In this document: in pieces, positions 1-64,000 of the stretch
Layout: every line of letters starts with the position of its first letter
How positions within the stretch are numbered: position 1 is the first letter of the stretch
From: an uncultured Porphyromonadaceae bacterium
GTDB taxonomy: Bacteria; Bacteroidota; Bacteroidia; Bacteroidales; Muribaculaceae
DNA length: 64,000 nucleotides
Assembly: GCA_947177685.1 (NCBI GenBank)
Contig: CAMWVE010000013.1
Coordinates: forward strand, 1-64,000
Reading direction: 5' to 3'
Program-made: the position numbers and the translations under genes
Notes under the pieces: generated by a model
Databases searched by the model: none
What the model saw: only the letters and a program-made list of their open reading frames with translations
What the model was told of the DNA's origin: nothing

Positions 1-17
1 TTCTCCACAATCATTCT

Positions 18-182
18 TTAGTCCGTATAGACCATTTTCCTGATATATCTCCATAAGTTCTTTTTTGCGACACAGCAAAAAGAAAGTGTAGGCTTTTGAT
101 ACTTATTGCTATTCTGAAGGTATCGCCAAACACCCATACTCATACAATAAGAAAAAGCCCACACCTGTGTAGGTGCAAGCAT
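18..182 (-). CDS. small ORF of unknown function, 54 aa
   Basis: The frame begins with ATG at 182 and ends with TAA at 18-20. A purine-rich AGAAAGGA sequence lies directly before the ATG and would serve as a ribosome binding site. The product is basic and rich in aromatic residues and cysteine, with no domain I recognise. A consensus promoter on the same strand lies at 320-351, about 130 bases upstream, which supports leftward transcription through here. The surrounding DNA belongs to the element relic, so this may instead be leader or noncoding sequence. Low confidence that it is translated. Confidence 0.3.
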   Translation of the reverse strand: MLAPTQVWAFSYCMSMGVWRYLQNSNKYQKPTLSFCCVAKKNLWRYIRKMVYTD

Positions 183-319
183 TTCCTTTCTACTGTGATG
201 AGTATTGCTGTTAAATTGGCGATTTTTCAGAATACATCAAGTAAAAAGTGAAACACTCTTTTCGATATGTCTTTATAATAGTTTTACTTCATTGGCTGTT
301 ACTATTTTTGTTTGTACTG

Positions 320-351
320 CAAAATTAGCCAATTTACAGGACAAATGCAAA
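320..351 (-). promoter_or_regulatory. Bacteroidetes-type promoter firing leftward
   Basis: On the minus strand the sequence reads TTTG (348-351), 20 bases, then TAATTTTG (320-327). This matches the Bacteroidetes -33/-7 consensus with the usual spacing. Transcription would start near 314 and run off the left edge through the small ORF at 18-182. The main gene it serves may lie outside the window. Confidence 0.6.
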
Positions 352-417
352 TTGGTATCAAATCATTTAAGACAAATCGGAGCTGCACAGGCTTGGGCAA
401 TAGGTTTATTTACAAAG

Positions 418-461
418 AAAAAATGCTCCAACCCGAATGTAAAGATACATAGATTGGAGCA
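418..461 (-). terminator. rho-independent terminator for the minus-strand relic operon
   Basis: TGCTCCAA at 424-431 pairs perfectly with TTGGAGCA at 454-461, and the loop holds a second short stem (ATGTA/TACAT). Read on the minus strand, the hairpin is followed by six T residues. It sits about 80 bases after the stop of the 68-aa gene ending at 540, so it would end the leftward transcript from the integrase/DUF3871 remnant. Confidence 0.7.
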
Positions 462-539
462 CCCAACACAAATCACAAATGGTGATTTATTTTCAAGGAT
501 AGGAATTTCCTACCATAATGGAGAGGAAATAATGAGGAA

Positions 540-746
540 TTAGAGATTGTAGTTCCTTTCAGATAGATTGTGACAGGTCATGTAGAGGCAGTCTCTCAGT
601 CTGAAATCATACTCTTCTTCAAGAGTAGAAAGAAACTCTCCAAAATCTTCATATTCTTCAGATGCAGTAAGCTGTTCATCTGTCAGTCTGATTTTGATTA
701 GTTCTCGCGTAGAGAAGTACATGATTATAATATATCTTGGCTCCAT
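540..746 (-). CDS. small acidic hypothetical protein, 68 aa
   Basis: The ATG at 746 follows the stop of the 31-aa frame by a few bases. The protein starts with a short hydrophobic stretch (residues about 4-12) and then has an acidic middle with many Glu and Asp residues. I do not recognise a family. It is the last gene before the terminator at 418-461 and lies in the same direction as the integrase and DUF3871 remnants, which suggests it belonged to the mobile element. The frame is intact, unlike its upstream neighbours. Confidence 0.55.
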   Translation of the reverse strand: MEPRYIIIMYFSTRELIKIRLTDEQLTASEEYEDFGEFLSTLEEEYDFRLRDCLYMTCHNLSERNYNL

Positions 747-754
747 AATCTTAA

Positions 755-850
755 CTATTTATGCTTATTCTTTCTATCCTCATCAGCGAAAAGACCAATA
801 AGAAAGATTGAAAGCACCATAAACATAAGGTTGATAAAACTTGCAGCCAT
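755..850 (-). CDS. putative 31-aa single-span membrane peptide
   Basis: ATG at 850 lies three bases after the natural stop of the DUF3871 remnant (854-856), and TAG at 755-757 lies just before the 68-aa gene. The peptide has one hydrophobic segment (about residues 4-22, with FINLMFMVLSIFLIGLF) followed by a charged tail ending in KNKHK. The tight stop-start spacing on both sides is what one expects of a real gene in an operon. No family is recognised, and frames this short are uncertain. Confidence 0.45.
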   Translation of the reverse strand: MAASFINLMFMVLSIFLIGLFADEDRKNKHK

Positions 851-853
851 AAT

Positions 854-1165
854 CTAATTGATGAACCATGAGTATTCACAATCACCATAAAGAGCCTTGT
901 TGAGTCCTTAGACAAGTTGAGTTGCATTGAGACTTCTATATAGGAAGTTATCAATATAGGAGGACTTATTGGCTACTGCAAGGAGATTAAAAACATTCCT
1001 CATATTGATTTCCTTACTTCCCTGTGGTACAGAGAAACTTTCGTCATTATAGTATGCCCGTGCTATCATACCTATCTGCGTATCAGTCATAAGCATCTGA
1101 GGAAGTTTCTTCTGTTCAGCCTTAGGTAGAAAGCCATATAGACGTGATTTACTGAGAGCAACAGA
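854..1165 (-). pseudogene. C-terminal remnant of a DUF3871-family protein, with nonsense codon
   Basis: From memory of the family, the segments TDTQIGMIARAYYNDESF and ANKSSYIDNFL match the C-terminal third of DUF3871 proteins, which occur on Bacteroidales mobile elements. The frame is interrupted by TAA at 908-910. If read through, it continues with GLNKALYGDCEYSWFIN and stops at 854-856, which is the normal end of the family. The N-terminal two thirds are missing: upstream of about 1165 the same frame becomes integrase-like. Both the nonsense codon and the missing start region mark it as a relic. The exact junction is inferred by eye. Confidence 0.6.
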
Positions 1166-1535
1166 TATTCCGATTAGCTCTTTCTGTTCCTGATTATGCT
1201 CGGCATATAGAGCCAAAATTCCAATCTTAGGCACATTGAAATTTTTATATCTGTTCTAAATCTCTTTCGCGCTTACCTGTTTACCCTCTCTTTGGATTTG
1301 AAGTGTCAAATCATGCAGAGTGTATTCCATTTGATATAGAAAGGCATTAACTTGTTTTGTTTTAAGTGTATTACCTTTTGCTATGCCTTTAGTTGCCACC
1401 CATTGGGATGGCAGAACACTCTTTCCTGTTGCAACTTCGGCTGAGGGTTTGCCAGATGTAACTCTTACAAAAGATGGATGCAGTACCATCTTTCAGAAGC
1501 TTTTTTCTTTTGATAAAGAATAAAATTGTTTCCAT
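1165..1535 (-). pseudogene. decayed tyrosine recombinase (integrase), N-terminal part only
   Basis: The start ATG is at 1533-1535. The N-terminus (ILFFIKRKKLLKDGTASIF) and the following VRVTSGKPSAEVATGKSV resemble the arm-binding domain of Bacteroidetes integrases. The two parts are in different frames: a run of four T residues at 1469-1472 carries one extra base. The second frame ends with TAG at 1256-1258. Reading through this stop in the same frame gives ALYAEHNQEQKELIG, which resembles the start of the core-binding SAM-like domain. After that the sequence changes into the DUF3871 remnant. The catalytic domain is absent, so this copy cannot be active. It faces away from ssrA, with its start about 255 bases from the att-like repeat at 1790-1806. 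Confidence 0.65.
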
Positions 1536-1572
1536 TACACTATGATTTTTATTGTTGTTTTCAATAGTGTAA
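1535..1572. repeat. 9-bp inverted repeat at the integrase start
   Basis: TTACACTAT at 1535-1543 and ATAGTGTAA at 1564-1572 are perfect inverted arms with a 20-base AT-rich spacer. The left arm touches the integrase start codon. The placement fits an operator or an integrase or excisionase arm site, but neither role can be shown from sequence. Confidence 0.45.
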
Positions 1573-1638
1573 AGGGCTTGATTATTAGCAGATTATACAA
1601 GTGTAAATATTGAATATCAATGAAATATAAGGAAGTCT

Positions 1639-1685
1639 GTTGGACTTGTGAATTGGAAAATATCAAATCCAATGAGAAGTCCAAC
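1639..1685. repeat. long imperfect hairpin between att-like repeat and integrase
   Basis: GTTGGACTT (1639-1647) pairs with AAGTCCAAC (1677-1685), and ATTGGA (1652-1657) pairs with TCCAAT (1668-1673). A small internal loop separates the two stems and the apical loop has 10 bases. No T-run follows on either strand, so it is not an obvious terminator. Its place between the integrase start and the att-like repeat suggests a recombination or regulatory site of the old element. Confidence 0.55.
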
Positions 1686-1789
1686 TGATATATTACCTAT
1701 ATGTTCATTTTTATTCATTATATTACATAATAGAAAATCCTGCAATTCAATGAGTTTCAGCATTATTCATTGTCTTTCATCAGACTTGA

Positions 1790-1806
1790 GTGGAGATGGA
1801 GGGATT
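1790..1806. other. 17-bp direct copy of the tmRNA 3' end (att-like site)
   Basis: GTGGAGATGGAGGGATT here is identical, in the same orientation, to 1983-1999, the acceptor and T-arm end of the tmRNA gene. Duplication of the 3' end of an RNA gene is the usual trace left by tyrosine-recombinase elements, and ssrA is a well-known target of such elements. The integrase remnant lies 255 bases further left, facing away, as is typical near an att site. Confidence 0.6.
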
Positions 1807-1910
1807 CTTGCTTCACAAGCGCTGCGCGATAACTTGCTTCGCAAGCGCTTCGCGATAACTTGTTACACAAGCGCTATGCGATAACTTGTTACACAAGCGC
1901 TGCGCGATAA
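1807..1910. repeat. four tandem 26-bp repeats
   Basis: Four head-to-tail units begin at 1807, 1833, 1859 and 1885. Each has the form CTTGyTwCrCAAG followed by AGCGCTnnGCGATAA. Each unit can form two small stems, CTTG(C/T)/(G/A)CAAG and GCG/CGC. The first stem changes C:G to T:A between units 2 and 3, so pairing is kept. The array begins immediately after the att-like repeat and ends about 40 bases before the tmRNA terminator. There are no spacers. Confidence 0.9.
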
Positions 1911-1951
1911 TGAACCCTCTTTTCCGGATTCGCATCCCCCGGCATCTCAAC

Positions 1952-1980
1952 AAAAAAAGCCCGCAAATGCGAGCTTTTAT
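1952..1980 (-). terminator. terminator of ssrA
   Basis: On the minus strand, AAAAGCTCGCATTTGCGGGC forms a short GC stem around an ATT loop and is followed by seven T residues. It begins a few bases after the tmRNA 3' end, so it would end the ssrA transcript. Confidence 0.75.
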
Positions 1981-1983
1981 TTG

Positions 1984-2379
1984 TGGAGATGGAGGGATTT
2001 GAACCCTCGTCCAAACGTGGAACTAATGAGTTTTCTACATGCTTATCGCTTATTGGTTTTCGAGAATCAACAGGCAAACGACAGCCAATTGGTTCCTTAT
2101 TCGCTAAATTTTCAGATTCTCCACGCGAAAGAAAGAATCCTATTCCCGATTTTCCTGCACCGTCTGATCGATGTGTCTCGGGTCTACGACCATCGGACGA
2201 TGTCTTGTCGCTGCAACTGTTGCGGCGATTAAGCTAATCTACTGTACTTCGATTAAGCAGCAAGAGCGTAGTTATTTTCGCCATTTAAAAAATTCAATGT
2301 CCATGTTTAAAGAGAACAGCCATTATGTCTCTGCATGCTTGCTCACCACCTCTACACGCTGTCTAAACCGGTCATCCCC
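1984..2379 (-). ncRNA. ssrA: transfer-messenger RNA (tmRNA)
   Basis: tmRNA rescues stalled ribosomes and tags the nascent protein for proteolysis. The 5' end GGGGATG (2373-2379) pairs with CATCTCC (1985-1991) to form the acceptor stem. The T-arm sequence GAGGGTTCAAATCCCTC precedes the 3' strand. The discriminator base is at 1984, and CCA is not encoded. The tag frame at 2253-2282 reads GENNYALAA and then a stop; the first Ala comes from the charged tmRNA. Length is about 396 nt, and the gene is of the single-piece type. A consensus promoter lies just upstream (2404-2435) and a terminator just downstream. Confidence 0.96.
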
Positions 2380-2403
2380 GTTGCATGCTTCAGTTAAAGC
2401 TTA

Positions 2404-2435
2404 CAAATTTAAAAATAATATTTTCAACTTACAAA
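2404..2435 (-). promoter_or_regulatory. ssrA promoter
   Basis: The minus strand has TTTG (2432-2435), exactly 20 bases, then TAAATTTG (2404-2411). This is a perfect Bacteroidetes promoter. The predicted start near 2398 leaves a short 5' precursor of about 19 bases before the mature tmRNA end. Confidence 0.85.
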
Positions 2436-2515
2436 TCTCCACTCCCTAATTTAACATATATTAATAAATAAATAAACTTTTGGGTTCTTCGCTTTTCTAT
2501 TTCTGAATTAATTAC

Positions 2516-2523
2516 TATTTTTG
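2516..2523 (+). promoter_or_regulatory. possible -7 element for the aminotransferase operon
   Basis: TATTTTTG fits TAnnTTTG and lies about 40 bases before the ATG at 2565. No good TTTG occurs at the expected -33 distance, so the assignment is tentative. Confidence 0.35.
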
Positions 2524-2564
2524 TGGTTATGGAGGTGAAATACCTTTAAATATTATTTCTAACG

Positions 2565-3746
2565 ATGAACCAATACAATTTTGATATACTACCTGAACGC
2601 CGAGGATCGGGCGACATAAAGTTTGATGAGCTGAGGAACCGTTACGGTCGCAGCGACCTATATTCTCTATGGGTTGCTGACATGGATTTTGAGGTCGCTC
2701 CTGAAATCAGGAGCGCCATGGAGAAACGGATTAATACCGGCATATTCGCGTATGCCGGCGTCAGCGACAGTTATTGGAATGCTGTAATGAACTGGATTCG
2801 GACTCATTTCGGCTTTTCTGTAACCAGAGCGGAGTTGTCATTCATTCCCGGTATTGTCCGAGGCATCGGTTATGCCATTAACTATTATACACAGAAGGAT
2901 GACAAAATTCTGATTCAACCACCGGTCTACCATCCCTTCCGACTATTAACGGAAAGCAACGGACGCATGATTGTCACAAATCCTCTGTTACTAAATTCCG
3001 ATGGCACCTATACGATGGATTTCAAAGGGCTTGAAGAAACGGTGGAACGTGAAAAACCTCGGATGATGATTCTTTGTAATCCTCACAATCCGGGAGGAAT
3101 CCGATGGACCAAAGAGGATTTACGCCGTGTGGCAGCGATAGCATCACGCAACAACATGATTGTCATTTCTGATGAGATTCATGCCGATCTCATTCTTTCC
3201 GGAGAACCCCACAACAGTTTCTTCCAAGCGGGAGAAGATGCCGAAAAGGTAGGAATTGTATTCGGCGCTCCTTCAAAGACGTTCAATATTCCGGGACTGG
3301 TCAGCTCATGGGCTGTGATAAAAAATCCGGTATTGCGTGACGGCTTCTATTCATGGCTTACGGTCAACGAGTTCAACGATGCACCTTTCACAGCCTCAAT
3401 TCCCACAGAAGCGGCATATACCTCAGGTGAGCCTTGGCGCAAGGAATTGATAAACTATCTGAACGGAAATCTTGAATATTTAATTGAATATTTCAAGGCA
3501 AATATGCCAAAAATCAAGGTTTTACCTCCTCAAGCGTCGTTCCTTGTATGGCTTGATTGCCGTGACATGAATCTTTCGCAACCTGAATTGGTGGATTTCT
3601 TCACCAATAAAGCGCACTTGGCACTTAACGACGGCTCGATGTTCGGTGGTGAAGGAACGGGATTCATGCGCTTGAACATGGGCACTTCACGGAAGAATCT
3701 TGCCGAGGCTCTAGCATCACTGAAAAAGGCTTATGACCGATTATAA
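2565..3746 (+). CDS. PLP-dependent aminotransferase, MalY/PatB (C-S lyase) type
   Basis: This is a fold-type I PLP enzyme of 393 aa, the usual length for the MalY/PatB group, whose members cleave cystathionine or cysteine (C-S beta-lyase) and sometimes act as aminotransferases. Visible motifs are the N-terminal YSLWVADMDFEV typical of the group, CNPHNPGG, SDEIHADLIL, and the Schiff-base lysine in APSKTFNIPGL (Lys238). The C-terminal Arg motif is in FMRLNMG. It overlaps the start of aroA by 14 bases and so is probably co-translated with it. The exact substrate cannot be read from sequence; a role in methionine/cysteine metabolism is the family expectation. Confidence 0.88.
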   Translation: MNQYNFDILPERRGSGDIKFDELRNRYGRSDLYSLWVADMDFEVAPEIRSAMEKRINTGIFAYAGVSDSYWNAVMNWIRTHFGFSVTRAELSFIPGIVRGIGYAINYYTQKDDKILIQPPVYHPFRLLTESNGRMIVTNPLLLNSDGTYTMDFKGLEETVEREKPRMMILCNPHNPGGIRWTKEDLRRVAAIASRNNMIVISDEIHADLILSGEPHNSFFQAGEDAEKVGIVFGAPSKTFNIPGLVSSWAVIKNPVLRDGFYSWLTVNEFNDAPFTASIPTEAAYTSGEPWRKELINYLNGNLEYLIEYFKANMPKIKVLPPQASFLVWLDCRDMNLSQPELVDFFTNKAHLALNDGSMFGGEGTGFMRLNMGTSRKNLAEALASLKKAYDRL

Positions 3747-4953
3747 GCTGAAATATAATAATCCATCACAAGCCGATTTTTCGGTTAATCTCCCACTATC
3801 AAAAAGTGAGAGCAACCGACTTTTGTTGATTTCAACCCTTTCAGGAGCATCACCTGAGTTGCTTAAAGTAAGTGACTGCGATGACACCAAGTCAATGCTT
3901 TACGGACTGACCACCGACGATGACTACGTCAACATAGGTGCGGCAGGCACGGCAATGCGCTTTCTTACAGCATTTTTTGCTATCTCACGGCGTACCGTGA
4001 CACTTGATGGCTCAGAAAGGATGCGTAAGCGTCCGATTTCGCCACTTGTCACAGCATTGAGAGAACTTGGCGCCTTCATTGAATATGCCGAGACCGAGGG
4101 CTTTCCACCGCTGAAAATAAAGGGTACGAAACTTTCAGGAGGTGAAATAATGATGGATGCCTCAGTGAGTTCACAGTACGTTTCGGCACTGATGATGATA
4201 GCCCCTACCCTTAGTGAACCGCTGATCATCAGATTTGACTCACGTCCGGTTTCTCTACCCTATATAAAGATGACAGCCGAACTGATGCACCGATGCGAGG
4301 CTACGGTAACGATGTCAGACAGTTTCGTCACCATTCACCCCGGAAGTTATAACTTGAAAGGAATAAGCGTTGAGCCGGATTGGTCCGCTGCATCATATTG
4401 GTATGAAATCTGCGCACTGAGCCGACGCGCAATCAGATTACCCGGACTAAAAGAGGACTCATTACAGGGTGATTCCGGAATAGTTCATATTTTCAAGCAG
4501 TTAGGGGTAGAAACCGAATTTGATGGAAATGAAGCCAAGTTAATCCCCTCTCCGATTGCCGATGGAATTCTGGACATCAATCTGGAAGATATGCCCGACG
4601 TGGCACAGACCATTGCCGTGACATCCGCAATGATAGGCAAACCGTTCAATATCACCGGTTTATCAACACTCCCCGGCAAAGAAACCGACAGACTCGAAGC
4701 TCTGCGATGCGAGCTCTCAAAATTAGGTTACAAAGTTGTCATCACTTCTGATTCAATCAGTTGGGACGGCAAATATTCCGACTCTACGGCAACCATCAGC
4801 ATTGACACATATAAAGATCATCGCATGGCAATGTCATTCGCCCCCGTGGCAATACTTCGGAACAATATCACAATTAACGATATAGATGTCGTTTCAAAGT
4901 CGTATCCCGACTATTGGAAACATCTGCATGAATTTGGAATATACACCGTATGA
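3733..4953 (+). CDS. aroA: 3-phosphoshikimate 1-carboxyvinyltransferase (EPSP synthase)
   Basis: The enzyme joins phosphoenolpyruvate to shikimate-3-phosphate, the sixth step of the shikimate pathway, in the cytosol. At 406 aa it is slightly shorter than the E. coli enzyme. Motifs seen are PLSKSESNR (residues 21-29), GAAGTAMRF (69-77), SSQYVSALMM, DWSAASYW, LPGKETDRLEAL and YKDHRMAMSFAP near the C-terminus. Two motifs differ from the textbook forms: PLSKS for PGSKS, and AAGTAMRF for NAGTAMRP. ATG at 3733 lies inside the end of the aminotransferase gene, and the stop overlaps the next start as ATGA. Confidence 0.95.
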   Translation: MTDYKLKYNNPSQADFSVNLPLSKSESNRLLLISTLSGASPELLKVSDCDDTKSMLYGLTTDDDYVNIGAAGTAMRFLTAFFAISRRTVTLDGSERMRKRPISPLVTALRELGAFIEYAETEGFPPLKIKGTKLSGGEIMMDASVSSQYVSALMMIAPTLSEPLIIRFDSRPVSLPYIKMTAELMHRCEATVTMSDSFVTIHPGSYNLKGISVEPDWSAASYWYEICALSRRAIRLPGLKEDSLQGDSGIVHIFKQLGVETEFDGNEAKLIPSPIADGILDINLEDMPDVAQTIAVTSAMIGKPFNITGLSTLPGKETDRLEALRCELSKLGYKVVITSDSISWDGKYSDSTATISIDTYKDHRMAMSFAPVAILRNNITINDIDVVSKSYPDYWKHLHEFGIYTV

Positions 4954-5381
4954 CAGTATCACTCATAATATTGGCAGCGCTGCTGGCGGTTGGATTGCCG
5001 CTATATCTTCATCATAGATGGGAGAACAGGCGTAGAACCGCTCAGGGAATCAAAACCGAGGAGGTTCAGGAGCCTGTTCAGGAGTGCTGCGGGTTGCACA
5101 TGACTTGTGAAAAAGACTCCCTATTGGTAGCGGTAAGCCCTGAGGTTGTCTATTACGACGATGAGGAGCTGGACATATTCAAAGGACGCACCCCCGACAG
5201 CTATTCTGATGAGGAAATTGAGATATTCCGTGACGTATTGTTCACCATGCTTCCAAAGGATATTGCCGGGTGGGCTCGCTCACTCCAGTTACGCGAAATA
5301 TCCATGCCAGAAATAGTCAGGGAAGAGTTGCTGATGATTGTAAGCGAAGCACGAAACAACCGTAATAACGAAATAAAATGA
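4950..5381 (+). CDS. membrane-anchored hypothetical protein, 143 aa
   Basis: Residues about 3-20 form one hydrophobic span (LIILAALLAVGLPLYL), followed by a basic stretch (HHRWENRRR), so the rest is probably cytoplasmic. A Cys-rich patch, ECCGLHMTCEKD, follows. The C-terminal half is acidic and has the repeated pattern DDEELDIFKGR / DEEIEIFRDV. I remember similar proteins in other Bacteroidales next to a metal ABC permease, but know no function. It overlaps aroA by 4 bases and the permease gene by 4 bases (ATGA at both joints), so it is part of one operon. The cysteines beside a metal-transport gene hint at metal handling, which is inference only. Confidence 0.8.
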   Translation: MTVSLIILAALLAVGLPLYLHHRWENRRRTAQGIKTEEVQEPVQECCGLHMTCEKDSLLVAVSPEVVYYDDEELDIFKGRTPDSYSDEEIEIFRDVLFTMLPKDIAGWARSLQLREISMPEIVREELLMIVSEARNNRNNEIK

Positions 5382-6184
5382 TTGAACTGCTTGAATATCC
5401 GTTTTTCAGAAACGCGCTGATTGGATTGATAATCATCAACATAGCGGCGGCGATGATAGGCACATACATCATTTCGCGACGGCTTGTGGCAATTTCCGGC
5501 GGCATCACTCATGCCTGTTTCGGCGGACTCGGACTGGGCTATTTTCTCGGACTAAATCCAATAGTTATGGCTGCAGTTTTCTCCATCGCCTCATCGTTAG
5601 GTGTAGAGACTCTCTCGTCACGATACCGCCTCCGTGAGGACAGCGCGATAGCGGTAATTTGGGCGGTGGGCATGGCAGTTGGTGTGATTTTCGTGTTTCT
5701 GACACCCGGTTATGTTCCTGAACTGAACAGTTTTCTGTTCGGTAACATTCTGACAGTCAGCAGCAACGACCTGATAATCTTCACCATTTACACTGTGGTG
5801 CTCGCCTTGTTCTTCGCCTTGTTCTTCAACAAAATTGTAGCCGTTGCTTTCGACCGTGATTTCGCGCGCGTTTCAGGATTGCCAGTCACTTTCATCAATA
5901 CCTTAATGACCGTATTGGTGGCGCTCTGTATTGTACTGACAATCAAGTTGGTAGGAATAATGCTGTTGATGTCGATGCTTTCGTTGCCCCAGCTTATTGC
6001 CGAAATGTTCACTCACAGGTTCAAGTCACTGATTTTTCTTTCGGGAGCCATAGGTATAGCCGGTTCAATAATCGGGCTATTTCTTTCAGCCTATATCAAC
6101 GTACCCTGTTCGGCACTGATTGTTGCCGTTTATGCCATAATATTTGTAATCGGGAAAATTATTTCAGAATGTTTGAACCGTTGA
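5378..6184 (+). CDS. metal ABC transporter permease (ABC-3 / ZnuB-MntB type)
   Basis: This is the inner-membrane permease of an importer for zinc, manganese or iron. The 268-aa protein has about eight hydrophobic spans and the family pattern IISRRLVAISGGITHACFGGLGLGYFLG near the N-terminus, read here in parts. The middle carries SSNDLI, and LLMSMLSLPQLIA fits the conserved cytoplasmic coupling region. No ATPase or binding-protein gene lies nearby, so its partners must be encoded elsewhere. It overlaps the gene before it by 4 bases and the lysozyme gene after it by 16. Metal specificity cannot be called from sequence. Confidence 0.9.
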   Translation: MIELLEYPFFRNALIGLIIINIAAAMIGTYIISRRLVAISGGITHACFGGLGLGYFLGLNPIVMAAVFSIASSLGVETLSSRYRLREDSAIAVIWAVGMAVGVIFVFLTPGYVPELNSFLFGNILTVSSNDLIIFTIYTVVLALFFALFFNKIVAVAFDRDFARVSGLPVTFINTLMTVLVALCIVLTIKLVGIMLLMSMLSLPQLIAEMFTHRFKSLIFLSGAIGIAGSIIGLFLSAYINVPCSALIVAVYAIIFVIGKIISECLNR

Positions 6185-6897
6185 AACACAAAGTGATGCG
6201 TAGGTGGATAACCTCACTTGCCATTTTGCTGCTGGGAACTGTGGCACTTCATCTGGCACGTCCTGCAGCCACAGCCGCAACGCCGTCAAAAAAGCAGTAT
6301 CCGGTCAGAGGCATTGATGTTTCACATTATAATAAAATAAAGAACTTCGATGCTCTGTCAAAGCAGATTGATTTCATATTTCTGCGGTCATCGCTGGGAT
6401 TGAAACGTGACACTACATTCAATACACTCTACAAAAAGGCGGTAAAAGCTGACATTCCGGTTGGAGCTTACCACTATTTCCGGTTCGATGTCGATGGTGA
6501 GGCTCAGGCGAATAATTTTCTCAGAAGCATAAAAGGGAAAAAATTCGAGTTCCCGTTGGTGATTGATGTAGAGCAACATGGCAATTCCACTAAAGTGTCC
6601 ACCAAAACCATCAACGCACGACTTAAAGCTATGGTGAATACGGTAGAGAAAAGCGGCTACAAAATCATATTCTACACTAACAAGCATGGTTACAAGACTT
6701 ACATACAGCCACACTATCCCGATTACCCGCTGTGGATTTGCTCATTCACCGATCCGCCCATCAACGCCAAATGGGTTTTCTGGCAATACAGCCACACAGG
6801 ATCGTTAAACGGCTGCAAAGGTAAGATTGACCTTGACACGTTCAACGGTTCAAAAAAGCAATTCAAGAAAATGTTTCCCAAACAGAAGCGTAAATAA
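6169..6897 (+). CDS. glycoside hydrolase family 25 lysozyme-like protein
   Basis: GH25 enzymes cleave the N-acetylmuramic acid to N-acetylglucosamine bond of peptidoglycan. Residues about 13-31 form a signal peptide or membrane anchor. The catalytic domain fills the rest: GIDVSHYN with Asp50, AYHYFRF, and the DxE pair in VIDVEQHG (Asp133, Glu135). The C-terminal motif WIC...WVFWQYSHTG and DLDTFNG is typical. Length 242 aa fits a single catalytic domain plus an N-terminal targeting segment. The start lies 16 bases inside the permease gene, so translation may be coupled. It may act in cell-wall turnover. Confidence 0.9.
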   Translation: MFEPLKHKVMRRWITSLAILLLGTVALHLARPAATAATPSKKQYPVRGIDVSHYNKIKNFDALSKQIDFIFLRSSLGLKRDTTFNTLYKKAVKADIPVGAYHYFRFDVDGEAQANNFLRSIKGKKFEFPLVIDVEQHGNSTKVSTKTINARLKAMVNTVEKSGYKIIFYTNKHGYKTYIQPHYPDYPLWICSFTDPPINAKWVFWQYSHTGSLNGCKGKIDLDTFNGSKKQFKKMFPKQKRK

Positions 6898-7851
6898 ATG
6901 ATTACCAAACAAGAACTTAAGGCTCACGGCGCCATTTTTGCCGCAAACATAATGTGGGGTTGTGTATCACCGTTCACCAAACTCATTCTTCAGGACGGCA
7001 CACTCTCCGGCTTGCAACTTTCTGCCGTCAGGATCATAGGCGCCACACTCGTATTTCTGCTGATGGGACTCATATTGCCGAAATCCGTGGCACCAAAAGA
7101 GAAAATCAGAAAAGGTGACTGGCTGAAAATTATTGCGGCATCGCTGCTTATCATCACCTTTAATCAAGCCCTCTTTATTGTGGGAATAGCCTACACCTCC
7201 CCTATCGATTCATCGATAATGACAACCCTTACACCCCTGTTCACCATGATTTGCGCGGCAATCTTCTTAGGTATTCCTATTTCGTGGCTCAAGGCATTGG
7301 GTGTGGTTCTGGGACTGGGAGGAGCTTTACTGATGGTATTCGGACAGGCTTCCGGCGCATCAGAAGCATCTAATCCTATATTGGGTGACTCGCTGTGCCT
7401 TTTGGCACAACTTTGCGCAGCGCTTTATTATGTGCTTTTCCGTGACATAATCAACCGCTATTCAGCATTCACACTGATGAAATGGATGTTCATTGTTTCC
7501 AGCTGCACTTTCGGGGTTGCCATGCTTCCGGAGTTGTGCAAGGTCGATTTCGGGAAAATAGCATCAGCCGTTTGGATGTCAATAGGCTATCTTGTGATAT
7601 TCGGTACATTCCTTGCCTATCTGACAATCCCTTACGCACAGAAATATCTGAAACCAACAGTTGTAGCCATGTACAACTACTTCCAGCCGGTAGTAGCAGC
7701 CCTACTCGCAACCGCAATGGGTCTGGCATCGTTCGGATTCGTAAAAATGGCTGCTACGTTGCTGATTTTCATAGGCGTATGGTTCGTCACCTCCTCCAAG
7801 GGAGCGTCAAACAAGAAGGAGATAAACAAACAGACACCCTGCGGGGACTAA
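6898..7851 (+). CDS. DMT-family (EamA) transporter
   Basis: The 317-aa protein has about ten hydrophobic spans arranged as two EamA repeats (residues about 10-145 and 165-300). The N-terminus NIMWGCVSPFTKLIL and the second-repeat start CLLAQLCAALYYVLFRDII fit drug/metabolite exporters. The substrate is unknown; relatives export amino acids or other metabolites. The ATG follows the stop of the lysozyme gene directly, so it is the last gene of the plus-strand operon. It converges on the lipoprotein gene at 7893, with 41 bases between. Confidence 0.88.
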   Translation: MITKQELKAHGAIFAANIMWGCVSPFTKLILQDGTLSGLQLSAVRIIGATLVFLLMGLILPKSVAPKEKIRKGDWLKIIAASLLIITFNQALFIVGIAYTSPIDSSIMTTLTPLFTMICAAIFLGIPISWLKALGVVLGLGGALLMVFGQASGASEASNPILGDSLCLLAQLCAALYYVLFRDIINRYSAFTLMKWMFIVSSCTFGVAMLPELCKVDFGKIASAVWMSIGYLVIFGTFLAYLTIPYAQKYLKPTVVAMYNYFQPVVAALLATAMGLASFGFVKMAATLLIFIGVWFVTSSKGASNKKEINKQTPCGD

Positions 7852-7892
7852 CCCTCAGGATGTCTGTCATTACGAATTTCAAAGTCTGGGAT

Positions 7893-8378
7893 TTATTTCT
7901 TAAGCGTGTAGTTAAGACCCGATGTCGCTACCTGCAGATTGCTGTCGGTCATGGTGATTGTCGAGTCAGTATCCACAACAAAGTAGATGGGAGTGTCAAC
8001 TGAACCGATTTGTGAATCATCGCGGTCCTTAACAAGTTTCAGATAGGTTTTGTCTCCTTTTCTTTCAACCCTGAAGTCACCTTCGCTTACAAAACTCTTG
8101 ATGTCGCTGTAACCGGTGACAACTGCAGTGTCTGCCTTCAAATAGGTTTCTATAAGCTTGTAATCGCCATCATTGCCATCGTCATCATAGTCAAGTGTAA
8201 GGGTGTAACGCACACCGTCACAGTCAGCGGCAGGGAGAATGCCTGTGTAAACTTGATCAATATCTGACTTTACGCATAAGCCATCTTTTTGGCAACCACC
8301 CTTCTGGCAGTTACCTGAACATGCTGCCAGTGAAAGGAGTGCCAGACCGGCTGCTGAAAATAAAATAGTTTTCTTCAT
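7893..8378 (-). CDS. NlpE-like lipoprotein
   Basis: The start is the ATG at 8378, chosen because it begins a lipoprotein signal peptide (hydrophobic residues 5-18, lipobox SLAAC with Cys about 20). Upstream in-frame codons precede the signal and are unlikely to be used. The mature part begins with a Cys-rich linker and then an NlpE N-terminal type domain, with VYTGILPAADCDGV corresponding to the family pattern around a CxxC-like site. Here the first Cys of that pair is Ala. The protein of 161 aa ends with TSGLNYTLKK. NlpE proteins sense surface contact or copper at the outer membrane in Proteobacteria; in Bacteroidales the role is not established. Confidence 0.8.
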   Translation of the reverse strand: MKKTILFSAAGLALLSLAACSGNCQKGGCQKDGLCVKSDIDQVYTGILPAADCDGVRYTLTLDYDDDGNDGDYKLIETYLKADTAVVTGYSDIKSFVSEGDFRVERKGDKTYLKLVKDRDDSQIGSVDTPIYFVVDTDSTITMTDSNLQVATSGLNYTLKK

Positions 8379-8473
8379 GATTTGTATTGTTGTTAGTTTC
8401 TTATATAACATCTTGTTAATTAAATGGTTCAACATCATCATGAAATTGTGTTGCATTTTTGAAAAAAATTTCG

Positions 8474-8481
8474 TAGATTTG
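8474..8481 (+). promoter_or_regulatory. promoter of the Y-family polymerase gene
   Basis: TAGATTTG fits TAnnTTTG. GTTG at the proper 20-base distance is a 3-of-4 match to the -33 box. The G of the -7 box is only 7 bases before the ATG at 8489, so the transcript would have almost no leader. Confidence 0.6.
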
Positions 8482-8488
8482 TAATAAG

Positions 8489-9958
8489 ATGGAGCAACGA
8501 AAATACATAGCCATAGACCTGAAATCGTTTTATGCATCGGTGGAATGTGTTGAGCGCGGTTTGGATCCGCTCGATACATGCCTTGTTGTTGCAGATAGTT
8601 CAAGGACGGAAAAAACCATCTGTCTGGCAGTGTCGCCCGCGCTGAAGTCGTTCGGCATGGGAGGCAGACCACGTCTTTTCGAGGTCATCCAAAGGGTTAG
8701 AGATGTCAATCGTGAACGTAATGCACGCGGTGACAAGTCTGTATCGCTTAAGGAATTGCAACAGAACCCTCGATTGGCGGTAGACTATCTGATAGCGCCG
8801 CCACGCATGGCTCACTACATCAAATATAGCACTGTTATCTATCAGATTTATCTACGGTTCGTGGCGCCGGAGGATATTCATGTCTATTCCATTGACGAGG
8901 TATTCATCGATGTCACGGAATATCTGCACCTTTACAACATGACCGCCCACGACTTGGCAATGAAAATGATACGTGCCGTTCTGGCAGAAACCGGCATAAC
9001 CGCCACTGCGGGAATCGGCTCTAACATGTATCTTGCAAAGATCGCCATGGATATAAAAGCCAAAAAGATGCCACCTGATGCCGATGGTGTCCGCATTGCC
9101 GAACTCGACATAATGTCATACAGGCGTGAGATGTGGGATCATGCGCCCATAACCGATTTTTGGCGTGTAGGTCGGGGAATTGCCAAGCGGCTCGCAGGCA
9201 TGGGATTACTGACCATGGGCGATGTAGCGCGATGCTCTCTGAATCATCAGGAATTTCTCTACAAACAATTTGGCATCAATGCTGAACTGCTGATAGATCA
9301 TGCATGGGGATTGGAGCCGGTTGAAATGAAGCATATAAAGAATTATAAGCCCGAGTCGCACTCCATAAGCACAGGTCAGGTGTTGACTGAACCCTACCCT
9401 GCTGACAAAGCGCGTATCGTGACCATGGAGATTGTGGACTCAACCGCCCTGACACTTGTTGACAAGAAGTTGGTGACCGGTCAGATTGTGCTTCAAGTGG
9501 GATATGACGCTGAAAACATGACTCGCCCGGAGATCCGCGAACGTTATGACGGACGTGTAAAAACCGATTTCTACGGAAGGCTGGTGCCGTTTCATGCCCA
9601 TGGCACGGTGAATTTCGAGCCACCCACATCATCGGCAATCATAATGACAGCCAGAGTACGCGAACTCTATGACAGAATAGTCACTCCCTATTTGCTCGTC
9701 AGGCGTATAACGGTTTCATTCAATAAACTTGAGATGGAATCTGAGGCGAAACAGACGGCTCGGCAGCTTTCATTGTTTGAGGAGGAAGCCGGCTCAACTT
9801 TGTCGGAGGAACAACTTGCAAAAGAAAGGCGCACTCAGGAGGCTATTCTGAATATTAAGAAAATGTTCGGTAAAAATGCCATTCTCAAGGGATTGAACTA
9901 CGAGGACGGTGCCACGCAGAAGGAACGTAACAAACAGATTGGAGGACACAAAGCATGA
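8489..9958 (+). CDS. Y-family (translesion) DNA polymerase, UvrX/UmuC-like
   Basis: This is a lesion-bypass polymerase of 489 aa. The palm motifs are AIDLKSFYASVE (Asp10, with Tyr15 in the steric-gate region) and YSIDEVFIDV (Asp136, Glu137). A helix-hairpin-helix/thumb region (about 215-260) and a little-finger domain (about 290-415) follow. Near the C-terminus QLSLF (residues 426-430) is a perfect beta-clamp binding motif. The early region SRTEKTICLAVSPALKSFGM resembles the UvrX/YqjW group of Firmicutes more than E. coli DinB. It overlaps the YolD-like gene as ATGA, so the two are co-expressed. No LexA-type operator was recognised. Confidence 0.92.
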   Translation: MEQRKYIAIDLKSFYASVECVERGLDPLDTCLVVADSSRTEKTICLAVSPALKSFGMGGRPRLFEVIQRVRDVNRERNARGDKSVSLKELQQNPRLAVDYLIAPPRMAHYIKYSTVIYQIYLRFVAPEDIHVYSIDEVFIDVTEYLHLYNMTAHDLAMKMIRAVLAETGITATAGIGSNMYLAKIAMDIKAKKMPPDADGVRIAELDIMSYRREMWDHAPITDFWRVGRGIAKRLAGMGLLTMGDVARCSLNHQEFLYKQFGINAELLIDHAWGLEPVEMKHIKNYKPESHSISTGQVLTEPYPADKARIVTMEIVDSTALTLVDKKLVTGQIVLQVGYDAENMTRPEIRERYDGRVKTDFYGRLVPFHAHGTVNFEPPTSSAIIMTARVRELYDRIVTPYLLVRRITVSFNKLEMESEAKQTARQLSLFEEEAGSTLSEEQLAKERRTQEAILNIKKMFGKNAILKGLNYEDGATQKERNKQIGGHKA

Positions 9959-10362
9959 CGGACCGCTACAATGACATTATGAATATGGAGCGACCCGAAC
10001 CTTCACGGCAACGGATGTCGCTAAGTGAACGGGCTACCCAGTTCGCACCTTTCGCCGCATTGAACGGTCACCATGAAGCACTTGCCGAAACTGCTCGCGT
10101 TACTAACGTTTTCGTAGAACCGGGCGAGTATGAACTTCAGGAACTTTCCACCTCATTGACACTTATGCTGATGCAGAACAGGACGCCTGAAATTGAAATA
10201 CGCTATTTTCAGCCGGACATGCGTAAATCAGGGGGCGAATACCTCACCTTGCGCGGGCAGTTCCGCAAGATTGATGAAGTGACGCATGAGCTTATTATGG
10301 CAGACTCTACGCGAGTCAGTCTGAGCAACATAAACTCGCTCAGAATTTTGAACGACGACTGA
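9955..10362 (+). CDS. YolD-like protein, partner of the Y-family polymerase
   Basis: The 135-aa protein has the YolD-like pattern MSLSERATQFAPFAALNG near residues 22-39, followed by a beta-rich region. In Firmicutes, YolD-like genes lie beside UvrX-type polymerases and are thought to be functional counterparts of UmuD; that is family knowledge. Here the start overlaps the polymerase stop by 4 bases. No protease active site for self-cleavage is visible, so it is not a UmuD homolog by sequence. Confidence 0.8.
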   Translation: MTDRYNDIMNMERPEPSRQRMSLSERATQFAPFAALNGHHEALAETARVTNVFVEPGEYELQELSTSLTLMLMQNRTPEIEIRYFQPDMRKSGGEYLTLRGQFRKIDEVTHELIMADSTRVSLSNINSLRILNDD

Positions 10363-10371
10363 AAAGAACGG

Positions 10372-11076
10372 TCAGAAAATCTCGCCGCCACGATAAAATC
10401 CGTTTGTCTTAACCTTATTCGGCTGCACATCGACATATTGTGCGCCTATCAATTCCTGTTTCAACACTTCCGGTTCCACAGGGTGGAATTTCAGCACACC
10501 TGAAACCGGGAATTTGTTGAAATACGGAGCATTGTGCAGAAAAAACGCTATTGACGCCAAATTGTCATAGTTCATAACGCCGTTGCGATAACTGATAATG
10601 GTCTGCAACACACGGGGCAATACCTTCAAACCATATTTTCCGTCCTTCAGCTTAAGCACGGCAATCAGATGCCACTTACGGCTGCTCACAGACATGTTGT
10701 CAGTGTCAGCCACGCGAGTGGTGATGGTGATGGAGCGTCCGAATTTTTGATTGATTTCATTCATCATCGACCGGAAAATCTTTCCGTGAGCCGTTGTATC
10801 CTTCAATTTGTGGAAAGATATATAATAATGTATCATCTCATGGATGATAACATCTTCCAGCCGGCGCTCCTCCAGATTGAAATTGGTGCTGAATCGCAAG
10901 ACTTCGCTTACCATGTTGCGTGAACCGTCGGAATTTCGCTTGTACTTCACATTATACATTCCGAGTGTTGACTTGGAGTCAGACAACACTATGGAAATCT
11001 TCGGGAGTACACCCCCGAAAATCGACCTATTGAACTCATCGAAACGAGATTGTATGAAGTCAAGATTAAAAATCAT
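10372..11076 (-). CDS. SprT-like zinc metalloprotease domain protein
   Basis: The 234-aa protein has a SprT-like domain with VIIHEMIHYYI (His79, Glu80, His83) and a third candidate metal ligand in TTAHGKIF (His97). The N-terminus FDEFNRSIFGGVLP matches the usual start of the fold. SprT/SPRTN proteins in eukaryotes cut DNA-protein crosslinks; bacterial members are little studied. It ends 10 bases from the YolD-like gene, converging on it. The C-terminal 100 residues have no recognised domain. Confidence 0.82.
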   Translation of the reverse strand: MIFNLDFIQSRFDEFNRSIFGGVLPKISIVLSDSKSTLGMYNVKYKRNSDGSRNMVSEVLRFSTNFNLEERRLEDVIIHEMIHYYISFHKLKDTTAHGKIFRSMMNEINQKFGRSITITTRVADTDNMSVSSRKWHLIAVLKLKDGKYGLKVLPRVLQTIISYRNGVMNYDNLASIAFFLHNAPYFNKFPVSGVLKFHPVEPEVLKQELIGAQYVDVQPNKVKTNGFYRGGEIF

Positions 11077-11100
11077 GTATCAGGAGCATTATTGAATCAA

Positions 11101-11250
11101 ACGCGATGTATCATAATAAGCCATCTGCGGTGTGTCTTTTGGAAATATCTTCGGTCAATGCTCCCATCAATCTTATCCTCGGCACCGTGCATCTGGCTCA
11201 TTCTGAAAAACTTAAAGAGGGTGAGTCAAAATTTTTGACACACCCTCTTT
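11101..11250. repeat. degenerate dispersed repeat, copy A, with terminator hairpin
   Basis: This intergenic block shares ordered patches with 19371-19533: CCATCTGCGGTGT (11121-11133), CTTCGGTCA (11149-11157), a TGCATCTGGCTCATTC-like patch, then AACTTAAAGAGGGTGAG leading into a hairpin (11214-11250). On the minus strand the hairpin would terminate the thrS-infC-rpmI-rplT operon. No protein is encoded. The layout suggests the relic of a small mobile repeat. Confidence 0.7.
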
Positions 11251-11276
11251 TGATTTATTGCTTAAGTCTATTCTAC

Positions 11277-11627
11277 TCAGGCATTTTTCACTTTTTCAAC
11301 AATGGCTTTGAAAGCAGCGGGATTGTTGAGAGCGAGGTCTGCGAGAACCTTACGGTTGATTTCGATACCTGCTTTGTGAATCAGACCCATCAGTTTTGAG
11401 TAAGAAAGATCTTCCAGACGGGCTGCAGCGTTGATACGCTGAATCCAGAGAGCGCGGAAGTTACGTTTTTTATCTTTGCGGTCGCGGTAAGCGTAGGTTA
11501 AACCTTTTTCCCAAGTGTTTTTGGCAACAGTCCATACGTTACGACGGCAACCGAAGTAACCGCGGGTAAGTTTTAAGATTTTTTTACGACGAGCTCTTGA
11601 AGCTACATGGTTTACTGATCTTGGCAT
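11277..11627 (-). CDS. rplT: 50S ribosomal protein L20
   Basis: L20 binds 23S rRNA early in large-subunit assembly. The 116-aa product starts [19 protein letters not shown] and has the conserved [20 protein letters not shown] and LWIQRINAA segments. It is the last gene of thrS-infC-rpmI-rplT and lies about 110 bases after rpmI. Its terminator is the hairpin of repeat copy A. Confidence 0.98.
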
Positions 11628-11737
11628 TTTGTTTCAGTTTGTGAATGTCAGCGGCAGATGCTCTTTAGGGCTGAACATTCGGTTAATAAAATTGAAATTA
11701 AATCACGAATTAAATGAAACCTTGAAATAAAACGGTT

Positions 11738-11935
11738 TTATTTGAGGGCAAGTAATGCCTTTACGTTGCCTTCGTCTACCTTAGCGATGAGCGCGAAGTG
11801 TGTGAGGTTTCTTTTCTGCTTTTTGGTTTTCTTGGTCAGGATGTGACTTTTAAAAGCATGTTTTCTTTTGATTTTTCCTGATCCGGTAAGGGCGAACCTC
11901 TTTTTGGCACCGGAGTTAGTTTTAATCTTGGGCAT
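11738..11935 (-). CDS. rpmI: 50S ribosomal protein L35
   Basis: The start is the ATG at 11935 ([14 protein letters not shown]), the standard L35 N-terminus; upstream in-frame sequence lies in the AT-rich spacer after infC. The 65-aa basic protein contains [17 protein letters not shown]. It lies between infC and rplT, as in most bacteria. Confidence 0.97.
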
Positions 11936-12004
11936 TTTTTTGTTTTTAAAATTATTAATTCGAGTTATTATCTGTCGGACCGACACGCAGCCCCTTGATA
12001 GTTC

Positions 12005-12598
12005 TTATTTCTTTTTTGGCGAAAGCATGATAATCATTCTCTTACCTTCAAGCAGCGGCATCTGCTCAACTTTGCCGTATTCTTCCAAGTCGTTGGCGAA
12101 ACGGAGCAGAAGCACCTCACCCTGTTCCTTAAAGAGGATGGAACGCCCCTTGAAGAACACATAAGCTTTCACTTTCGAGCCTTCCTGAAGGAAGCTGATG
12201 GCGTGCTTGAGCTTGAAGTTATAGTCATGATCATCAGTCTGAGGACCGAAACGGATCTCCTTCACGACAACCTTGGTCGCTTTGGCTTTCTGCTCCTTCT
12301 GACGTTTTTTCTGCTGATAAAGGAATTTCTGATAGTCAAGCACCTTGCAAACGGGAGGTTGCGCGGTGGGAGAAATTTCAATCAGATCCATTCCCTGTTC
12401 GTCAGCGATTCGCAGAGCTTCCTGAATGGTGTATATACCGGTTTCAACGTTATCGCCTACGAGTCGGACTTCGCGTGCACGGATACGTTCATTAATCGCA
12501 TAAGCGTCGCGCTCGTTCTTCTTGTTGTCGACACGTCGAGCTTGGGGAGCCCCGTTGCTACGTTGGGGCTGCGGGTTATTCAAAGGTTTTTTCTCCAT
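12005..12598 (-). CDS. infC: translation initiation factor IF-3
   Basis: IF-3 binds the 30S subunit and checks start-codon pairing. The 197-aa protein has an N-terminal extension rich in Asn, Gln and Arg (about 25 residues), then [16 protein letters not shown], the linker helix with EKKRQ-like charge ([14 protein letters not shown]), and the C-terminal domain with [18 protein letters not shown]. The start codon is ATG at 12598, not the rare AUU used for autoregulation in E. coli. It begins 8 bases after thrS. Confidence 0.97.
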
Positions 12599-12606
12599 TC
12601 AGGAAA

Positions 12607-14544
12607 TTATTCGTTAGTCATTGCTTTTATTTCTGCATCCAAAATTTCTGCAAAGGTAGTAATTTTCATCGAACCTTTATCACCTTCGCCCTGTTTTCTT
12701 ACAGAAATTTCACCATTTTCTGCTTCTTTTTCGCCAACAATGAGCATATAGGGTATTCTTTTGAGTTCGTTGTCACGAATTTTCTTACCTATTTTCTCAT
12801 TTCTGTCATCAACATCAACTCTGATGTCGTGCTGTTCGAGCTTCCGTTTCACCTCATAGGCATAGTCGTTGAACTTCTCGCTGATGGGAAGTATAACAGC
12901 CTGTTCAGGTGCGAGCCACAGGGGGAATTTGCCGGCGGTGTGCTCCAGAAGAACTGCCACGAAACGCTCCATCGATCCGAAGGGGGCACGGTGAATCATC
13001 ACGGGACGATGCTTCTGGTTGTCAGAACCGGTGTATTCCAGCTGGAAACGTTCAGGAAGGTTGTAGTCAACCTGAATTGTACCTAACTGCCAGCGGCGAC
13101 CAATGGCATCCTTAACCATGAAGTCAAGTTTGGGACCATAGAAAGCTGCCTCACCGAGTTCTTTGCGGGCTTTAAGTCCTTTTTCCTCACAAGCCTCGAT
13201 GATTGCAGTTTCGGCAAGATGCCAGTTTTCGTCACTACCAATATATTTTTCCTTGTTTTTGGGATCACGCAGCGAAATCTGAGCTTCAAAGTTGTCGAAT
13301 TTGAGAGCCTTGAAAATGTAGAAGATGATGTCCATAACCTTCAGGAACTCTTCCTTGATCTGTTCGGGAGCACAGAAAATGTGGGCATCGTCCTGCGTGA
13401 AACCGCGCACGCGGGTCAGACCGTGAAGTTCACCGCTCTGTTCGTAGCGGTAAACGGTTCCGAACTCAGCCAATCGCAGGGGAAGTTCGCGATAGCTGCG
13501 CGGGAAGGCACGGAAAATCTCACAGTGGTGAGGGCAGTTCATTGGCTTGAGCAGATATTCCTCGCCTTCCTCAGGTGTGTGGATGGGCTGGAATGAGTCT
13601 TTGCCATATTTTGCATAGTGACCTGATGTCACATATAGCATCTTGTTACCGATGTGGGGAGTGATAACCTGCTGATAGCCGTATTTCTTTTGAATCTTGC
13701 GGAGGAACTGCTCGAGGCGGTCACGCAACGCGGCACCTTTGGGAAGCCAAAGGGGAAGTCCTGCGCCCACATTCTGCGAGAATGCGAACAGCTCCATTTC
13801 CTTGCCTAACTTGCGGTGGTCGCGTTTCTTAGCCTCTTCCATCAGCACCAGATACTCGTCGAGCATCTTTTTCTTGGGAAATGTGATGCCATACACACGA
13901 ACCAACTGGTTGCGTTTTTCATCGCCACGCCAGTAGGCACCTGCCAGTGATGTTATCTTGACAGCCTTGATGGGAGCGGTGTTGGGAATGTGCGGACCAC
14001 GGCAGAGGTCGGTGAACGAGCCCTGAGTATAGGTGGTGATGTGACCGTCCTCCAGTTCGCTGATGAGTTCGCACTTGTATTCTTCGCCACGATCGCCGAA
14101 AAGTTTCAGGGCGTCAGCCTTGCTGATGTCGGCGCGTTTGATTTCTTCTTTGCGCTGGGCGAGTTCCAGCATTTTCTTTTCAATCTTGGGGAATTCGGCT
14201 GCAGTAATGACATTGTCACCCGGATCAATATCATAATAGAAACCGTTTTCGATGGCGGGTCCGATGCCGAACTTCACGCCGGGATAGAGTTCCTGAAGTG
14301 CTTCTGCAAGCAGGTGGGCAGAACTATGCCAGAAAGCATGTTTGCCTTCGGGATCATCCCATTTGAAAAGTTTTATTGTCGCATCCTCGGTGATAGGACG
14401 GCTGAGGTCCCATTCTTCTTCATTTACCGATGCTGCAAGGACGTCGCGAGCCAGCTGTGAGCTGAGACTTTCCGCAATCTGCAGAGGGGTGATACCCTTC
14501 TCAAACTGCTTGACGTCGCCATTAGGGAAAGTGATGTTAATCAT
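12607..14544 (-). CDS. thrS: threonyl-tRNA synthetase
   Basis: The class II synthetase attaches Thr to its tRNA. I chose ATG at 14544 ([14 protein letters not shown]) because this is the normal beginning of the TGS domain; another in-frame ATG at 14568 would add eight basic residues. The 645-aa product has TGS (about 1-60), the second additional (editing) domain with a [11 protein letters not shown] pattern, the catalytic core with [10 protein letters not shown] and [11 protein letters not shown] carrying zinc ligands, and the anticodon domain. It leads the infC-rpmI-rplT operon. The leader is about 60 bases. Confidence 0.97.
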
Positions 14545-14607
14545 TAATCTAATTTTTGTTTTTTTCAATTATGCCACATACAACATGGCTTTTAACAAAC
14601 ATAGGTG

Positions 14608-14615
14608 CAAATTTA
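14608..14615 (-). promoter_or_regulatory. candidate -7 element for thrS
   Basis: The minus strand reads TAAATTTG. A TTTG lies 23 bases upstream, slightly beyond the usual spacing. The predicted start leaves a leader of about 60 bases before the thrS ATG. Confidence 0.5.
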
Positions 14616-14722
14616 CATATTTTTTTTGGGTTAACCACCAAATCTTCAACTGTTTTTTATCATAATTTTTGCAACTTAAAATTTCTTAACGCAGGAATAT
14701 CCGTTTTGTCAATAAAATGTTG

Positions 14723-14730
14723 TAATTTTG
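14723..14730 (+). promoter_or_regulatory. candidate -7 element for the TPR/propeller gene
   Basis: TAATTTTG lies 35 bases before the ATG at 14766. The nearest upstream TTTG is at 14 bases, shorter than consensus. Confidence 0.5.
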
Positions 14731-14765
14731 ACACAGTTTTCATATTTATATAATGTAATCACATC

Positions 14766-16184
14766 ATGACTACGCTATTTTCACGCCTGACATCTCTGGC
14801 TATGCCGCTACTGTTAGCTACTCCGGTATTATCAGCCACGCAGGATGTGACAGAGGCTAAGCTGCTGCTCAAGACGGGCGAACCGGCGCAGGCTCTTGCC
14901 ATTCTGAAGGGACTTGTTAAAGAAAGTCCGAAAAACGGCAGCCTGAACATGCTCATCGGCGACTGCTATGTAGCGATGGACAGCACTGCCAAAGCTATCT
15001 CAGCCTATCGCGACGCTCAAAAGAAAGGGGAAAACGATGCATGGCTGTCACTTGCACAGCTCGCCATAAACGATTATCGCATACAGGATGCCGAGGATGA
15101 TCTTGCGCTTTACCGCAAAGGTTTGAAAAAAGGTCGCAAGCTACTCCCCGACAATTCAGGCGACATTGAACAACTGCTTACCCGCACTCGCAACATGCTT
15201 GACCGCGTGGAAAAAGTTGTCATCATTGACAGTGTCAGCGTCGATGTACAGGATTTCTTCAAATACTATCACCTTTCGCGCGACTGCGGGCAGTTGCTTT
15301 CGCCACAGCAGATACAACCCGCATTCAATGCTGCCGAGCCTTCAGTAGCCTACATCTCTCCTGATGGTCAGGAGCTTATATGGGCAACTGAGGACTCCGC
15401 AATGACCGTGGGACTGGTTAGCTCCTCACAGCTTTACGGTGGTGAATGGGAACTTCCTGCGTCGCTTGGTTCACAACTCAATGAAGGTGGCGACGCCAAC
15501 TATCCCTTCATGCTCAACGACGGTGTGACACTCTATTTCGCCAATGACGGTGAGAACTCGCTCGGAGGATACGACATTTTTATTTCCCGTCGAAATGACA
15601 ACGGTGAATTCTTTCAGCCCCAGAACATAGGGATGCCCTATAACTCACCTTACAATGACTACATGCTCGCAATCGATGAGCAAAACGGTGTTGGCTGGTG
15701 GGCGACTGACCGCAACCACATTCCCGGCAAGGTGACCATCTACACCTTCATTCCCTCGGATATGCGTGTCAACTATAATGTCGACGACCCTATGCTCGCA
15801 TCATACGCCCGTATCGACTCCTACCGTGACACTTGGCAAGATAACGCCGGTTACTCAGCCTTACTCAACCGCATAAAAAACTCAGCAGCGGAAAACGAGA
15901 GTGAGGCGAAGCCTGAATTCTTTTTCAGTGTGCCCGGACGAGGTGTGTTAACATCCATCGATCAGTTCCGTAACAGAGAGGCAAAATCGCTGATGCACAG
16001 CTATCTCACTCAACTCGATGACTATAAAGAGATGTGTGAGGCGTTGGAAAACTACCGGAGGGTATATGCAAAAGGTGACCATAGTGTCGCTGATGACATA
16101 CTGAAGCTCGAAAAACAGAAAGCCACCGGCATGGAAAGCTTGAAAAAGCTGAAAAACCAAATCATTAAAGCGGAGATGAAATGA
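14766..16184 (+). CDS. exported TPR and beta-propeller (PD40-like) protein
   Basis: The 472-aa product has an N-terminal signal peptide (to about residue 22, LLLATPVLSA). TPR-like helices cover residues about 25-110 (AKLLLKTGEPAQALAILK, LIGDCYVAMDSTAKAI). A PD40-type propeller follows, with the blades SVAYISPDGQELIWA, LNDGVTLYFANDGENS and YDIFISRRNDNGEF. This layout resembles envelope proteins of Bacteroidetes that bind peptidoglycan or OmpA-like proteins, but no OmpA domain is present. A charged helical tail ends the protein. Its stop overlaps the cstA start as ATGA. The function is unknown. Confidence 0.82.
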   Translation: MTTLFSRLTSLAMPLLLATPVLSATQDVTEAKLLLKTGEPAQALAILKGLVKESPKNGSLNMLIGDCYVAMDSTAKAISAYRDAQKKGENDAWLSLAQLAINDYRIQDAEDDLALYRKGLKKGRKLLPDNSGDIEQLLTRTRNMLDRVEKVVIIDSVSVDVQDFFKYYHLSRDCGQLLSPQQIQPAFNAAEPSVAYISPDGQELIWATEDSAMTVGLVSSSQLYGGEWELPASLGSQLNEGGDANYPFMLNDGVTLYFANDGENSLGGYDIFISRRNDNGEFFQPQNIGMPYNSPYNDYMLAIDEQNGVGWWATDRNHIPGKVTIYTFIPSDMRVNYNVDDPMLASYARIDSYRDTWQDNAGYSALLNRIKNSAAENESEAKPEFFFSVPGRGVLTSIDQFRNREAKSLMHSYLTQLDDYKEMCEALENYRRVYAKGDHSVADDILKLEKQKATGMESLKKLKNQIIKAEMK

Positions 16185-17779
16185 CAACTTTCCTTATTTC
16201 ACTCGCAATCCTGATCATCGGCTATGTCATCTACGGTTTCATAGCCGAAAAAATCTTTGGTGTGGAGCCTGAACGGACCACACCGGCAATAGCCAACAAC
16301 GACGGCATCGATTTCATTGTGATGCCTACATGGAAAGTGTTCCTGATTCAGTTCCTTAACATAGCCGGACTCGGTCCGGTATTCGGTGCCATAATGGGTA
16401 TTATGTTCGGTCCGGCAGCTTTCCTGTGGATTGTGTTCGGAACAATATTTGCCGGTGCTGTGCATGACTTCATATCAGCTATGATTTCGCTGCGTTCCAA
16501 TGGCAGTTCTCTTCCTGAGATTGTAGGACATGAATTGGGTGGCACCGTAAGAAATGTGATGCGTGTGTTTTCCATCGTTCTGCTCATACTCGTCGGAGTT
16601 GTATTCGTCATCACTCCGGCAGGTCTGTTGGCAGACCTAACCCATGCCACAGACAGTAATGCTTTGGCACAAGGGCTCATTGAAAACACTGACTGGCTTG
16701 CCGATGCTCTGGGCAATCCTGAATGGTACTATAAAATGCTCGATAATGTTGCCTCTTTTATGGCATGGATTGGAGTATCTCTTGACAAAACCGTGTGGGT
16801 AGGCATTATTCTTGTTTATTATATGCTTGCCACCGTACTGCCCATAGACAAGCTTATCGGCAACCTTTACCCATTGTTTGGATTCGCGCTGTTGTTTATG
16901 GCAGTTGGGATATTCGTGGTCCTGATCTACGGTTCAATCACCGGCACAGTAACCATTCCTGACGGTCTCACCGACGGGCTGCACACCCGCTACAAGGGAG
17001 ATGCGGCTCTGACTCACCCCATCTTTCCAATGATGTTTGTGTCGATTGCCTGTGGCGCAATATCAGGATTTCATGCCACCCAGTCACCGATGATGGCGCG
17101 CTGTCTGAAAAACGAGAAACTCGCTCGACCCGTATTTTACGGCGCAATGGTTACAGAAGGATTCGTGGCGCTGATATGGGCTGCCGGTGCCATTGCATTC
17201 GTAGGCGGATATGACGCTATGAGCGAATATATGAAAACAAACACTCCCGGAAGCCTTGTTCATGATCTGTCATTTGACTGGCTCGGCACTTTCGGAGGGC
17301 TGCTCGCCATGATAGGTGTCATAGCAGCACCCATTTCTACCGGCGACACTGCACTGCGTAGCGCACGCCTGATTGTGGCTGACTTCATGAAGATGAGCCA
17401 GAAGAAATTCCTGTCGCGACTGGCTATCTCAATACCTATCTTTGCCATTGTCTTTGCCATGATGTTCATTGACTTCAACGTGCTGTGGCGTTACTTTGCA
17501 TGGAGCAACCAGACTCTTGCGGTGTTCACTCTGTGGGCATGCACCGTCTATCTCGCAAGGAAAAAGAAGTTCTACTACATCACCCTTCTACCTGCAATAT
17601 TCATGACAGCGGTAAGCGTCAGCTATCTCATGTTTTCACCACGTCCGGAAGGTCTTGGCATCAACTGGGGAATTTCCGTGGCTGCGGGAGTTTGTGTGGC
17701 AATCTCCTTTACCGCACTGTTCTATAATTTCCTGCGGAAATACAACAATAACAAAATAACCCGCAAATTTGACTATTGA
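16181..17779 (+). CDS. cstA: CstA-family carbon starvation / peptide or pyruvate transporter
   Basis: CstA-type proteins are large inner-membrane transporters; in E. coli, members import peptides or pyruvate. The 532-aa protein has many hydrophobic spans and the family segments GPVFGAIMGIMFGP, GTIFAGAVHDFISA, CGAISGFHATQSPM and APISTGDTALRSARL. It is shorter than the E. coli proteins (about 700 aa), as is usual for the short CstA form. It overlaps the genes on both sides. No LytTR-type two-component genes are near. Confidence 0.92.
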   Translation: MTTFLISLAILIIGYVIYGFIAEKIFGVEPERTTPAIANNDGIDFIVMPTWKVFLIQFLNIAGLGPVFGAIMGIMFGPAAFLWIVFGTIFAGAVHDFISAMISLRSNGSSLPEIVGHELGGTVRNVMRVFSIVLLILVGVVFVITPAGLLADLTHATDSNALAQGLIENTDWLADALGNPEWYYKMLDNVASFMAWIGVSLDKTVWVGIILVYYMLATVLPIDKLIGNLYPLFGFALLFMAVGIFVVLIYGSITGTVTIPDGLTDGLHTRYKGDAALTHPIFPMMFVSIACGAISGFHATQSPMMARCLKNEKLARPVFYGAMVTEGFVALIWAAGAIAFVGGYDAMSEYMKTNTPGSLVHDLSFDWLGTFGGLLAMIGVIAAPISTGDTALRSARLIVADFMKMSQKKFLSRLAISIPIFAIVFAMMFIDFNVLWRYFAWSNQTLAVFTLWACTVYLARKKKFYYITLLPAIFMTAVSVSYLMFSPRPEGLGINWGISVAAGVCVAISFTALFYNFLRKYNNNKITRKFDY

Positions 17780-17783
17780 ACCT

Positions 17784-18620
17784 GTGAACTCCGAGCAACT
17801 CATATCACTCATTGGCGACAGCAGGAAATACACACTTCACTCCCACACTGAATTCTGCGACGGTCGCGCACAAATGGAGGCGTTCGCCCGTAAAGCGGTT
17901 GAAATGGGATTTGATTTCTACGGGTTCTCACCCCACTCTCCCCTGCCGGTGGTTTCAGGTTGCAACATGCTTGCCGGAAAAGTAGGTTGCTACTTAGAGG
18001 AAGTGGATAATATTCGCCGGCGACATGGCGACCATGTCAGGTTCCTTGCGTCCATGGAGATTGACTATCTTGGTGAACAGTGGGGTCCCTCCCACCCCTT
18101 TTTTCAGTCACTCCCGCTCGACTACAGAATAGGCTCGGTGCATTTCGTGCCTACCCGCGACAATGAGCCTATTGATGTCGATGGCAGTCCCGAACGGTTT
18201 GCGATGAGAATGAACACAAAGTTCAACCGTGACATACGCTATGTTGTCGAGAAATTCTATGAACACTCCATCATGATGGTGCAACAGGGAGGGTTCGAAA
18301 TCATAGGTCACTTTGACAAAATTGGAGAAAACAGCAGTCGGTTTGCACCCGGTATAGAGAACGAGTCATGGTACATGTCACTGGTCGATGAACTGATTGA
18401 CAACATAATAGCCAAGAAAATCATCGTCGAGATCAACACCAAAGTCTATGCCGAGCGTGGCAGACTGTTTCCAGCTGTCCGCTATTGGAAAAAACTGATT
18501 GACAACAATGTTCCTTTAGTTGTCAATAGCGACGCACATGTTCCGGCACTAATCGACGCTTCGCGTCAGGAAGTTTTTGACATGCTTGATTCTGTCAAAA
18601 AAGCAGGAACGGGCTGTTGA
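17784..18620 (+). CDS. PHP-domain phosphatase, histidinol-phosphatase-like
   Basis: The protein has the PHP metal motif YTLHSHTEFCDGRAQM near the N-terminus, GFSPHSPLPV, an internal Glu (SMEIDYL), IIGHFDKI and the last motif VVNSDAHVP. These are the four metal-binding motifs of the PHP superfamily, and the pattern and length (about 280 aa) fit HisJ-type histidinol-phosphatase. No his genes lie nearby, so the substrate is uncertain. No ATG is available at the beginning: GTG at 17784 is 4 bases after the cstA stop, while TTG at 17769 would overlap it. I chose GTG. Confidence 0.82.
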   Translation: MNSEQLISLIGDSRKYTLHSHTEFCDGRAQMEAFARKAVEMGFDFYGFSPHSPLPVVSGCNMLAGKVGCYLEEVDNIRRRHGDHVRFLASMEIDYLGEQWGPSHPFFQSLPLDYRIGSVHFVPTRDNEPIDVDGSPERFAMRMNTKFNRDIRYVVEKFYEHSIMMVQQGGFEIIGHFDKIGENSSRFAPGIENESWYMSLVDELIDNIIAKKIIVEINTKVYAERGRLFPAVRYWKKLIDNNVPLVVNSDAHVPALIDASRQEVFDMLDSVKKAGTGC

Positions 18621-18695
18621 TATTGGAATTTTTTCAGATATTGAAGCAGAATTCACACAGATTTAGTTAAATTTTTGCGATTTTTTATAAAAAAA

Positions 18696-18727
18696 TTTGC
18701 TAATTCCAGAATTAATATATAATTTTG
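18696..18727 (+). promoter_or_regulatory. consensus promoter with no downstream coding gene
   Basis: TTTG (18696-18699), exactly 20 bases, then TAATTTTG (18720-18727) is a perfect Bacteroidetes promoter. The start would be near 18733, and a terminator follows at 18772-18805, with no usable reading frame between. Confidence 0.85.
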
Positions 18728-18732
18728 TCCGT

Positions 18733-18805
18733 GTGTTTTTCATAGTATTAGATTAAGATAAAGGTTTAGACGAGGGTATGTCGGGAGACAAGCCCTCTTT
18801 TTTTT
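18733..18805 (+). ncRNA. candidate small RNA of about 72 nt
   Basis: The unit runs from the predicted start of the promoter at 18696-18727 to a terminator: GAGGG...TGTC, loop GGGA, GACA...CCCTC, then eight T residues (18798-18805). The 5' half is unstructured and AT-rich (TTTTTCATAGTATTAGATTA) and could pair with targets. No ORF fits inside. I have the impression that this 5' sequence recurs in other Bacteroidales, but that is memory, not a search. Alternatives are a short attenuated leader for the HU gene 200 bases downstream, or a member of a known Bacteroidales RNA family. Confidence 0.65.
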
Positions 18806-18941
18806 GATAGTAGCTTGGCGAATAAGTCCTGTGTATCTTGTAGAAAATTTAGTAGATAAACACCTCATTTGAGGCATTTTTATGAATATTTATGGGGTAA
18901 AAGAGGAAAAATACTGTTTTGTGGAAATTTTTTTAAAGAAT

Positions 18942-18975
18942 TTTGCGATTTTTTAAAATATTACTCCTATATTTG
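18942..18975 (+). promoter_or_regulatory. promoter of the HU gene
   Basis: TTTG (18942-18945), 22 bases, then TATATTTG (18968-18975). The spacing is slightly long. The leader would be about 25 bases before the ATG at 19006. Confidence 0.6.
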
Positions 18976-19005
18976 CCAAAAATATTCACTCCTAATAATA
19001 CAACC

Positions 19006-19278
19006 ATGAACAAAAGCGAACTCATCAATGCTATCGCAGAAAAAAGCCAACTGACAAAAGCTGAAGCTAAACGTGCTCTGGAAGCCGCTATCGAAACTGT
19101 TACTGAAGCTCTTGCTAAAGATGACAAAGTTACTCTCATTGGTTTCGGAACTTTCTCTGTTGCCAAAAAAGAAGAGCGTACCGGCATCAATCCCCGCACA
19201 AAAGAAACAATCGTTATCCCCGCCCGCAAAGCTATCAAATTCAAACCCGGAAGCGAACTTATCAATAAAGCAAAATAA
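19006..19278 (+). CDS. HU-family DNA-binding protein
   Basis: This 90-aa histone-like protein bends and compacts DNA as a dimer. I start at ATG 19006 (MNKSELINAIAEK), the standard HU N-terminus; upstream in-frame codons overlap the promoter. Conserved features are GFGTFSVAKKEERTGINP and the RNPxT-like arm, here NPRTKE, then IPARKAIKFKPG. A strong terminator follows within 15 bases, so it is transcribed alone. Confidence 0.97.
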   Translation: MNKSELINAIAEKSQLTKAEAKRALEAAIETVTEALAKDDKVTLIGFGTFSVAKKEERTGINPRTKETIVIPARKAIKFKPGSELINKAK

Positions 19279-19291
19279 GATTTCTCCACCA

Positions 19292-19334
19292 CAAAAAAAA
19301 GCAGGGTACGTTTTTTGCGTATCCTGCTTTTTTT
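19292..19334 (+). terminator. terminator of the HU gene
   Basis: AAAAAAAGCAGGGTACG pairs with CGTATCCTGCTTTTTTT around a T-rich loop. It has A and T runs on both sides, so it could act in both directions. A 19-bp sequence, TTTTTTATGCTAATAAACA, is duplicated in tandem directly after it (19329-19347 and 19348-19366). Confidence 0.9.
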
Positions 19335-19370
19335 ATGCTAATAAACATTTTTTATGCTAATAAACAAAGG

Positions 19371-19533
19371 CGGTGTGTCATAAAAAACCATCTGCGGTGT
19401 AGGTTTCGGTGTTCGGCTTCGGTCACAAACTTAGATTCCCACATGCATAAGCCTCATCCTAAACTCCTTGCATCTGACTAATTCCAACTAACTTAAAGAG
19501 GGTGAGCCAAAATTTGCATTTTGACTCACCCTC
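19371..19533. repeat. degenerate dispersed repeat, copy B, with terminator hairpin
   Basis: This shares ordered patches with 11101-11250: CCATCTGCGGTGT (19388-19400), CTTCGGTCA (19417-19425), a TGCATCTGACTAATTC-like patch and AACTTAAAGAGGGTGAG. It ends in the hairpin GAGGGTGAGCCAAAAT ... ATTTTGACTCACCCTC (19498-19533). On the minus strand the hairpin would end the transcript of the secreted protein at 19558. Copy B is about 15 bases longer than A in the middle. Confidence 0.7.
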
Positions 19534-19557
19534 ATCAAAATTTTACAATCTGTTGAT

Positions 19558-22146
19558 TCAGTTTCTGATAATCTGTTTACGGATTGAACCGTCAGAGTAG
19601 CGCACTATGTATAAGCCGCTTTCAGGCGATTCTACTCGCTGACCCTGAAGATTGAAGTATTCAACAGGTTCGGCTGTCATGTCGATGGCAACTCCTGTTA
19701 CACCGCTTTCCTCACTTGCAATGCGAATATCATCGATATACAGTGTGGTTGCAGCATCACAACCTTCGGCATGCAAGCCCAGATAGTAGATGCCGGGAGT
19801 TTCTACAAAGAACTTGATTGAGTAATCAGTCCATGCAGTGAATTTGGCTTTGTCATATTCCACGATCGGGAGTGTGAAAGTGCTGAAATCCTTAGCATCA
19901 GTTCCCAAGTAAGCGCCCCAACGGTGAGTGTCATACGACTTGCCTGACGCGCCGAAAGTAAGCACATAAGTACCTTCTTTATCAAACTTGATGGCAGGTG
20001 AAACAGCCCAGTCATTATACAAACCGTTGCTGGTTCCGTAGACATAAAGTTTAAGAACTTTATCGCCGGCAGGTGAATTTTTATCGGTAGCCATTGACCA
20101 TCCGGCACCACGCTGCTGGTGAGGATTTTCATTTGTAATGGTCCATTCGTCAGTTCCTTCCTCGAAGTTACATGAATAAGGAATTGATTCGGGAGCCTTG
20201 GTGATGGATACATTATCTATTTTAAGGGTGCAATAAGTGGCAGTGGTAGTGCCGTGGAACGCAAGGTGATATGTGCCCGCTTTTTCAATGGTGAATGTCG
20301 AACCGGGGCTCTTGATCCATGCACTTCCCACCTTTTCATCTTCATGTGACTCAATGTCAGCAACCATATTTGCGTCAACAGAGGGAGCATCGGCAATGTA
20401 GATTGACCATGAGTGGGTGTCACCTGAAAGAGAACCGTTCATCATATACTCAAGGCTGTATGTTCCGGGCTCAAATTCAATAGCAGGTGAGAACATGTAG
20501 TCGTTGCAGGGTTCTGCTGAACCGGCGCTCTTGAGCTGTGCGAAATTGCCGTCATAGCGCTGGTAGGCATATCCTGCTGCAACTGACCAACCGTAGGAAG
20601 TGTTTGTGTGATTATTCACGAATGTCCATAAAGAACCATCCTGATTGTTTTCGAATCCTGAGAAGTAAGGGATTGAAGCAGTTTTGACATAGGTAACAGT
20701 GTTGCTGTCATCGGCATAGCCAATCACACCGCAGGTAATAGGTTGAACGGAATAGTAATATGTTCCGGCTTCAGTGAGTTCGTCAACAAAAATTGTTTCT
20801 GCAATATTGTCACCGATTACATCTTCTTCCGTACCCTTTATTCGCCATACACGGTAAGTGATATTATCATAATCAGCATATCCGCCATGGTATGTTGCTG
20901 TGGGAGCTTTCCATGTGATAGTGACGGTTGCATTTTCGATTTCTGCCTTGAGATCAGTTACGGGCATCAGTTCATCCGCACCCACGAAAATTGTTTCAAC
21001 CGCGCCGCGACCATGTTCGTCACCGGCAACTGCTGCCACCATATATGACTGATTTCCACCCGGAGCGGCTTGATCAGTGTAGCTTGTGGCATCAGCAGGA
21101 AGTGTTGCTATGGGAGTTTCAGCACCAAGTCGGTATACATTCACGGCTGATACGGTTACCGGATTACCCTTGAGGTCTACCGTTGGAAGGGTCCAAGAAA
21201 GAATTGCATCGTTAGGATTATAATCCGCAATCTTTATGGTCAGATCAGCGGGTGCTTCAGGACCTTTGCCACTGAATTCCTTCTCAAAATACAAACCGGT
21301 CACCTCGGCGTTTGCTCCGAGTATGCTTGCCTCGTTTTTCCATTTAGTTTCAGGGTTAGGATCTTCTGCCATATATGAAGGCACACCTGTCGCCGGGTCT
21401 ATAGTCAGGAAATAACCGTAGTCAGGATGGCTCTGTGCCCAGTAGAGAACGCCTTCATTGTCGAAAGCCATTGACTGGAACTGATTGGTGGTGGCAATTG
21501 AGTGCTGACTACCAATCTGTGTAGCCTTTCCGGTGAACTTGTCGAGTTTGTAGAACTGACGGTATTCTCCCATGGCATAAAGATTACCTTCGGCATCGGC
21601 AGCAAGCGTAATGAGGCTTTCTTCTACCTCCTTGCCATTGCCGTCGATAGCTTTGAGATTGCCGGGAGAACCTACAACGATGCAATCGCCTGTATTCAGA
21701 TCCACAATGTTAAGCGATGTCGTGCCAATGGACGATGTAACAATCTTGTCCTCCACCAGCGCGTACATTGTATTGGTGGTATAGTCATAAGTCATATCCA
21801 CCACACGACGTGTGTCATTATAAAAATTCACACTCTTGAGAGTCTCAAAAGTCTTTGCATTGAGCACGCGATAGCCCATTGCCGATACACCGCCCATTAC
21901 ATCAGGATATACCTCAAATGTGTAGTAAATACCATCAACACATTCACCGGCTGAAACATGAGTCTCGCCGTAATTGCGCTTATCCATTGTGGGGGTAGCG
22001 AACTGCGATACGGGGAACGATATATAACCGAACATGTTTTTTTCGTCGCCCATCTGATAGCCGTGCGCCACAGACTCCGCACTCATGGCGGGAGCAAACG
22101 CAGATACAGCTATTGCTGATAAACCTAAGATTAACAACTTTTTCAT
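19558..22146 (-). CDS. large secreted protein with fibronectin-like and choice-of-anchor (jelly-roll) domains
   Basis: The 862-aa product has a signal peptide (MKKLLILGLSAIAVSAFAPA). Residues about 30-300 look like a propeller or WD-like region (AADAEGNLYAMGEYRQFYKL, MAFDNEGVLYWAQSHPDYGY). Two fibronectin type III-like domains follow (about 300-395 and 395-490). Then come two related 'cleaved adhesin/choice-of-anchor J' domains, beginning IPYFSGFENNQDGSLW and IPYSCNFEEGTDEW. The C-terminus EYFNLQGQRVESPESGLYI is the short sorting-like tail common in Bacteroidales surface proteins. The role is probably at the cell surface; the ligand is unknown. Transcribed alone. Confidence 0.85.
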   Translation of the reverse strand: MKKLLILGLSAIAVSAFAPAMSAESVAHGYQMGDEKNMFGYISFPVSQFATPTMDKRNYGETHVSAGECVDGIYYTFEVYPDVMGGVSAMGYRVLNAKTFETLKSVNFYNDTRRVVDMTYDYTTNTMYALVEDKIVTSSIGTTSLNIVDLNTGDCIVVGSPGNLKAIDGNGKEVEESLITLAADAEGNLYAMGEYRQFYKLDKFTGKATQIGSQHSIATTNQFQSMAFDNEGVLYWAQSHPDYGYFLTIDPATGVPSYMAEDPNPETKWKNEASILGANAEVTGLYFEKEFSGKGPEAPADLTIKIADYNPNDAILSWTLPTVDLKGNPVTVSAVNVYRLGAETPIATLPADATSYTDQAAPGGNQSYMVAAVAGDEHGRGAVETIFVGADELMPVTDLKAEIENATVTITWKAPTATYHGGYADYDNITYRVWRIKGTEEDVIGDNIAETIFVDELTEAGTYYYSVQPITCGVIGYADDSNTVTYVKTASIPYFSGFENNQDGSLWTFVNNHTNTSYGWSVAAGYAYQRYDGNFAQLKSAGSAEPCNDYMFSPAIEFEPGTYSLEYMMNGSLSGDTHSWSIYIADAPSVDANMVADIESHEDEKVGSAWIKSPGSTFTIEKAGTYHLAFHGTTTATYCTLKIDNVSITKAPESIPYSCNFEEGTDEWTITNENPHQQRGAGWSMATDKNSPAGDKVLKLYVYGTSNGLYNDWAVSPAIKFDKEGTYVLTFGASGKSYDTHRWGAYLGTDAKDFSTFTLPIVEYDKAKFTAWTDYSIKFFVETPGIYYLGLHAEGCDAATTLYIDDIRIASEESGVTGVAIDMTAEPVEYFNLQGQRVESPESGLYIVRYSDGSIRKQIIRN

Positions 22147-22180
22147 AATAATTGATTTATATTACTATTGGAATATATTG

Positions 22181-22211
22181 CAAATTTACACATTATATTT
22201 GAAACTGCAAT
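22181..22211 (-). promoter_or_regulatory. promoter of the large secreted protein
   Basis: The minus strand reads ATTG, 19 bases, then TAAATTTG (22181-22188). The -7 box is perfect and the -33 box is a 3-of-4 match. The leader to the ATG at 22146 would be about 30 bases. Confidence 0.6.
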
Positions 22212-22266
22212 CAATATAACGCTAAAATTAAGGTTTATGTCAAAAATAGCTATTTATTAAACCTAA

Positions 22267-22304
22267 AGAGGGGGCGCAAAAATCTATATTTTGGCACACC
22301 CTCT
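22267..22304 (-). terminator. terminator of lon, related to the dispersed-repeat hairpin
   Basis: AGAGGGGGCGCAAAAAT and ATTTTGGCACACCCTCT form an imperfect stem with three mismatches, about 25 bases after the lon stop. The stem sequence resembles those of the hairpins at 11214-11250 and 19498-19533. Confidence 0.65.
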
Positions 22305-22328
22305 CACTCTACTTTATTATTGATATTA

Positions 22329-24773
22329 CTATTTTGTCGGATTGAAATCTATTGCATCGACAGCGGGTTCATCAGTGACAGCTATTTCTATCACTTCCGG
22401 GATTGTTTCAACATAGTGGAATGTCATGCCATCGAGATATTTTTCAGGAATATCCATTATATCTTTCCTGTTCTTGTCACATAAAACAATCGTGTTTATG
22501 CCGGCTCGTTTTGCTGCCAGTATTTTTTCGCGTATTCCGCCTACCGGAAGTACCTTACCACGCAGAGTGATTTCACCTGTCATGGCTAATTTCTCCTTAA
22601 CCTTACGCTGAGTGAAGGCTGACACCATGGCAGTTACCATGGTTATGCCTGCCGACGGACCATCCTTGGGTATAGCGCCTTCGGGCACATGGACGTGAAG
22701 ATTGTATTTGTCAAACAGTTCTGCCGGGATACCGAACCGGTCAGCATGCGCTTTCACATATTGCAACGCTATGACGGCAGACTCCTTCATCACATCGCCC
22801 AGATTACCTGTCAACGTGAGTTTCTCACCTTTTCCGGGTGCTAACGATGCCTCGACATAAAGAATTTCTCCGCCTACTTCAGTCCATGCCAGACCTGCGA
22901 CCACACCTGCGAAATCGTTGTTTTCATAAAGCTCCTTCGACACTTTCTCAACACCGAGCAGACGCACCACATAGTCAGGGGTCAGCGTAACATTACTCTC
23001 CCCTTTGCGCATTTTTGCAAGAACCAGCTTCCGGATTATCGATGCAATGTTCTTTTCAAGCTGGCGCACACCACTTTCCGAGGTGTATGACTCAATTATT
23101 TTTCTGATAGCATCATCAGTGAACGTCACCTCTTCATCGGTCATGTTGCTTTCAGCAAGTTTTTTGGGGATAAGATGACGTTTTGCAATTTCAATCTTTT
23201 CCTCAAGCAGGTAGCCCGGAATATCAATGATTTCCATTCGGTCGAGCAACGGGCGCGAAAGAGTGGAAAGGGTGTTGGCAGTGGCTATGAACAACACGTT
23301 TGAAAGGTCATAGTCCACATCCACATAGTTGTCGTGGAAATGACAGTTCTGCTCGGGGTCAAGAACCTCAAGCAATGCAGCGGCAGGGTCACCTTTATAG
23401 TCTTTGCCAATTTTATCAACCTCATCCAAGAGAAGCACCGGATTGGTGGTGGAGCATTTTTTCAGAGCATCAATGACACGACCGGGAGCCGCGCCGATGT
23501 ATGTACGTCGATGACCTCGCAACTCAGCCTCGTCATGCAAGCCGCCGAGCGAAATACGCTGATACTCCCTGCCGAGAGCCGATGCAATGGACTTCCCGAG
23601 CGATGTCTTGCCAACGCCGGGAGCACCAACCAGACAGATTATCGGTGACCGTCCCTCGGGATTATTCATCAGCAGAGCTATTTGCTCGAGAATACGCTCC
23701 TTGACTTTCTCCAAACCGTAGTGGTCTCCTTCAAGGATAGCCTCAGCCTCGTCAAAATCCTTCAGATAGTCTGACGTGCTGTTCCAAGGCAGATCGAGCA
23801 GGGTTTCAAGATAAGTGTAAATGACAGAATAATCGGGAGTGGATGGATTCAATCGACGCAGTTTGTCAAGCTCTTTATTGAACGCCTTATCCACATGTTC
23901 CGGAAAATTTTTCTCCTCGGCGCGCTGAGCGAGCACCGATGCATCATCCTCATCTCCATAAAGCTCAGTGCGAATGGATTCCATCTGCTGCTGCAGAAAT
24001 GCCGCGCGTTTCTGCTCGTTCATGGCTTGTTTGGTCTTTTCCTGAATGTGCTGGGTGATATTGCTGTATTCAACGCACATGTTCAACTCCACAAGGAGTT
24101 CGTTGGCACGCTGACGCAGATGATCCTGTTTCAGCAAATCCACCTTGGTGGCTGTGCTCATGGGGAAATTCGTCGCCACCATGTTTATAATCAGCTCCGG
24201 CGAGTCCATGTTGTTGAGGTTGTAGATGAACTCCTGTCCACCATCCGGACCACTGTTTTTTATCAGTTTCTCAGCCGTTTGCTTGATATTATCCACCATT
24301 CGCAGGAACATGTCATATTTTGCACGGGGCTTATGATCCTTCACCACAGTCACATCAGCTGACAGTATTCCGGGCAAGGTCTTACCGGTGCCGGCACCTT
24401 TAACCATGATTTTATCACGGGCTACTACAATGATAGCCTTGGTGTCGTCAGGGAGCGGAAGAATTTGAAGAACCTCCACAACAACGCCTATGTCATATAG
24501 GTCAGCTACGGTAGGATTTTCTGTTTCCGGTTCAAGCTGACATACAACACCGATGGGGATGTGATGTTCGTAGGCATATTCTGCGAGTCGGAGCGAACTC
24601 TCACGACCAATATTGATCGGGATGGTCACACCGGGAAACATCACGAGATTGCGGGTGGGTAATATGGGAAGGTCAGTGGTGTCGACAGGGCGCAGGCGAC
24701 TTTTGGAAATGTCAATCTGTCCCATCTGCACCACCTTGGTGCCTTTAGCATCGTCTGTTGAAAAATCACTCAT
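22329..24773 (-). CDS. lon: ATP-dependent Lon protease
   Basis: Lon degrades misfolded and regulatory proteins in the cytosol. The 814-aa protein has the N-terminal substrate-binding domain (LPILPTRNLVMFPGV, about 35-245), a coiled region, the AAA+ module with GAPGVGKTS (Lys389), LLDEVDKIG and an arginine finger region, and the protease domain with the catalytic dyad Ser707 (KDGPSAGITM) and Lys750 (GGIREKILAAK). The length fits the LonA type. It is transcribed alone, diverging from the EF-G paralog. Confidence 0.98.
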   Translation of the reverse strand: MSDFSTDDAKGTKVVQMGQIDISKSRLRPVDTTDLPILPTRNLVMFPGVTIPINIGRESSLRLAEYAYEHHIPIGVVCQLEPETENPTVADLYDIGVVVEVLQILPLPDDTKAIIVVARDKIMVKGAGTGKTLPGILSADVTVVKDHKPRAKYDMFLRMVDNIKQTAEKLIKNSGPDGGQEFIYNLNNMDSPELIINMVATNFPMSTATKVDLLKQDHLRQRANELLVELNMCVEYSNITQHIQEKTKQAMNEQKRAAFLQQQMESIRTELYGDEDDASVLAQRAEEKNFPEHVDKAFNKELDKLRRLNPSTPDYSVIYTYLETLLDLPWNSTSDYLKDFDEAEAILEGDHYGLEKVKERILEQIALLMNNPEGRSPIICLVGAPGVGKTSLGKSIASALGREYQRISLGGLHDEAELRGHRRTYIGAAPGRVIDALKKCSTTNPVLLLDEVDKIGKDYKGDPAAALLEVLDPEQNCHFHDNYVDVDYDLSNVLFIATANTLSTLSRPLLDRMEIIDIPGYLLEEKIEIAKRHLIPKKLAESNMTDEEVTFTDDAIRKIIESYTSESGVRQLEKNIASIIRKLVLAKMRKGESNVTLTPDYVVRLLGVEKVSKELYENNDFAGVVAGLAWTEVGGEILYVEASLAPGKGEKLTLTGNLGDVMKESAVIALQYVKAHADRFGIPAELFDKYNLHVHVPEGAIPKDGPSAGITMVTAMVSAFTQRKVKEKLAMTGEITLRGKVLPVGGIREKILAAKRAGINTIVLCDKNRKDIMDIPEKYLDGMTFHYVETIPEVIEIAVTDEPAVDAIDFNPTK

Positions 24774-25093
24774 ATATATAATATAGGTATATTGCTTGTT
24801 TATGTCAGAGCTATAACATCACATTATTTGCTCAATAACAAAATTTGTGCCAAAGTTACGAAGAATTGACGGATTATGCTATCTGTTTCTTCATTTTTAC
24901 ATAATTTTTATATGAACATATATTTTTCTGATACGCTAACTGACTGAATAATTGCAGGTAACGCACAGTTGATAAAAAACTATGTTTTGTAACATATCAT
25001 TTATTTGCTCATAATCCAATAATATTTCTTACTTTTAGCAAACTTTTGAAACCTGACATAGTAAAACGAATTATAAACTCAAACTAAAATATC
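24774..25093. other. long AT-rich divergent intergenic region between lon and the EF-G paralog
   Basis: This 320-bp stretch has no ORF. A TAACTTTG -7 box on the minus strand (24851-24858) is a good candidate for the lon promoter. On the plus strand no full consensus is seen, but a small stem TATGTT/AACATA lies near 24990, and CTATGT occurs again inverted near 25060. The plus-strand gene may be controlled by an activator, which would explain the missing consensus; this is inference. Confidence 0.5.
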
Positions 25094-27250
25094 ATGAAGT
25101 TCTACCAGACAAACGAAATCAAAAATATAGCCTTGCTTGGTAGCAAAGGCTCAGGCAAAACCACACTCGCTGAAGCTATGCTCTTTGAGTGTGGAGTTAT
25201 AAAACGTCGCGGAACAGTCGAAGCAAAGAACACCGTCAGCGACTACTTCCCCGTTGAAAAAGAATACGGCTATTCAGTGTTCTCAACCGTGTTCTATGCT
25301 GAATTCGGTGGTAAGAAACTCAATGTTATTGACTGCCCCGGAGCCGATGACTTCGTTGGCAACGCCATTACAGCCCTTAACGTGACCGACACCGGTGTCA
25401 TTCTTGTTGACGCACAATATGGTGTTGAAGTTGGTACTCAGAATATTTTCAGAACCTGTGCAAATCTGAAAAAACCTGTCATCTTCGCACTCAACCAGAT
25501 TGACGGAGAAAAAGCCGACTATGAAAACGTCATCGAACAGATGAAAGAGATTTTCGGCAAAAAAGTAGTTCCCATCCAGTATCCGCTTTCTTGTGGTCCC
25601 GGCTTCAACGCCATGATTGACGTACTCCTGATGAAGAAATACTCATGGGGTCCGGACGGAGGTGTTCCCACAATCGAAGATATCCCCGCAGAAGAAAAAG
25701 ATAAAGCACAGGAGCTCCACCAAGCGCTGGTTGAGGCAGCCGCCGAAAACGATGAAACACTCATGGAAAAATTCTTCGAGCAGGGTCACCTGTCAGAGGA
25801 TGAAATGCGCGAAGGTATCCGCAAAGGTCTTATCACACGCTCCATTTTCCCCGTTTTCTGCGTCAGCGCCTTCAAGGACATGGGTGTTCGCCGCATGATG
25901 GAATTCCTCGGCAACGTGGTTCCCTTCGTAGAAGAGATGCCTGCTCCCGTTGACACCCGCGGCAATGAAATCAAACCTGACTCAAACGGTCCCCTCTCAA
26001 TTTTCATGTTCAAGACCACCGTTGAACCACACATCGGTGAAGTACAGTATTTTAAAGTGATGTCAGGAACACTCAGCACCGGAGCTGACCTTGACAACAT
26101 CAGCCGCGGCAGCAAGGAACGTATTGCTCAGATTTACTGCGTATGCGGTCAGATCAAGACTCAGGTTGACAAACTTTGCGCAGGCGACATTGGTGCTACA
26201 GTGAAACTCAAAGATGCCAAGACCGGCAACACACTCGATGAAAAAGGATGTGACATACAGTTTGACTTCATCAAATATCCGGCTCCGAAATATCAGCGCG
26301 CAATCCGCCCCGTAACCGAGAGCGATGCAGAGAAACTGAGCGGTATCCTCACCCGCATGCACGAGGAAGATCCCACATGGGAAATCGTTCAGTCAAAAGA
26401 ACTCAAACAAACCATTCTTTCAGGACAAGGTGAGTTCCACCTCCGCACACTCAAATGGCGTGTTGAGAATAATGACAAACTCCCCATCATATTTGAAGAA
26501 CCCAAAATCCCCTATCGCGAAACCATCACCAAGGCAGCTCGTGCTGACTATCGCCACAAGAAACAGTCGGGCGGTGCGGGTCAGTTCGGTGAAGTTCACC
26601 TGATCATCGAGCCTTACACCGAAGGTATGCCCGCTCCTGACACCTACCGTTTCGGCAATCAGGAATTCAAGATGAACGTTCGCGACACTCAGGAAATACC
26701 TCTGGAATGGGGTGGCAAACTGGTTATCTGCAACTGTATTGTCGGCGGTGCAATCGACGCACGCTTCATCCCTGCCATCGTCAAAGGTCTGATGGAACGT
26801 ATGGAACAAGGTCCTCTGACCGGTTCTTATGCCCGTGACGTTCGCGTCTGCATCTACGACGGTAAGATGCACCCGGTTGACTCAAACGAAATCTCGTTCA
26901 AACTCGCCGGTCGTCATGCCTTCTCCGATGCGTTCCGCAACGCCAACCCCAAAATCCTTGAACCCGTTTACGACGTTGAAGTGATGGTTCCCTCTGACGT
27001 TATGGGTGATGTGATGAGCGACCTGCAGTCACGTCGTGCCATCATCATGGGTATGGCAAGCGAGAACGGCTTTGAGAAAATCACAGCCAAAGTACCTCTG
27101 AAAGAGATGTCGTCATACTCAACCGCTCTCAGCTCAATCACCGGTGGACGCTCTTCATTCACCATGAAGTTCTCAAGCTATGAGCTCGTTCCCGGCGATG
27201 TTCAGGAAAAACTCCTCAAAGAATACGCTGAAAAGAACGCTGAGGAATAA
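25094..27250 (+). CDS. elongation factor G paralog with altered GTPase motifs (EF-G2-like)
   Basis: The 718-aa protein aligns along its length with EF-G: G domain (about 8-270), domain II, domain III, domain IV (KQSGGAGQFGEVHLIIEPY) and domain V. The nucleotide-binding motifs are unusual. P-loop GSKGSGKTT (16-24) is intact and NQID replaces NKMD (134-137). The switch I RGIT is replaced by YGYS (58-61). The switch II DTPGH is DCPGA, so the catalytic His is Ala84. A Bacteroides EF-G paralog (EF-G2) is reported to translocate without GTP hydrolysis and to help gut colonisation under carbon limitation; this gene looks like that type. It is monocistronic and followed by a strong hairpin. Confidence 0.88.
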   Translation: MKFYQTNEIKNIALLGSKGSGKTTLAEAMLFECGVIKRRGTVEAKNTVSDYFPVEKEYGYSVFSTVFYAEFGGKKLNVIDCPGADDFVGNAITALNVTDTGVILVDAQYGVEVGTQNIFRTCANLKKPVIFALNQIDGEKADYENVIEQMKEIFGKKVVPIQYPLSCGPGFNAMIDVLLMKKYSWGPDGGVPTIEDIPAEEKDKAQELHQALVEAAAENDETLMEKFFEQGHLSEDEMREGIRKGLITRSIFPVFCVSAFKDMGVRRMMEFLGNVVPFVEEMPAPVDTRGNEIKPDSNGPLSIFMFKTTVEPHIGEVQYFKVMSGTLSTGADLDNISRGSKERIAQIYCVCGQIKTQVDKLCAGDIGATVKLKDAKTGNTLDEKGCDIQFDFIKYPAPKYQRAIRPVTESDAEKLSGILTRMHEEDPTWEIVQSKELKQTILSGQGEFHLRTLKWRVENNDKLPIIFEEPKIPYRETITKAARADYRHKKQSGGAGQFGEVHLIIEPYTEGMPAPDTYRFGNQEFKMNVRDTQEIPLEWGGKLVICNCIVGGAIDARFIPAIVKGLMERMEQGPLTGSYARDVRVCIYDGKMHPVDSNEISFKLAGRHAFSDAFRNANPKILEPVYDVEVMVPSDVMGDVMSDLQSRRAIIMGMASENGFEKITAKVPLKEMSSYSTALSSITGGRSSFTMKFSSYELVPGDVQEKLLKEYAEKNAEE

Positions 27251-27270
27251 TCACCAGCACACAAATTTTA

Positions 27271-27308
27271 ATAGGGCGTGTCAAAGTGCAAATTTTGACA
27301 CGCCCTAT
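27271..27308. terminator. bidirectional terminator
   Basis: ATAGGGCGTGTCAAA (27271-27285) and TTTGACACGCCCTAT (27294-27308) form a perfect 15-bp stem. It follows the EF-G paralog stop by about 20 bases and could also serve the converging nitroreductase gene. The stem centre GTGTCAAA is shared with the other repeat-type hairpins in this window. Confidence 0.8.
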
Positions 27309-27420
27309 TAAGGTTTATCAGACATATCGGTTTACGGGCACAACCCTCTGTATGAGCCACATTCCGAATATGGCACATTAACACACATTATCAAATCCGA
27401 TAAGTGTTAATGGAGATGAA

Positions 27421-28170
27421 TCAGAATCCTTGTTTTTTGATGAAATCGGAATAGATTTTGGAGAAGTGTTCGCATGCCTCGCGGGTGTAGCGGATGTCGG
27501 TGAACACCTGTGCGAGTGATTCCTTGTTGTTTTCCTTGACGAAACTGCGACTGTCGGCGCGTTCCTCCTTTTCTCGATACAGCTCCTTTACTGAAGCAGG
27601 TGTATAGTCAACGTATTTTTCGTTGTGGAATATTGCCTCTACCGGAAGGCGCCCTACCCCTTCACCCTGACTTGGTTGAGCCGGATATCCTACTGTTATA
27701 GTGGTAACCGGAACTACCATGGTTGGCAGGTCAAGCACTTCGGCAATCATGAGAGCATTGTAGGTGGTGGTTCCGAGATAACAGCATCCGAGACCATGCC
27801 GTTCGGCAATGGTGTTGAACTGTTGCGCAAAAAGAGCGGTGTCAAGAACGGCAGTCATAAACGACTGGAAATTATCATAGCCGGGCACCGCATTGCTCAC
27901 CTCGCACCATTTGATAAAACGGTTATAGTCTGCACAGAAAGTAAGTACTACGGGAGCACCGGTCACAGTTGGCTGATTAAAATGTGCCGGAGCAAGCCGA
28001 AGCTTCATTTCCGGATCGCGGGTTATCACTACGCTGTAAAGCTGCATATTGCCGGTGGTGGGTGCATGTGACGCTTCTTCAAGCATTTCTATCAAAAGCG
28101 ATTGCGGGATATCCTGTTTTGAATAACTCCTGACTGTAGCCCGGTTTTTCCAATAGTTGTCTTTGTCCAT
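27421..28170 (-). CDS. nitroreductase-family NAD(P)H flavin oxidoreductase
   Basis: The 249-aa protein fits the NfsA/FRP group of FMN enzymes. I start at ATG 28170 (MDKDNYWKNRATVRSY), which gives the family's usual N-terminal NRxTxRxY pattern; the upstream in-frame stretch overlaps the promoter. Other motifs are EASHAPTTGNMQLYSVVI for FMN binding and GLGCCYLGTTTYN, followed by TITVGYPAQ. Members reduce nitro compounds, quinones or flavins; the natural substrate is unknown. The C-terminal stretch includes REACEHFSKIYSDFIKKQGF, typical of NADPH-dependent members. Confidence 0.88.
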   Translation of the reverse strand: MDKDNYWKNRATVRSYSKQDIPQSLLIEMLEEASHAPTTGNMQLYSVVITRDPEMKLRLAPAHFNQPTVTGAPVVLTFCADYNRFIKWCEVSNAVPGYDNFQSFMTAVLDTALFAQQFNTIAERHGLGCCYLGTTTYNALMIAEVLDLPTMVVPVTTITVGYPAQPSQGEGVGRLPVEAIFHNEKYVDYTPASVKELYREKEERADSRSFVKENNKESLAQVFTDIRYTREACEHFSKIYSDFIKKQGF

Positions 28171-28192
28171 GTCTAAATCGTTTTTATTGTTG

Positions 28193-28200
28193 CAAAGATA
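28193..28200 (-). promoter_or_regulatory. -7 element of the nitroreductase gene
   Basis: The minus strand reads TATCTTTG, 22 bases before the chosen ATG. It overlaps codons of the longer possible frame, which supports the start at 28170. No TTTG lies at the -33 distance. Confidence 0.5.
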
Positions 28201-28351
28201 CTCATTTATTATATATGTATCCACATTTTTCAGAGCATTATTTACATATTGGAAATTTTTCGGAAATCAATTAAAATTGACCATCCTGAAAATCAAGATG
28301 TTATATTAATGTTTTGGGAAACTTATTAACATTTTTGAAAATATAATAGAT

Positions 28352-28359
28352 TAAATTTG
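28352..28359 (+). promoter_or_regulatory. candidate -7 element for the ribonucleotide reductase gene
   Basis: TAAATTTG lies 72 bases before the ATG at 28432, with a TTTG 14 bases upstream, shorter than the consensus spacing. The leader of about 65 bases contains ATATTTG twice. No cobalamin riboswitch was recognised in the space available. Confidence 0.4.
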
Positions 28360-28431
28360 GGCATCCGGGATATTTGTGCGATATTTGCAAATGCAATTCT
28401 GCCGTGCGATACTTTTTCCCATTCCACCGTC

Positions 28432-31002
28432 ATGGCAGAATCATCACATAAACTAATCTATTATCAAGTGAAACCTGACATTTACACTTTCGACCAGTCA
28501 TTTGATGCCACACTTGACTATTTCGGCGGCGATGAACTCGCTGCAAAGGTATGGGTAAGCAAATATGCGCTCAAGGATTCAAACGGCGACATTTACGAGC
28601 TTACACCGGATGACATGCACCACCGCATAGCATCGGAAATTGAACGGATTGAGAAAAAATATCCCAATCCGATGAGTCACAATGAAATCTTTTCATATCT
28701 GAAAGATTTCAAGTATATTGTACCTCAGGGAAGCCCCATGCAGGGAATAGGTAACAATTTCCAGATTGGGTCGCTATCGAACTGTTTTGTGGTAGGTCTT
28801 GACGGCACAGCGGACTCCTACGGCGGCATCATCCGCATTGATGAGGAACAGGTTCAGTTGATGAAACGTCGCGGAGGCGTGGGACATGATCTTTCGCACA
28901 TACGTCCGGCTGGTACACCTGTAAAAAACTCAGCTTTGACCTCTACCGGACTTGTTCCATTCATGGAGCGTTATTCCAACTCTACCCGTGAAGTTGCACA
29001 AGGAGGACGTCGCGGTGCCCTTATGCTGACCGTAAGCATTGACCATCCTGATTCTGAAGCATTTATCGATGCAAAGCTGGAGTCAGGGAAGGTGACCGGA
29101 GCAAATGTGTCGGTGCGTATCAGCGACGCATTCATGAAAGCTGCCATCAACGGTGAGAATTTTATGCAACAGTTCCCGGTTGGTGATCCCAATCCTTCAA
29201 TCACCCACGAAATCGATGCCGCAGCCCTCTGGAAGAAAATTATCCACAACGCTTGGAAATCAGCCGAGCCCGGAGTGCTGTTCTGGGATACTATCACCCG
29301 CGAATCAGTGCCTGACTGTTATGCCGATCTCGGTTTCCGAACAATCTCGACCAATCCTTGCGGTGAGATACCGCTCTGCCCCTACGACAGCTGCCGTCTG
29401 CTCGCCATCAATCTTTACTCTTACGTTGTCAACCCGTTCACTGACAAGGCTTATTTTGACTTTGAACTGTTCAAAACCCACGTTGCGAAGGCACAAAGGA
29501 TGATGGATGACATCATTGATCTGGAGATGGAAAAAATCGATGCTATCATCGAGAAGATTGATTCTGATCCGGAACCGGATGAGGTCAAGCGGACCGAACG
29601 CAAACTTTGGGAGAAAATCAGAAACAAGACCTTGAAAGGTCGGCGTACAGGAGTAGGCACCACAGCTGAAGGCGACATGCTTGCTGCCATGGGTCTGAAA
29701 TATGGCACCGAGGAAGCCACCGCCTTCTCTGAAAAGGTTCACAAAACACTTGCTCTGGCAGCCTATAACTCATCGGTTGACATGGCGGCAGAGCGTGGTG
29801 CATTTGAAGTATATGACACTGAGCGTGAAAAAGATAATCCTTACATCAATCGTTTGCGCGAAGCGGATCCGGAGCTTTATGAGAAAATGAAGAAGTATGG
29901 TCGCCGCAACATTGCCTGCCTGACAATAGCGCCCACCGGCAGCACAAGTCTGCTGACACGCACATCGAGCGGTATTGAACCTGTTTTCATGCCCGTTTAC
30001 AAACGTCGCCGCAAGGTTAACCCAAACGATGAAAATGTGAGGATTGACTATGTCGATGAATCGGGCGACGCTTTTGAGGAATACATTGTCTATCATCCGA
30101 AATTCATTGAATGGATGAAGGTCAATGACATTGAAGTGCGTCAGGACTACACCGAAGAGGAACTACAGAAAATGGTTGACAAGTCGCCTTATGCCGGCGC
30201 GACAGCAAATGACATCGACTGGCTTGAAAAAGTGAGAATGCAGGGAAGGATTCAGAAATGGGTTGACCACTCGATTTCAGTAACCATCAATCTGCCAGCC
30301 GACGTTTCGGAAGAAACCGTAAACAGCCTGTATGCCGAGGCATGGCGCGTAGGTTGCAAGGGATGCACGGTTTATCGCGACGGCTCCCGTTCAGGTGTCC
30401 TTGTCAGCATAACACCCAAAAAAGAAAAGGAGAAACCGGTTGACATTCGTCCGCACATAATCAAGCGCCCGATAGAGCTTGAGGCTGATGTGGTCCGTTT
30501 CCAGAACAACAAAGAAAAATGGATTGCATTTGTAGGACTGCTTGACGGTGCCCCGTACGAAATCTTCACCGGTCTGGCTGACGATGACGACGGCATATTC
30601 TGCCCCAAATCGGTCACACACGGAAAAATCATTAAAGCCATCAATGAGAACGGTGTCAAGCGCTATGACTTCCAGTTCGTTAACAAACGCGGCTACAAAA
30701 CCACCATCGAGGGACTGAGCGACAAGTTCAATCCTGAATACTGGAACTATGCCAAGCTGATTTCTGGAGTGCTGCGTTATGGCATGCCCATCGATCAGGT
30801 GCTGAAACTGGTATCGAGCCTTGAACTCGACAGCCAATCAATCAACACATGGAAAATGGGTGTGGAACGTGCTCTGAAAAAGTATCTTCCCAACGGAACC
30901 CGTGCCACCGGTCAGCGTTGCCCGAACTGCGGTCAGGAAGCATTGGTTTATCAGGAAGGATGCCTTATCTGCACCTCATGCGGCACGTCGAAGTGCGGTT
31001 GA
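28432..31002 (+). CDS. nrdJ: adenosylcobalamin-dependent (class II) ribonucleoside-diphosphate reductase
   Basis: This makes deoxyribonucleotides without oxygen, using B12 to form the thiyl radical. I start at ATG 28432 (MAESSHKLIYYQVKP); the longer frame upstream overlaps the promoter. The 856-aa protein has the barrel motifs GIGNNFQIGSLSNCFV, RRGGVGHDLSHIRP, STNPCGEIPLCPYDSC and LTIAPTGSTSLLTR. The active site Cys lies in NPCGE. A C-terminal zinc-ribbon-like segment CPNC...CTSC ends in CGTSKCG and includes the Cys pair for re-reduction. It is transcribed alone with its own terminator. Confidence 0.94.
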   Translation: MAESSHKLIYYQVKPDIYTFDQSFDATLDYFGGDELAAKVWVSKYALKDSNGDIYELTPDDMHHRIASEIERIEKKYPNPMSHNEIFSYLKDFKYIVPQGSPMQGIGNNFQIGSLSNCFVVGLDGTADSYGGIIRIDEEQVQLMKRRGGVGHDLSHIRPAGTPVKNSALTSTGLVPFMERYSNSTREVAQGGRRGALMLTVSIDHPDSEAFIDAKLESGKVTGANVSVRISDAFMKAAINGENFMQQFPVGDPNPSITHEIDAAALWKKIIHNAWKSAEPGVLFWDTITRESVPDCYADLGFRTISTNPCGEIPLCPYDSCRLLAINLYSYVVNPFTDKAYFDFELFKTHVAKAQRMMDDIIDLEMEKIDAIIEKIDSDPEPDEVKRTERKLWEKIRNKTLKGRRTGVGTTAEGDMLAAMGLKYGTEEATAFSEKVHKTLALAAYNSSVDMAAERGAFEVYDTEREKDNPYINRLREADPELYEKMKKYGRRNIACLTIAPTGSTSLLTRTSSGIEPVFMPVYKRRRKVNPNDENVRIDYVDESGDAFEEYIVYHPKFIEWMKVNDIEVRQDYTEEELQKMVDKSPYAGATANDIDWLEKVRMQGRIQKWVDHSISVTINLPADVSEETVNSLYAEAWRVGCKGCTVYRDGSRSGVLVSITPKKEKEKPVDIRPHIIKRPIELEADVVRFQNNKEKWIAFVGLLDGAPYEIFTGLADDDDGIFCPKSVTHGKIIKAINENGVKRYDFQFVNKRGYKTTIEGLSDKFNPEYWNYAKLISGVLRYGMPIDQVLKLVSSLELDSQSINTWKMGVERALKKYLPNGTRATGQRCPNCGQEALVYQEGCLICTSCGTSKCG

Positions 31003-31031
31003 TTGCAGACAAAAAGTTAATTAAAATAAAA

Positions 31032-31072
31032 AAACGGCTTGCTCAACATTTTTTTCGTTGAATAAGCCGTTT
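31032..31072 (+). terminator. terminator of the ribonucleotide reductase gene
   Basis: AAACGGCTTGCTCAAC pairs with GTTGAATAAGCCGTTT with one bulge, followed by TCTTTT. It lies about 30 bases after the stop codon. Confidence 0.85.
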
Positions 31073-31141
31073 CTTTTAAATTAATTCCGTAATTTTATAG
31101 CAAAATCTTATACCTCTGAATTAAATAAATATTCTACTTAC

Positions 31142-33820
31142 ATGAAGTTCACATTTAATGTCGACTATCACACCAACTGGGGGGAAACCGTGTACCTCTC
31201 CGGTTCCTTATCAGTGATGGGTGGAAATAAAGCTGACAAAGGGATAAAAATGTCACTCCGTGGCGAACAGAGATGGCAACTCACACTTGAACTGCCTGAT
31301 GACACTACGGAGTTCGAATACAGCTATATGGTTGTCAACGATAACGGCAGCATACGCCACGAATGGGGGGCGCCCCGCAAGTTCCATAAGGGACGTGCTG
31401 TCAAGGAGTATGAACTTTTCGACCTTTGGCAGGATATGCCGGCAGACAAGCCATATTATTCCTCAGCCATTGTTGATTGCCTCAATCAGCGTGGTGAGCG
31501 TGAGAAACGACCCGGTCTGCGAGCAGGCTTTGTCAACCTTAAAGTGGACGCGCCCATGGTGGGACGTGATGAGATTGTTGCCGTGTGTGGTGGATGCGAT
31601 GCACTGGGCAACTGGAATCCGGCAAAAGCAATCATAATGAGCGATGCCGACTTCCCCACATGGAGTGCCAATGTAGATGCCGCACATTTCCCCGCAGGTA
31701 CGGAATATAAATTCATTATCCTCAAGGAAGCCACCGGCGAAGTGGTTGCGTGGGAAGGTGGCGAAAACCGCCGTTTTAATCTTAATGCACCGGCGAAACA
31801 TATTGCTACGGTAGCTTCAGGTTTCCGATTCAATAATCCCCTTGCCCCGTGGCGCGGTGCCGGCGTGGCAATTCCGGTTTTCTCGCTGCGCACGGAAAAG
31901 GATTTCGGCGCAGGTGATTTCTATGACATTAAGAATATGGTGGACTGGGCTGTCATGACCGGTCAGAATTTCATTCAGATTCTGCCCATCAACGACACAA
32001 CCATGACCCACACATGGACTGATTCATATCCTTACAACGCTAATTCAACCTTTGCCCTGCACCCCATGTATCTGCGATTGGAAGAGATGGGCACACTCAA
32101 CGATAAGTCACGCATGGAGTATTATGAGGCTCTGCGTAAGGAGCTTAACAGCCTCGAAACCGTTGATTACGAAAAAGTTAATTCTGCAAAAAGAGAATAC
32201 ACTAAAGAGATTTTCGCTCAGAACGGCAAAGAGACTCTGGAGTCAGCCGACTTCAAGAAATTTCTTGAAGTCAACCGCTACTGGCTTGAGCCATACGCGG
32301 CGTTCTGCGTTCTGCGTGACACAACCGGTACGGCAGAAATTTCTCAGTGGGGCGAGTATGCAGTCTATGATGAGGCAAAAGTTAAAGCATACATGGCTGA
32401 GCATCAGGATGACATAAACTTTGTTTACTATCAGCAGTATCATCTTGACAAACAGCTGCGGCATGTACGCGATTATGCACATGCCAAAGGCGTAGCAATC
32501 AAAGGCGATATCCCCATTGGTATTTCACGCACCAGTGTTGACGCATGGTTGTCGCCACGCCTGTTCAATCTTGACTGTCAGGCAGGAGCGCCGCCGGATG
32601 ATTTCTCGGTTTTAGGTCAGAACTGGGGATTCCCCACTTATAACTGGGAAGAGATGAACCGCGACGGCTTCGCATGGTGGAAGTCACGTTTCAGCAAGAT
32701 GAGCGAATATTTCGATGCTTACCGCATTGACCACGTCCTCGGGTTCTTCCGCATCTGGCAGATTCCGATGGATGCCGTTCACGGTTTGCTTGGGACATTC
32801 AATCCAGCCCTACCCTTCACACCTGATGAACTCCGCAACAGCTACGACTTCTGGATCAACGTTGACCTTCACACCAAGCCCTACATAATGGATTGGTTCT
32901 TAGGCGACTATTTCGGAGAATACACTGATGAGGCTCGCGCCGCGTATCTTAATCCAATAGGCGGAGGACGATATGAACTCAAACCTGATGTGAACACCCA
33001 GCGCAAAATTGCCGAACTGTTCGCCACAATGGAGAAATCAGAAAAGAACAGCCGTATAGCCGATGCTCTGACAGGACTTGTCGACAACGTGCTGTTCATT
33101 GAAGATTCGGTGGAAAAAGGCAAATATCATCCTCGTATCTCAGCGCAGTACACCTACATCTACCGCTCGCTCAATGACTATGAGAAATGGTGTTTCGACC
33201 GTTTGTACAACGACTTCTTCTATCGCCGTCACAACGAGTTCTGGTACGGAAAAGCAATGTGGAAACTTCCGCCGCTCATCGATGCCACCAACATGCTCAC
33301 CTGTGCTGAGGACCTCGGCATGATTCCGGATTGTGTACCTGCCGTAATGAGCCAGCTTGAAATTCTGTCACTTGAAATTCAACGCATGCCCAAAGACCCG
33401 AAAGCAGAGTTCGGCAACACATGGACCTATCCCTACTTCTCCGTATGCACCACATCAACCCACGACATGGGCGGTATACGTCAATGGTGGGAAGAAAACC
33501 GCGAGAAAACTCAGCATTTCTACAACAACATGCTGCATGAACATGGCGCTGCTCCCTACTTCGCGGAGCCGTGGATATGCGAGAAGATAATCGACCTCCA
33601 CCTGAAATCGCCTTCGATGCTCTGCATCATCCCGCTTCAGGACTACCTGTCGATAAGCGGAAAATATCGTCGTGAAAACCCCATGGATGAGCAGATTAAT
33701 GTACCTGCCAACTCACGTCATTACTGGCGTTACCGCATGCACCTCACCGTTGAAAAGCTGATGTCACTGTCAGAATTCAACGACCGTCTGAAAGAGATGA
33801 TTAAGGATTCAGGACGTTAA
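31142..33820 (+). CDS. malQ: 4-alpha-glucanotransferase (GH77, amylomaltase) with N-terminal starch-binding modules
   Basis: The enzyme transfers alpha-1,4-glucan chains and is used in maltodextrin or glycogen metabolism. The 892-aa protein has two N-terminal carbohydrate-binding modules (CBM20-like, residues about 1-110 and 120-240), then the GH77 barrel: ILPINDTTMTHTWTDSYPY, GDIPIGISRTSVDAW, AYRIDHVLGFFRIW (nucleophile Asp530), CAEDLGMIPDCV (acid/base Glu723) and the TSTHDMGG substrate-binding motif. This two-module plus GH77 layout is the Bacteroidetes/plant DPE2 type rather than E. coli MalQ. It has its own terminator. Confidence 0.94.
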   Translation: MKFTFNVDYHTNWGETVYLSGSLSVMGGNKADKGIKMSLRGEQRWQLTLELPDDTTEFEYSYMVVNDNGSIRHEWGAPRKFHKGRAVKEYELFDLWQDMPADKPYYSSAIVDCLNQRGEREKRPGLRAGFVNLKVDAPMVGRDEIVAVCGGCDALGNWNPAKAIIMSDADFPTWSANVDAAHFPAGTEYKFIILKEATGEVVAWEGGENRRFNLNAPAKHIATVASGFRFNNPLAPWRGAGVAIPVFSLRTEKDFGAGDFYDIKNMVDWAVMTGQNFIQILPINDTTMTHTWTDSYPYNANSTFALHPMYLRLEEMGTLNDKSRMEYYEALRKELNSLETVDYEKVNSAKREYTKEIFAQNGKETLESADFKKFLEVNRYWLEPYAAFCVLRDTTGTAEISQWGEYAVYDEAKVKAYMAEHQDDINFVYYQQYHLDKQLRHVRDYAHAKGVAIKGDIPIGISRTSVDAWLSPRLFNLDCQAGAPPDDFSVLGQNWGFPTYNWEEMNRDGFAWWKSRFSKMSEYFDAYRIDHVLGFFRIWQIPMDAVHGLLGTFNPALPFTPDELRNSYDFWINVDLHTKPYIMDWFLGDYFGEYTDEARAAYLNPIGGGRYELKPDVNTQRKIAELFATMEKSEKNSRIADALTGLVDNVLFIEDSVEKGKYHPRISAQYTYIYRSLNDYEKWCFDRLYNDFFYRRHNEFWYGKAMWKLPPLIDATNMLTCAEDLGMIPDCVPAVMSQLEILSLEIQRMPKDPKAEFGNTWTYPYFSVCTTSTHDMGGIRQWWEENREKTQHFYNNMLHEHGAAPYFAEPWICEKIIDLHLKSPSMLCIIPLQDYLSISGKYRRENPMDEQINVPANSRHYWRYRMHLTVEKLMSLSEFNDRLKEMIKDSGR

Positions 33821-33838
33821 CTCAAGAAATAAATCATC

Positions 33839-33879
33839 GGAATTACGCCGGTAAATCAGTCTGTTGCCGGCGTAATTCC
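33839..33879. terminator. terminator between malQ and the AraC gene
   Basis: GGAATTACGCCGG (33839-33851) and CCGGCGTAATTCC (33867-33879) form a perfect 13-bp stem with a 15-base loop, followed by TTTAAT. It separates malQ from the regulator gene. Confidence 0.85.
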
Positions 33880-33896
33880 TTTAATAAAAAACAGGA

Positions 33897-34775
33897 ATGT
33901 TGAACTTTACCACAGAAATATGGAATAAGCGCAATTTGCCCAAACGCGACAACCCGATAGTTGTTTTGGACAATGTCAATTCTGTGCCACAATTCAACTT
34001 TCCACTTGTCACATCATCCATCTGGTCGATAGTCTGTCTGAAAGGAGAAATACGACTTACGGTGGACCTGAAGGAACACCAGCTCACACCGTCGTCGCTG
34101 ATGGTGATGGTTCCAGGTCACACAATCAGCTCCTATAGCTGCTCGGCTGATTTCGAGGGATTTGCCATAAACACCACTATCAATTCGCTTGAGAGTTCAT
34201 TGCCGCTGCTTTCGCGTATTCTGATTTGTTACAAGGTTTTCAACGAGGACCCCATATTGAAAATCAGTCAGACAGACTTACAAAACCAGATTCTATTCCG
34301 CGATTTGCTACGCAACAAGCTCGCCGAGCGTAAGACAACCTATAACAAACTGATTTTAGGGAATTTGTGCGAAGCAATTACAGTGGAGACCCTGTCGCTG
34401 TATCTGCGTAGGCTTCAACCTAATGCGCCGGCTTCAATCAAGCGAACCCGAGCTGAGGAACTGTTCTACAAGTTCATAGTGCTTATTGAAGACAAATTCC
34501 GTTATCAGCGAGCACTCAGCGATTATGCCCGCGACCTTTGCATATCAACAAAGCATCTGTCAACGCTTGTGAAGGAGTTGAGCGGGCGCACGGCAAGTTC
34601 TTGGATTGACTCCTACGTCATTCTTGAGGCTAAACAGATGCTTGCCAATACCGACTTGAGCATACAGGAAATCAGCGAGCACCTGAACTTCGCCAATCAA
34701 TCGTTCTTCGGAAAATTCTTCAAACACAACACCGGCAAATCACCCACACAGTTCCGCAAGGAAAAGACACTGTGA
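33897..34775 (+). CDS. AraC-family transcriptional regulator
   Basis: The 292-aa protein has an N-terminal cupin-like sensor region (about 20-170) and a C-terminal two-helix-turn-helix domain (about 195-290): LYKFIVLIEDKFRYQRALSDY, then CISTKHLSTLVKELSG and the second helix-turn-helix DLSIQEISEHLNFANQSFFG, ending SPTQFRK. It follows malQ but is separated from it by a terminator, and no target genes can be read from context. The start ATG at 33897 lies 18 bases after the malQ terminator stem, so the leader would be short. Confidence 0.9.
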   Translation: MLNFTTEIWNKRNLPKRDNPIVVLDNVNSVPQFNFPLVTSSIWSIVCLKGEIRLTVDLKEHQLTPSSLMVMVPGHTISSYSCSADFEGFAINTTINSLESSLPLLSRILICYKVFNEDPILKISQTDLQNQILFRDLLRNKLAERKTTYNKLILGNLCEAITVETLSLYLRRLQPNAPASIKRTRAEELFYKFIVLIEDKFRYQRALSDYARDLCISTKHLSTLVKELSGRTASSWIDSYVILEAKQMLANTDLSIQEISEHLNFANQSFFGKFFKHNTGKSPTQFRKEKTL

Positions 34776-34842
34776 AAGATATGACAGTGCCGGTGCGACA
34801 ATTTATCTTTATTTATCAGGTGATTTGACCTTGGCTACAAAA

Positions 34843-35157
34843 TCACTTTGAGCCTTTTCTTTTCGGATTTTTGGGAAACCAACCTTTTTCCACACGTTTT
34901 TTCTGCTCAAAAACCTCTCCTATGGTCCAGAATGATGAAAAGGCGAACACGCCGAGTAACGTGGACCAGATGATATCAGTGACTATTATCGACGATATGC
35001 AAGCTGCAATGCCAAGCACCAGAAACCACCACCAACAACGTGTGCCGAAGTAATACTCAGCCTTTATGACAATCGGATGAAACAATCCAATTATCAGAAA
35101 CGTGAGCACACCTATGGTAAGCCCTGCCAAATGGTATTGTTCAAGAAATGAGGTCAT
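34843..35157 (-). CDS. DUF4491-family membrane protein
   Basis: The 104-aa protein has three hydrophobic spans (about 10-28, 40-62, 68-86) and the family pattern GLFHPIVIKAEYYFGTRCWW. Known from Bacteroidetes genomes; function unknown. Its ATG overlaps the stop of the upstream muramidase-like gene as ATGA, which suggests co-translation. Confidence 0.82.
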   Translation of the reverse strand: MTSFLEQYHLAGLTIGVLTFLIIGLFHPIVIKAEYYFGTRCWWWFLVLGIAACISSIIVTDIIWSTLLGVFAFSSFWTIGEVFEQKKRVEKGWFPKNPKRKGSK

Positions 35158-35924
35158 TGCATCGTTTTTTTATACTTTTCATAAGAACTGGCGAGCCGCC
35201 GGTCATAGCCACGCGCCTTGTAGCTCGGACCGTTATAGGCACGGGCAAATCTGTTCCACTGTTTGTTGCGCACTGAATCCAACATTCCGGTTTTCTCCAG
35301 CAGTATGCCGAACATTGCAAGCTGATCACGCTCGCTCCGGCTCATTTCCTCCACAAAAATATCCACATCAGGAGCTCCACACTTCTTCCAGTTGAATCCG
35401 CCAATCTGAAACATACCCCAAAATGTACATTCCACGGCGAGTTGGTCATTGATTTCCCTTGCCTGTTTCAAAAGCGCATGCTCCTTTCGTTGCTGCGTGC
35501 CATATTTACTGATGGCAGGTGCGACGAAAAGTTCAGGGTACTGTTTTTGAATTTCTGACATGTTGACACCGGTTTTTGCCAGTCGTTGCCGAAACAGTTT
35601 CTGGTCAAAATTTATCAATGGCAGACGAGGTTCGGAAAATCCTTGGTGAAATTTGCCGGCTTCGATGTCAAGCACTGCCATCACCGCTGCCGGTTCAATG
35701 TCATATCTTTTTGAGAACCGCAAAATGTCGTTATCCGTCAACCTGAAAGCATCGGGCTGCAGATAGGCAAGAGATGAATAATGGAAAAGAGAGTCAAGTT
35801 CATGTTCAACCATTGCCTGTATCTGCTCATTGCGATCGGTGGGGTCAATGTCAATCTGGGCTGACATCGGGAGCCATGCGAGCAAAGAGCATATAATAAG
35901 GTTGAAACGTGAAACTTTATGCAT
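35154..35924 (-). CDS. exported N-acetylmuramidase-like (PF11860-type) protein
   Basis: A signal peptide (hydrophobic residues about 8-18) precedes a domain with the pattern KYDIEPAAVMAVLDIEAG, whose Glu is the likely acid. Further segments are AVECTFWGMFQIGGFN and FARAYNGPSYKARGYDRRL. Members of the family cleave peptidoglycan glycan strands; this is homology by motif only. The 256-aa length fits an exported single-domain enzyme. It forms a two-gene operon with the DUF4491 protein. Confidence 0.78.
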   Translation of the reverse strand: MHKVSRFNLIICSLLAWLPMSAQIDIDPTDRNEQIQAMVEHELDSLFHYSSLAYLQPDAFRLTDNDILRFSKRYDIEPAAVMAVLDIEAGKFHQGFSEPRLPLINFDQKLFRQRLAKTGVNMSEIQKQYPELFVAPAISKYGTQQRKEHALLKQAREINDQLAVECTFWGMFQIGGFNWKKCGAPDVDIFVEEMSRSERDQLAMFGILLEKTGMLDSVRNKQWNRFARAYNGPSYKARGYDRRLASSYEKYKKTMQ

Positions 35925-35935
35925 AATATAAATAA

Positions 35936-35975
35936 TGAGAGGGGCAAACGGGTCAGTCCCGCTCTACCCCCCTCA
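35936..35975 (-). terminator. possible terminator of pepD
   Basis: On the minus strand GAGGGG...CCCCTC encloses a second stem CGGG/CCCG. It lies 11 bases after the pepD stop and is followed by an AT-rich run without a clean T tract. Confidence 0.45.
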
Positions 35976-35985
35976 AGTAAGGTGA

Positions 35986-37446
35986 TTAGTCTTTAAGATC
36001 TGCTACTTTTTCAAGAACGCGGCGGAGCTGCTGCCAGAAACGTTCCACAGCGGGAATATTCATTCTTTCAGAAGGAGAGTGAACATCGCGCAAAGTAGGA
36101 CCGAATGAAACCATGTCAAGATCAGGATAAACAGACTTGAACAGACCACATTCCAGACCGGCATGGATAGCCTTGATGGCAGGTTTGATTCCGTAAAGTT
36201 CCTCGTAGGCATCGCTGGCAATCTTCATGATGCGTGATTCCATGTTAGGCTGCCATCCGGGATAGCCGTCACCGTGAGTTACGGTTGCGCCTGCCAGACG
36301 GAACACTGCTTCAACCTGATGTGCGATGTCCCATTTGCGTGATTCAACCGAGCTGCGCTGGCTTGTGGTCACGAGAACCTTGTTATCAGGTAACATCTTC
36401 ACGGAAGCGAGGTTAGTGGAAGTTTCAACCAGTCCTTCAAGTTCACGGCTCATTGAAACGACTCCGTGAGGCGCGCAGTAGAGCGATGAAATGATGTTGG
36501 CTGAAGTAGTCTCATCCATGCAGTAGTCAGGACGATCAGTGGTTTCAAGGTCGAGGGTGAGCGTGGGTTCAACACCTTTGAATTCATTTTCAATGTCAGC
36601 AACATATTTGTTAAGTTCAATGCGAACCTCTTCCTTATGAGCTTCGGGAACACCGATAACCGCATGAGCGGCACGAGCAATGGCATTACGCAGGTTACCG
36701 CCGTCAAATTCTACCAGTGAAACCTCGAATTTCTGTGAGAGATTCCAGAGGAAGCGAGCGAGAACCTTGTTGGCATTGGCGCGACCCAGATGGATGTCAC
36801 CGCCTGAGTGACCACCGAGTCCGTTCAGTACGCTGACCTTGAAATATGCGAAGTCAGTTGGAGCGATGGAGCGTTTGTACTCAAAAGTGCAGGTGGTGTC
36901 AACGCCGCCGGCGCAACCAACGAAGATTTCAGCGTCATCCTCAGAGTCAAGGTTGATGAGGATTTTTCCGGTAATCATGCCGGGCTGCAGACCGAATGCA
37001 CCGGTCATACCGGTTTCTTCGTCAACGGTAACAAGAACTTCAATAGGACCGTGAACAAGTTCGGGATCAATCAGGGCGGCAAGCGAAGCAGCCACACCGA
37101 TGCCGTTATCAGCACCTAAAGTAGTGCCGTCAGCGTGTACCCAGTCGCCATCAACGATAGTCTTGATGGGAGTTGTTTCAAAATTGAACGACTTGTCGTT
37201 TGATTCACAAACCATGTCCATGTGTCCCTGAAGGATTACTGTAGGAGCATCTTCATGACCGGGAGTAGCCGGTTTTGAAAGCACTACGTTACCAACAGCA
37301 TCAGTCTTTGCTGCGATGTTGTGCTTTGCAGCAAAATCAAGAATGAACTGACGGATTTTCTCCTCTTTCTTTGAAGGACGGGGAACTTTTGTGATTTGGT
37401 CGAAAATCTCAAAAACCAATTTTGGTTGAAGGTCTTTAACTTCCAT
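35986..37446 (-). CDS. pepD: aminoacyl-histidine dipeptidase (cytosol non-specific dipeptidase)
   Basis: PepD is an M20C metallopeptidase that splits dipeptides, for example Xaa-His. The 486-aa length is typical. Motifs are VILQGHMDMVCE (first metal His and catalytic Asp), TLGADNGIG, VDEETGMTGA (catalytic Glu pair), NLDSEDDAEIFVGCAGG, and the distal zinc His region HAGLECGLF. It is transcribed alone with about 150 bases to the divergent small membrane protein. Confidence 0.95.
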   Translation of the reverse strand: MEVKDLQPKLVFEIFDQITKVPRPSKKEEKIRQFILDFAAKHNIAAKTDAVGNVVLSKPATPGHEDAPTVILQGHMDMVCESNDKSFNFETTPIKTIVDGDWVHADGTTLGADNGIGVAASLAALIDPELVHGPIEVLVTVDEETGMTGAFGLQPGMITGKILINLDSEDDAEIFVGCAGGVDTTCTFEYKRSIAPTDFAYFKVSVLNGLGGHSGGDIHLGRANANKVLARFLWNLSQKFEVSLVEFDGGNLRNAIARAAHAVIGVPEAHKEEVRIELNKYVADIENEFKGVEPTLTLDLETTDRPDYCMDETTSANIISSLYCAPHGVVSMSRELEGLVETSTNLASVKMLPDNKVLVTTSQRSSVESRKWDIAHQVEAVFRLAGATVTHGDGYPGWQPNMESRIMKIASDAYEELYGIKPAIKAIHAGLECGLFKSVYPDLDMVSFGPTLRDVHSPSERMNIPAVERFWQQLRRVLEKVADLKD

Positions 37447-37573
37447 GGGGTTTATTCGGTTTAAAGTTACTAAAATTTCTTCGAATATATAAAACTATGT
37501 TAAAAGCACATAATTTACGACACTAAGTTACAAAATAAAATTGAGAAAACGCTATTATTTTCAATAATCTTAT

Positions 37574-37581
37574 TAAATTTG
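37574..37581 (+). promoter_or_regulatory. -7 element for the 54-aa membrane protein
   Basis: TAAATTTG lies 24 bases before the ATG at 37605. No TTTG occurs at the -33 distance. The promoter would also serve the OmpH-like gene downstream. Confidence 0.5.
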
Positions 37582-37604
37582 CATAGAAAATTTTTCCGGC
37601 AGCC

Positions 37605-37769
37605 ATGCAAACAATGCTTGTACTGATTTTAACAGTTGTTTTCCTGCTTGTAGCCATAATAGCAATGGCATTCAAGGTTCTTTTTGTAAAAGGAGGCAAA
37701 TTTCCTGAGGGACATGCACATGACTTGGCGCGGATGTCAGAAAAAAAACGAACATCAAATAATCATTAA
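37605..37769 (+). CDS. small conserved single-span membrane protein, 54 aa
   Basis: Residues about 3-22 form one hydrophobic span (LVLILTVVFLLVAIIAMAF), followed by KVLFVKGGKFPEGHAHD and a basic tail. I recall similar short proteins with a VKGG(K/R)FP motif in other Bacteroidales; that is memory, not a search. The ATG follows a -7 box, and the gene ends 58 bases before the OmpH-like gene, so the two may be co-transcribed. The function is unknown. Confidence 0.72.
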   Translation: MQTMLVLILTVVFLLVAIIAMAFKVLFVKGGKFPEGHAHDLARMSEKKRTSNNH

Positions 37770-37827
37770 TCACTTTAAGCGAACAATCCGCTTGAAAAAA
37801 GAACATTAAATATACTCATCAATCCTC

Positions 37828-38421
37828 ATGAAGAAATTAGCCATCGTAGGAAGTGCCCTTTTTATGTTTGCATCAATGCTGCTTTCTACATCATGCAACA
37901 ATCAGAACGCGGCACAGCCCGTTGCAGCATCAGGTAGCGACAATGCGTCAATCTCAATCCGCTACATTGACCTTGACACCATCACAGCTCAGTATAACCT
38001 CGTTAAGGATTTCAATGAAGTAGCAATTCGTACCGAAGCAAATCTGCGTAACGCTTACAACACCAAACAGCGCGAAATCCAGCAGCAGGCACAGGCTTTT
38101 GAACACAAAATGCGCAATCAGGGCTACATCAGCGAGCAGATGGCTCAGGCTGATTACCAGCGCATTGAGGAACAGCGTCAGAAAGCCGAGGCTTATCTGA
38201 ACAACCTCCAGCAGAAAGCACAGCAGGAACAACTCGACCAGCAGTTTATTGTTCTTGATTCAATCAATAACTTCATCAATGATTACATCAAGACTCACCC
38301 CTACGATGCCATCCTGTTCAAGAGCGCCGGCATTTACATGAGCCCGAAACTTGACATCACCAAAGAAGTTGTTGAAGGCTTGAACGCCCGTTACAAAAAA
38401 ACTGACGACAGCAAGAAATAA
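37828..38421 (+). CDS. OmpH/Skp-like periplasmic lipoprotein
   Basis: A signal peptide ends in the lipobox LLSTSC (Cys23). After a short Ser/Ala-rich linker comes RYIDLDTITAQYNL, the usual start of the OmpH domain, then a long Gln/Glu-rich helical region (residues about 65-140) able to form a coiled coil. Skp/OmpH proteins are chaperones for outer-membrane proteins; the lipidated form here would be anchored in a membrane. At 197 aa it is slightly longer than E. coli Skp. It ends with a strong terminator. Confidence 0.85.
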   Translation: MKKLAIVGSALFMFASMLLSTSCNNQNAAQPVAASGSDNASISIRYIDLDTITAQYNLVKDFNEVAIRTEANLRNAYNTKQREIQQQAQAFEHKMRNQGYISEQMAQADYQRIEEQRQKAEAYLNNLQQKAQQEQLDQQFIVLDSINNFINDYIKTHPYDAILFKSAGIYMSPKLDITKEVVEGLNARYKKTDDSKK

Positions 38422-38441
38422 CAACTGAATAATAGAAACAA

Positions 38442-38475
38442 AAAAAGAGGTTGCCCCACCGGCAACCTCTTTTTG
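38442..38475 (+). terminator. terminator of the OmpH-like gene
   Basis: AAAAAGAGGTTGCC and GGCAACCTCTTTTT form a perfect stem around CCACC, with a T-run built into the stem. Confidence 0.92.
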
Positions 38476-38565
38476 TTTCTCAGGCGCAATATTTCTCAGG
38501 CACTTGTTTCTCAATCTCACTTGTTTCTCAGGCGCCGTTTTCTCATGCGAACTATTCCTCACGCG
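38472..38565. repeat. degenerate short tandem repeats TTTCTCAGGCGC
   Basis: Six units with period 14-17 lie in a row, each a variant of GTTTCTCAGGCGC(AAT/ACTT). The fifth and sixth are worn (TTTCTCATGCGAAC, ATTCCTCACGCGC). They fill the gap directly after the OmpH terminator. No gene overlaps. It looks like replication-slippage DNA. Confidence 0.65.
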
Positions 38566-38672
38566 CTTAATTTCAGGCTCATCAATTTGGAGTGGAGCAT
38601 TGGAGAAATCACAGTTTTGCGTGCTCCGTTATCTTATTAATTCCGTTATCATAAAATATAACGTTCTCTATA

Positions 38673-38706
38673 ATAAAAAAGAAGCTGCCTAAGGGTTGGC
38701 AGCTTC
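38673..38706 (-). terminator. terminator of pyruvate:ferredoxin oxidoreductase
   Basis: On the minus strand GAAGCTGCC and GGCAGCTTC pair perfectly (38681-38706), followed by TTTTTTATTA. It lies 27 bases after the stop of the oxidoreductase. Confidence 0.92.
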
Positions 38707-38732
38707 TTCAATTATCGGTTATGTATCAGCGA

Positions 38733-41700
38733 TTACTGTTCGTTTGATTTTTCAATGGCAGGAATTTCAGGGTCAACTCCCCACTGCTGCTGAGCAAGAC
38801 GGAGGTAGTTGTTATAGCGCCACTGAGCGTTTGCCTTGGCAGCTGCAAAGAGTTCCTGAGCTTCTTTGGGATACTGTTTAACTACGGTAGCGTAGCGAAC
38901 TTCACCCATGAGGAAATCTTCGAACTTATCCCACTGCGGAGTCTTGCTGTCAAGTGTGAACGGATTCTTGCCTTCAGCTTCCACTGCGGGATTGTAACGC
39001 CAGAGCTGCCAGTAGCCACATTCAACTGCTTTCTCCTCCTCATGCTGTGATCTTCCCATACCGGCTTTCAGACCGTGGTTGATACAGGGTGAGTAAGCGA
39101 TAATCAGCGAAGGACCTTCGTAAGCCTCAGCCTCACGGATAGCCTTGAGAGTCTGTGCCTGATCAGCGCCCATAGCAACCTGAGCTACATAAACGTAGCC
39201 ATAGGTCGATGCAATCAGACCGAGGTCTTTTTTGCGGATACGTTTACCTGATGCAGCGAACTTGGCAATCGCACCCAGAGGTGTTGCTTTCGATGCCTGA
39301 CCGCCGGTGTTTGAATAAACCTCGGTGTCGAGTACGATAACATTCAGGTTTTTGCCTGAGGCAAGCACATGGTCAAGACCGCCGAAGCCGATGTCGTATG
39401 CCGCACCGTCACCTGCAATGATCCACTGTGAACGTTTTGCGATGAAGTTCTTGTGAGCTATAATGCCTTTGCAGATGTCGCAATCGCATTTTTCGCAAAG
39501 AGGAACAATCTGAGTTGCAACTTCGCGAGTGATTGCAGCATCGTTTTTGTTTTCAAGCCACTTTGTTGCGAGAGCCTTGAGTTCATCAGAGCAGCAGTCG
39601 CAGGTCTGAGCCTTAGTGAAGAGATCGGTGAGGCGTTCAACCATCTTCTCGGTCGCGATAGTCATACCCAGACCGAATTCAGCGAAGTCTTCAAAGAGTG
39701 AGTTGCCCCAAGCAGGACCGAAACCGTTCTTGTCAGTGGTGTAAGGAGTAGAGGGAACTGAACCGGAATAGATTGAAGAACAACCTGTTGCGTTTGCAAC
39801 CATTTCATGATCGCCGTAGAGCTGCGAAATGAGTTTTACATAAGGAGTTTCACCGCAACCTGAGCAAGCGCCTGAGAATTCAAAATAGGGAGTTGCGAAC
39901 TGGCTGTTCTTAACATTTGCCTTAACATCGAGCAGGCTCTGTTTTGATTCAACGTTCTTCACGCAGTAATCCCATTCTTTCTGAACTTCAAGCTGAGTTT
40001 CGAGGGGTTTCATCTCGAGTGCTTTCACGCCCTTCTTGCCGGGACAAACATCCACACAGTTAGAGCAGCCGAGACAGTCGAGAACATCGACAGCCTGAAT
40101 GAAGCGCATGCCTGCGAACTGCTTGCCGATAGCGGGAATTGTGTCTGTGTCGCCGAAAGGTGCGCCAGCCATTTCTTTTTCGTCAAGAACGAACGGACGT
40201 ATTGCAGCGTGAGGACAAACATAAGCACATTTGTTACACTGAATACAGTTTTCAGCAAGCCATTCGGGAACGAAAGCAGCCACACCGCGTTTTTCATAAG
40301 CGGCAGTGCCCTGCATCCAAGTACCGTCCTCGATACCTACGAAATCTGAAACCTTGAGCAGGTCACCGTCCTGAGCATTGATGGGACGAACCAGTTTGTT
40401 GATGAATTCAGGATCATCATTAGCAACGGTTTCTTCAATAACAAGCTGTGACCATGCGGGATCGATGGTGAGCTGTTTGTATTCTCCGCCACGGTCAACT
40501 GCAGCATAGTTCTTGTCAACCACATCCTGACCCTTCTTACCATAGCTCTTGACAATGAATTTCTTCATCTGTTCAACAGCCAGATCCACGGGGATAACCT
40601 CGGTGATACGGAAAAATGCGCTCTGGAGGATGGTGTTGGTGCGGTTGCCCAGACCAATTTCCTGTGCGATCTTGGTTGCGTTGATGTAGTAAACGGTGAT
40701 GTTGTGGTCAGCGAAATATTTCTTAACCTTGTTGGGGAGATTCTGTGCGAGTTCCTCACCTTCCCAGATGGTGTTGAGCAGGAATGTGCCGCCATCGCGG
40801 AGACCGCGGGTCACATCATACATGTGCAGATAAGCCTGAACATGGCATGCTACAAAGTTGGGAGTGTTCACCAGATAGGTTGAACGGATAGGTTTGTCAC
40901 CGAAACGAAGGTGTGAGCAGGTGAAACCACCTGATTTCTTCGAGTCGTATGCAAAATAAGCCTGACAATATTTATTGGTGTTGTCACCAATGATTTTCAC
41001 AGAGTTCTTGTTGGCACCTACAGTACCGTCAGCACCCAGACCGAAGAATTTTGCCTCGTAGGTTGATTTGTCGCCGAGGGCTATTTCGGGCACCTGAGGG
41101 AGCGATTTGAAAGTAACGTCATCAACAATACCCACAGTAAACTCATCCTTGGGAGTGGGAAGCGCGAGATTGTCGAATATTGAAATAATCATGGCAGGAG
41201 TGGTGTCTTTCGAAGCCAGACCATAGCGACCGCCTACAATCAGGGGGGCGTCAGCTTTGCCATAGAATGTAGCCTTAACATCCTGAAGCAGAGGTTCGCC
41301 ATTGCTGCCGGGTTCTTTTGTGCGGTCAAGAACAGCGATTCTCTTAACGGTTTCGGGGATAGCCTTCAGCAAGTGCTTGGTTGAGAAGGGACGGAACAGG
41401 TGAACTGAAACCAGACCAACTTTCTCACCTTTTTCAACAAGGTAGTCAATAGCTTCCTCAGCAGCCTGAGTGACTGAACCCATGGCAATGATGATGCGTT
41501 CAGCATCTTTAGCACCGTAATAGTTGAACAGGTGATATTCACGACCGGTAATGTCGGAAATCTTAGCCATGTAATCTTCAACTATTTCGGGAACATTGTC
41601 ATAATATTTGTTGCATGATTCACGATGCTGGAAGAAAACGTCGCCGTTTTCAGCCATACCGCGTGAAACGGGAGCATCGGGGCTGAGTGCGCGGTTACGG

Positions 41701-42314
41701 AATTCATTTACAGCCTGCATGTCAAGTAACGGAGCGAGATCTTCCTGAGCGATAGCCTCGATTTTCTGGATTTCGTGAGAAGTGCGGAAACCGTCGAAGA
41801 AGTTCACGAAAGGCACACGGCTCTTGATGGTAGCCAGATGAGCTACACCTGACAGATCCATCACTTCCTGAACAGAGCCTTCAGCCAACATAGCGAAGCC
41901 GGTCTGACGAACCGACATCACATCCTGATGGTCACCGAAGATGCTCAGCGCGTGTGAAGCGATTGTACGGGCTGAAACATGGAAAACGCTGGGGAGTAAC
42001 TCACCGGCGATTTTATACATGTTGGGAATCATGAGAAGCAGACCTTGTGACGCTGTGAAAGTGGTTGTAAGAGCACCGGCTTGGAGCGAACCGTGAACAG
42101 CGCCGGCAGCGCCACCCTCTGACTGCATTTCTTGAACAAGGACAGTTTCGCCGAAGATGTTTTTACGACCTGCCGCTGACCATTCATCGACATATTCCGC
42201 CATGGTCGATGACGGAGTAATGGGGTAGATGGCAGCTACTTCTGTGAACATGTAAGCAACATGAGCCGCAGCTTGGTTACCGTCGCATGTCAAGAATTTT
42301 TTTTCTTTACTCAT
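38733..42314 (-). CDS. nifJ: pyruvate:ferredoxin (flavodoxin) oxidoreductase
   Basis: This central enzyme of anaerobes turns pyruvate and CoA into acetyl-CoA, CO2 and reduced ferredoxin. The single 1193-aa chain carries all domains: N-terminal pyrimidine-binding domain (AYMFTEVAAIYPITPSS), domain II, the gamma domain, two 4Fe-4S clusters (CIQCNKCAYVCP and CLGCSNCVDVCP), and the thiamine-diphosphate domain with SGCGETPYVKL, GDGAAYDIGFGGLDH and DTEVYSNTGGQ. The C-terminal cluster loop includes CDCCSDE. It is transcribed alone. Confidence 0.97.
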   Translation of the reverse strand: MSKEKKFLTCDGNQAAAHVAYMFTEVAAIYPITPSSTMAEYVDEWSAAGRKNIFGETVLVQEMQSEGGAAGAVHGSLQAGALTTTFTASQGLLLMIPNMYKIAGELLPSVFHVSARTIASHALSIFGDHQDVMSVRQTGFAMLAEGSVQEVMDLSGVAHLATIKSRVPFVNFFDGFRTSHEIQKIEAIAQEDLAPLLDMQAVNEFRNRALSPDAPVSRGMAENGDVFFQHRESCNKYYDNVPEIVEDYMAKISDITGREYHLFNYYGAKDAERIIIAMGSVTQAAEEAIDYLVEKGEKVGLVSVHLFRPFSTKHLLKAIPETVKRIAVLDRTKEPGSNGEPLLQDVKATFYGKADAPLIVGGRYGLASKDTTPAMIISIFDNLALPTPKDEFTVGIVDDVTFKSLPQVPEIALGDKSTYEAKFFGLGADGTVGANKNSVKIIGDNTNKYCQAYFAYDSKKSGGFTCSHLRFGDKPIRSTYLVNTPNFVACHVQAYLHMYDVTRGLRDGGTFLLNTIWEGEELAQNLPNKVKKYFADHNITVYYINATKIAQEIGLGNRTNTILQSAFFRITEVIPVDLAVEQMKKFIVKSYGKKGQDVVDKNYAAVDRGGEYKQLTIDPAWSQLVIEETVANDDPEFINKLVRPINAQDGDLLKVSDFVGIEDGTWMQGTAAYEKRGVAAFVPEWLAENCIQCNKCAYVCPHAAIRPFVLDEKEMAGAPFGDTDTIPAIGKQFAGMRFIQAVDVLDCLGCSNCVDVCPGKKGVKALEMKPLETQLEVQKEWDYCVKNVESKQSLLDVKANVKNSQFATPYFEFSGACSGCGETPYVKLISQLYGDHEMVANATGCSSIYSGSVPSTPYTTDKNGFGPAWGNSLFEDFAEFGLGMTIATEKMVERLTDLFTKAQTCDCCSDELKALATKWLENKNDAAITREVATQIVPLCEKCDCDICKGIIAHKNFIAKRSQWIIAGDGAAYDIGFGGLDHVLASGKNLNVIVLDTEVYSNTGGQASKATPLGAIAKFAASGKRIRKKDLGLIASTYGYVYVAQVAMGADQAQTLKAIREAEAYEGPSLIIAYSPCINHGLKAGMGRSQHEEEKAVECGYWQLWRYNPAVEAEGKNPFTLDSKTPQWDKFEDFLMGEVRYATVVKQYPKEAQELFAAAKANAQWRYNNYLRLAQQQWGVDPEIPAIEKSNEQ

Positions 42315-42484
42315 AGACTTTGATTAGTTTATTAATTATAGGAGTTAATTTTCCATTTTTCAAGTATTTGCGTAACCGCAGAATTTACCCGCGAAATTAA
42401 CAATTTTCAACTTAACTTACAAATGATAATTGTTAAAAATACTTGCGATGCCCGAACATCTGTTACAATTAAGCCATTGTCTGT

Positions 42485-42952
42485 TTAAAGCGCATCATAA
42501 AAAGGTATCTGTTCAACAAAATTGTAAGAGGGAGGGCTGTAATCAATCCTGCAGCAATAGTGGTTCATACCATTAGTAACTATCAGCCAGCGGACCTTCA
42601 GAACCATGTTATAACGGACAATCTGATTGAATGTCTCCTGAGTAATCGCCACCGAAGGTGCTTTATACTCCACAATCATTACCGGATGTGCATTGCGATC
42701 ATAAACAACTGTGTCACATCGGCGGGCTGTGCCGTTCAGCTCAATCGACACCTCGTTAGCCATCAGCCCGGCAGGATAGCCGAGATGACCGATAAGAAAA
42801 GAAGTGAAATGCTGCCGGACCCACTCCTCAGGAGTCAGCGTGACAAATTTTTTGCGCAAAACGTCATAGACCTTGCTTTGTACAGTGGCTTCGTTACGCA
42901 GCTGAAGGGTTGCCGGAGGCAGATTTAGCTTATTGAAAACCTGATTAGCCAT
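42485..42952 (-). CDS. orphan type I restriction R-subunit N-terminal-like (HsdR_N) nuclease-fold protein
   Basis: The 155-aa protein fits the HSDR_N_2 domain: VRQHFTSFLIGHLGYP, then RRCDTVVYDRNAHPVMIVEYKAP, which gives an Asp ... Glu-x-Lys arrangement of the PD-(D/E)xK type. The helicase part and the S and M subunits of a restriction system are absent, and it stands alone next to holA, divergently. Similar stand-alone genes next to holA are familiar from other Bacteroidetes, so it is likely a housekeeping nuclease-fold protein rather than a restriction remnant. Confidence 0.8.
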   Translation of the reverse strand: MANQVFNKLNLPPATLQLRNEATVQSKVYDVLRKKFVTLTPEEWVRQHFTSFLIGHLGYPAGLMANEVSIELNGTARRCDTVVYDRNAHPVMIVEYKAPSVAITQETFNQIVRYNMVLKVRWLIVTNGMNHYCCRIDYSPPSYNFVEQIPFYDAL

Positions 42953-42988
42953 AAAAAATTATAAACTACTTGGCACTCGCAGAAATTA

Positions 42989-43004
42989 TTTGTAAATTTA
43001 CAAA
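42989..43004. repeat. 16-bp perfect palindrome between hsdR_N-like gene and holA
   Basis: TTTGTAAATTTACAAA is fully self-complementary and sits in the centre of the 73-bp divergent gap. It carries TTTG boxes on both strands but no full TAnnTTTG. It may be an operator or a shared promoter core. Confidence 0.5.
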
Positions 43005-43025
43005 AAATATTTCACATAGACCGAA

Positions 43026-44057
43026 ATGGCTGACGTAATAACATTCGCATCACTGAAAAAAAACATAGAGCAAAGGAAGTTCGCCCCCGTGTATCTGTTG
43101 CATGGCGAGGAAGGATACTACATTGATCAGCTGGAACAACTCTTTTCAAATGTTCTTCCCGAACAGGACCGTGAGTTCAACCAGCAGATAATGTATGCTC
43201 CTGAAGTCAGTCCAGCCGATGTTGTGAGTGCATGCCAGTGCTACCCCATGATGTCAGATTATCAGGTGGTTATCGTAAAGGAAGTGCCGGGAACGGTGTC
43301 GTTTCTCAACGGATTGCGCAAATATGTCGAAAATCCTTCACCCACCACACTGCTTGTGTTGTGCGCGCGAGGCGTCAGCTTCAAGGGAAAGGAATTCCTG
43401 ACATCCCTTAAAACCGGTAACGGGGTGGTCTATGAATCGAAAAAAATGACGGAGCGCAGCCTTGACCCGGTCATTACTGAAATGCTCAAGGAAAAGAATC
43501 TGAACATCGAGCCAAAGGCGCTGATGATGCTCAAAGAGCATATCGGCACAGATATGTCGCGCATTTTCAACGAAATAAATAAACTGACTGTGGTGCTTCC
43601 GCCCAATTCCATGGTCACTCCCGAAGTGATTGAGCAAAACATAGGCATCAGCAAGGACTACAACAGCTATGAACTGGTGGCTGCTTTGTCACGAAAGGAT
43701 TTCGGTCAATCGATGAAAATTGCCCGTTATTTCAGACGCAATCCAAAGAACAACCCCGCTGTAATCCTCTCCATTGTGTTGTTCACCCACTTCAGCAACC
43801 TCATGATAGCCTACTATGCACCTGACAAATCGGAGCGGGGACTTATGCAGGCACTCGGTCTGAAATGGTCATCGCAACTTACAAATATAAAAGCAGCCAT
43901 GTCATGTTACTCGGCATGGCAGGTAATTGAAGTCATCAGTGAAATCCGCAAGTTCGACGGCATGATAAAAGGAGTAGGTTCGCGCCAGAATGAATATGAT
44001 TTGCTTGACAACCTGATTTATAGGATTATAACCGCTCCGGGGAAAATAAAACTGTGA
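43026..44057 (+). CDS. holA: DNA polymerase III subunit delta
   Basis: Delta opens the sliding clamp as part of the clamp loader. The 343-aa protein begins with PVYLLHGEEGYYIDQLEQLF, the family's degenerate P-loop region, and has ADVVSACQCYPMMSDYQVVIVKE and the C-terminal domain with SRKDFGQSMKIARYF. It diverges from the HsdR_N-like gene and converges on the CapA-like gene. Confidence 0.93.
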   Translation: MADVITFASLKKNIEQRKFAPVYLLHGEEGYYIDQLEQLFSNVLPEQDREFNQQIMYAPEVSPADVVSACQCYPMMSDYQVVIVKEVPGTVSFLNGLRKYVENPSPTTLLVLCARGVSFKGKEFLTSLKTGNGVVYESKKMTERSLDPVITEMLKEKNLNIEPKALMMLKEHIGTDMSRIFNEINKLTVVLPPNSMVTPEVIEQNIGISKDYNSYELVAALSRKDFGQSMKIARYFRRNPKNNPAVILSIVLFTHFSNLMIAYYAPDKSERGLMQALGLKWSSQLTNIKAAMSCYSAWQVIEVISEIRKFDGMIKGVGSRQNEYDLLDNLIYRIITAPGKIKL

Positions 44058-44085
44058 AGTCCGCCACAAAAGTATAATCAGGTGT

Positions 44086-45186
44086 TTAGTTCTTTGATTC
44101 AGAATAGATTGCAGCTGATTTACGATTGACATTTATATTGTGCTTGTCAAGGATTTTCATGGCTGAACTTTCAAATTCGTTGCACATGGCTTTCCATGGA
44201 GCCTCACACTCTTCTACCGGCACCACCTTGTACAGGCGGCTGCCATTCTGAGGCTGTTGACAGAACACGAGCGAATAGTCGGCAGCTTTCAAGTGTACCC
44301 TACCGCCGAGGTCACGTTGAACCGTCACCTCTACCATTGCCCCACCCTTTGTATCACGTTTTTTCTGATTGGAAATGAAATTGCCGAGCGAATAGACCAC
44401 CAGACAATCCTTGTCATATTCATCGTTATGGCGAATTTCCATAGGCTGAATAACGTGTGGATGACCACCTATGATAAGGTCAACTCCCTGCTTGCAAAGG
44501 AAATCGGCAAGCTGTTTCTGTTCGGCATTAGGGAGCATCACATATTCCACTCCCCAATGAATCACCACGGTTATTATATCTGCGCCTGACATGCGGAGCT
44601 GTTCTATGTCGTGAGCCATCTGTTTTTTATCAATGAAATCCACCACAACATCGCCCTGAACAGGTATGCCGTTTGTGCCGTAAGTGTAGTTGAGGAAACC
44701 TACCCGAATCCCCTTTATATTTTTGATATAAGGTAGGTTATGCTCACGTTCAGCTTTGTTGGAATATGTTCCGAGATGATCAATTTTCAGCGAATCAAGC
44801 ACCTTTATGGTTCTGCGTAAACCTTTGTCACGACGGTCGAGGGTGTGATTGTTTGCAGTCATGCACATGTCGAAACCGGCATTTTTCAAAGCCGCTGCAT
44901 AGCTGTCCGGAGCGCAGAAACATGGATATCCGCTGTAAGGTTTCCCTGCCAAGGGTGTCTCAAGATTGACCACGGCATAGTCTGCAGACTTGACGTATGG
45001 GGCTATCGGTTCGAAACAGTGATTGAAATCATAACTGCCATCTTTTTGCAAGGCTGCATCGCACTGAGGCTTATGCTGCATTGCATCGCCTGCAAATAAC
45101 AGCGTTACCTCCTGCGGAGATATGCGGTCGAGCAACGAATCGCCGAAAAGCGAGAAAATGAAAAGCAAGATGGCAGAGAGTGTCAT
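44086..45186 (-). CDS. CapA-family (poly-gamma-glutamate capsule biosynthesis-like) metallophosphatase
   Basis: The 366-aa protein starts with a hydrophobic segment (residues about 1-15) and has the PGA_cap fold motifs LLFAGDAMQHKP, DYAVVNLETPLAG, DMCMTANNHTLDRRDKG, VVIHWGVEY and IGGHPHVIQP. Homologs act in poly-gamma-glutamate export or as phosphatases; there are no other pgs/cap genes here, so the role is open. It follows folD by 10 bases and is likely co-transcribed from it. Confidence 0.88.
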   Translation of the reverse strand: MTLSAILLFIFSLFGDSLLDRISPQEVTLLFAGDAMQHKPQCDAALQKDGSYDFNHCFEPIAPYVKSADYAVVNLETPLAGKPYSGYPCFCAPDSYAAALKNAGFDMCMTANNHTLDRRDKGLRRTIKVLDSLKIDHLGTYSNKAEREHNLPYIKNIKGIRVGFLNYTYGTNGIPVQGDVVVDFIDKKQMAHDIEQLRMSGADIITVVIHWGVEYVMLPNAEQKQLADFLCKQGVDLIIGGHPHVIQPMEIRHNDEYDKDCLVVYSLGNFISNQKKRDTKGGAMVEVTVQRDLGGRVHLKAADYSLVFCQQPQNGSRLYKVVPVEECEAPWKAMCNEFESSAMKILDKHNINVNRKSAAIYSESKN

Positions 45187-45196
45187 GCGACGGTAT

Positions 45197-46078
45197 TTAC
45201 TCGTAAACTGACTTGGAAGCGGCGAGCAGAGTATTTCGCATAAGCGAAGTGATGGTCATCGGACCTACTCCACCGGGCACAGGTGTGATGTAGCTGCAAA
45301 GTGGCGCTACATTTTCAAAATCAACATCGCCTGACAGTCGGTATCCCGATTTTCTTGTAGAATCAGGAACTCGTGTAGTACCCACATCGATGACTGTCGC
45401 ACCCGGTTTCACCATGTCAGCTTTCACAAAACCGGGCTGGCCGAGCGCTGCGATGATGATGTCAGCTTCGCGGCATATTTCCTTGATATTATCCGTGGCA
45501 CTGTGACAAACGGTGACAGTGGCATTGCCGGGATAACCTTTCTGCATCAGCAAAGTGGCTACCGGCTTGCCGACGATGTTGCTGCGACCGAGTACCACCG
45601 CGCGCTTTCCTGAGGTGGGAATGTTGTAGCGTTCGAGAAGCATCATTATGCCTGCGGGTGTGGCTGATTTAAAACAGGGAAGCCCTATTGCCATACGACC
45701 TACGTTGACCGGATGGAAACCGTCGACATCCTTGTGGTAGTCAATGGTCTCGATAACACGCTGTTCAGAAATATGTTTCGGCAGGGGAAGCTGAACTATG
45801 AAGCCGTCGACCTCATCGTCGTCGTTCAACTGCCTGATGGCTTCAAGCAGTTTATCCTCAGTCACATCTGACTCAAAGCGAATGAGACGTGAATTGAACC
45901 CGCACTCCTCGCAAGCCTTGATTTTATTTGCGACATAAGTTTCGCTGCCGCCGTCATGACCTACCAATATCGCTGCAAGCGTGGGACGTTTGCCTCCTTC
46001 AGCCAAAATCGATTGCACCTGCATGGCGATTTCCTGCTTGATTTCCTGTGAAATTTTCTTTCCGTCAATAAGTTCCAT
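45197..46078 (-). CDS. folD: bifunctional methylenetetrahydrofolate dehydrogenase/cyclohydrolase
   Basis: FolD interconverts one-carbon folate forms. The 293-aa protein has [21 protein letters not shown] (with catalytic Lys), [10 protein letters not shown], and the NADP fold with [18 protein letters not shown] and [26 protein letters not shown]. It lies between ffh and the CapA-like gene on the minus strand. Confidence 0.97.
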
Positions 46079-46098
46079 CGTCTACCATATATAAAAGA

Positions 46099-46135
46099 AC
46101 GGCGGCGTAACAGAATCAGTTCCGATACACCGCCA
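46099..46135 (-). terminator. weak hairpin between ffh and folD
   Basis: On the minus strand GGCGG...CCGCC with partial extension flanks about 24 bases, followed by TTCTTTTAT. It may reduce read-through from ffh into folD. The stem is short. Confidence 0.45.
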
Positions 46136-46148
46136 TGATATTATCAAT

Positions 46149-47483
46149 TTATCTGCGACCTTTCATTTTGCGCATCATGTTCATGGGATTACCCTTCATC
46201 TGAGTAACCGCCTTAAGCATTTTGCGGGTCTGTTCAAACTGTGTGAGCAGCCTGTTGACCTCCTGAATCGACGTACCCGAACCGCGGGCTATTCGCTGGC
46301 GGCGCGAGTTGTTGATAATCGAAGGATTGGCACGTTCGGCAGGAGTCATGGAGTAAATTATTGCCTCGATGCCTTTGAATGCGTCATCATTAATGTCGAC
46401 ATCCTTCACCATTTTGCTCACACCGGGAATCATCGATGCCAGATCCTTGATGTTACCCATCTTCTTAATCTGGTGAATCTGGTTCAGGAAGTCGTTGAAG
46501 TCGAATTTGTTCTTTGCAATGCGGCTTTGCACCTTGCGCGCCTCATCCTCAGAGATAATATTCTGCGCACGTTCCACCAGCGACATGATATCGCCCTGTC
46601 CCAAAATACGGGTAGCCATACGGTCGGGGTGGAAATAGTCGATGGCATCAAGTTTTTCACCCGTACCGATGAACTTGATAGGCTTGTTTACGACAGTGCG
46701 GATTGAAAGGGCTGCACCACCACGCGTGTCACCGTCTAGTTTGGTCAGCACTACGCCGTCGAAATCCAGTCGATCGTTGAACGTCTTGGCAGTATTAACA
46801 GCGTCCTGACCTGTCATTGAGTCAACCACAAAGAGGATTTCCTGCGGATTGACAGCATTTTTGATAGCTTCTATTTCATCCATCATCTGCTCATCGACAG
46901 CCAGACGACCGGCGGTGTCAATGATTACCAGATCATGATAGTGAGCTTTGGCGTAGGCGATTGCATTCTTTGCAATCTCAACAGGATTCTTGTTTCCCTC
47001 CTCGGTATAGACCGGTACACCGATCTGCTCGGCAAGCACCTTCAACTGATCGATAGCGGCGGGACGGTAAACGTCACCTGCCACAAGCAGCGGGCGTTTC
47101 CCTTTTTCGCTTTTCAGCTTTCTGGCAAGTTTGCCCGACAGGGTTGTTTTACCAGAACCCTGCAAACCTGACATGAGGATGACCGTGGGGTTACCTGAAA
47201 GGTTGACAGGCACTTGCTCGCCACCCATCAGCGTTGTCAGCTCGTCATGCACTATTTTGAGCATCAACTCCTTGGGTTTCAAAGCCGTAAGCACATTCTG
47301 ACCGAGAGCTTTCTGCTTTACGGTGTCAGTGAACTGCTTTGCAACCTTGTAATTGACGTCGGCATCAATCAGGGCACGGCGTACCTCCTTGAGGGTATCC
47401 GCGACGTTGATTTCAGTAATTTTGCCCTCACCTTTGAGTATCTGAAGGCATTTTTCAAGTTTATCGCTTAGGTTTTCAAACAT
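46149..47483 (-). CDS. ffh: signal recognition particle protein Ffh
   Basis: Ffh binds signal peptides and 4.5S RNA to bring nascent membrane proteins to FtsY. The 444-aa protein has the N domain, the G domain with GLQGSGKTT, DTAGRLAVDE and TKLDGDTRGGAAL, and the Met-rich M domain (GSGTSIQEVNRLL, ending in basic MRKMKGRR). It lies after panC-panD, separated by 14 bases from panD. Confidence 0.97.
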   Translation of the reverse strand: MFENLSDKLEKCLQILKGEGKITEINVADTLKEVRRALIDADVNYKVAKQFTDTVKQKALGQNVLTALKPKELMLKIVHDELTTLMGGEQVPVNLSGNPTVILMSGLQGSGKTTLSGKLARKLKSEKGKRPLLVAGDVYRPAAIDQLKVLAEQIGVPVYTEEGNKNPVEIAKNAIAYAKAHYHDLVIIDTAGRLAVDEQMMDEIEAIKNAVNPQEILFVVDSMTGQDAVNTAKTFNDRLDFDGVVLTKLDGDTRGGAALSIRTVVNKPIKFIGTGEKLDAIDYFHPDRMATRILGQGDIMSLVERAQNIISEDEARKVQSRIAKNKFDFNDFLNQIHQIKKMGNIKDLASMIPGVSKMVKDVDINDDAFKGIEAIIYSMTPAERANPSIINNSRRQRIARGSGTSIQEVNRLLTQFEQTRKMLKAVTQMKGNPMNMMRKMKGRR

Positions 47484-47497
47484 AGTCGTACTGTCAA

Positions 47498-47854
47498 TTA
47501 TGGCATTTTGAGCCGGTTAGTTTCGGTGTCGGGGAAAACTACTTTCGGAGTGAATGTAGCAGCCTCTTCCGGAGTCATCTGAGCATAACTCATTATTATG
47601 ACAATGTCGCCCGGCTGCACTTTGCGAGCAGCCGCTCCGTTAAGACATATTACACCTGAGTCACGTTCTCCTTTGATGACGTATGTGTCAAGTCGTTCTC
47701 CATTATTGTTGTTGACGATGTAGACGCGCTCGCCGGGAATTATTCCGGCAGCTTCGATCAGCGCCTCATCAATGGTGATGCTACCGATGTAATCCAGACG
47801 CGCCTCGGTGACTGTCACACGGTGAATTTTTGATTTAAGGACTTCAATCGTCAT
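47498..47854 (-). CDS. panD: aspartate 1-decarboxylase precursor
   Basis: PanD makes beta-alanine for pantothenate. I start at ATG 47854 ([18 protein letters not shown]), the standard N-terminus; an in-frame ATG at 47878 lies inside panC. The 118-aa proenzyme has the self-cleavage site YIGSITID, where the Gly-Ser bond breaks to form the pyruvoyl group, and [16 protein letters not shown]. It begins 4 bases after panC. Confidence 0.96.
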
Positions 47855-47858
47855 TGTA

Positions 47859-48707
47859 TCAGAACTTAATATTATCAATCAAACGAACTTTACCGCAGTA
47901 GACGGTGATACAACCAACAGGGTTGCCGTTGACCGAGTCTTTCCATTCGCTGACAGGCTGCATGGTCAGAGGGTCGACAATCTCAAAATATTCAACCTCC
48001 ATCTGGTCAACCGCATTGATGGTGTCGACAACAAACTTCTTCACTTCGGCTACTGACTTTCCGGTCTCCTTCAAGGCTTTGCCTTCCTCGAGCGCCTTGT
48101 GGATGGCAGGTGCCACGGCACGTTGCGAAGGAGTCAGCCTGACGTTGCGGCTGCTCATGGCAAGTCCGTCAGCCTCACGCTTGATGGGGCAGTCGACGAT
48201 GTCGATGTCAAAACCGCATATCTCAGCCATGCGACGGATTACAGCAATCTGCTGGAAATCTTTCTCGCCGAAATAGGCGCGATGAGGCTGCACCATGTCA
48301 AACAGTTTGCTCACAATCTGAGCCACACCGTTGAAATGACCGGGTCGCATGGCTCCTTCCATCACTTCCGCTACCGGACCCAGATCGAACTGACGGGTAT
48401 CGGGTTCAGGATAAACCTCTTCAACCGACGGGATGAAAGCATAGTCGACTCCCGCTTTTTCAAGCAGAGCGCAGTCAGCCTCTTCAGTACGGGGGTAAGT
48501 GAGCAAATCCTCCTGATTGTTGAATTGAGTGGGATTTACAAAGACACTGACAACCACCACATCGTTATCATTTCGGGCACGTTCCACAAGCGAGAGATGA
48601 CCCGCATGCAAGGCACCCATGGTGGGTACCAGCCCTACTGTTTTATTGTTCGCCTTGGCTTCGGAAACCCGCTGCTTCAGCTCATTGATTGTTCTTATAA
48701 CTTCCAT
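47859..48707 (-). CDS. panC: pantoate--beta-alanine ligase
   Basis: PanC joins pantoate with the beta-alanine made by PanD. The 282-aa enzyme has [15 protein letters not shown] (HIGH-like), [16 protein letters not shown] (KMSKS-like region) and YFGEKDFQQ. It leads panC-panD, followed by ffh, so the last steps of pantothenate synthesis are coupled. Confidence 0.97.
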
Positions 48708-48775
48708 TGCTTTAAAATAAAGCTTTTATTCTTTGATGTTACCGCACTTGCCTGAAGTGCATATAAAACCGGATG

Positions 48776-48783
48776 CAAAGGTA
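48776..48783 (-). promoter_or_regulatory. candidate -7 element for panC-panD
   Basis: The minus strand reads TACCTTTG, about 68 bases before the panC ATG. A small stem GCACTT/AAGTGC lies in the leader (48745-48761). Confidence 0.5.
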
Positions 48784-48868
48784 TAAAATCTTTGACAAAT
48801 ATCAATCATAACTACACATCTTTTGTTAAAAAAAGTGGGTTGATGGTCTGAGTCCGGCATATTTTTCG

Positions 48869-48876
48869 TAACTTTG
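48869..48876 (+). promoter_or_regulatory. promoter of recR
   Basis: TAACTTTG ends 5 bases before the recR ATG at 48882. With the usual distance of about 6 bases, transcription would start at the ATG itself. No clear -33 TTTG is present. Confidence 0.55.
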
Positions 48877-48881
48877 TCAGT

Positions 48882-49505
48882 ATGGAACAGGAATTTTCAT
48901 CACGCTTACTGGAGGATGCAGTCACGGAAATGTCACGACTGCCGGGAATAGGACGTAAAACCGCTCTCAGACTGGCGTTGCACCTGCTGCGTCAGGAACC
49001 GCAGACCGCTCATGCGCTTGGCGACTCAATCATCAAACTGCGCGATGGCGTGACGTATTGTCGAAAATGCCATAATATTTCCGAAAGCGAACTTTGTGCC
49101 ATCTGTGCTAATCTGTCGCGCGACAGCTCCACGGTGTGCGTAGTTGAAAACGTCAAGGATGTTATGAGCTTTGAGAACACAGGCAGCTACAACGGTCTGT
49201 ACCATGTGCTTGGCGGTGTCATATCGCCGCTTGACGGTGTCGGTCCGGAGAAACTTGAAATCAGTTCGCTTATCGAGCGCATCGACAACGAGCACATCAA
49301 GGAAGTGATTCTGGCACTTAGCGCCACAATGGAAGGTGACACCACCAACTTTTACATTTACAGAAGATTAGCTGAAAAGGGCGTGAAAATCACCCAGATT
49401 GCCCGCGGTGTTTCCGTAGGCAATGAGATTGAATATACTGACGAAGTGACACTGGGCAGATCGCTTCTTAACCGCACACTGTTTTCCGACCAATTTTCAT
49501 CATGA
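48882..49505 (+). CDS. recR: recombination mediator RecR
   Basis: RecR helps load RecA onto gapped DNA. The 207-aa protein has the helix-hairpin-helix [20 protein letters not shown], the four-Cys zinc finger [16 protein letters not shown], and the Toprim domain starting [15 protein letters not shown]. It overlaps the acetyltransferase gene as ATGA. Confidence 0.97.
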
Positions 49506-50029
49506 AACAACTTCTCTGCAACGATAGGCTCAGACTGAGGGCGCCCGAACCATACGACCGCGAATATTTCGCACGCTGGGAAAATGACACAACGCTGTGG
49601 GACACCGGAAGCACGTCAGCCCCCTACTCCCTGAATCAGATTGACGAATACATAGCCACCTATAACCCCGATATTTTTGCAACACGTCAACTCAGACTGA
49701 TGGTGGAACTCACAGCTACAAGTGAGGTCATAGGGGCTGTCGACATCTATGACTTCGATCCGGTAAACCGGCGAGCCGGCGTAGGCTTCATCATCGATCC
49801 GGAACACCGTGGCAATGGTTATGGTGCTGAAGCACTGTCACTTGTCAATCAATATTGCCGTCAGCGGTTATATGTCAAACAATTATATGCATTTGTAGGA
49901 ATTGAAAACTATGCCAGCAAACGGACTCTTGAAAATTCACTCTACAAACGGTGTGGCAAACTGCGAAGGTGGATTTGCACCGGCGCCGACCGTTATTCCG
50001 ATGCATTTATGTATCAGATAGTTTTCTAA
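49502..50029 (+). CDS. GNAT-family N-acetyltransferase
   Basis: The 175-aa protein has the GNAT core with [19 protein letters not shown] and the acetyl-CoA loop [12 protein letters not shown]. The substrate is unknown; the N-terminal [19 protein letters not shown] is of the RimJ/SpeG type. It overlaps recR by 4 bases. Confidence 0.88.
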
Positions 50030-50045
50030 ATCCAAAGATTCTTAT

Positions 50046-50053
50046 TAATTTTG
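50046..50053 (+). promoter_or_regulatory. -7 element for the coiled-coil protein
   Basis: TAATTTTG lies 26 bases before the ATG at 50080. No TTTG occurs at the -33 distance. Confidence 0.5.
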
Positions 50054-50079
50054 CAGAATAGAATAAAAAACGTTTACAG

Positions 50080-50985
50080 ATGACTACTTTACCGAAGAAA
50101 AAAATTACGCTGATTTTTGGAATAATCATTGCGGTTATCATAATTGTGGCAGTTTCCCTCATTGCGTTTCAGGGACGTAAACTCTCAGCTGTAGCCACGG
50201 AAAACGAACAGCTGAAACTCACCAACGAGCAGCTGCAGCTTGCCAACGAGTTCCAGTCAGTCAACAATGAATTTGCCCAGTATGAAAATCAGACTCAGGT
50301 AATGGTAAACGACTCACTGACTGAGCGATATGCTGCAGCAAAAGCAAAAGTTGAAAAGCTGCTTGCCGAACTCAACAGTGAGAAAAAGAAAAGTGCCAAA
50401 CGAATCAAAGAGCTACAGGATGAGATTGCGACTCTGAAAGGAATCCTGCGCCACTACATTGCCAAAGTGGACTCCCTGTCGAAAGAGAATCAGGGGCTTC
50501 GCGTTGAAAATGAAGAGATTAAGGACAAGAACCGCCGGTTGACCGAAAGAGTTGAGTCAGTTTCAAAGGATAACGAAAAACTCAACGAACGCATGACACT
50601 GGCTGAAAAGCTCAATGTCACAGGCATTAACCTCGTAGCGCTTAAAGGAAACGGTAAAGTGGAGAAAAACATAACCAAGGCAAAGCAGCTGAAAGTCACC
50701 TTCACCATACCTCAGAACAACTCTACGCCTGCCGGCGAAAAAACCATATATCTGAGAATCACCAATCCTGAAGGGGATTTGCTCGGTAACGGTGGCATTT
50801 TCCACTTCGAGGGCACGAATGTGCAGTGTACTGCCCGTACGACCATAGAATATGCCAACGAGGAAATCGGCGGTGTGACAATATTCTACGATGTCAACAC
50901 CACCCTCAATCCGGGCGAATACACCGTTGAACTGTTTGCCGACAACTATCGTCTGGCAGCCCGCAAATTTACTATGAAGAAATAA
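50080..50985 (+). CDS. membrane-anchored coiled-coil protein of unknown function
   Basis: A transmembrane segment (residues about 9-28, FGIIIAVIIIVAVSLIAF) is followed by a long coiled coil (about 35-185) made of heptad-like Glu/Leu/Asn repeats. A C-terminal beta-rich domain follows (about 190-300, with VTFTIPQNNSTPAGEKTIYL). Similar proteins are common in Bacteroidales but uncharacterised. The shape suits an envelope-spanning scaffold, which is inference. It is followed at 8 bases by the MgtC-family gene. Confidence 0.82.
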   Translation: MTTLPKKKITLIFGIIIAVIIIVAVSLIAFQGRKLSAVATENEQLKLTNEQLQLANEFQSVNNEFAQYENQTQVMVNDSLTERYAAAKAKVEKLLAELNSEKKKSAKRIKELQDEIATLKGILRHYIAKVDSLSKENQGLRVENEEIKDKNRRLTERVESVSKDNEKLNERMTLAEKLNVTGINLVALKGNGKVEKNITKAKQLKVTFTIPQNNSTPAGEKTIYLRITNPEGDLLGNGGIFHFEGTNVQCTARTTIEYANEEIGGVTIFYDVNTTLNPGEYTVELFADNYRLAARKFTMKK

Positions 50986-50992
50986 CCGTCAG

Positions 50993-51700
50993 ATGCTTCA
51001 AAACATCCTTGACATAATCAACTCACAGGAGATTAGTGCGACATCGTCAGTATTCAAACTGATACTCAGCATGTTGCTGGGCGGCATTGTGGGATTTGAA
51101 CGAAAGAGCAAAGGTCAGAACGCCGGCATACGCACATTCGCTCTTATCTCCATGGGTGCCACCATGGCAATGATTCTGTCAGTTTATGTCCTGCAGGAAT
51201 ATCGGGGAGGCGACCCCGGGCGCATGGCTGCTCAGGTGCTGTCGGGCATAGGTTTTCTCGGAGCCGGAGCCATCATTCAGATGAAAGGCTCGGTACGCGG
51301 ATTGACCACGGCTGCCGGAATCTGGATTGTAGCGACAATCGGACTGGCAGTAGGCATAGGGCTGTACTTCATCTCGTTTGTGGCTACCGGGCTGATAATA
51401 TTGGTGCTGGTTCAGTTTGAGAACTTTGAGCATAAAGTCAACGTGGGGGGACAAACCCGTATTATCCGCATCAAAGTCAAGACCATTCTGAGGAATTTTG
51501 ATGATTATAAGGCAATGCTGTCAAAAAACCAGATACACCTTATTAATATATATGTGGACTATGACTACGTCGAGGACACCACTTATTTGAATCTTGCTGT
51601 CCTTGCCAAAGAACAGACCGACTTCGTTTCACTGTTCAATGAGCTGGGAAAGCTTCACCCCACCCTCTCCATAACATTATCCAACCAAGTGAACATCTGA
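50993..51700 (+). CDS. MgtC/SapB-family membrane protein
   Basis: The 235-aa protein has about four hydrophobic spans in the first 145 residues with the family motifs LLGGIVGFERKSKGQNAGIRT, GDPGRMAAQVLSGIGFLGAGAI and VRGLTTAAGIW, and a C-terminal ACT-like domain (about 155-235). MgtC proteins support growth in low magnesium or inside hosts in pathogens; the role in gut Bacteroidales is unclear. It lies between the coiled-coil protein and the antiporter at 8-base spacings. Confidence 0.88.
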   Translation: MLQNILDIINSQEISATSSVFKLILSMLLGGIVGFERKSKGQNAGIRTFALISMGATMAMILSVYVLQEYRGGDPGRMAAQVLSGIGFLGAGAIIQMKGSVRGLTTAAGIWIVATIGLAVGIGLYFISFVATGLIILVLVQFENFEHKVNVGGQTRIIRIKVKTILRNFDDYKAMLSKNQIHLINIYVDYDYVEDTTYLNLAVLAKEQTDFVSLFNELGKLHPTLSITLSNQVNI

Positions 51701-51707
51701 TTTCATT

Positions 51708-53963
51708 ATGATTTTATTAAACGCTTTGCCGGAAGCAGTAAATACCATGAGCGTGGAAAGTCTTATTCAGGACCTCGCGTTCATTCTGCTTTTGGGTGCT
51801 GTGGTTACTGTGCTTTTCAAATGGATAAAACAGCCGGTGGTTTTAGGATATATTGTGGCTGGATTTCTTGCAAGTCCAAATTTCGAGCCGCTGCCGTCAG
51901 TTACCACTGAAGCTAATATTGAGTTCTGGGCACAGATAGGTATTGTCGTGCTTCTGTTCTCGCTCGGTCTTGAGTTCAGTTTCAAGAAACTTGTGGGTGT
52001 AGGAGGTTCGGCAGTAGTAACCGCACTGATCATAGTAATCGGCATGATGGCAACCGGTTTCTGCATTGGTCATCTGATGGGATTTTCCAATATAAACAGT
52101 CTGTTTTTAGGTGGTATGATGTCAATGTCATCCACAACCATCATCATAAAAGCTTTCAACGATTTGGGATTGAAGCAACAGAAATTCGCCGGACTGGTAT
52201 TCGCAGTTCTGATTGTCGAGGATCTGTTCGCAGTGTTAATGATGGTGATTCTATCATCAATAGCAATCAACAACTCCGTGGAGGGAACGGAATTGTTACT
52301 CAGCATAGCCAAGCTCGGATTCTTCCTGATAATATGGTTCATGGTAGGGGTTTATGCACTCCCCTCGGCACTGGGAGCGGCACGCCGTTTTCTCAATAAC
52401 GAAACATTGCTGATTGTTTCCATGGGACTCTGTCTGGGCATGGCTGTATTCTCGGTTCTCTGTGGTTTTTCACTTGCATTGGGTGCGTTTGTTATGGGTT
52501 CCATACTTGCCGGAACCAGCTATGCCGAGCGCATAGAGCGTGTGACCATGTCTGTCAAAGACCTTTTCGGTGCGGTGTTCTTTATTTCTGTGGGCATGAT
52601 GGTTCAGCCCAACGTAATTGCAGAATATTGGGGACCGATACTGATTCTTTCAGTCACCGTAATTCTGGGCATGATAATATTTGGTTCCGCCGGTATGCTC
52701 GTCACCGGGCAATCGCTCAAAGTAGCAATAGAATCAGGTTTTTCATTGACCCAGATTGGTGAATTTGCGTTCATCATAGCCTCGCTCGGTATGTCGTTAG
52801 GCGTATTGAACCCGACCATCTACCCGATTGTGGTTGCTGTTTCGGTTCTCACAACGTTCACTACCCCCTACTTCATCCGCATGGCGCCCGGATTTTATAA
52901 ATTTGTGGAACGTCACCTCCCGGCTAAACTGAATTTCCTCATCAACCGCTATTGTGAGGATAACAACGAGAGCCACACCGGCAGCAATCAGGTTTGGATG
53001 GCAATTCTGCGCCGTTACCTGTGGCGAATACTGCTTTACGCAATCATCCTGATAGCCATAATTCTGATTTCCACCGCCATAGTTCTGCCTTGGGCTGAAG
53101 GTGTCAACGCAAAGTTCGGAAAACATGTGGTGATGGTTCTGACCCTGCTTGCCATGTCACCGTTTCTGCTTGCCATGTCACTTCCCACATCAAAGAAAGG
53201 AGAACGGCTCATACTTGCGGAAAAACATCGCCATTACCACGCACCGCTCATTGTCATGTCGGTGTTCAGAATATTGCTGGTGCTCGCCTTCGTCACCTAT
53301 CTGCTGAGTTATTTCTACACCATTAAGGTAGGTATCATTGGCGGAGTATTGGTCGTAGTTCTTATCATGGGTGTTTTCACACGTCAGCTTCGCGAGCGTA
53401 TGCGCAAGATTGAAACCACCTTTATGAACAACCTTAATGAACGCGAATTGCGACAGACCGGCAAGAATAACAATCTCATCAGCGACCTGCATCTTGCCTT
53501 CATGGAGGTGGGCTACGGATGCCCGTTTGTGGGTGAGCGACTTATGGACTCGCCTCTGCGTAGTGAGTTCGGAGTGTCGGTGGTTTACATTCAGCGAGGA
53601 AACAACACCATGCCTGTGCCCTCAGGTGTGACCCGTCTGTTTCCGGGTGACGTGGTCGGTGTCATCGGCAACGATGAGCAGATCCAGAAACTGCTCCCTA
53701 TACTGGACAAGGAACAGGAGGAAAATTTCACGCAGACCATGGGCGATTTCAAGCTTCGAAGCACCGAGGTGCGACCTACCTCACCTTTAGTGGGTCAGAC
53801 CATAACCACGGCTGACGTACGCAAGAACTACTCCGCCCACATAGTTGCCATTCAGCGCGACGGCGAATATATCAGCGACCTGCTTGACACCCCGTTCCGA
53901 GCGGGTGACATCCTGTGGGTGGTGGCTGACAAGGCGGCTATCAAGAAACTGAATAATGAATAA
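51708..53963 (+). CDS. CPA2-type cation/proton antiporter with TrkA-C domain
   Basis: The 751-aa protein has a membrane domain (about 1-400, some 11-13 spans) with the family segments QPVVLGYIVAGFLASP, FSLGLEFSFKKLVG, GGMMSMSSTTIIIKAF and LVIVEDLFAVLMM, then a second group of spans (about 440-570), and a C-terminal TrkA-C domain (about 665-751). A TrkA-N nucleotide domain is absent. The family exchanges K+ or Na+ for protons; the ion is uncertain. Confidence 0.9.
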   Translation: MILLNALPEAVNTMSVESLIQDLAFILLLGAVVTVLFKWIKQPVVLGYIVAGFLASPNFEPLPSVTTEANIEFWAQIGIVVLLFSLGLEFSFKKLVGVGGSAVVTALIIVIGMMATGFCIGHLMGFSNINSLFLGGMMSMSSTTIIIKAFNDLGLKQQKFAGLVFAVLIVEDLFAVLMMVILSSIAINNSVEGTELLLSIAKLGFFLIIWFMVGVYALPSALGAARRFLNNETLLIVSMGLCLGMAVFSVLCGFSLALGAFVMGSILAGTSYAERIERVTMSVKDLFGAVFFISVGMMVQPNVIAEYWGPILILSVTVILGMIIFGSAGMLVTGQSLKVAIESGFSLTQIGEFAFIIASLGMSLGVLNPTIYPIVVAVSVLTTFTTPYFIRMAPGFYKFVERHLPAKLNFLINRYCEDNNESHTGSNQVWMAILRRYLWRILLYAIILIAIILISTAIVLPWAEGVNAKFGKHVVMVLTLLAMSPFLLAMSLPTSKKGERLILAEKHRHYHAPLIVMSVFRILLVLAFVTYLLSYFYTIKVGIIGGVLVVVLIMGVFTRQLRERMRKIETTFMNNLNERELRQTGKNNNLISDLHLAFMEVGYGCPFVGERLMDSPLRSEFGVSVVYIQRGNNTMPVPSGVTRLFPGDVVGVIGNDEQIQKLLPILDKEQEENFTQTMGDFKLRSTEVRPTSPLVGQTITTADVRKNYSAHIVAIQRDGEYISDLLDTPFRAGDILWVVADKAAIKKLNNE

Positions 53964-53990
53964 ATCAATACAATATAACCACATTGACCA

Positions 53991-55022
53991 ATGATTAAGA
54001 AAATTCTTTACGCTTCAGCAGCGCTCCTGATGGCAGCATGCTCGCAGACTGCAAAAGAACCTGCAACAGAATATAATGTTGCGGTAGATTACGATGAAGA
54101 AGGTGTTTACGTTTTCCTGAACGACTATGACACCGGCGAAAAAATCGACAGCGCCGTGGTAGTCGAAGGTGTGGCATCTTTCAAAGGTGACATAGCCAAA
54201 CCGGCACTTGTGCGCATTATTATCAATGGCAAGCGCAACGGCTCGTTCATCCTTGAGGCTGATTCAATCCATGTATATAACATTGACTCCATTGTCGGGG
54301 GTGAACTTAACGCGCGTATGGACCGCATGTCAGCTGAAGTAGCCGCTGTCTACGAAGAATATCTGCAACTCAACGATTCGCTTCAGGATGCAATGTCTGA
54401 CGTTTACACCGCGCGTCTCGACTCAATCGAGACCGCTACCATGAACGAAAATATCACTAATCCGATTGGTTTCTATCTTTTCCTGAACAAAGCCTACGAA
54501 ATGTCGCTTGAAGATTTCGAAGCTGCCATTACAAAAACTCCCGAACTTGGTGAATACAAACGTATTCAGGATTTGAAGGAAGCGAAACTTAAAAAAGCTG
54601 AGACAAGCGAGGGCAAAATGTTCAAAGATTTTGAAATACCCGGCGAAAACGGCGAGGTATTCCATCTCAGTGATGTTGTAGGCAAAGGTCAGTATGTTCT
54701 GGTTGACTTCTGGGCAAGCTGGTGCAAACCGTGCATCGCAGAAACCGAAGTAATCAAGGAGATCTATAAAGAATATGCTCCCAAAGGGTTGAAAGTGCTT
54801 GGAGTTGCCGTGTGGGATGAACCTGAGGATACCCGTAACGCCATTGAAACCCATCAGCTGCCTTGGCAAAATGTTCTTAACGCGCAGCGTATTCCCACTG
54901 ACATTTACGGAATTTCAGGTATTCCCTGCATCATTCTTTTCGGTCCTGACGGAACTATAGTGGCTCGTGACAAATATGACGACGACCTGCGTAAGGCGGT
55001 GGCTGAAGCATTTAACAAATAA
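53991..55022 (+). CDS. TlpA-like thioredoxin-fold lipoprotein with DUF4369-type N-terminal domain
   Basis: The N-terminus is a lipoprotein signal (hydrophobic residues 5-15, lipobox LMAAC). A beta-rich DUF4369-like domain (about 25-110), a helical linker (about 115-205) and the thioredoxin domain follow. The redox motif is WASWCKPC with Cys245 and Cys248, and the cis-Pro lies in YGISGIPC. The protein probably handles disulfides in the periplasm. It starts 27 bases after the antiporter gene and may be co-transcribed. Confidence 0.9.
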   Translation: MIKKILYASAALLMAACSQTAKEPATEYNVAVDYDEEGVYVFLNDYDTGEKIDSAVVVEGVASFKGDIAKPALVRIIINGKRNGSFILEADSIHVYNIDSIVGGELNARMDRMSAEVAAVYEEYLQLNDSLQDAMSDVYTARLDSIETATMNENITNPIGFYLFLNKAYEMSLEDFEAAITKTPELGEYKRIQDLKEAKLKKAETSEGKMFKDFEIPGENGEVFHLSDVVGKGQYVLVDFWASWCKPCIAETEVIKEIYKEYAPKGLKVLGVAVWDEPEDTRNAIETHQLPWQNVLNAQRIPTDIYGISGIPCIILFGPDGTIVARDKYDDDLRKAVAEAFNK

Positions 55023-55089
55023 GATACTCACACAATAATAATGGATGATGTTCCGTTAATAAAATACCGGACACCATCCATTTGTCAAA

Positions 55090-56103
55090 ATGAAACTACT
55101 CGGAACAGCAATACTTTCACTGCTGCTGCCCGCAGCCTTGATGGCGCAGGACGGAAGCACTGCATACAACTTCATGAACGTCACCTCGTCGGCTCGCATT
55201 TTCGGTCTGGGAGGGGTGAACATCACAACCGTAGAGGATAATGTTGCCACAGTTGACCAGAACCCCGGTCTGTTAGGTCCGGAAATGAGCAATCAGCTTT
55301 CAGTAAACTACATGCGCTATGTAGGCGAAAGCAATTTTGCCGGTGTCACCTATGCCCGTGCTGCCGGTGAACGTGCGGCATGGCAGGCTTCAATCCAGTA
55401 TTTCGGCTATGGCTCCATGAAACAGACTGATGAAACAGGAACTGTCATAGGCGATTTCTCTCCTCAGGATCTTTCATTCTCCGCGGGTTACACCCATGAC
55501 CTCGCCACCAATCTGCGCGGAGGTTTCAAGGTAAAGTTTCTTTACAGTAGCTATGAGCAGTATAATGCTATCGCACTGGCAACTGACCTCGGTATCAACT
55601 ACTATGACCCTGATCGCGACCTCTCGCTTTCGGCAGTAGTAGCTAATCTCGGCGGTCAGGTTAAGAAATTCAATGAATCCTACGACCGTCTGCCAATTGA
55701 TGTGCGACTCGGCTGGTCGCAGTCATTCGGTTCACTTCCGATTAGATTTTCCGTGACGGCATGGAATCTGACCAAATGGCATCTCCCCTATTATCACACC
55801 GGCGACGGCACTTCCTCAGATCTCCCCGAACTAAAGGATGACTTTAAAAGCAACCTGTTCCGTCACCTCGTGTTCGGCGCTGACATCACACCCTCCGACA
55901 AATTCTATGTATCGCTTGCCTACAACTACAAGACGAGGACTGACATGAGCACCTACAGCCGTAGCTTCCTCTCAGGATGGTCGCTCGGAGCCGGGCTGGA
56001 TGTCAAGAATTTCAACGTGGGATTCGCCTTCGCGCAACCCCATAAAAGCGCCACCTCCTTCATGCTCAACCTTACGCTCAACATCAATGATTTCCTGAAA
56101 TGA
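55090..56103 (+). CDS. porQ: type IX secretion system protein PorQ
   Basis: PorQ is an outer-membrane beta-barrel linked to cargo handling in the type IX secretion system. The 337-aa product has a signal peptide (ending AALMAQ), then SARIFGLGGVNITTVEDN, VDQNPGLLG and FAGVTYARA, and alternating beta-strand patterns to the C-terminus. Position next to cmk and ispH matches other Bacteroidales. Attachment-complex genes such as porU/porZ are not in this window. Confidence 0.87.
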   Translation: MKLLGTAILSLLLPAALMAQDGSTAYNFMNVTSSARIFGLGGVNITTVEDNVATVDQNPGLLGPEMSNQLSVNYMRYVGESNFAGVTYARAAGERAAWQASIQYFGYGSMKQTDETGTVIGDFSPQDLSFSAGYTHDLATNLRGGFKVKFLYSSYEQYNAIALATDLGINYYDPDRDLSLSAVVANLGGQVKKFNESYDRLPIDVRLGWSQSFGSLPIRFSVTAWNLTKWHLPYYHTGDGTSSDLPELKDDFKSNLFRHLVFGADITPSDKFYVSLAYNYKTRTDMSTYSRSFLSGWSLGAGLDVKNFNVGFAFAQPHKSATSFMLNLTLNINDFLK

Positions 56104-56135
56104 TATTCTCAGGATACCGCATGAGATAAAGATTT

Positions 56136-56825
56136 ATGGAAAACAAAAAAATTATCATAGCCATTGACGGATACTCATCGTCAGGCAAAAGCACCATGGC
56201 GCGCAGACTCGCGTCAGAGATTGGCTATCGCTATATCGATTCGGGAGCAATGTACCGCGCCGTTACACTCTACGCCATGCGTAACGGCTTGATTACTCCT
56301 GACGGAACTGTTGATAAGGAGCATCTTGTCAACGCTCTCAAAAATATTGCCATTGACTTCAAAGTTGATGACGGCAAACAGCTCACAACCCTTAACGGCG
56401 AAGTGGTAGAGAGTGAAATCAGAAGCATGGATGTTTCAAATCTCGTGTCGATAATCGCTGCTATTCCTGAGGTTAGGCATGACCTTGTGGCAAAGCAACA
56501 GGCGCTCGGCAACAGCAAAGGTATCGTTATGGACGGCAGGGACATTGGCACCACCGTTTTCCCTGATGCCGAAATGAAGATTTTTGTCGACGCTTCGCCT
56601 GAAACCCGTGCAATCCGTCGCTACAGGGAGCTTACAGAAAAAGGGCAGTCCACAACATTTGAAGAGGTGTTGGCTAACGTGGTGAAACGTGACCACCTTG
56701 ACCGCACACGCGAGGAAAGCCCGCTCAAATGTGCCGACGATGCCATAAAAATCGACAATTCAAACATGACTCCTGATGAGCAGAACAAACTGCTGATGGA
56801 TATCTTCAGAAAAATCACCTGCTGA
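56136..56825 (+). CDS. cmk: cytidylate kinase
   Basis: Cmk phosphorylates CMP and dCMP. The 229-aa protein has the P-loop IDGYSSSGKSTMARRLA, YIDSGAMYRAVTL, MDGRDIGTTVFPDA and a lid with REESPLKCADDAIKIDNS. It begins 32 bases after porQ and ends 1 base before ispH. Confidence 0.96.
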   Translation: MENKKIIIAIDGYSSSGKSTMARRLASEIGYRYIDSGAMYRAVTLYAMRNGLITPDGTVDKEHLVNALKNIAIDFKVDDGKQLTTLNGEVVESEIRSMDVSNLVSIIAAIPEVRHDLVAKQQALGNSKGIVMDGRDIGTTVFPDAEMKIFVDASPETRAIRRYRELTEKGQSTTFEEVLANVVKRDHLDRTREESPLKCADDAIKIDNSNMTPDEQNKLLMDIFRKITC

Positions 56826-56826
56826 C

Positions 56827-57705
56827 GTGACACCGCTGATTGAAATAGATGAAGCTTCAGGATTCTGCTTCGGCGTTGTGACTGCCATTAAAAAAGCGGA
56901 GGAAGAGCTGGAACGCAGTGGAAAAATCTACTGTCTGGGTGACATTGTTCATAATAGCGACGAGGTGCAACGCCTGTGTGACAAAGGTTTGATTACTATA
57001 ACTCACGATGATCTTCGTGACCTGCACGATGTCAAAGTGCTTCTCCGCGCCCATGGCGAACCGCCGTCAACCTATCAGATTGCCTCAGGGAACAACATAG
57101 AGATTATCGATGCAACATGTCCCGTGGTGCTTCAGTTGCAGAAACGTATAAAAAATAAGGCGGCTGACCCCGACAGCACGGCACAGATTGTCATTTACGG
57201 AAAGCACGGACATGCAGAGGTGAACGGACTCGTGGGTCAGACCGATGGCAAAGCCATTGTGGTGCAGAATATTGAGGAGCTTGACAAGATTGATTTTAAC
57301 CGTGACATTGAGTTCTACTCGCAGACGACCAAGTCGCTCGAAGGGTTCAATGAAATGATTCGCGAAATTAACCGCCGTAAAGCTCCCGGCACAAAATTTC
57401 ACAGCTATGATACCATTTGCCGTCAGGTGTCGAACCGCGTTGCGCACCTGCGTGAGTTTGCCGGGCGACATGATCTGGTGCTGTTCGTAAGTGGTAAAAA
57501 AAGCAGCAACGGCAAGGTTCTTTTTGAAGAATGTAAGTCGGTGAATCCTGTGACCCATCTGGTATCAAATGCCGACGAGATTGACCCTGAATGGCTCAAG
57601 AATGTTAAATCCATAGGCGTTTGCGGAGCCACATCCACCCCACGCTGGCTTATGGAGCAGGTGTCGCAACATGTAAAAGATCTTATTTCCACACAAAATG
57701 GATAA
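56827..57705 (+). CDS. ispH: 4-hydroxy-3-methylbut-2-enyl diphosphate reductase
   Basis: IspH makes IPP and DMAPP in the non-mevalonate pathway, using a 4Fe-4S cluster. The 292-aa protein starts with GTG (56827), one base after the cmk stop. The conserved Cys ligands lie in GFCFGVV, DATCPVV and VCGATSTP; HNSDEV and YGKHGHAEV are also seen. Its end overlaps the exonuclease gene by 8 bases. Confidence 0.96.
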   Translation: MTPLIEIDEASGFCFGVVTAIKKAEEELERSGKIYCLGDIVHNSDEVQRLCDKGLITITHDDLRDLHDVKVLLRAHGEPPSTYQIASGNNIEIIDATCPVVLQLQKRIKNKAADPDSTAQIVIYGKHGHAEVNGLVGQTDGKAIVVQNIEELDKIDFNRDIEFYSQTTKSLEGFNEMIREINRRKAPGTKFHSYDTICRQVSNRVAHLREFAGRHDLVLFVSGKKSSNGKVLFEECKSVNPVTHLVSNADEIDPEWLKNVKSIGVCGATSTPRWLMEQVSQHVKDLISTQNG

Positions 57706-58198
57706 TTTCGTAGCAATCGACGTTGAAACAGCCAATTATAATCCTGAAAGCATCTGCTCAATAGGTGCTGTCAAGGTGAAAGATGGCATTATCACCGACA
57801 CTTTCTACGAACTTGTTAAACCTGAGCCCGAATATTATATCCGCCGGTTCACCAATGAAATTCATGGGATAGGCATGCAGGACACCGAGAACGCCGACAC
57901 ATTCGACAAGGTGTGGCATAGGGTAGCGCTGTTCATTGAGGACCTGCCGCTGGTAGCCCACAACAAACGGTTTGATGAGAATTGCATCAGGCGCGCACAC
58001 CGGGTTTACGGAATGGATTATCCCGATTACAGGTTCTACTGCACACTTCAGGCATCGCGCCGCAAAATCCCACGCTCGTTCTGTCGCTCTTATTCGCTTC
58101 CCTCGGTCTGCGAAGCGCTTGCCATACCGTTCAATAATCACCACAATGCTCTGGCTGATGCCGAAGCTTGTGCAAAAATAGCTGTCACAATCCTATGA
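57698..58198 (+). CDS. DEDDh-type 3'-5' exonuclease (DnaQ fold)
   Basis: The 166-aa protein has VAIDVETAN (Asp8, Glu10), RFDENCIRRAH and the last motif HNALADAEACAKI. It is a single catalytic domain, like stand-alone epsilon-fold nucleases, and lacks the clamp-binding tail. Its biological substrate is unknown. It overlaps ispH by 8 bases and the lipoprotein gene by 4. Confidence 0.88.
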   Translation: MDNFVAIDVETANYNPESICSIGAVKVKDGIITDTFYELVKPEPEYYIRRFTNEIHGIGMQDTENADTFDKVWHRVALFIEDLPLVAHNKRFDENCIRRAHRVYGMDYPDYRFYCTLQASRRKIPRSFCRSYSLPSVCEALAIPFNNHHNALADAEACAKIAVTIL

Positions 58199-58521
58199 AT
58201 CCTCTGAGTAAAATCATACGGCTCGCTCTCCCGGCAATATTAATGACACTTATTGCGGCATGCAGTTCTGAAGAGTCCGAACTGCTGAAACGTGCTGAAA
58301 GCGAGGGAGCCGCAGCAGCGCGCGAACTTATTTCGGATATGCCGTTGAGCGACATGGATCTACAGAACCGTCTGCTCACAATCCGAAGCAATGAGTATGA
58401 ACTGCGCCGCGACGGACATGACGATGCGGCAGATGCATATATCGCCGGTTTCATCGGTGTGATAACAGTAGAATCAGATACTCTCACAACAATACTTGGT
58501 TATGAAAAAACAACTGACTGA
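58195..58521 (+). CDS. small lipoprotein, 108 aa
   Basis: I start at ATG 58195, which overlaps the exonuclease stop as ATGA and begins a clear lipoprotein signal (hydrophobic residues 9-20, lipobox LIAAC, Cys21). The mature part is short and acidic (SSEESELLKRAESEGAAA and charged helices), with no known domain. It overlaps pyrK by 20 bases. The function is unknown. Confidence 0.75.
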   Translation: MNPLSKIIRLALPAILMTLIAACSSEESELLKRAESEGAAAARELISDMPLSDMDLQNRLLTIRSNEYELRRDGHDDAADAYIAGFIGVITVESDTLTTILGYEKTTD

Positions 58522-59275
58522 TTTCATCATCAAAACCTCGGAGATGCTCACTCCTTCATGCGGCATGCTGACACTGATGCCCGTCGACGGCTCTCCGCTC
58601 CCCGAAATCAAACCGGGACAGTTCGTTGAAGTTGCCGTAAATTCGGTTATGCTCCGACGCCCCATCTCGATTTGCGATGTCGATTATGAAGCCAATGAAC
58701 TGCGGCTGCTGATTCGTAATGCCGGTAAAGGGACCTCAGAAATGCTCGGATTGCCGGAAGGCAGCAAACTCAACATTCTACTTCCGTTGGGCAATGGATT
58801 CACATTCAGTGATGACGTTGTACAACCGGGCTCCCGTATGTTGCTTGTTGGGGGTGGTGTAGGCACTGCCCCACTCCTCTATCTGGGTAGGATTCTCAGA
58901 CGCAAAGGCGCCGAAGTAACATTCCTTACCGGGGCAAAAACTTCCGCCGAGCTTCTGCTTGTCGACGAAATGGAACGGATTGCTCCCGTTGCTGTCACCA
59001 CAGATGACGGTTCGGAAGGTGAAAAAGGATTTGTAGTTGACTCAACGGTGTGGCAAAAGGATTATGACCGTGTATATTGCTGCGGTCCCGCTCCTATGAT
59101 GAAAGCCGTAGCCGCACTTGCTCGTCGTAAGGAAGTTGAATGTGAGGTGTCGCTCGAAAACATGATGGCATGCGGTTTGGGAGCATGTCTCTGTTGCGTC
59201 GAAAAAACCGTTAAAGGTAACGTGTGTGTGTGTTCAGAAGGTCCGGTATTTAATATAAATGAATTGACATGGTAA
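58502..59275 (+). CDS. pyrK: dihydroorotate dehydrogenase electron-transfer subunit
   Basis: PyrK passes electrons from dihydroorotate oxidation to NAD through FAD and a 2Fe-2S cluster. I start at ATG 58502 (MKKQLTDF); a TTG two codons earlier is less likely. The 257-aa protein has an FAD domain ([13 protein letters not shown]), the NAD domain ([25 protein letters not shown]) and the Cys cluster [13 protein letters not shown]...CSEGPVF at the C-terminus. It overlaps pyrD by 7 bases. Confidence 0.94.
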
Positions 59276-60180
59276 ATTTAGAGGTAAACATAGGCTCACT
59301 GAAGTTGAAAAATCCCGTCTTGACAGCCTCAGGCACATTCGGTTACGGAACTGAATTTGCCGACCTTGTCGACCTTAATCGTCTCGGGGGATTTGTGGTT
59401 AAGGGAACTACCCTCAATCATCGCGAAGGAAATGACTACCCACGAATGGCTGAAACGCCCATGGGCATGCTTAACGCCGTGGGTCTGCAAAACAAGGGAG
59501 TTGACTATTTCATTGAGCATATCTATCCTGAAATCAAGAATATTGACTCAAAAATTATAGTGAATGTCTCCGGCGCGTCAGTCAGTGATTATGTAGCTGT
59601 AGCAGAGAAACTTGCCCCGCTGGAGAATATCGAAGCCATTGAGGTGAATATTTCATGCCCTAATGTCAAACAGGGTGGCATGGCGTTCGGAACTACTTGT
59701 GCAGGAGCTGCCGAGGTGACTCGCGCCATACGCAACGCCTATCCGAAAACAATGATTGTCAAACTCTCGCCTAACGTAACGGACATCACGGAAATTGCAA
59801 GAGCAGTGGAAGCGGAAGGTGCTGACTCCGTTTCGCTGATAAACACACTGCTTGGAATGGCTGTGGACGTGGAGCGACAGAAACCTGTTCTTTCCACTGT
59901 GACGGGCGGACTGTCAGGTCCGGCAGTGAAACCGGTAGCCGTCAGGATGGTGTGGCAAGTGTCACGCGCCGTGAAAATTCCTGTGATAGGTCTAGGTGGC
60001 ATAGCTTCCGGTGCCGATGCCATGGAGTTCATTCTTGCCGGAGCTTCTGCCATTCAGGTGGGTACGGCTAACTTCTTCAATCCCCGCATAACCATGGAAA
60101 TAATCGATTACATGGAGGATTATTGCCATCGACATAATGTCAAAAACATTTATGAACTTACAGGCGCGCTGAAACTGTAA
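59269..60180 (+). CDS. pyrD: dihydroorotate dehydrogenase B catalytic subunit
   Basis: The class 1B enzyme works with PyrK to make orotate for pyrimidines. The 303-aa barrel has the FMN-binding [28 protein letters not shown] with the active-site Cys further on (FGTTCAGA), and [14 protein letters not shown]. It ends two bases from the converging gldB-like gene. Confidence 0.96.
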
Positions 60181-60181
60181 T

Positions 60182-61162
60182 TCAATTTTTCCCTGTAAAT
60201 CCTGAGTTGATCAGAGTTGATTCCGAGTTATAGATTTCCGGCGAAAGCATGTCGGCGGCAGTCAGTTCGGGATGTTTATCAAGATAGGAACGAACAATCA
60301 GATAACCTATGTAGCGTCCGGTCATCCCGGGCGCTTCATTATTTATAACAAAGCTTTTTGGAGCCGGATAAAGCAGTCGGTCTGCCACATCATCATTGGT
60401 TGAATAAAGCAACTGGCGCTCAATCATAGCATTCCAGATGTTGGAAGTATTGCTCTTTAACCACTCCTCTTCGCCCGGGGCAAGATTTAAAGTTTCACTT
60501 AAACTTGATTGCGGAATCACCTGATTCATAATATTTACCACAGCCCCCCAGTAGAGCATCTCATTCAACAATGTACCATCGGGAGCCTCTTCCATGGGAT
60601 AATCGGCAACAAGGCGAGCCTCCGTCACATCATAGGGCAGATGCGCAGCCCGCTTGGCTCTGACCCGGTAATTTTCAAAACCGCGATATCCGTCATAATC
60701 TTCTCCTAAATAGTGATTGAGTCCAATCATTACGGTTGAATCAGTCGTTACTACCGGCACATTGTAAGGGTTGACAAGCCCGTAGATCTTACCTATACCC
60801 TTACCCGTCAGTTCCTTCATGTTCCGGTCGACCGCACCCAACACTTTTTCCACCGAGTCCTGTGCAACGAACCGTTCTTTTACATCGCGGGCGAACACCT
60901 GAAATGACTTCGACTCACGATAGGTTGTGAGCGCCGAAGAATCACCTGTCACTGACCGGTTCACCAAATAATCGATGAACTGCACGGCGGGGAGCAAGGA
61001 GTCCGTGACCACGACAGAATCATTTTCAAGCAGATAAGAATCCACACGGATCATTTGCAACGGTTCCGCCTCAGTCACGCTCTCCGTTTTCCCACCTTTA
61101 CATGCTGCGAGCGACATCATTGCCGCCATGCCGAAAACTATAATGATATTTTTCATCTTCAA
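60182..61162 (-). CDS. gldB: GldB-like gliding-motility lipoprotein
   Basis: GldB is a lipoprotein required for gliding and type IX secretion-linked motility in flavobacteria. The 326-aa protein has a signal peptide with the lipobox SLAAC (Cys about 21). The body contains YLGEDYDGYRGFENYR, corresponding to the family's DYPxY region, and LVADYPM and MNQVIPQSS. Most gut Bacteroidales carry gldB without gliding, so the role here is probably structural or secretory. ATG at 61162 or two codons later (61156) are both possible starts. Confidence 0.8.
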   Translation of the reverse strand: MKMKNIIIVFGMAAMMSLAACKGGKTESVTEAEPLQMIRVDSYLLENDSVVVTDSLLPAVQFIDYLVNRSVTGDSSALTTYRESKSFQVFARDVKERFVAQDSVEKVLGAVDRNMKELTGKGIGKIYGLVNPYNVPVVTTDSTVMIGLNHYLGEDYDGYRGFENYRVRAKRAAHLPYDVTEARLVADYPMEEAPDGTLLNEMLYWGAVVNIMNQVIPQSSLSETLNLAPGEEEWLKSNTSNIWNAMIERQLLYSTNDDVADRLLYPAPKSFVINNEAPGMTGRYIGYLIVRSYLDKHPELTAADMLSPEIYNSESTLINSGFTGKN

Positions 61163-61361
61163 TAGAACTTATTTCTGAAAATCTGACAAAGATAATAATT
61201 TCTATACAGCTAACAAATTACCCACCTCAGTTGTGCGCTGATTTTGTTAAAAAATTCCTCAATCATTTCCGATTATTCCAATTTTGTTTCACCTACGGAC
61301 AATTTTGAGTAACTTTAACGATTAATTTCGCAAAACTGCATATTATATTAATGTAATTCCT

Positions 61362-61369
61362 TAAATTTG
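61362..61369 (+). promoter_or_regulatory. -7 element for the amidase-MCE operon
   Basis: TAAATTTG lies 16 bases before the ATG at 61386. No TTTG is at the -33 distance. Confidence 0.5.
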
Positions 61370-61385
61370 CATAATAATTGACATT

Positions 61386-62477
61386 ATGCCCGGAAGAAAA
61401 CTAATAGCAGCGCTTGTCACAGTGCTATTTGCCGTATCAGCAATCCTAATCGCCGATGCCCGTGATTTTGTGCTTGTGCTGGATCCCGGACATGGTGGCA
61501 AGGACTTCGGTGCCATAGGCAAAATCACCAACGAGAAAACCATAAATCTGAAGGTGACTAAACGCGTAGGCGAGAAAATCAAGGAGAAATTCGATGACGT
61601 GAACGTGGTATATACGCGTGACGACGACTCGTTTGTTTCGCTGCGTGACCGCGCCTCCATAGCCAACAATGCCGGGGGCGACCTGTTCATCTCAATCCAT
61701 GTCAACTCCGTCGATAAGAAGAACCGTAACCGAAGGAATATTCAGGGAGCATCAGTCTACACACTCGGACTACACAAGTCAGCAGACAACCTTGAGGTGG
61801 CTAAACGTGAAAACTCGGTTATGACATTGGAGGATGATTACTCAAGTTCATACGAGGGATTTAACCCTGAGTCAAGCGAAAGCTACATAATATTTGAACT
61901 CTCGCAAAACCGCAACATGGAACAAAGCGTCAAACTGGCAAGCGACATTCAGCAACAACTTGTTTCCACCGCAGGGCGAGCCAACAAGGGGGTGCGCCAG
62001 GCTGGTTTCTGGGTGTTGTGGAGCACAAGCATGCCTTCAGTACTTGTTGAGCTCGACTTCATCTGTAACCCCACGCAGGAAAAATACCTCGCTTCCAAGA
62101 ATGGAGTCGAACAACTTTCTGACGCAATCGTAAATGCCTTTGCCGACTATAAATCCATGCGAGCCAACATGCCTATCGACTTAGGGGCTCAAACAGAGAA
62201 TTTTATGGTGAACCGCGAGAATGACGCTGCCGTGAAAACTGATGAAGAACCTTTCTTCATGATCGAGTTCCTCACCGGCACCCGCATACTCTCAGGCTCG
62301 GCTCGTGAACTAAAAGGACTTTCCGACGTGAACTATTATCAGGACAAAGGACTCTACCACTATGTGACAGGCAGTTTTCAGACTCCGGATCAGGCAAACG
62401 AACAACTTGGAGAAATCAAGGCGCTGTTTCCGTCAGCGTTTATTATAAAAATGCAAAATGGCAAAAGAATAAAATAA
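61386..62477 (+). CDS. N-acetylmuramoyl-L-alanine amidase (Amidase_3) with C-terminal SPOR-like tail
   Basis: Amidases of this kind split peptidoglycan between daughter cells. The 363-aa protein has a signal peptide (to about residue 25), then the zinc-amidase motifs LDPGHGGKDFGA, TRDDDSFVSLRDRASIAN, FISIHVNS and VELDFICNPTQE. The tail from about 305 (YYQDKGLYHYVTGSF, ALFPSAFIIKMQNGKR) looks like a SPOR domain, which binds glycan strands at the septum. It ends 2 bases before the MCE gene. Confidence 0.9.
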   Translation: MPGRKLIAALVTVLFAVSAILIADARDFVLVLDPGHGGKDFGAIGKITNEKTINLKVTKRVGEKIKEKFDDVNVVYTRDDDSFVSLRDRASIANNAGGDLFISIHVNSVDKKNRNRRNIQGASVYTLGLHKSADNLEVAKRENSVMTLEDDYSSSYEGFNPESSESYIIFELSQNRNMEQSVKLASDIQQQLVSTAGRANKGVRQAGFWVLWSTSMPSVLVELDFICNPTQEKYLASKNGVEQLSDAIVNAFADYKSMRANMPIDLGAQTENFMVNRENDAAVKTDEEPFFMIEFLTGTRILSGSARELKGLSDVNYYQDKGLYHYVTGSFQTPDQANEQLGEIKALFPSAFIIKMQNGKRIK

Positions 62478-62479
62478 TC

Positions 62480-63370
62480 ATGAAGAAAAAAGAAATTACA
62501 ATCGGCATTTGCGTGGTTTTGGCGCTGTGCTTTCTTTTCGTAGGGATTGAATATCTGAAAGGCATCAATGTTTTCAAGCCTGCCAACTATTACGAAGTTT
62601 CATATACTGACGTCAACGGACTGGCACTTTCAGCCCCTGTAACACTCAACGGCTACAAAGTCGGCTTGGTCAACAATATCGAATATGAGTATGACAACCC
62701 CGGACATATCCTCGTTGAACTTAGCCTCGACAAGGCTCTGAAAGTTCCGTCAGGTTCTGAAGCAGTCATCGTTACAGACATGCTCGGAACAGCCACCGTG
62801 GTTCTCAAACTCTCCGATTCCAAAGACTTTCACAACGTTGGTGACAAGCTGATAGGTAAAACAGACAAAGGACTGATGGCAAACGTGTCAGATAATCTGA
62901 TGCCCACCGTTTCCAACATCATCCCCAAAATTGACTCGCTTGTGACAGCAATAAACACTCTGGTAGCTGACCCGGCACTCCGCAACTCCGTTCAGCGCCT
63001 CGACGGCATCACATCAAACCTCGAGAAGTCCATGATTCAGCTCAACCGTTCAGTAAACACCCTGCCCGGAATAATGACAAACGTGGAAGGTTCAACAGAA
63101 AACCTGAACAAAATCACAGGCAACATAGCGCAAGTCTCAGATGAAATAGCTCAGATGCCCATTGACTCCACAATGCAGAATCTGCAAGCAACAACCGAAA
63201 ACCTCCGTCAACTGACCGAGGAACTCAATAATCCCAACTCCACTTTGGGTCTGCTGATGCACGATCCCGCACTCTACAACAATCTCAACAACACCGTCAG
63301 CTCGCTGGATTCACTGTTTGTCGACATCAAGAAAAACCCGAAACGCTACATAAGCATCAAGCTGCTTTAA
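62480..63370 (+). CDS. MlaD/MCE-family lipid-transport substrate-binding protein
   Basis: MCE proteins carry phospholipids or other lipids between membranes. The 296-aa protein has one N-terminal membrane span (residues about 5-25, ITIGICVVLALCFLFVG), the MCE domain (about 37-115; VSYTDVNGLALSAPVTLNGYKVG), and a helical region with repeated VSDNLMPTVSN-like and NLNKITGN segments. Other Mla permease and ATPase genes are not next to it. A terminator follows, then dnaA. Confidence 0.9.
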   Translation: MKKKEITIGICVVLALCFLFVGIEYLKGINVFKPANYYEVSYTDVNGLALSAPVTLNGYKVGLVNNIEYEYDNPGHILVELSLDKALKVPSGSEAVIVTDMLGTATVVLKLSDSKDFHNVGDKLIGKTDKGLMANVSDNLMPTVSNIIPKIDSLVTAINTLVADPALRNSVQRLDGITSNLEKSMIQLNRSVNTLPGIMTNVEGSTENLNKITGNIAQVSDEIAQMPIDSTMQNLQATTENLRQLTEELNNPNSTLGLLMHDPALYNNLNNTVSSLDSLFVDIKKNPKRYISIKLL

Positions 63371-63421
63371 ACAGGCAGCCGTCACAAACAGCAATTTAGA
63401 CTAATTCTAAATAGCATAAAT

Positions 63422-63467
63422 CGGAAGCTATATCGGAAACACTACTATTAGTGCCATATAGCTTCCG
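63422..63467 (+). terminator. terminator of the amidase-MCE operon
   Basis: CGGAAGCTATAT (63422-63433) and ATATAGCTTCCG (63456-63467) form a perfect 12-bp stem with an inner stem CACTA/TAGTG, followed by GTTTTTATT. Confidence 0.92.
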
Positions 63468-63717
63468 GTTTTTATTGGCAATTCTCATTCGCAAATTTAA
63501 AGCATTGATTTAGTAAAAAGGATTAATCATTTGATTATAAATCAATTACACATAAATATCAATTCTAATTATTCATCAAATTTCATCACTATTTGTAAAC
63601 CGTTGAATCTCAGCACAGTTGAACAAAATACCAAAATTCCAAATAAAAAGTGATTTGTTTATATAAAAAATTATTGTGACTTTTGTATCGGAAAAAGTAT
63701 CGCATTTATTAACTGGA
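63468..63717 (+). other. AT-rich dnaA upstream region
   Basis: These 250 bases have no gene. They are strongly AT-rich, with several TTAATC/ATTATAAATC patches. I find no good match to the DnaA box TTATCCACA on either strand, so a replication origin here is not supported by direct sequence. No full promoter consensus is visible either. Confidence 0.55.
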
Positions 63718-64000
63718 ATGGAAAAAAACCACATACAACTGTGGGAGGACTGTCTACGAATCATAAAAGATAATCTCTCTCCTGAGCAATACTCAACTTG
63801 GTTTGAGCCTATATCCTCATATAGCTTTGACCAAGGGAAGCTCACATTGAATGTGCCCACATCTTATTATGTAGAGCACATAGAGGAACATTACATCAGC
63901 CTTCTGGCAGCAACCCTCAAGCGTGTCTATGGCGCGGTTGACGGTCTGTATTACCGTTTTTATCAGGTCGACAAAGAACCGTCGACAATCGTTGACATGC
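63718..64000 (+). CDS. dnaA: chromosomal replication initiator DnaA (5' part)
   Basis: The frame opens at ATG 63718 and runs off the right edge after about 94 residues. The start MEKNHIQLWEDCLRIIKDNL and the pattern QYSTWFEPI and LNVPTSYYVEHIEEHY match DnaA domain I and the beginning of domain II. The ATPase and DNA-binding domains lie beyond the window. Truncation is only by the window limit. Confidence 0.94.
   Translation, partial: MEKNHIQLWEDCLRIIKDNLSPEQYSTWFEPISSYSFDQGKLTLNVPTSYYVEHIEEHYISLLAATLKRVYGAVDGLYYRFYQVDKEPSTIVDM

Follow-up and report, generated by a model that had tools for sequence, protein, structure and literature searches.

A predicted small RNA of the FopS/GibS group in Muribaculaceae

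FopS and GibS as the closest described systems

FopS and GibS are small RNAs (sRNAs) of Bacteroides thetaiotaomicron that silence sugar-uptake and metabolic genes and act by base pairing (PMC11697453, PMC7366714). FopS, a family of sRNA paralogues, pairs with susC-type mRNAs at their start codon and thereby represses them, and its action is counteracted by the RRM-1 protein RbpB, which binds the 5' part of the RNA (PMC11697453). The authors of that study excluded short open reading frames (ORFs) at the FopS loci, and one phage copy of FopS is mentioned there.

In the open-licence literature, FopS and RbpB are named together only for B. thetaiotaomicron and P. gingivalis. Our searches of the same literature found no paper on FopS-type sRNAs in Muribaculaceae, and none that joins Muribaculaceae, RRM proteins and Bacteroides. 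Here, we describe an sRNA locus of this group in the window, i.e. the whole 64,000-nucleotide stretch analysed (contig CAMWVE010000013.1, assembly GCA_947177685.1), which originates from an uncultured member of the Muribaculaceae.

Anatomy of the locus

The sRNA gene is located between a PHP-domain gene (17769-18620) and the HU gene (19006-19278), and all of its features lie on the forward strand. An earlier note on this DNA, made from the sequence alone, had claimed a promoter at 18696-18727, a rho-independent terminator ending at 18805 and, between the PHP and HU genes, a transcript of about 72 nt without an ORF. All of these claims held: the boundaries give approximately 73 nt, and no ORF is conserved among relatives.

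The promoter consists of a -33 box TTTG (18696-18699) matching the consensus and, after a 20-nt spacer, a -7 box TAATTTTG (18720-18727) of the form TAnnTTTG, and together they agree fully with the consensus of Bacteroidetes promoters. The exact motif TTTG-N19-21-TAnnTTTG was found five times in the window, versus 0.83 expected from shuffled sequences. As about 0.8 occurrences per window are expected by chance, the motif alone is weak evidence, and the case for an sRNA gene therefore depends on comparison.

The predicted RNA spans positions 18733-18805 (about 73 nt; the match to Rfam family RF04319 covers 18733-18807). Its 5' end may lie anywhere from 18731 to 18733, since the GT at 18731-18732 is also conserved. 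The unpaired 5' part (18733-18768, GTGTTTTTCATAGTATTAGATTAAGATAAAGGTTTA) is composed of an R1-type seed, GTGTTTTTCATAGTATTAGAT (18733-18753), which is nearly invariant in our alignment of relatives (A1), and of an extension delimited in the same alignment, TAAGATAAAGGTTTA (18754-18768), which includes AAGAT, as GibS does, and contains five nucleotides specific to the sub-type named type A below. A hairpin follows. It is an intrinsic terminator (18772-18805), supported by folding and by strong covariation, with an 11-column stem (18772-18782 paired with 18787-18797) interrupted by one A.A mismatch, a GNRA-type GGGA loop (18783-18786) and a run of eight T (18798-18805). The terminator was absent from the list of a simple terminator scan, probably because of the A.A mismatch. 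Folding of the 73-nt transcript gave a minimum free energy of -18.3 kcal/mol (z = -2.5). Of the readings considered, the earlier suggestion of a trans-acting sRNA, with an unstructured 5' seed and a 3' half made up of the terminator, fits best.

A tmRNA with the tag GENNYALAA was observed in another part of the window (1981-2379, reverse strand).

Similarity to Rfam families and conservation in Muribaculaceae

At its default threshold, Rfam gave no entry at the sRNA locus. A covariance search in E-value mode, of the kind that the earlier note had proposed, identified FopS (RF04319) as the best match, over the whole model, with 47.2 bits (cut-off 56; E = 5.7e-6). The second match was GibS (RF04182), with 38 bits (cut-off 115). 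The default cut-off of Rfam thus misses the window's copy of the sub-type. The first 21 nt of the RNA match the GibS consensus throughout, with one base different from FopS, which bears out the likeness to other Bacteroidales sequences that the note had mentioned.

A covariance model (R1) was built from 31 copies (alignment A1). The window copy scores 90.1 bits with this model, and copies were detected in all 147 sampled Muribaculaceae genomes. Both the hairpin and the 5' segment, a search for which in other genomes was also proposed in the note, recur across the family. The terminator stem is paired in 96.6% of cells (30 distinct sequences), versus 70.6% in shuffles and 34-57% in slid controls, and changes on both sides were found in 10 of its 11 pairs. 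Of 115 distinct regions upstream of the 5' GTG, 89 have a TAnnTTTG box that ends 3-6 nt before it, versus 0.8% at random positions, and in 83 of the 115 the distance is exactly 5 nt, as in the window. A simple ORF test placed each of the 119 loci examined between genes. We infer from these sequence comparisons that 18733-18805 is a real, independently transcribed sRNA gene.

The exact Muribaculaceae-type 36-mer was also found in the public metagenome-assembled genome records L078, L091, L139, L158, L171, L188 and L189, whose titles (Staphylococcus, Lachnospiraceae, Clostridium, Paenibacillus etc.) are probably wrong. As exact 36-mer matches are chosen for identity, they were excluded as evidence of seed conservation.

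Two sub-types of the RNA

In this analysis we coined the names type A and type B for two forms of the RNA. Type B is canonical FopS (CATGGTATTAGATTTAAGGTTAA), while type A, to which the window copy belongs, carries CATAG and five extra nucleotides (GATTAAGATAAAGG). These five nucleotides are absent at the extension in the type B copies L002, L034 and L037. A type A copy of Heminiphilus (L117) reaches 56.1 bits with RF04319.

In a sample of 295 Bacteroidales genomes, type A (up to 3 mismatches allowed) was found in three families only (f1, f22 and f103), and each of the 11 matching genomes had a single copy. Two type A copies are present in one f1 genome, G010. Among the 147 Muribaculaceae genomes, type A occurs by score in about 80, a rough split made by eye at E < 1e-12.

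The genome of the window contains three copies detected by model R1, i.e. the window copy and paralogues at C11:14870-14941 (reverse strand) and C22:11081-11151 (forward strand). Both paralogues exceed the Rfam cut-off for FopS (77.9 and 61.6 bits, respectively). The C22 copy (L264:5082-5152) starts with AAGTTTTTC, not GTGTTTTTC, and is located between an L21 gene and a gene for an HxlR-type regulator; a TPP riboswitch scoring over its Rfam cut-off lies at L264:8970-9071. In another genome of the family (G013) we counted 14 FopS-like copies, several of them with one 37-base partial match in common, pointing to recent amplification. The whole FopS-like element was also detected in 30 of the 39 IMG/VR viral contigs that hold the seed (L192-L230), some of which may represent host DNA flanking prophages.

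Distribution of RRM-1 proteins

The RRM_1 profile (PF00076) was used as a proxy for RbpB. No match to it was found in the genome of the window, nor in any of 59 Muribaculaceae genomes, each at least 90% complete, whereas 28 of 39 other Bacteroidales genomes gave a match. In the same 98 genomes, FopS-like RNAs were detected in 59/59 Muribaculaceae and in 9/39 other Bacteroidales. As for the other type A families, RRM_1 was found in none of 4 genomes of f22 and in 1 of 3 genomes of f103 (in a 615-aa frame). The profile matched in the FopS-bearing families f3, f20, f24, f28 and f30, and in f41, in which at least one genome carries FopS, in 1 of 4 genomes. This pattern is to be read as a clade-level association, based on few independent events.

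It seems that Muribaculaceae have lost the RbpB-type antagonist of FopS. Since the profile was found in 0 of 59 genomes, the published antagonism by RbpB probably cannot operate there. One could go further and speculate that Muribaculaceae, with one or two related families, possess a distinct, usually single-copy intermediate between FopS and GibS that works without RbpB, and that loss of the antagonist accompanied rewiring of the seed, leaving the same network under different or no protein control. We regard this extended scenario as possible but rather doubtful.

Predicted mode of action and alternative explanations

In our opinion, the window encodes an sRNA of about 73 nt, belonging to type A of the FopS/GibS group, which would pair over start codons and block ribosome entry. 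We assign this reading a probability of roughly 0.75, with transcription, pairing and repression all argued by analogy to FopS and GibS of B. thetaiotaomicron. The RNA would be transcribed independently of its neighbours, and its 3' half would be its own terminator. Its single-stranded 5' end, made of the R1 seed and the GibS-like extension, would pair over the starts of mRNAs beginning with AUGAAAAA, mainly those of genes for outer-membrane and secreted proteins, and the resulting block to ribosome entry would repress translation. Without an RbpB-type protein, the sRNA might act alone or with another RNA-binding protein.

The best pairing site found in the genome is over the start codon of a gene for a PepSY-like lipoprotein (L267, C35:3052-3474; PF11396), with 16 contiguous pairs and -21.2 kcal/mol. 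Its p-value against shuffled seeds (0.0005) is optimistic, because the site was picked by a genome search. The site went undetected in 29 orthologue loci, for which start codons were guessed and of which a few are truncated. Compared with other genes, the starts of eight susC genes have a slight pairing advantage (p = 0.047), but they pair no better than five genes of the window that start with ATGAAA. The signal for susC as a preferred target is thus only marginal. The genome-wide pattern of anti-seed sites showed no clear excess over a reversed control. The neighbouring gene 19558-22146 (reverse strand) pairs with the type B sequence at -17.3 kcal/mol (p = 0.009), and more weakly with type A. 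As the susC pairing is weak and the PepSY-like site is not conserved, the mechanism is proposed by analogy.

That no conserved target was found leaves some room for a second explanation, in which the sRNA is real, its 5' segment is kept chiefly for protein binding or titration, and mRNA pairing is secondary. The conservation extends over 36 nt, which exceeds the usual length of a seed, and RbpB does bind the 5' part of FopS in B. thetaiotaomicron. However, the searches of Muribaculaceae genomes gave no RbpB-type protein, the known binder, and B. thetaiotaomicron FopS and GibS work by pairing. Moreover, part of the seed, TTTTTCAT, is the complement of starts of the form ATGAAAAA, a common start-codon context. 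We consider this explanation unlikely.

HU lies on the same strand 200 nt further downstream, and also follows the RNA in a sister species, which might indicate that the element acts in cis on HU, as a leader or attenuator, with occasional read-through of the terminator. However, HU has a promoter-like site of its own, TTTG-N22-TATATTTG (18942-18975, forward strand), identified by a pattern search, the N22 spacer lying outside the 19-21 nt of the exact scan. Furthermore, HU was near none of the 35 other loci tested, and the 5' end of the RNA pairs with the HU start no better than chance. In view of the genomic context, the separate promoter-like site and the chance-level pairing, such a role was rejected as very improbable.

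Across the Muribaculaceae no conserved gene neighbourhood was found: at the 119 loci the neighbours differ, with few recurring pairs, and they vary widely between genera. Together with the FopS-like copies in viral contigs (30 of 39 seed-holding ones), this would fit a mobile repeat or relic without cellular function. However, the near-invariant seed, the covarying stem and the fixed promoter spacing need selection to be explained, and the finding that 11 genomes have a single type A copy each also speaks against a mobile repeat, an explanation which we find scarcely credible.

Finally, translation into a very short peptide, starting at the GTG (VFFIVLD; in the window copy this frame ends after 7 codons) or at an ATG in the hairpin, is the least plausible idea and was rejected. 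The GTG frame is identical among type A copies, but in type B it stays open and differs, and its third codon positions are no more variable than the others. The 9-codon ATG frame of the window hairpin is not kept in relatives, which either interrupt it or lack it.

The proposed start-codon-pairing sRNA extends a network of Bacteroides sRNAs studied by experiment to Muribaculaceae, which count among the major bacteria of the mouse gut. Three points are new as far as our searches reach: the sub-type (type A) as such, the way it is distributed, and the fact that it occurs where no RRM-1 protein is detectable. FopS-type RNAs in the company of no RRM-1 antagonist constitute a natural experiment, in which the need for RbpB becomes directly testable.

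Comparison with FopS and GibS

The sRNA of the window shares with B. thetaiotaomicron FopS (PMC11697453) an R1-type 5' seed in a short single-stranded 5' half, a 3' half formed by one Rho-independent terminator hairpin (covarying in our alignment), a canonical sigma-ABfr promoter, a length of about 71-75 nt and the presence of paralogues in the same genome, here two more copies. It differs from FopS in having CATAG instead of CATGG, and in the 5 extra nucleotides after the seed, so that R1' is not as in type B (CATGGTATTAGATTTAAGGTTAA). In addition, the genome of the window has three copies, compared with 12-15 in Bacteroides, and no RbpB-type (RRM-1) protein was found in it.

GibS of B. thetaiotaomicron (RF04182, PMC7366714) is about 145 nt long, versus 73 nt for the window sRNA, and has a PM2 promoter in place of a canonical one. 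The two middle hairpins and the distal terminator of GibS are missing from the window sRNA. The R2 core reads AGATAA in the window and AGATTA in GibS, whose R2 should contain AGAUUA, as we derived from a mutation of UAAUCU published for a target. On the other hand, the first 21 nt (R1) are the same in both RNAs, and AAGAT follows the seed at the position of the GibS R2 region. By its sequence, the window RNA is a relative, or sister sub-type, of FopS and GibS, and its kind is already known. Since the type A sequence after the seed (AAGATAAA) resembles that of GibS (AAGATTAA), type A looks like a GibS-like 5' end placed on a FopS body.
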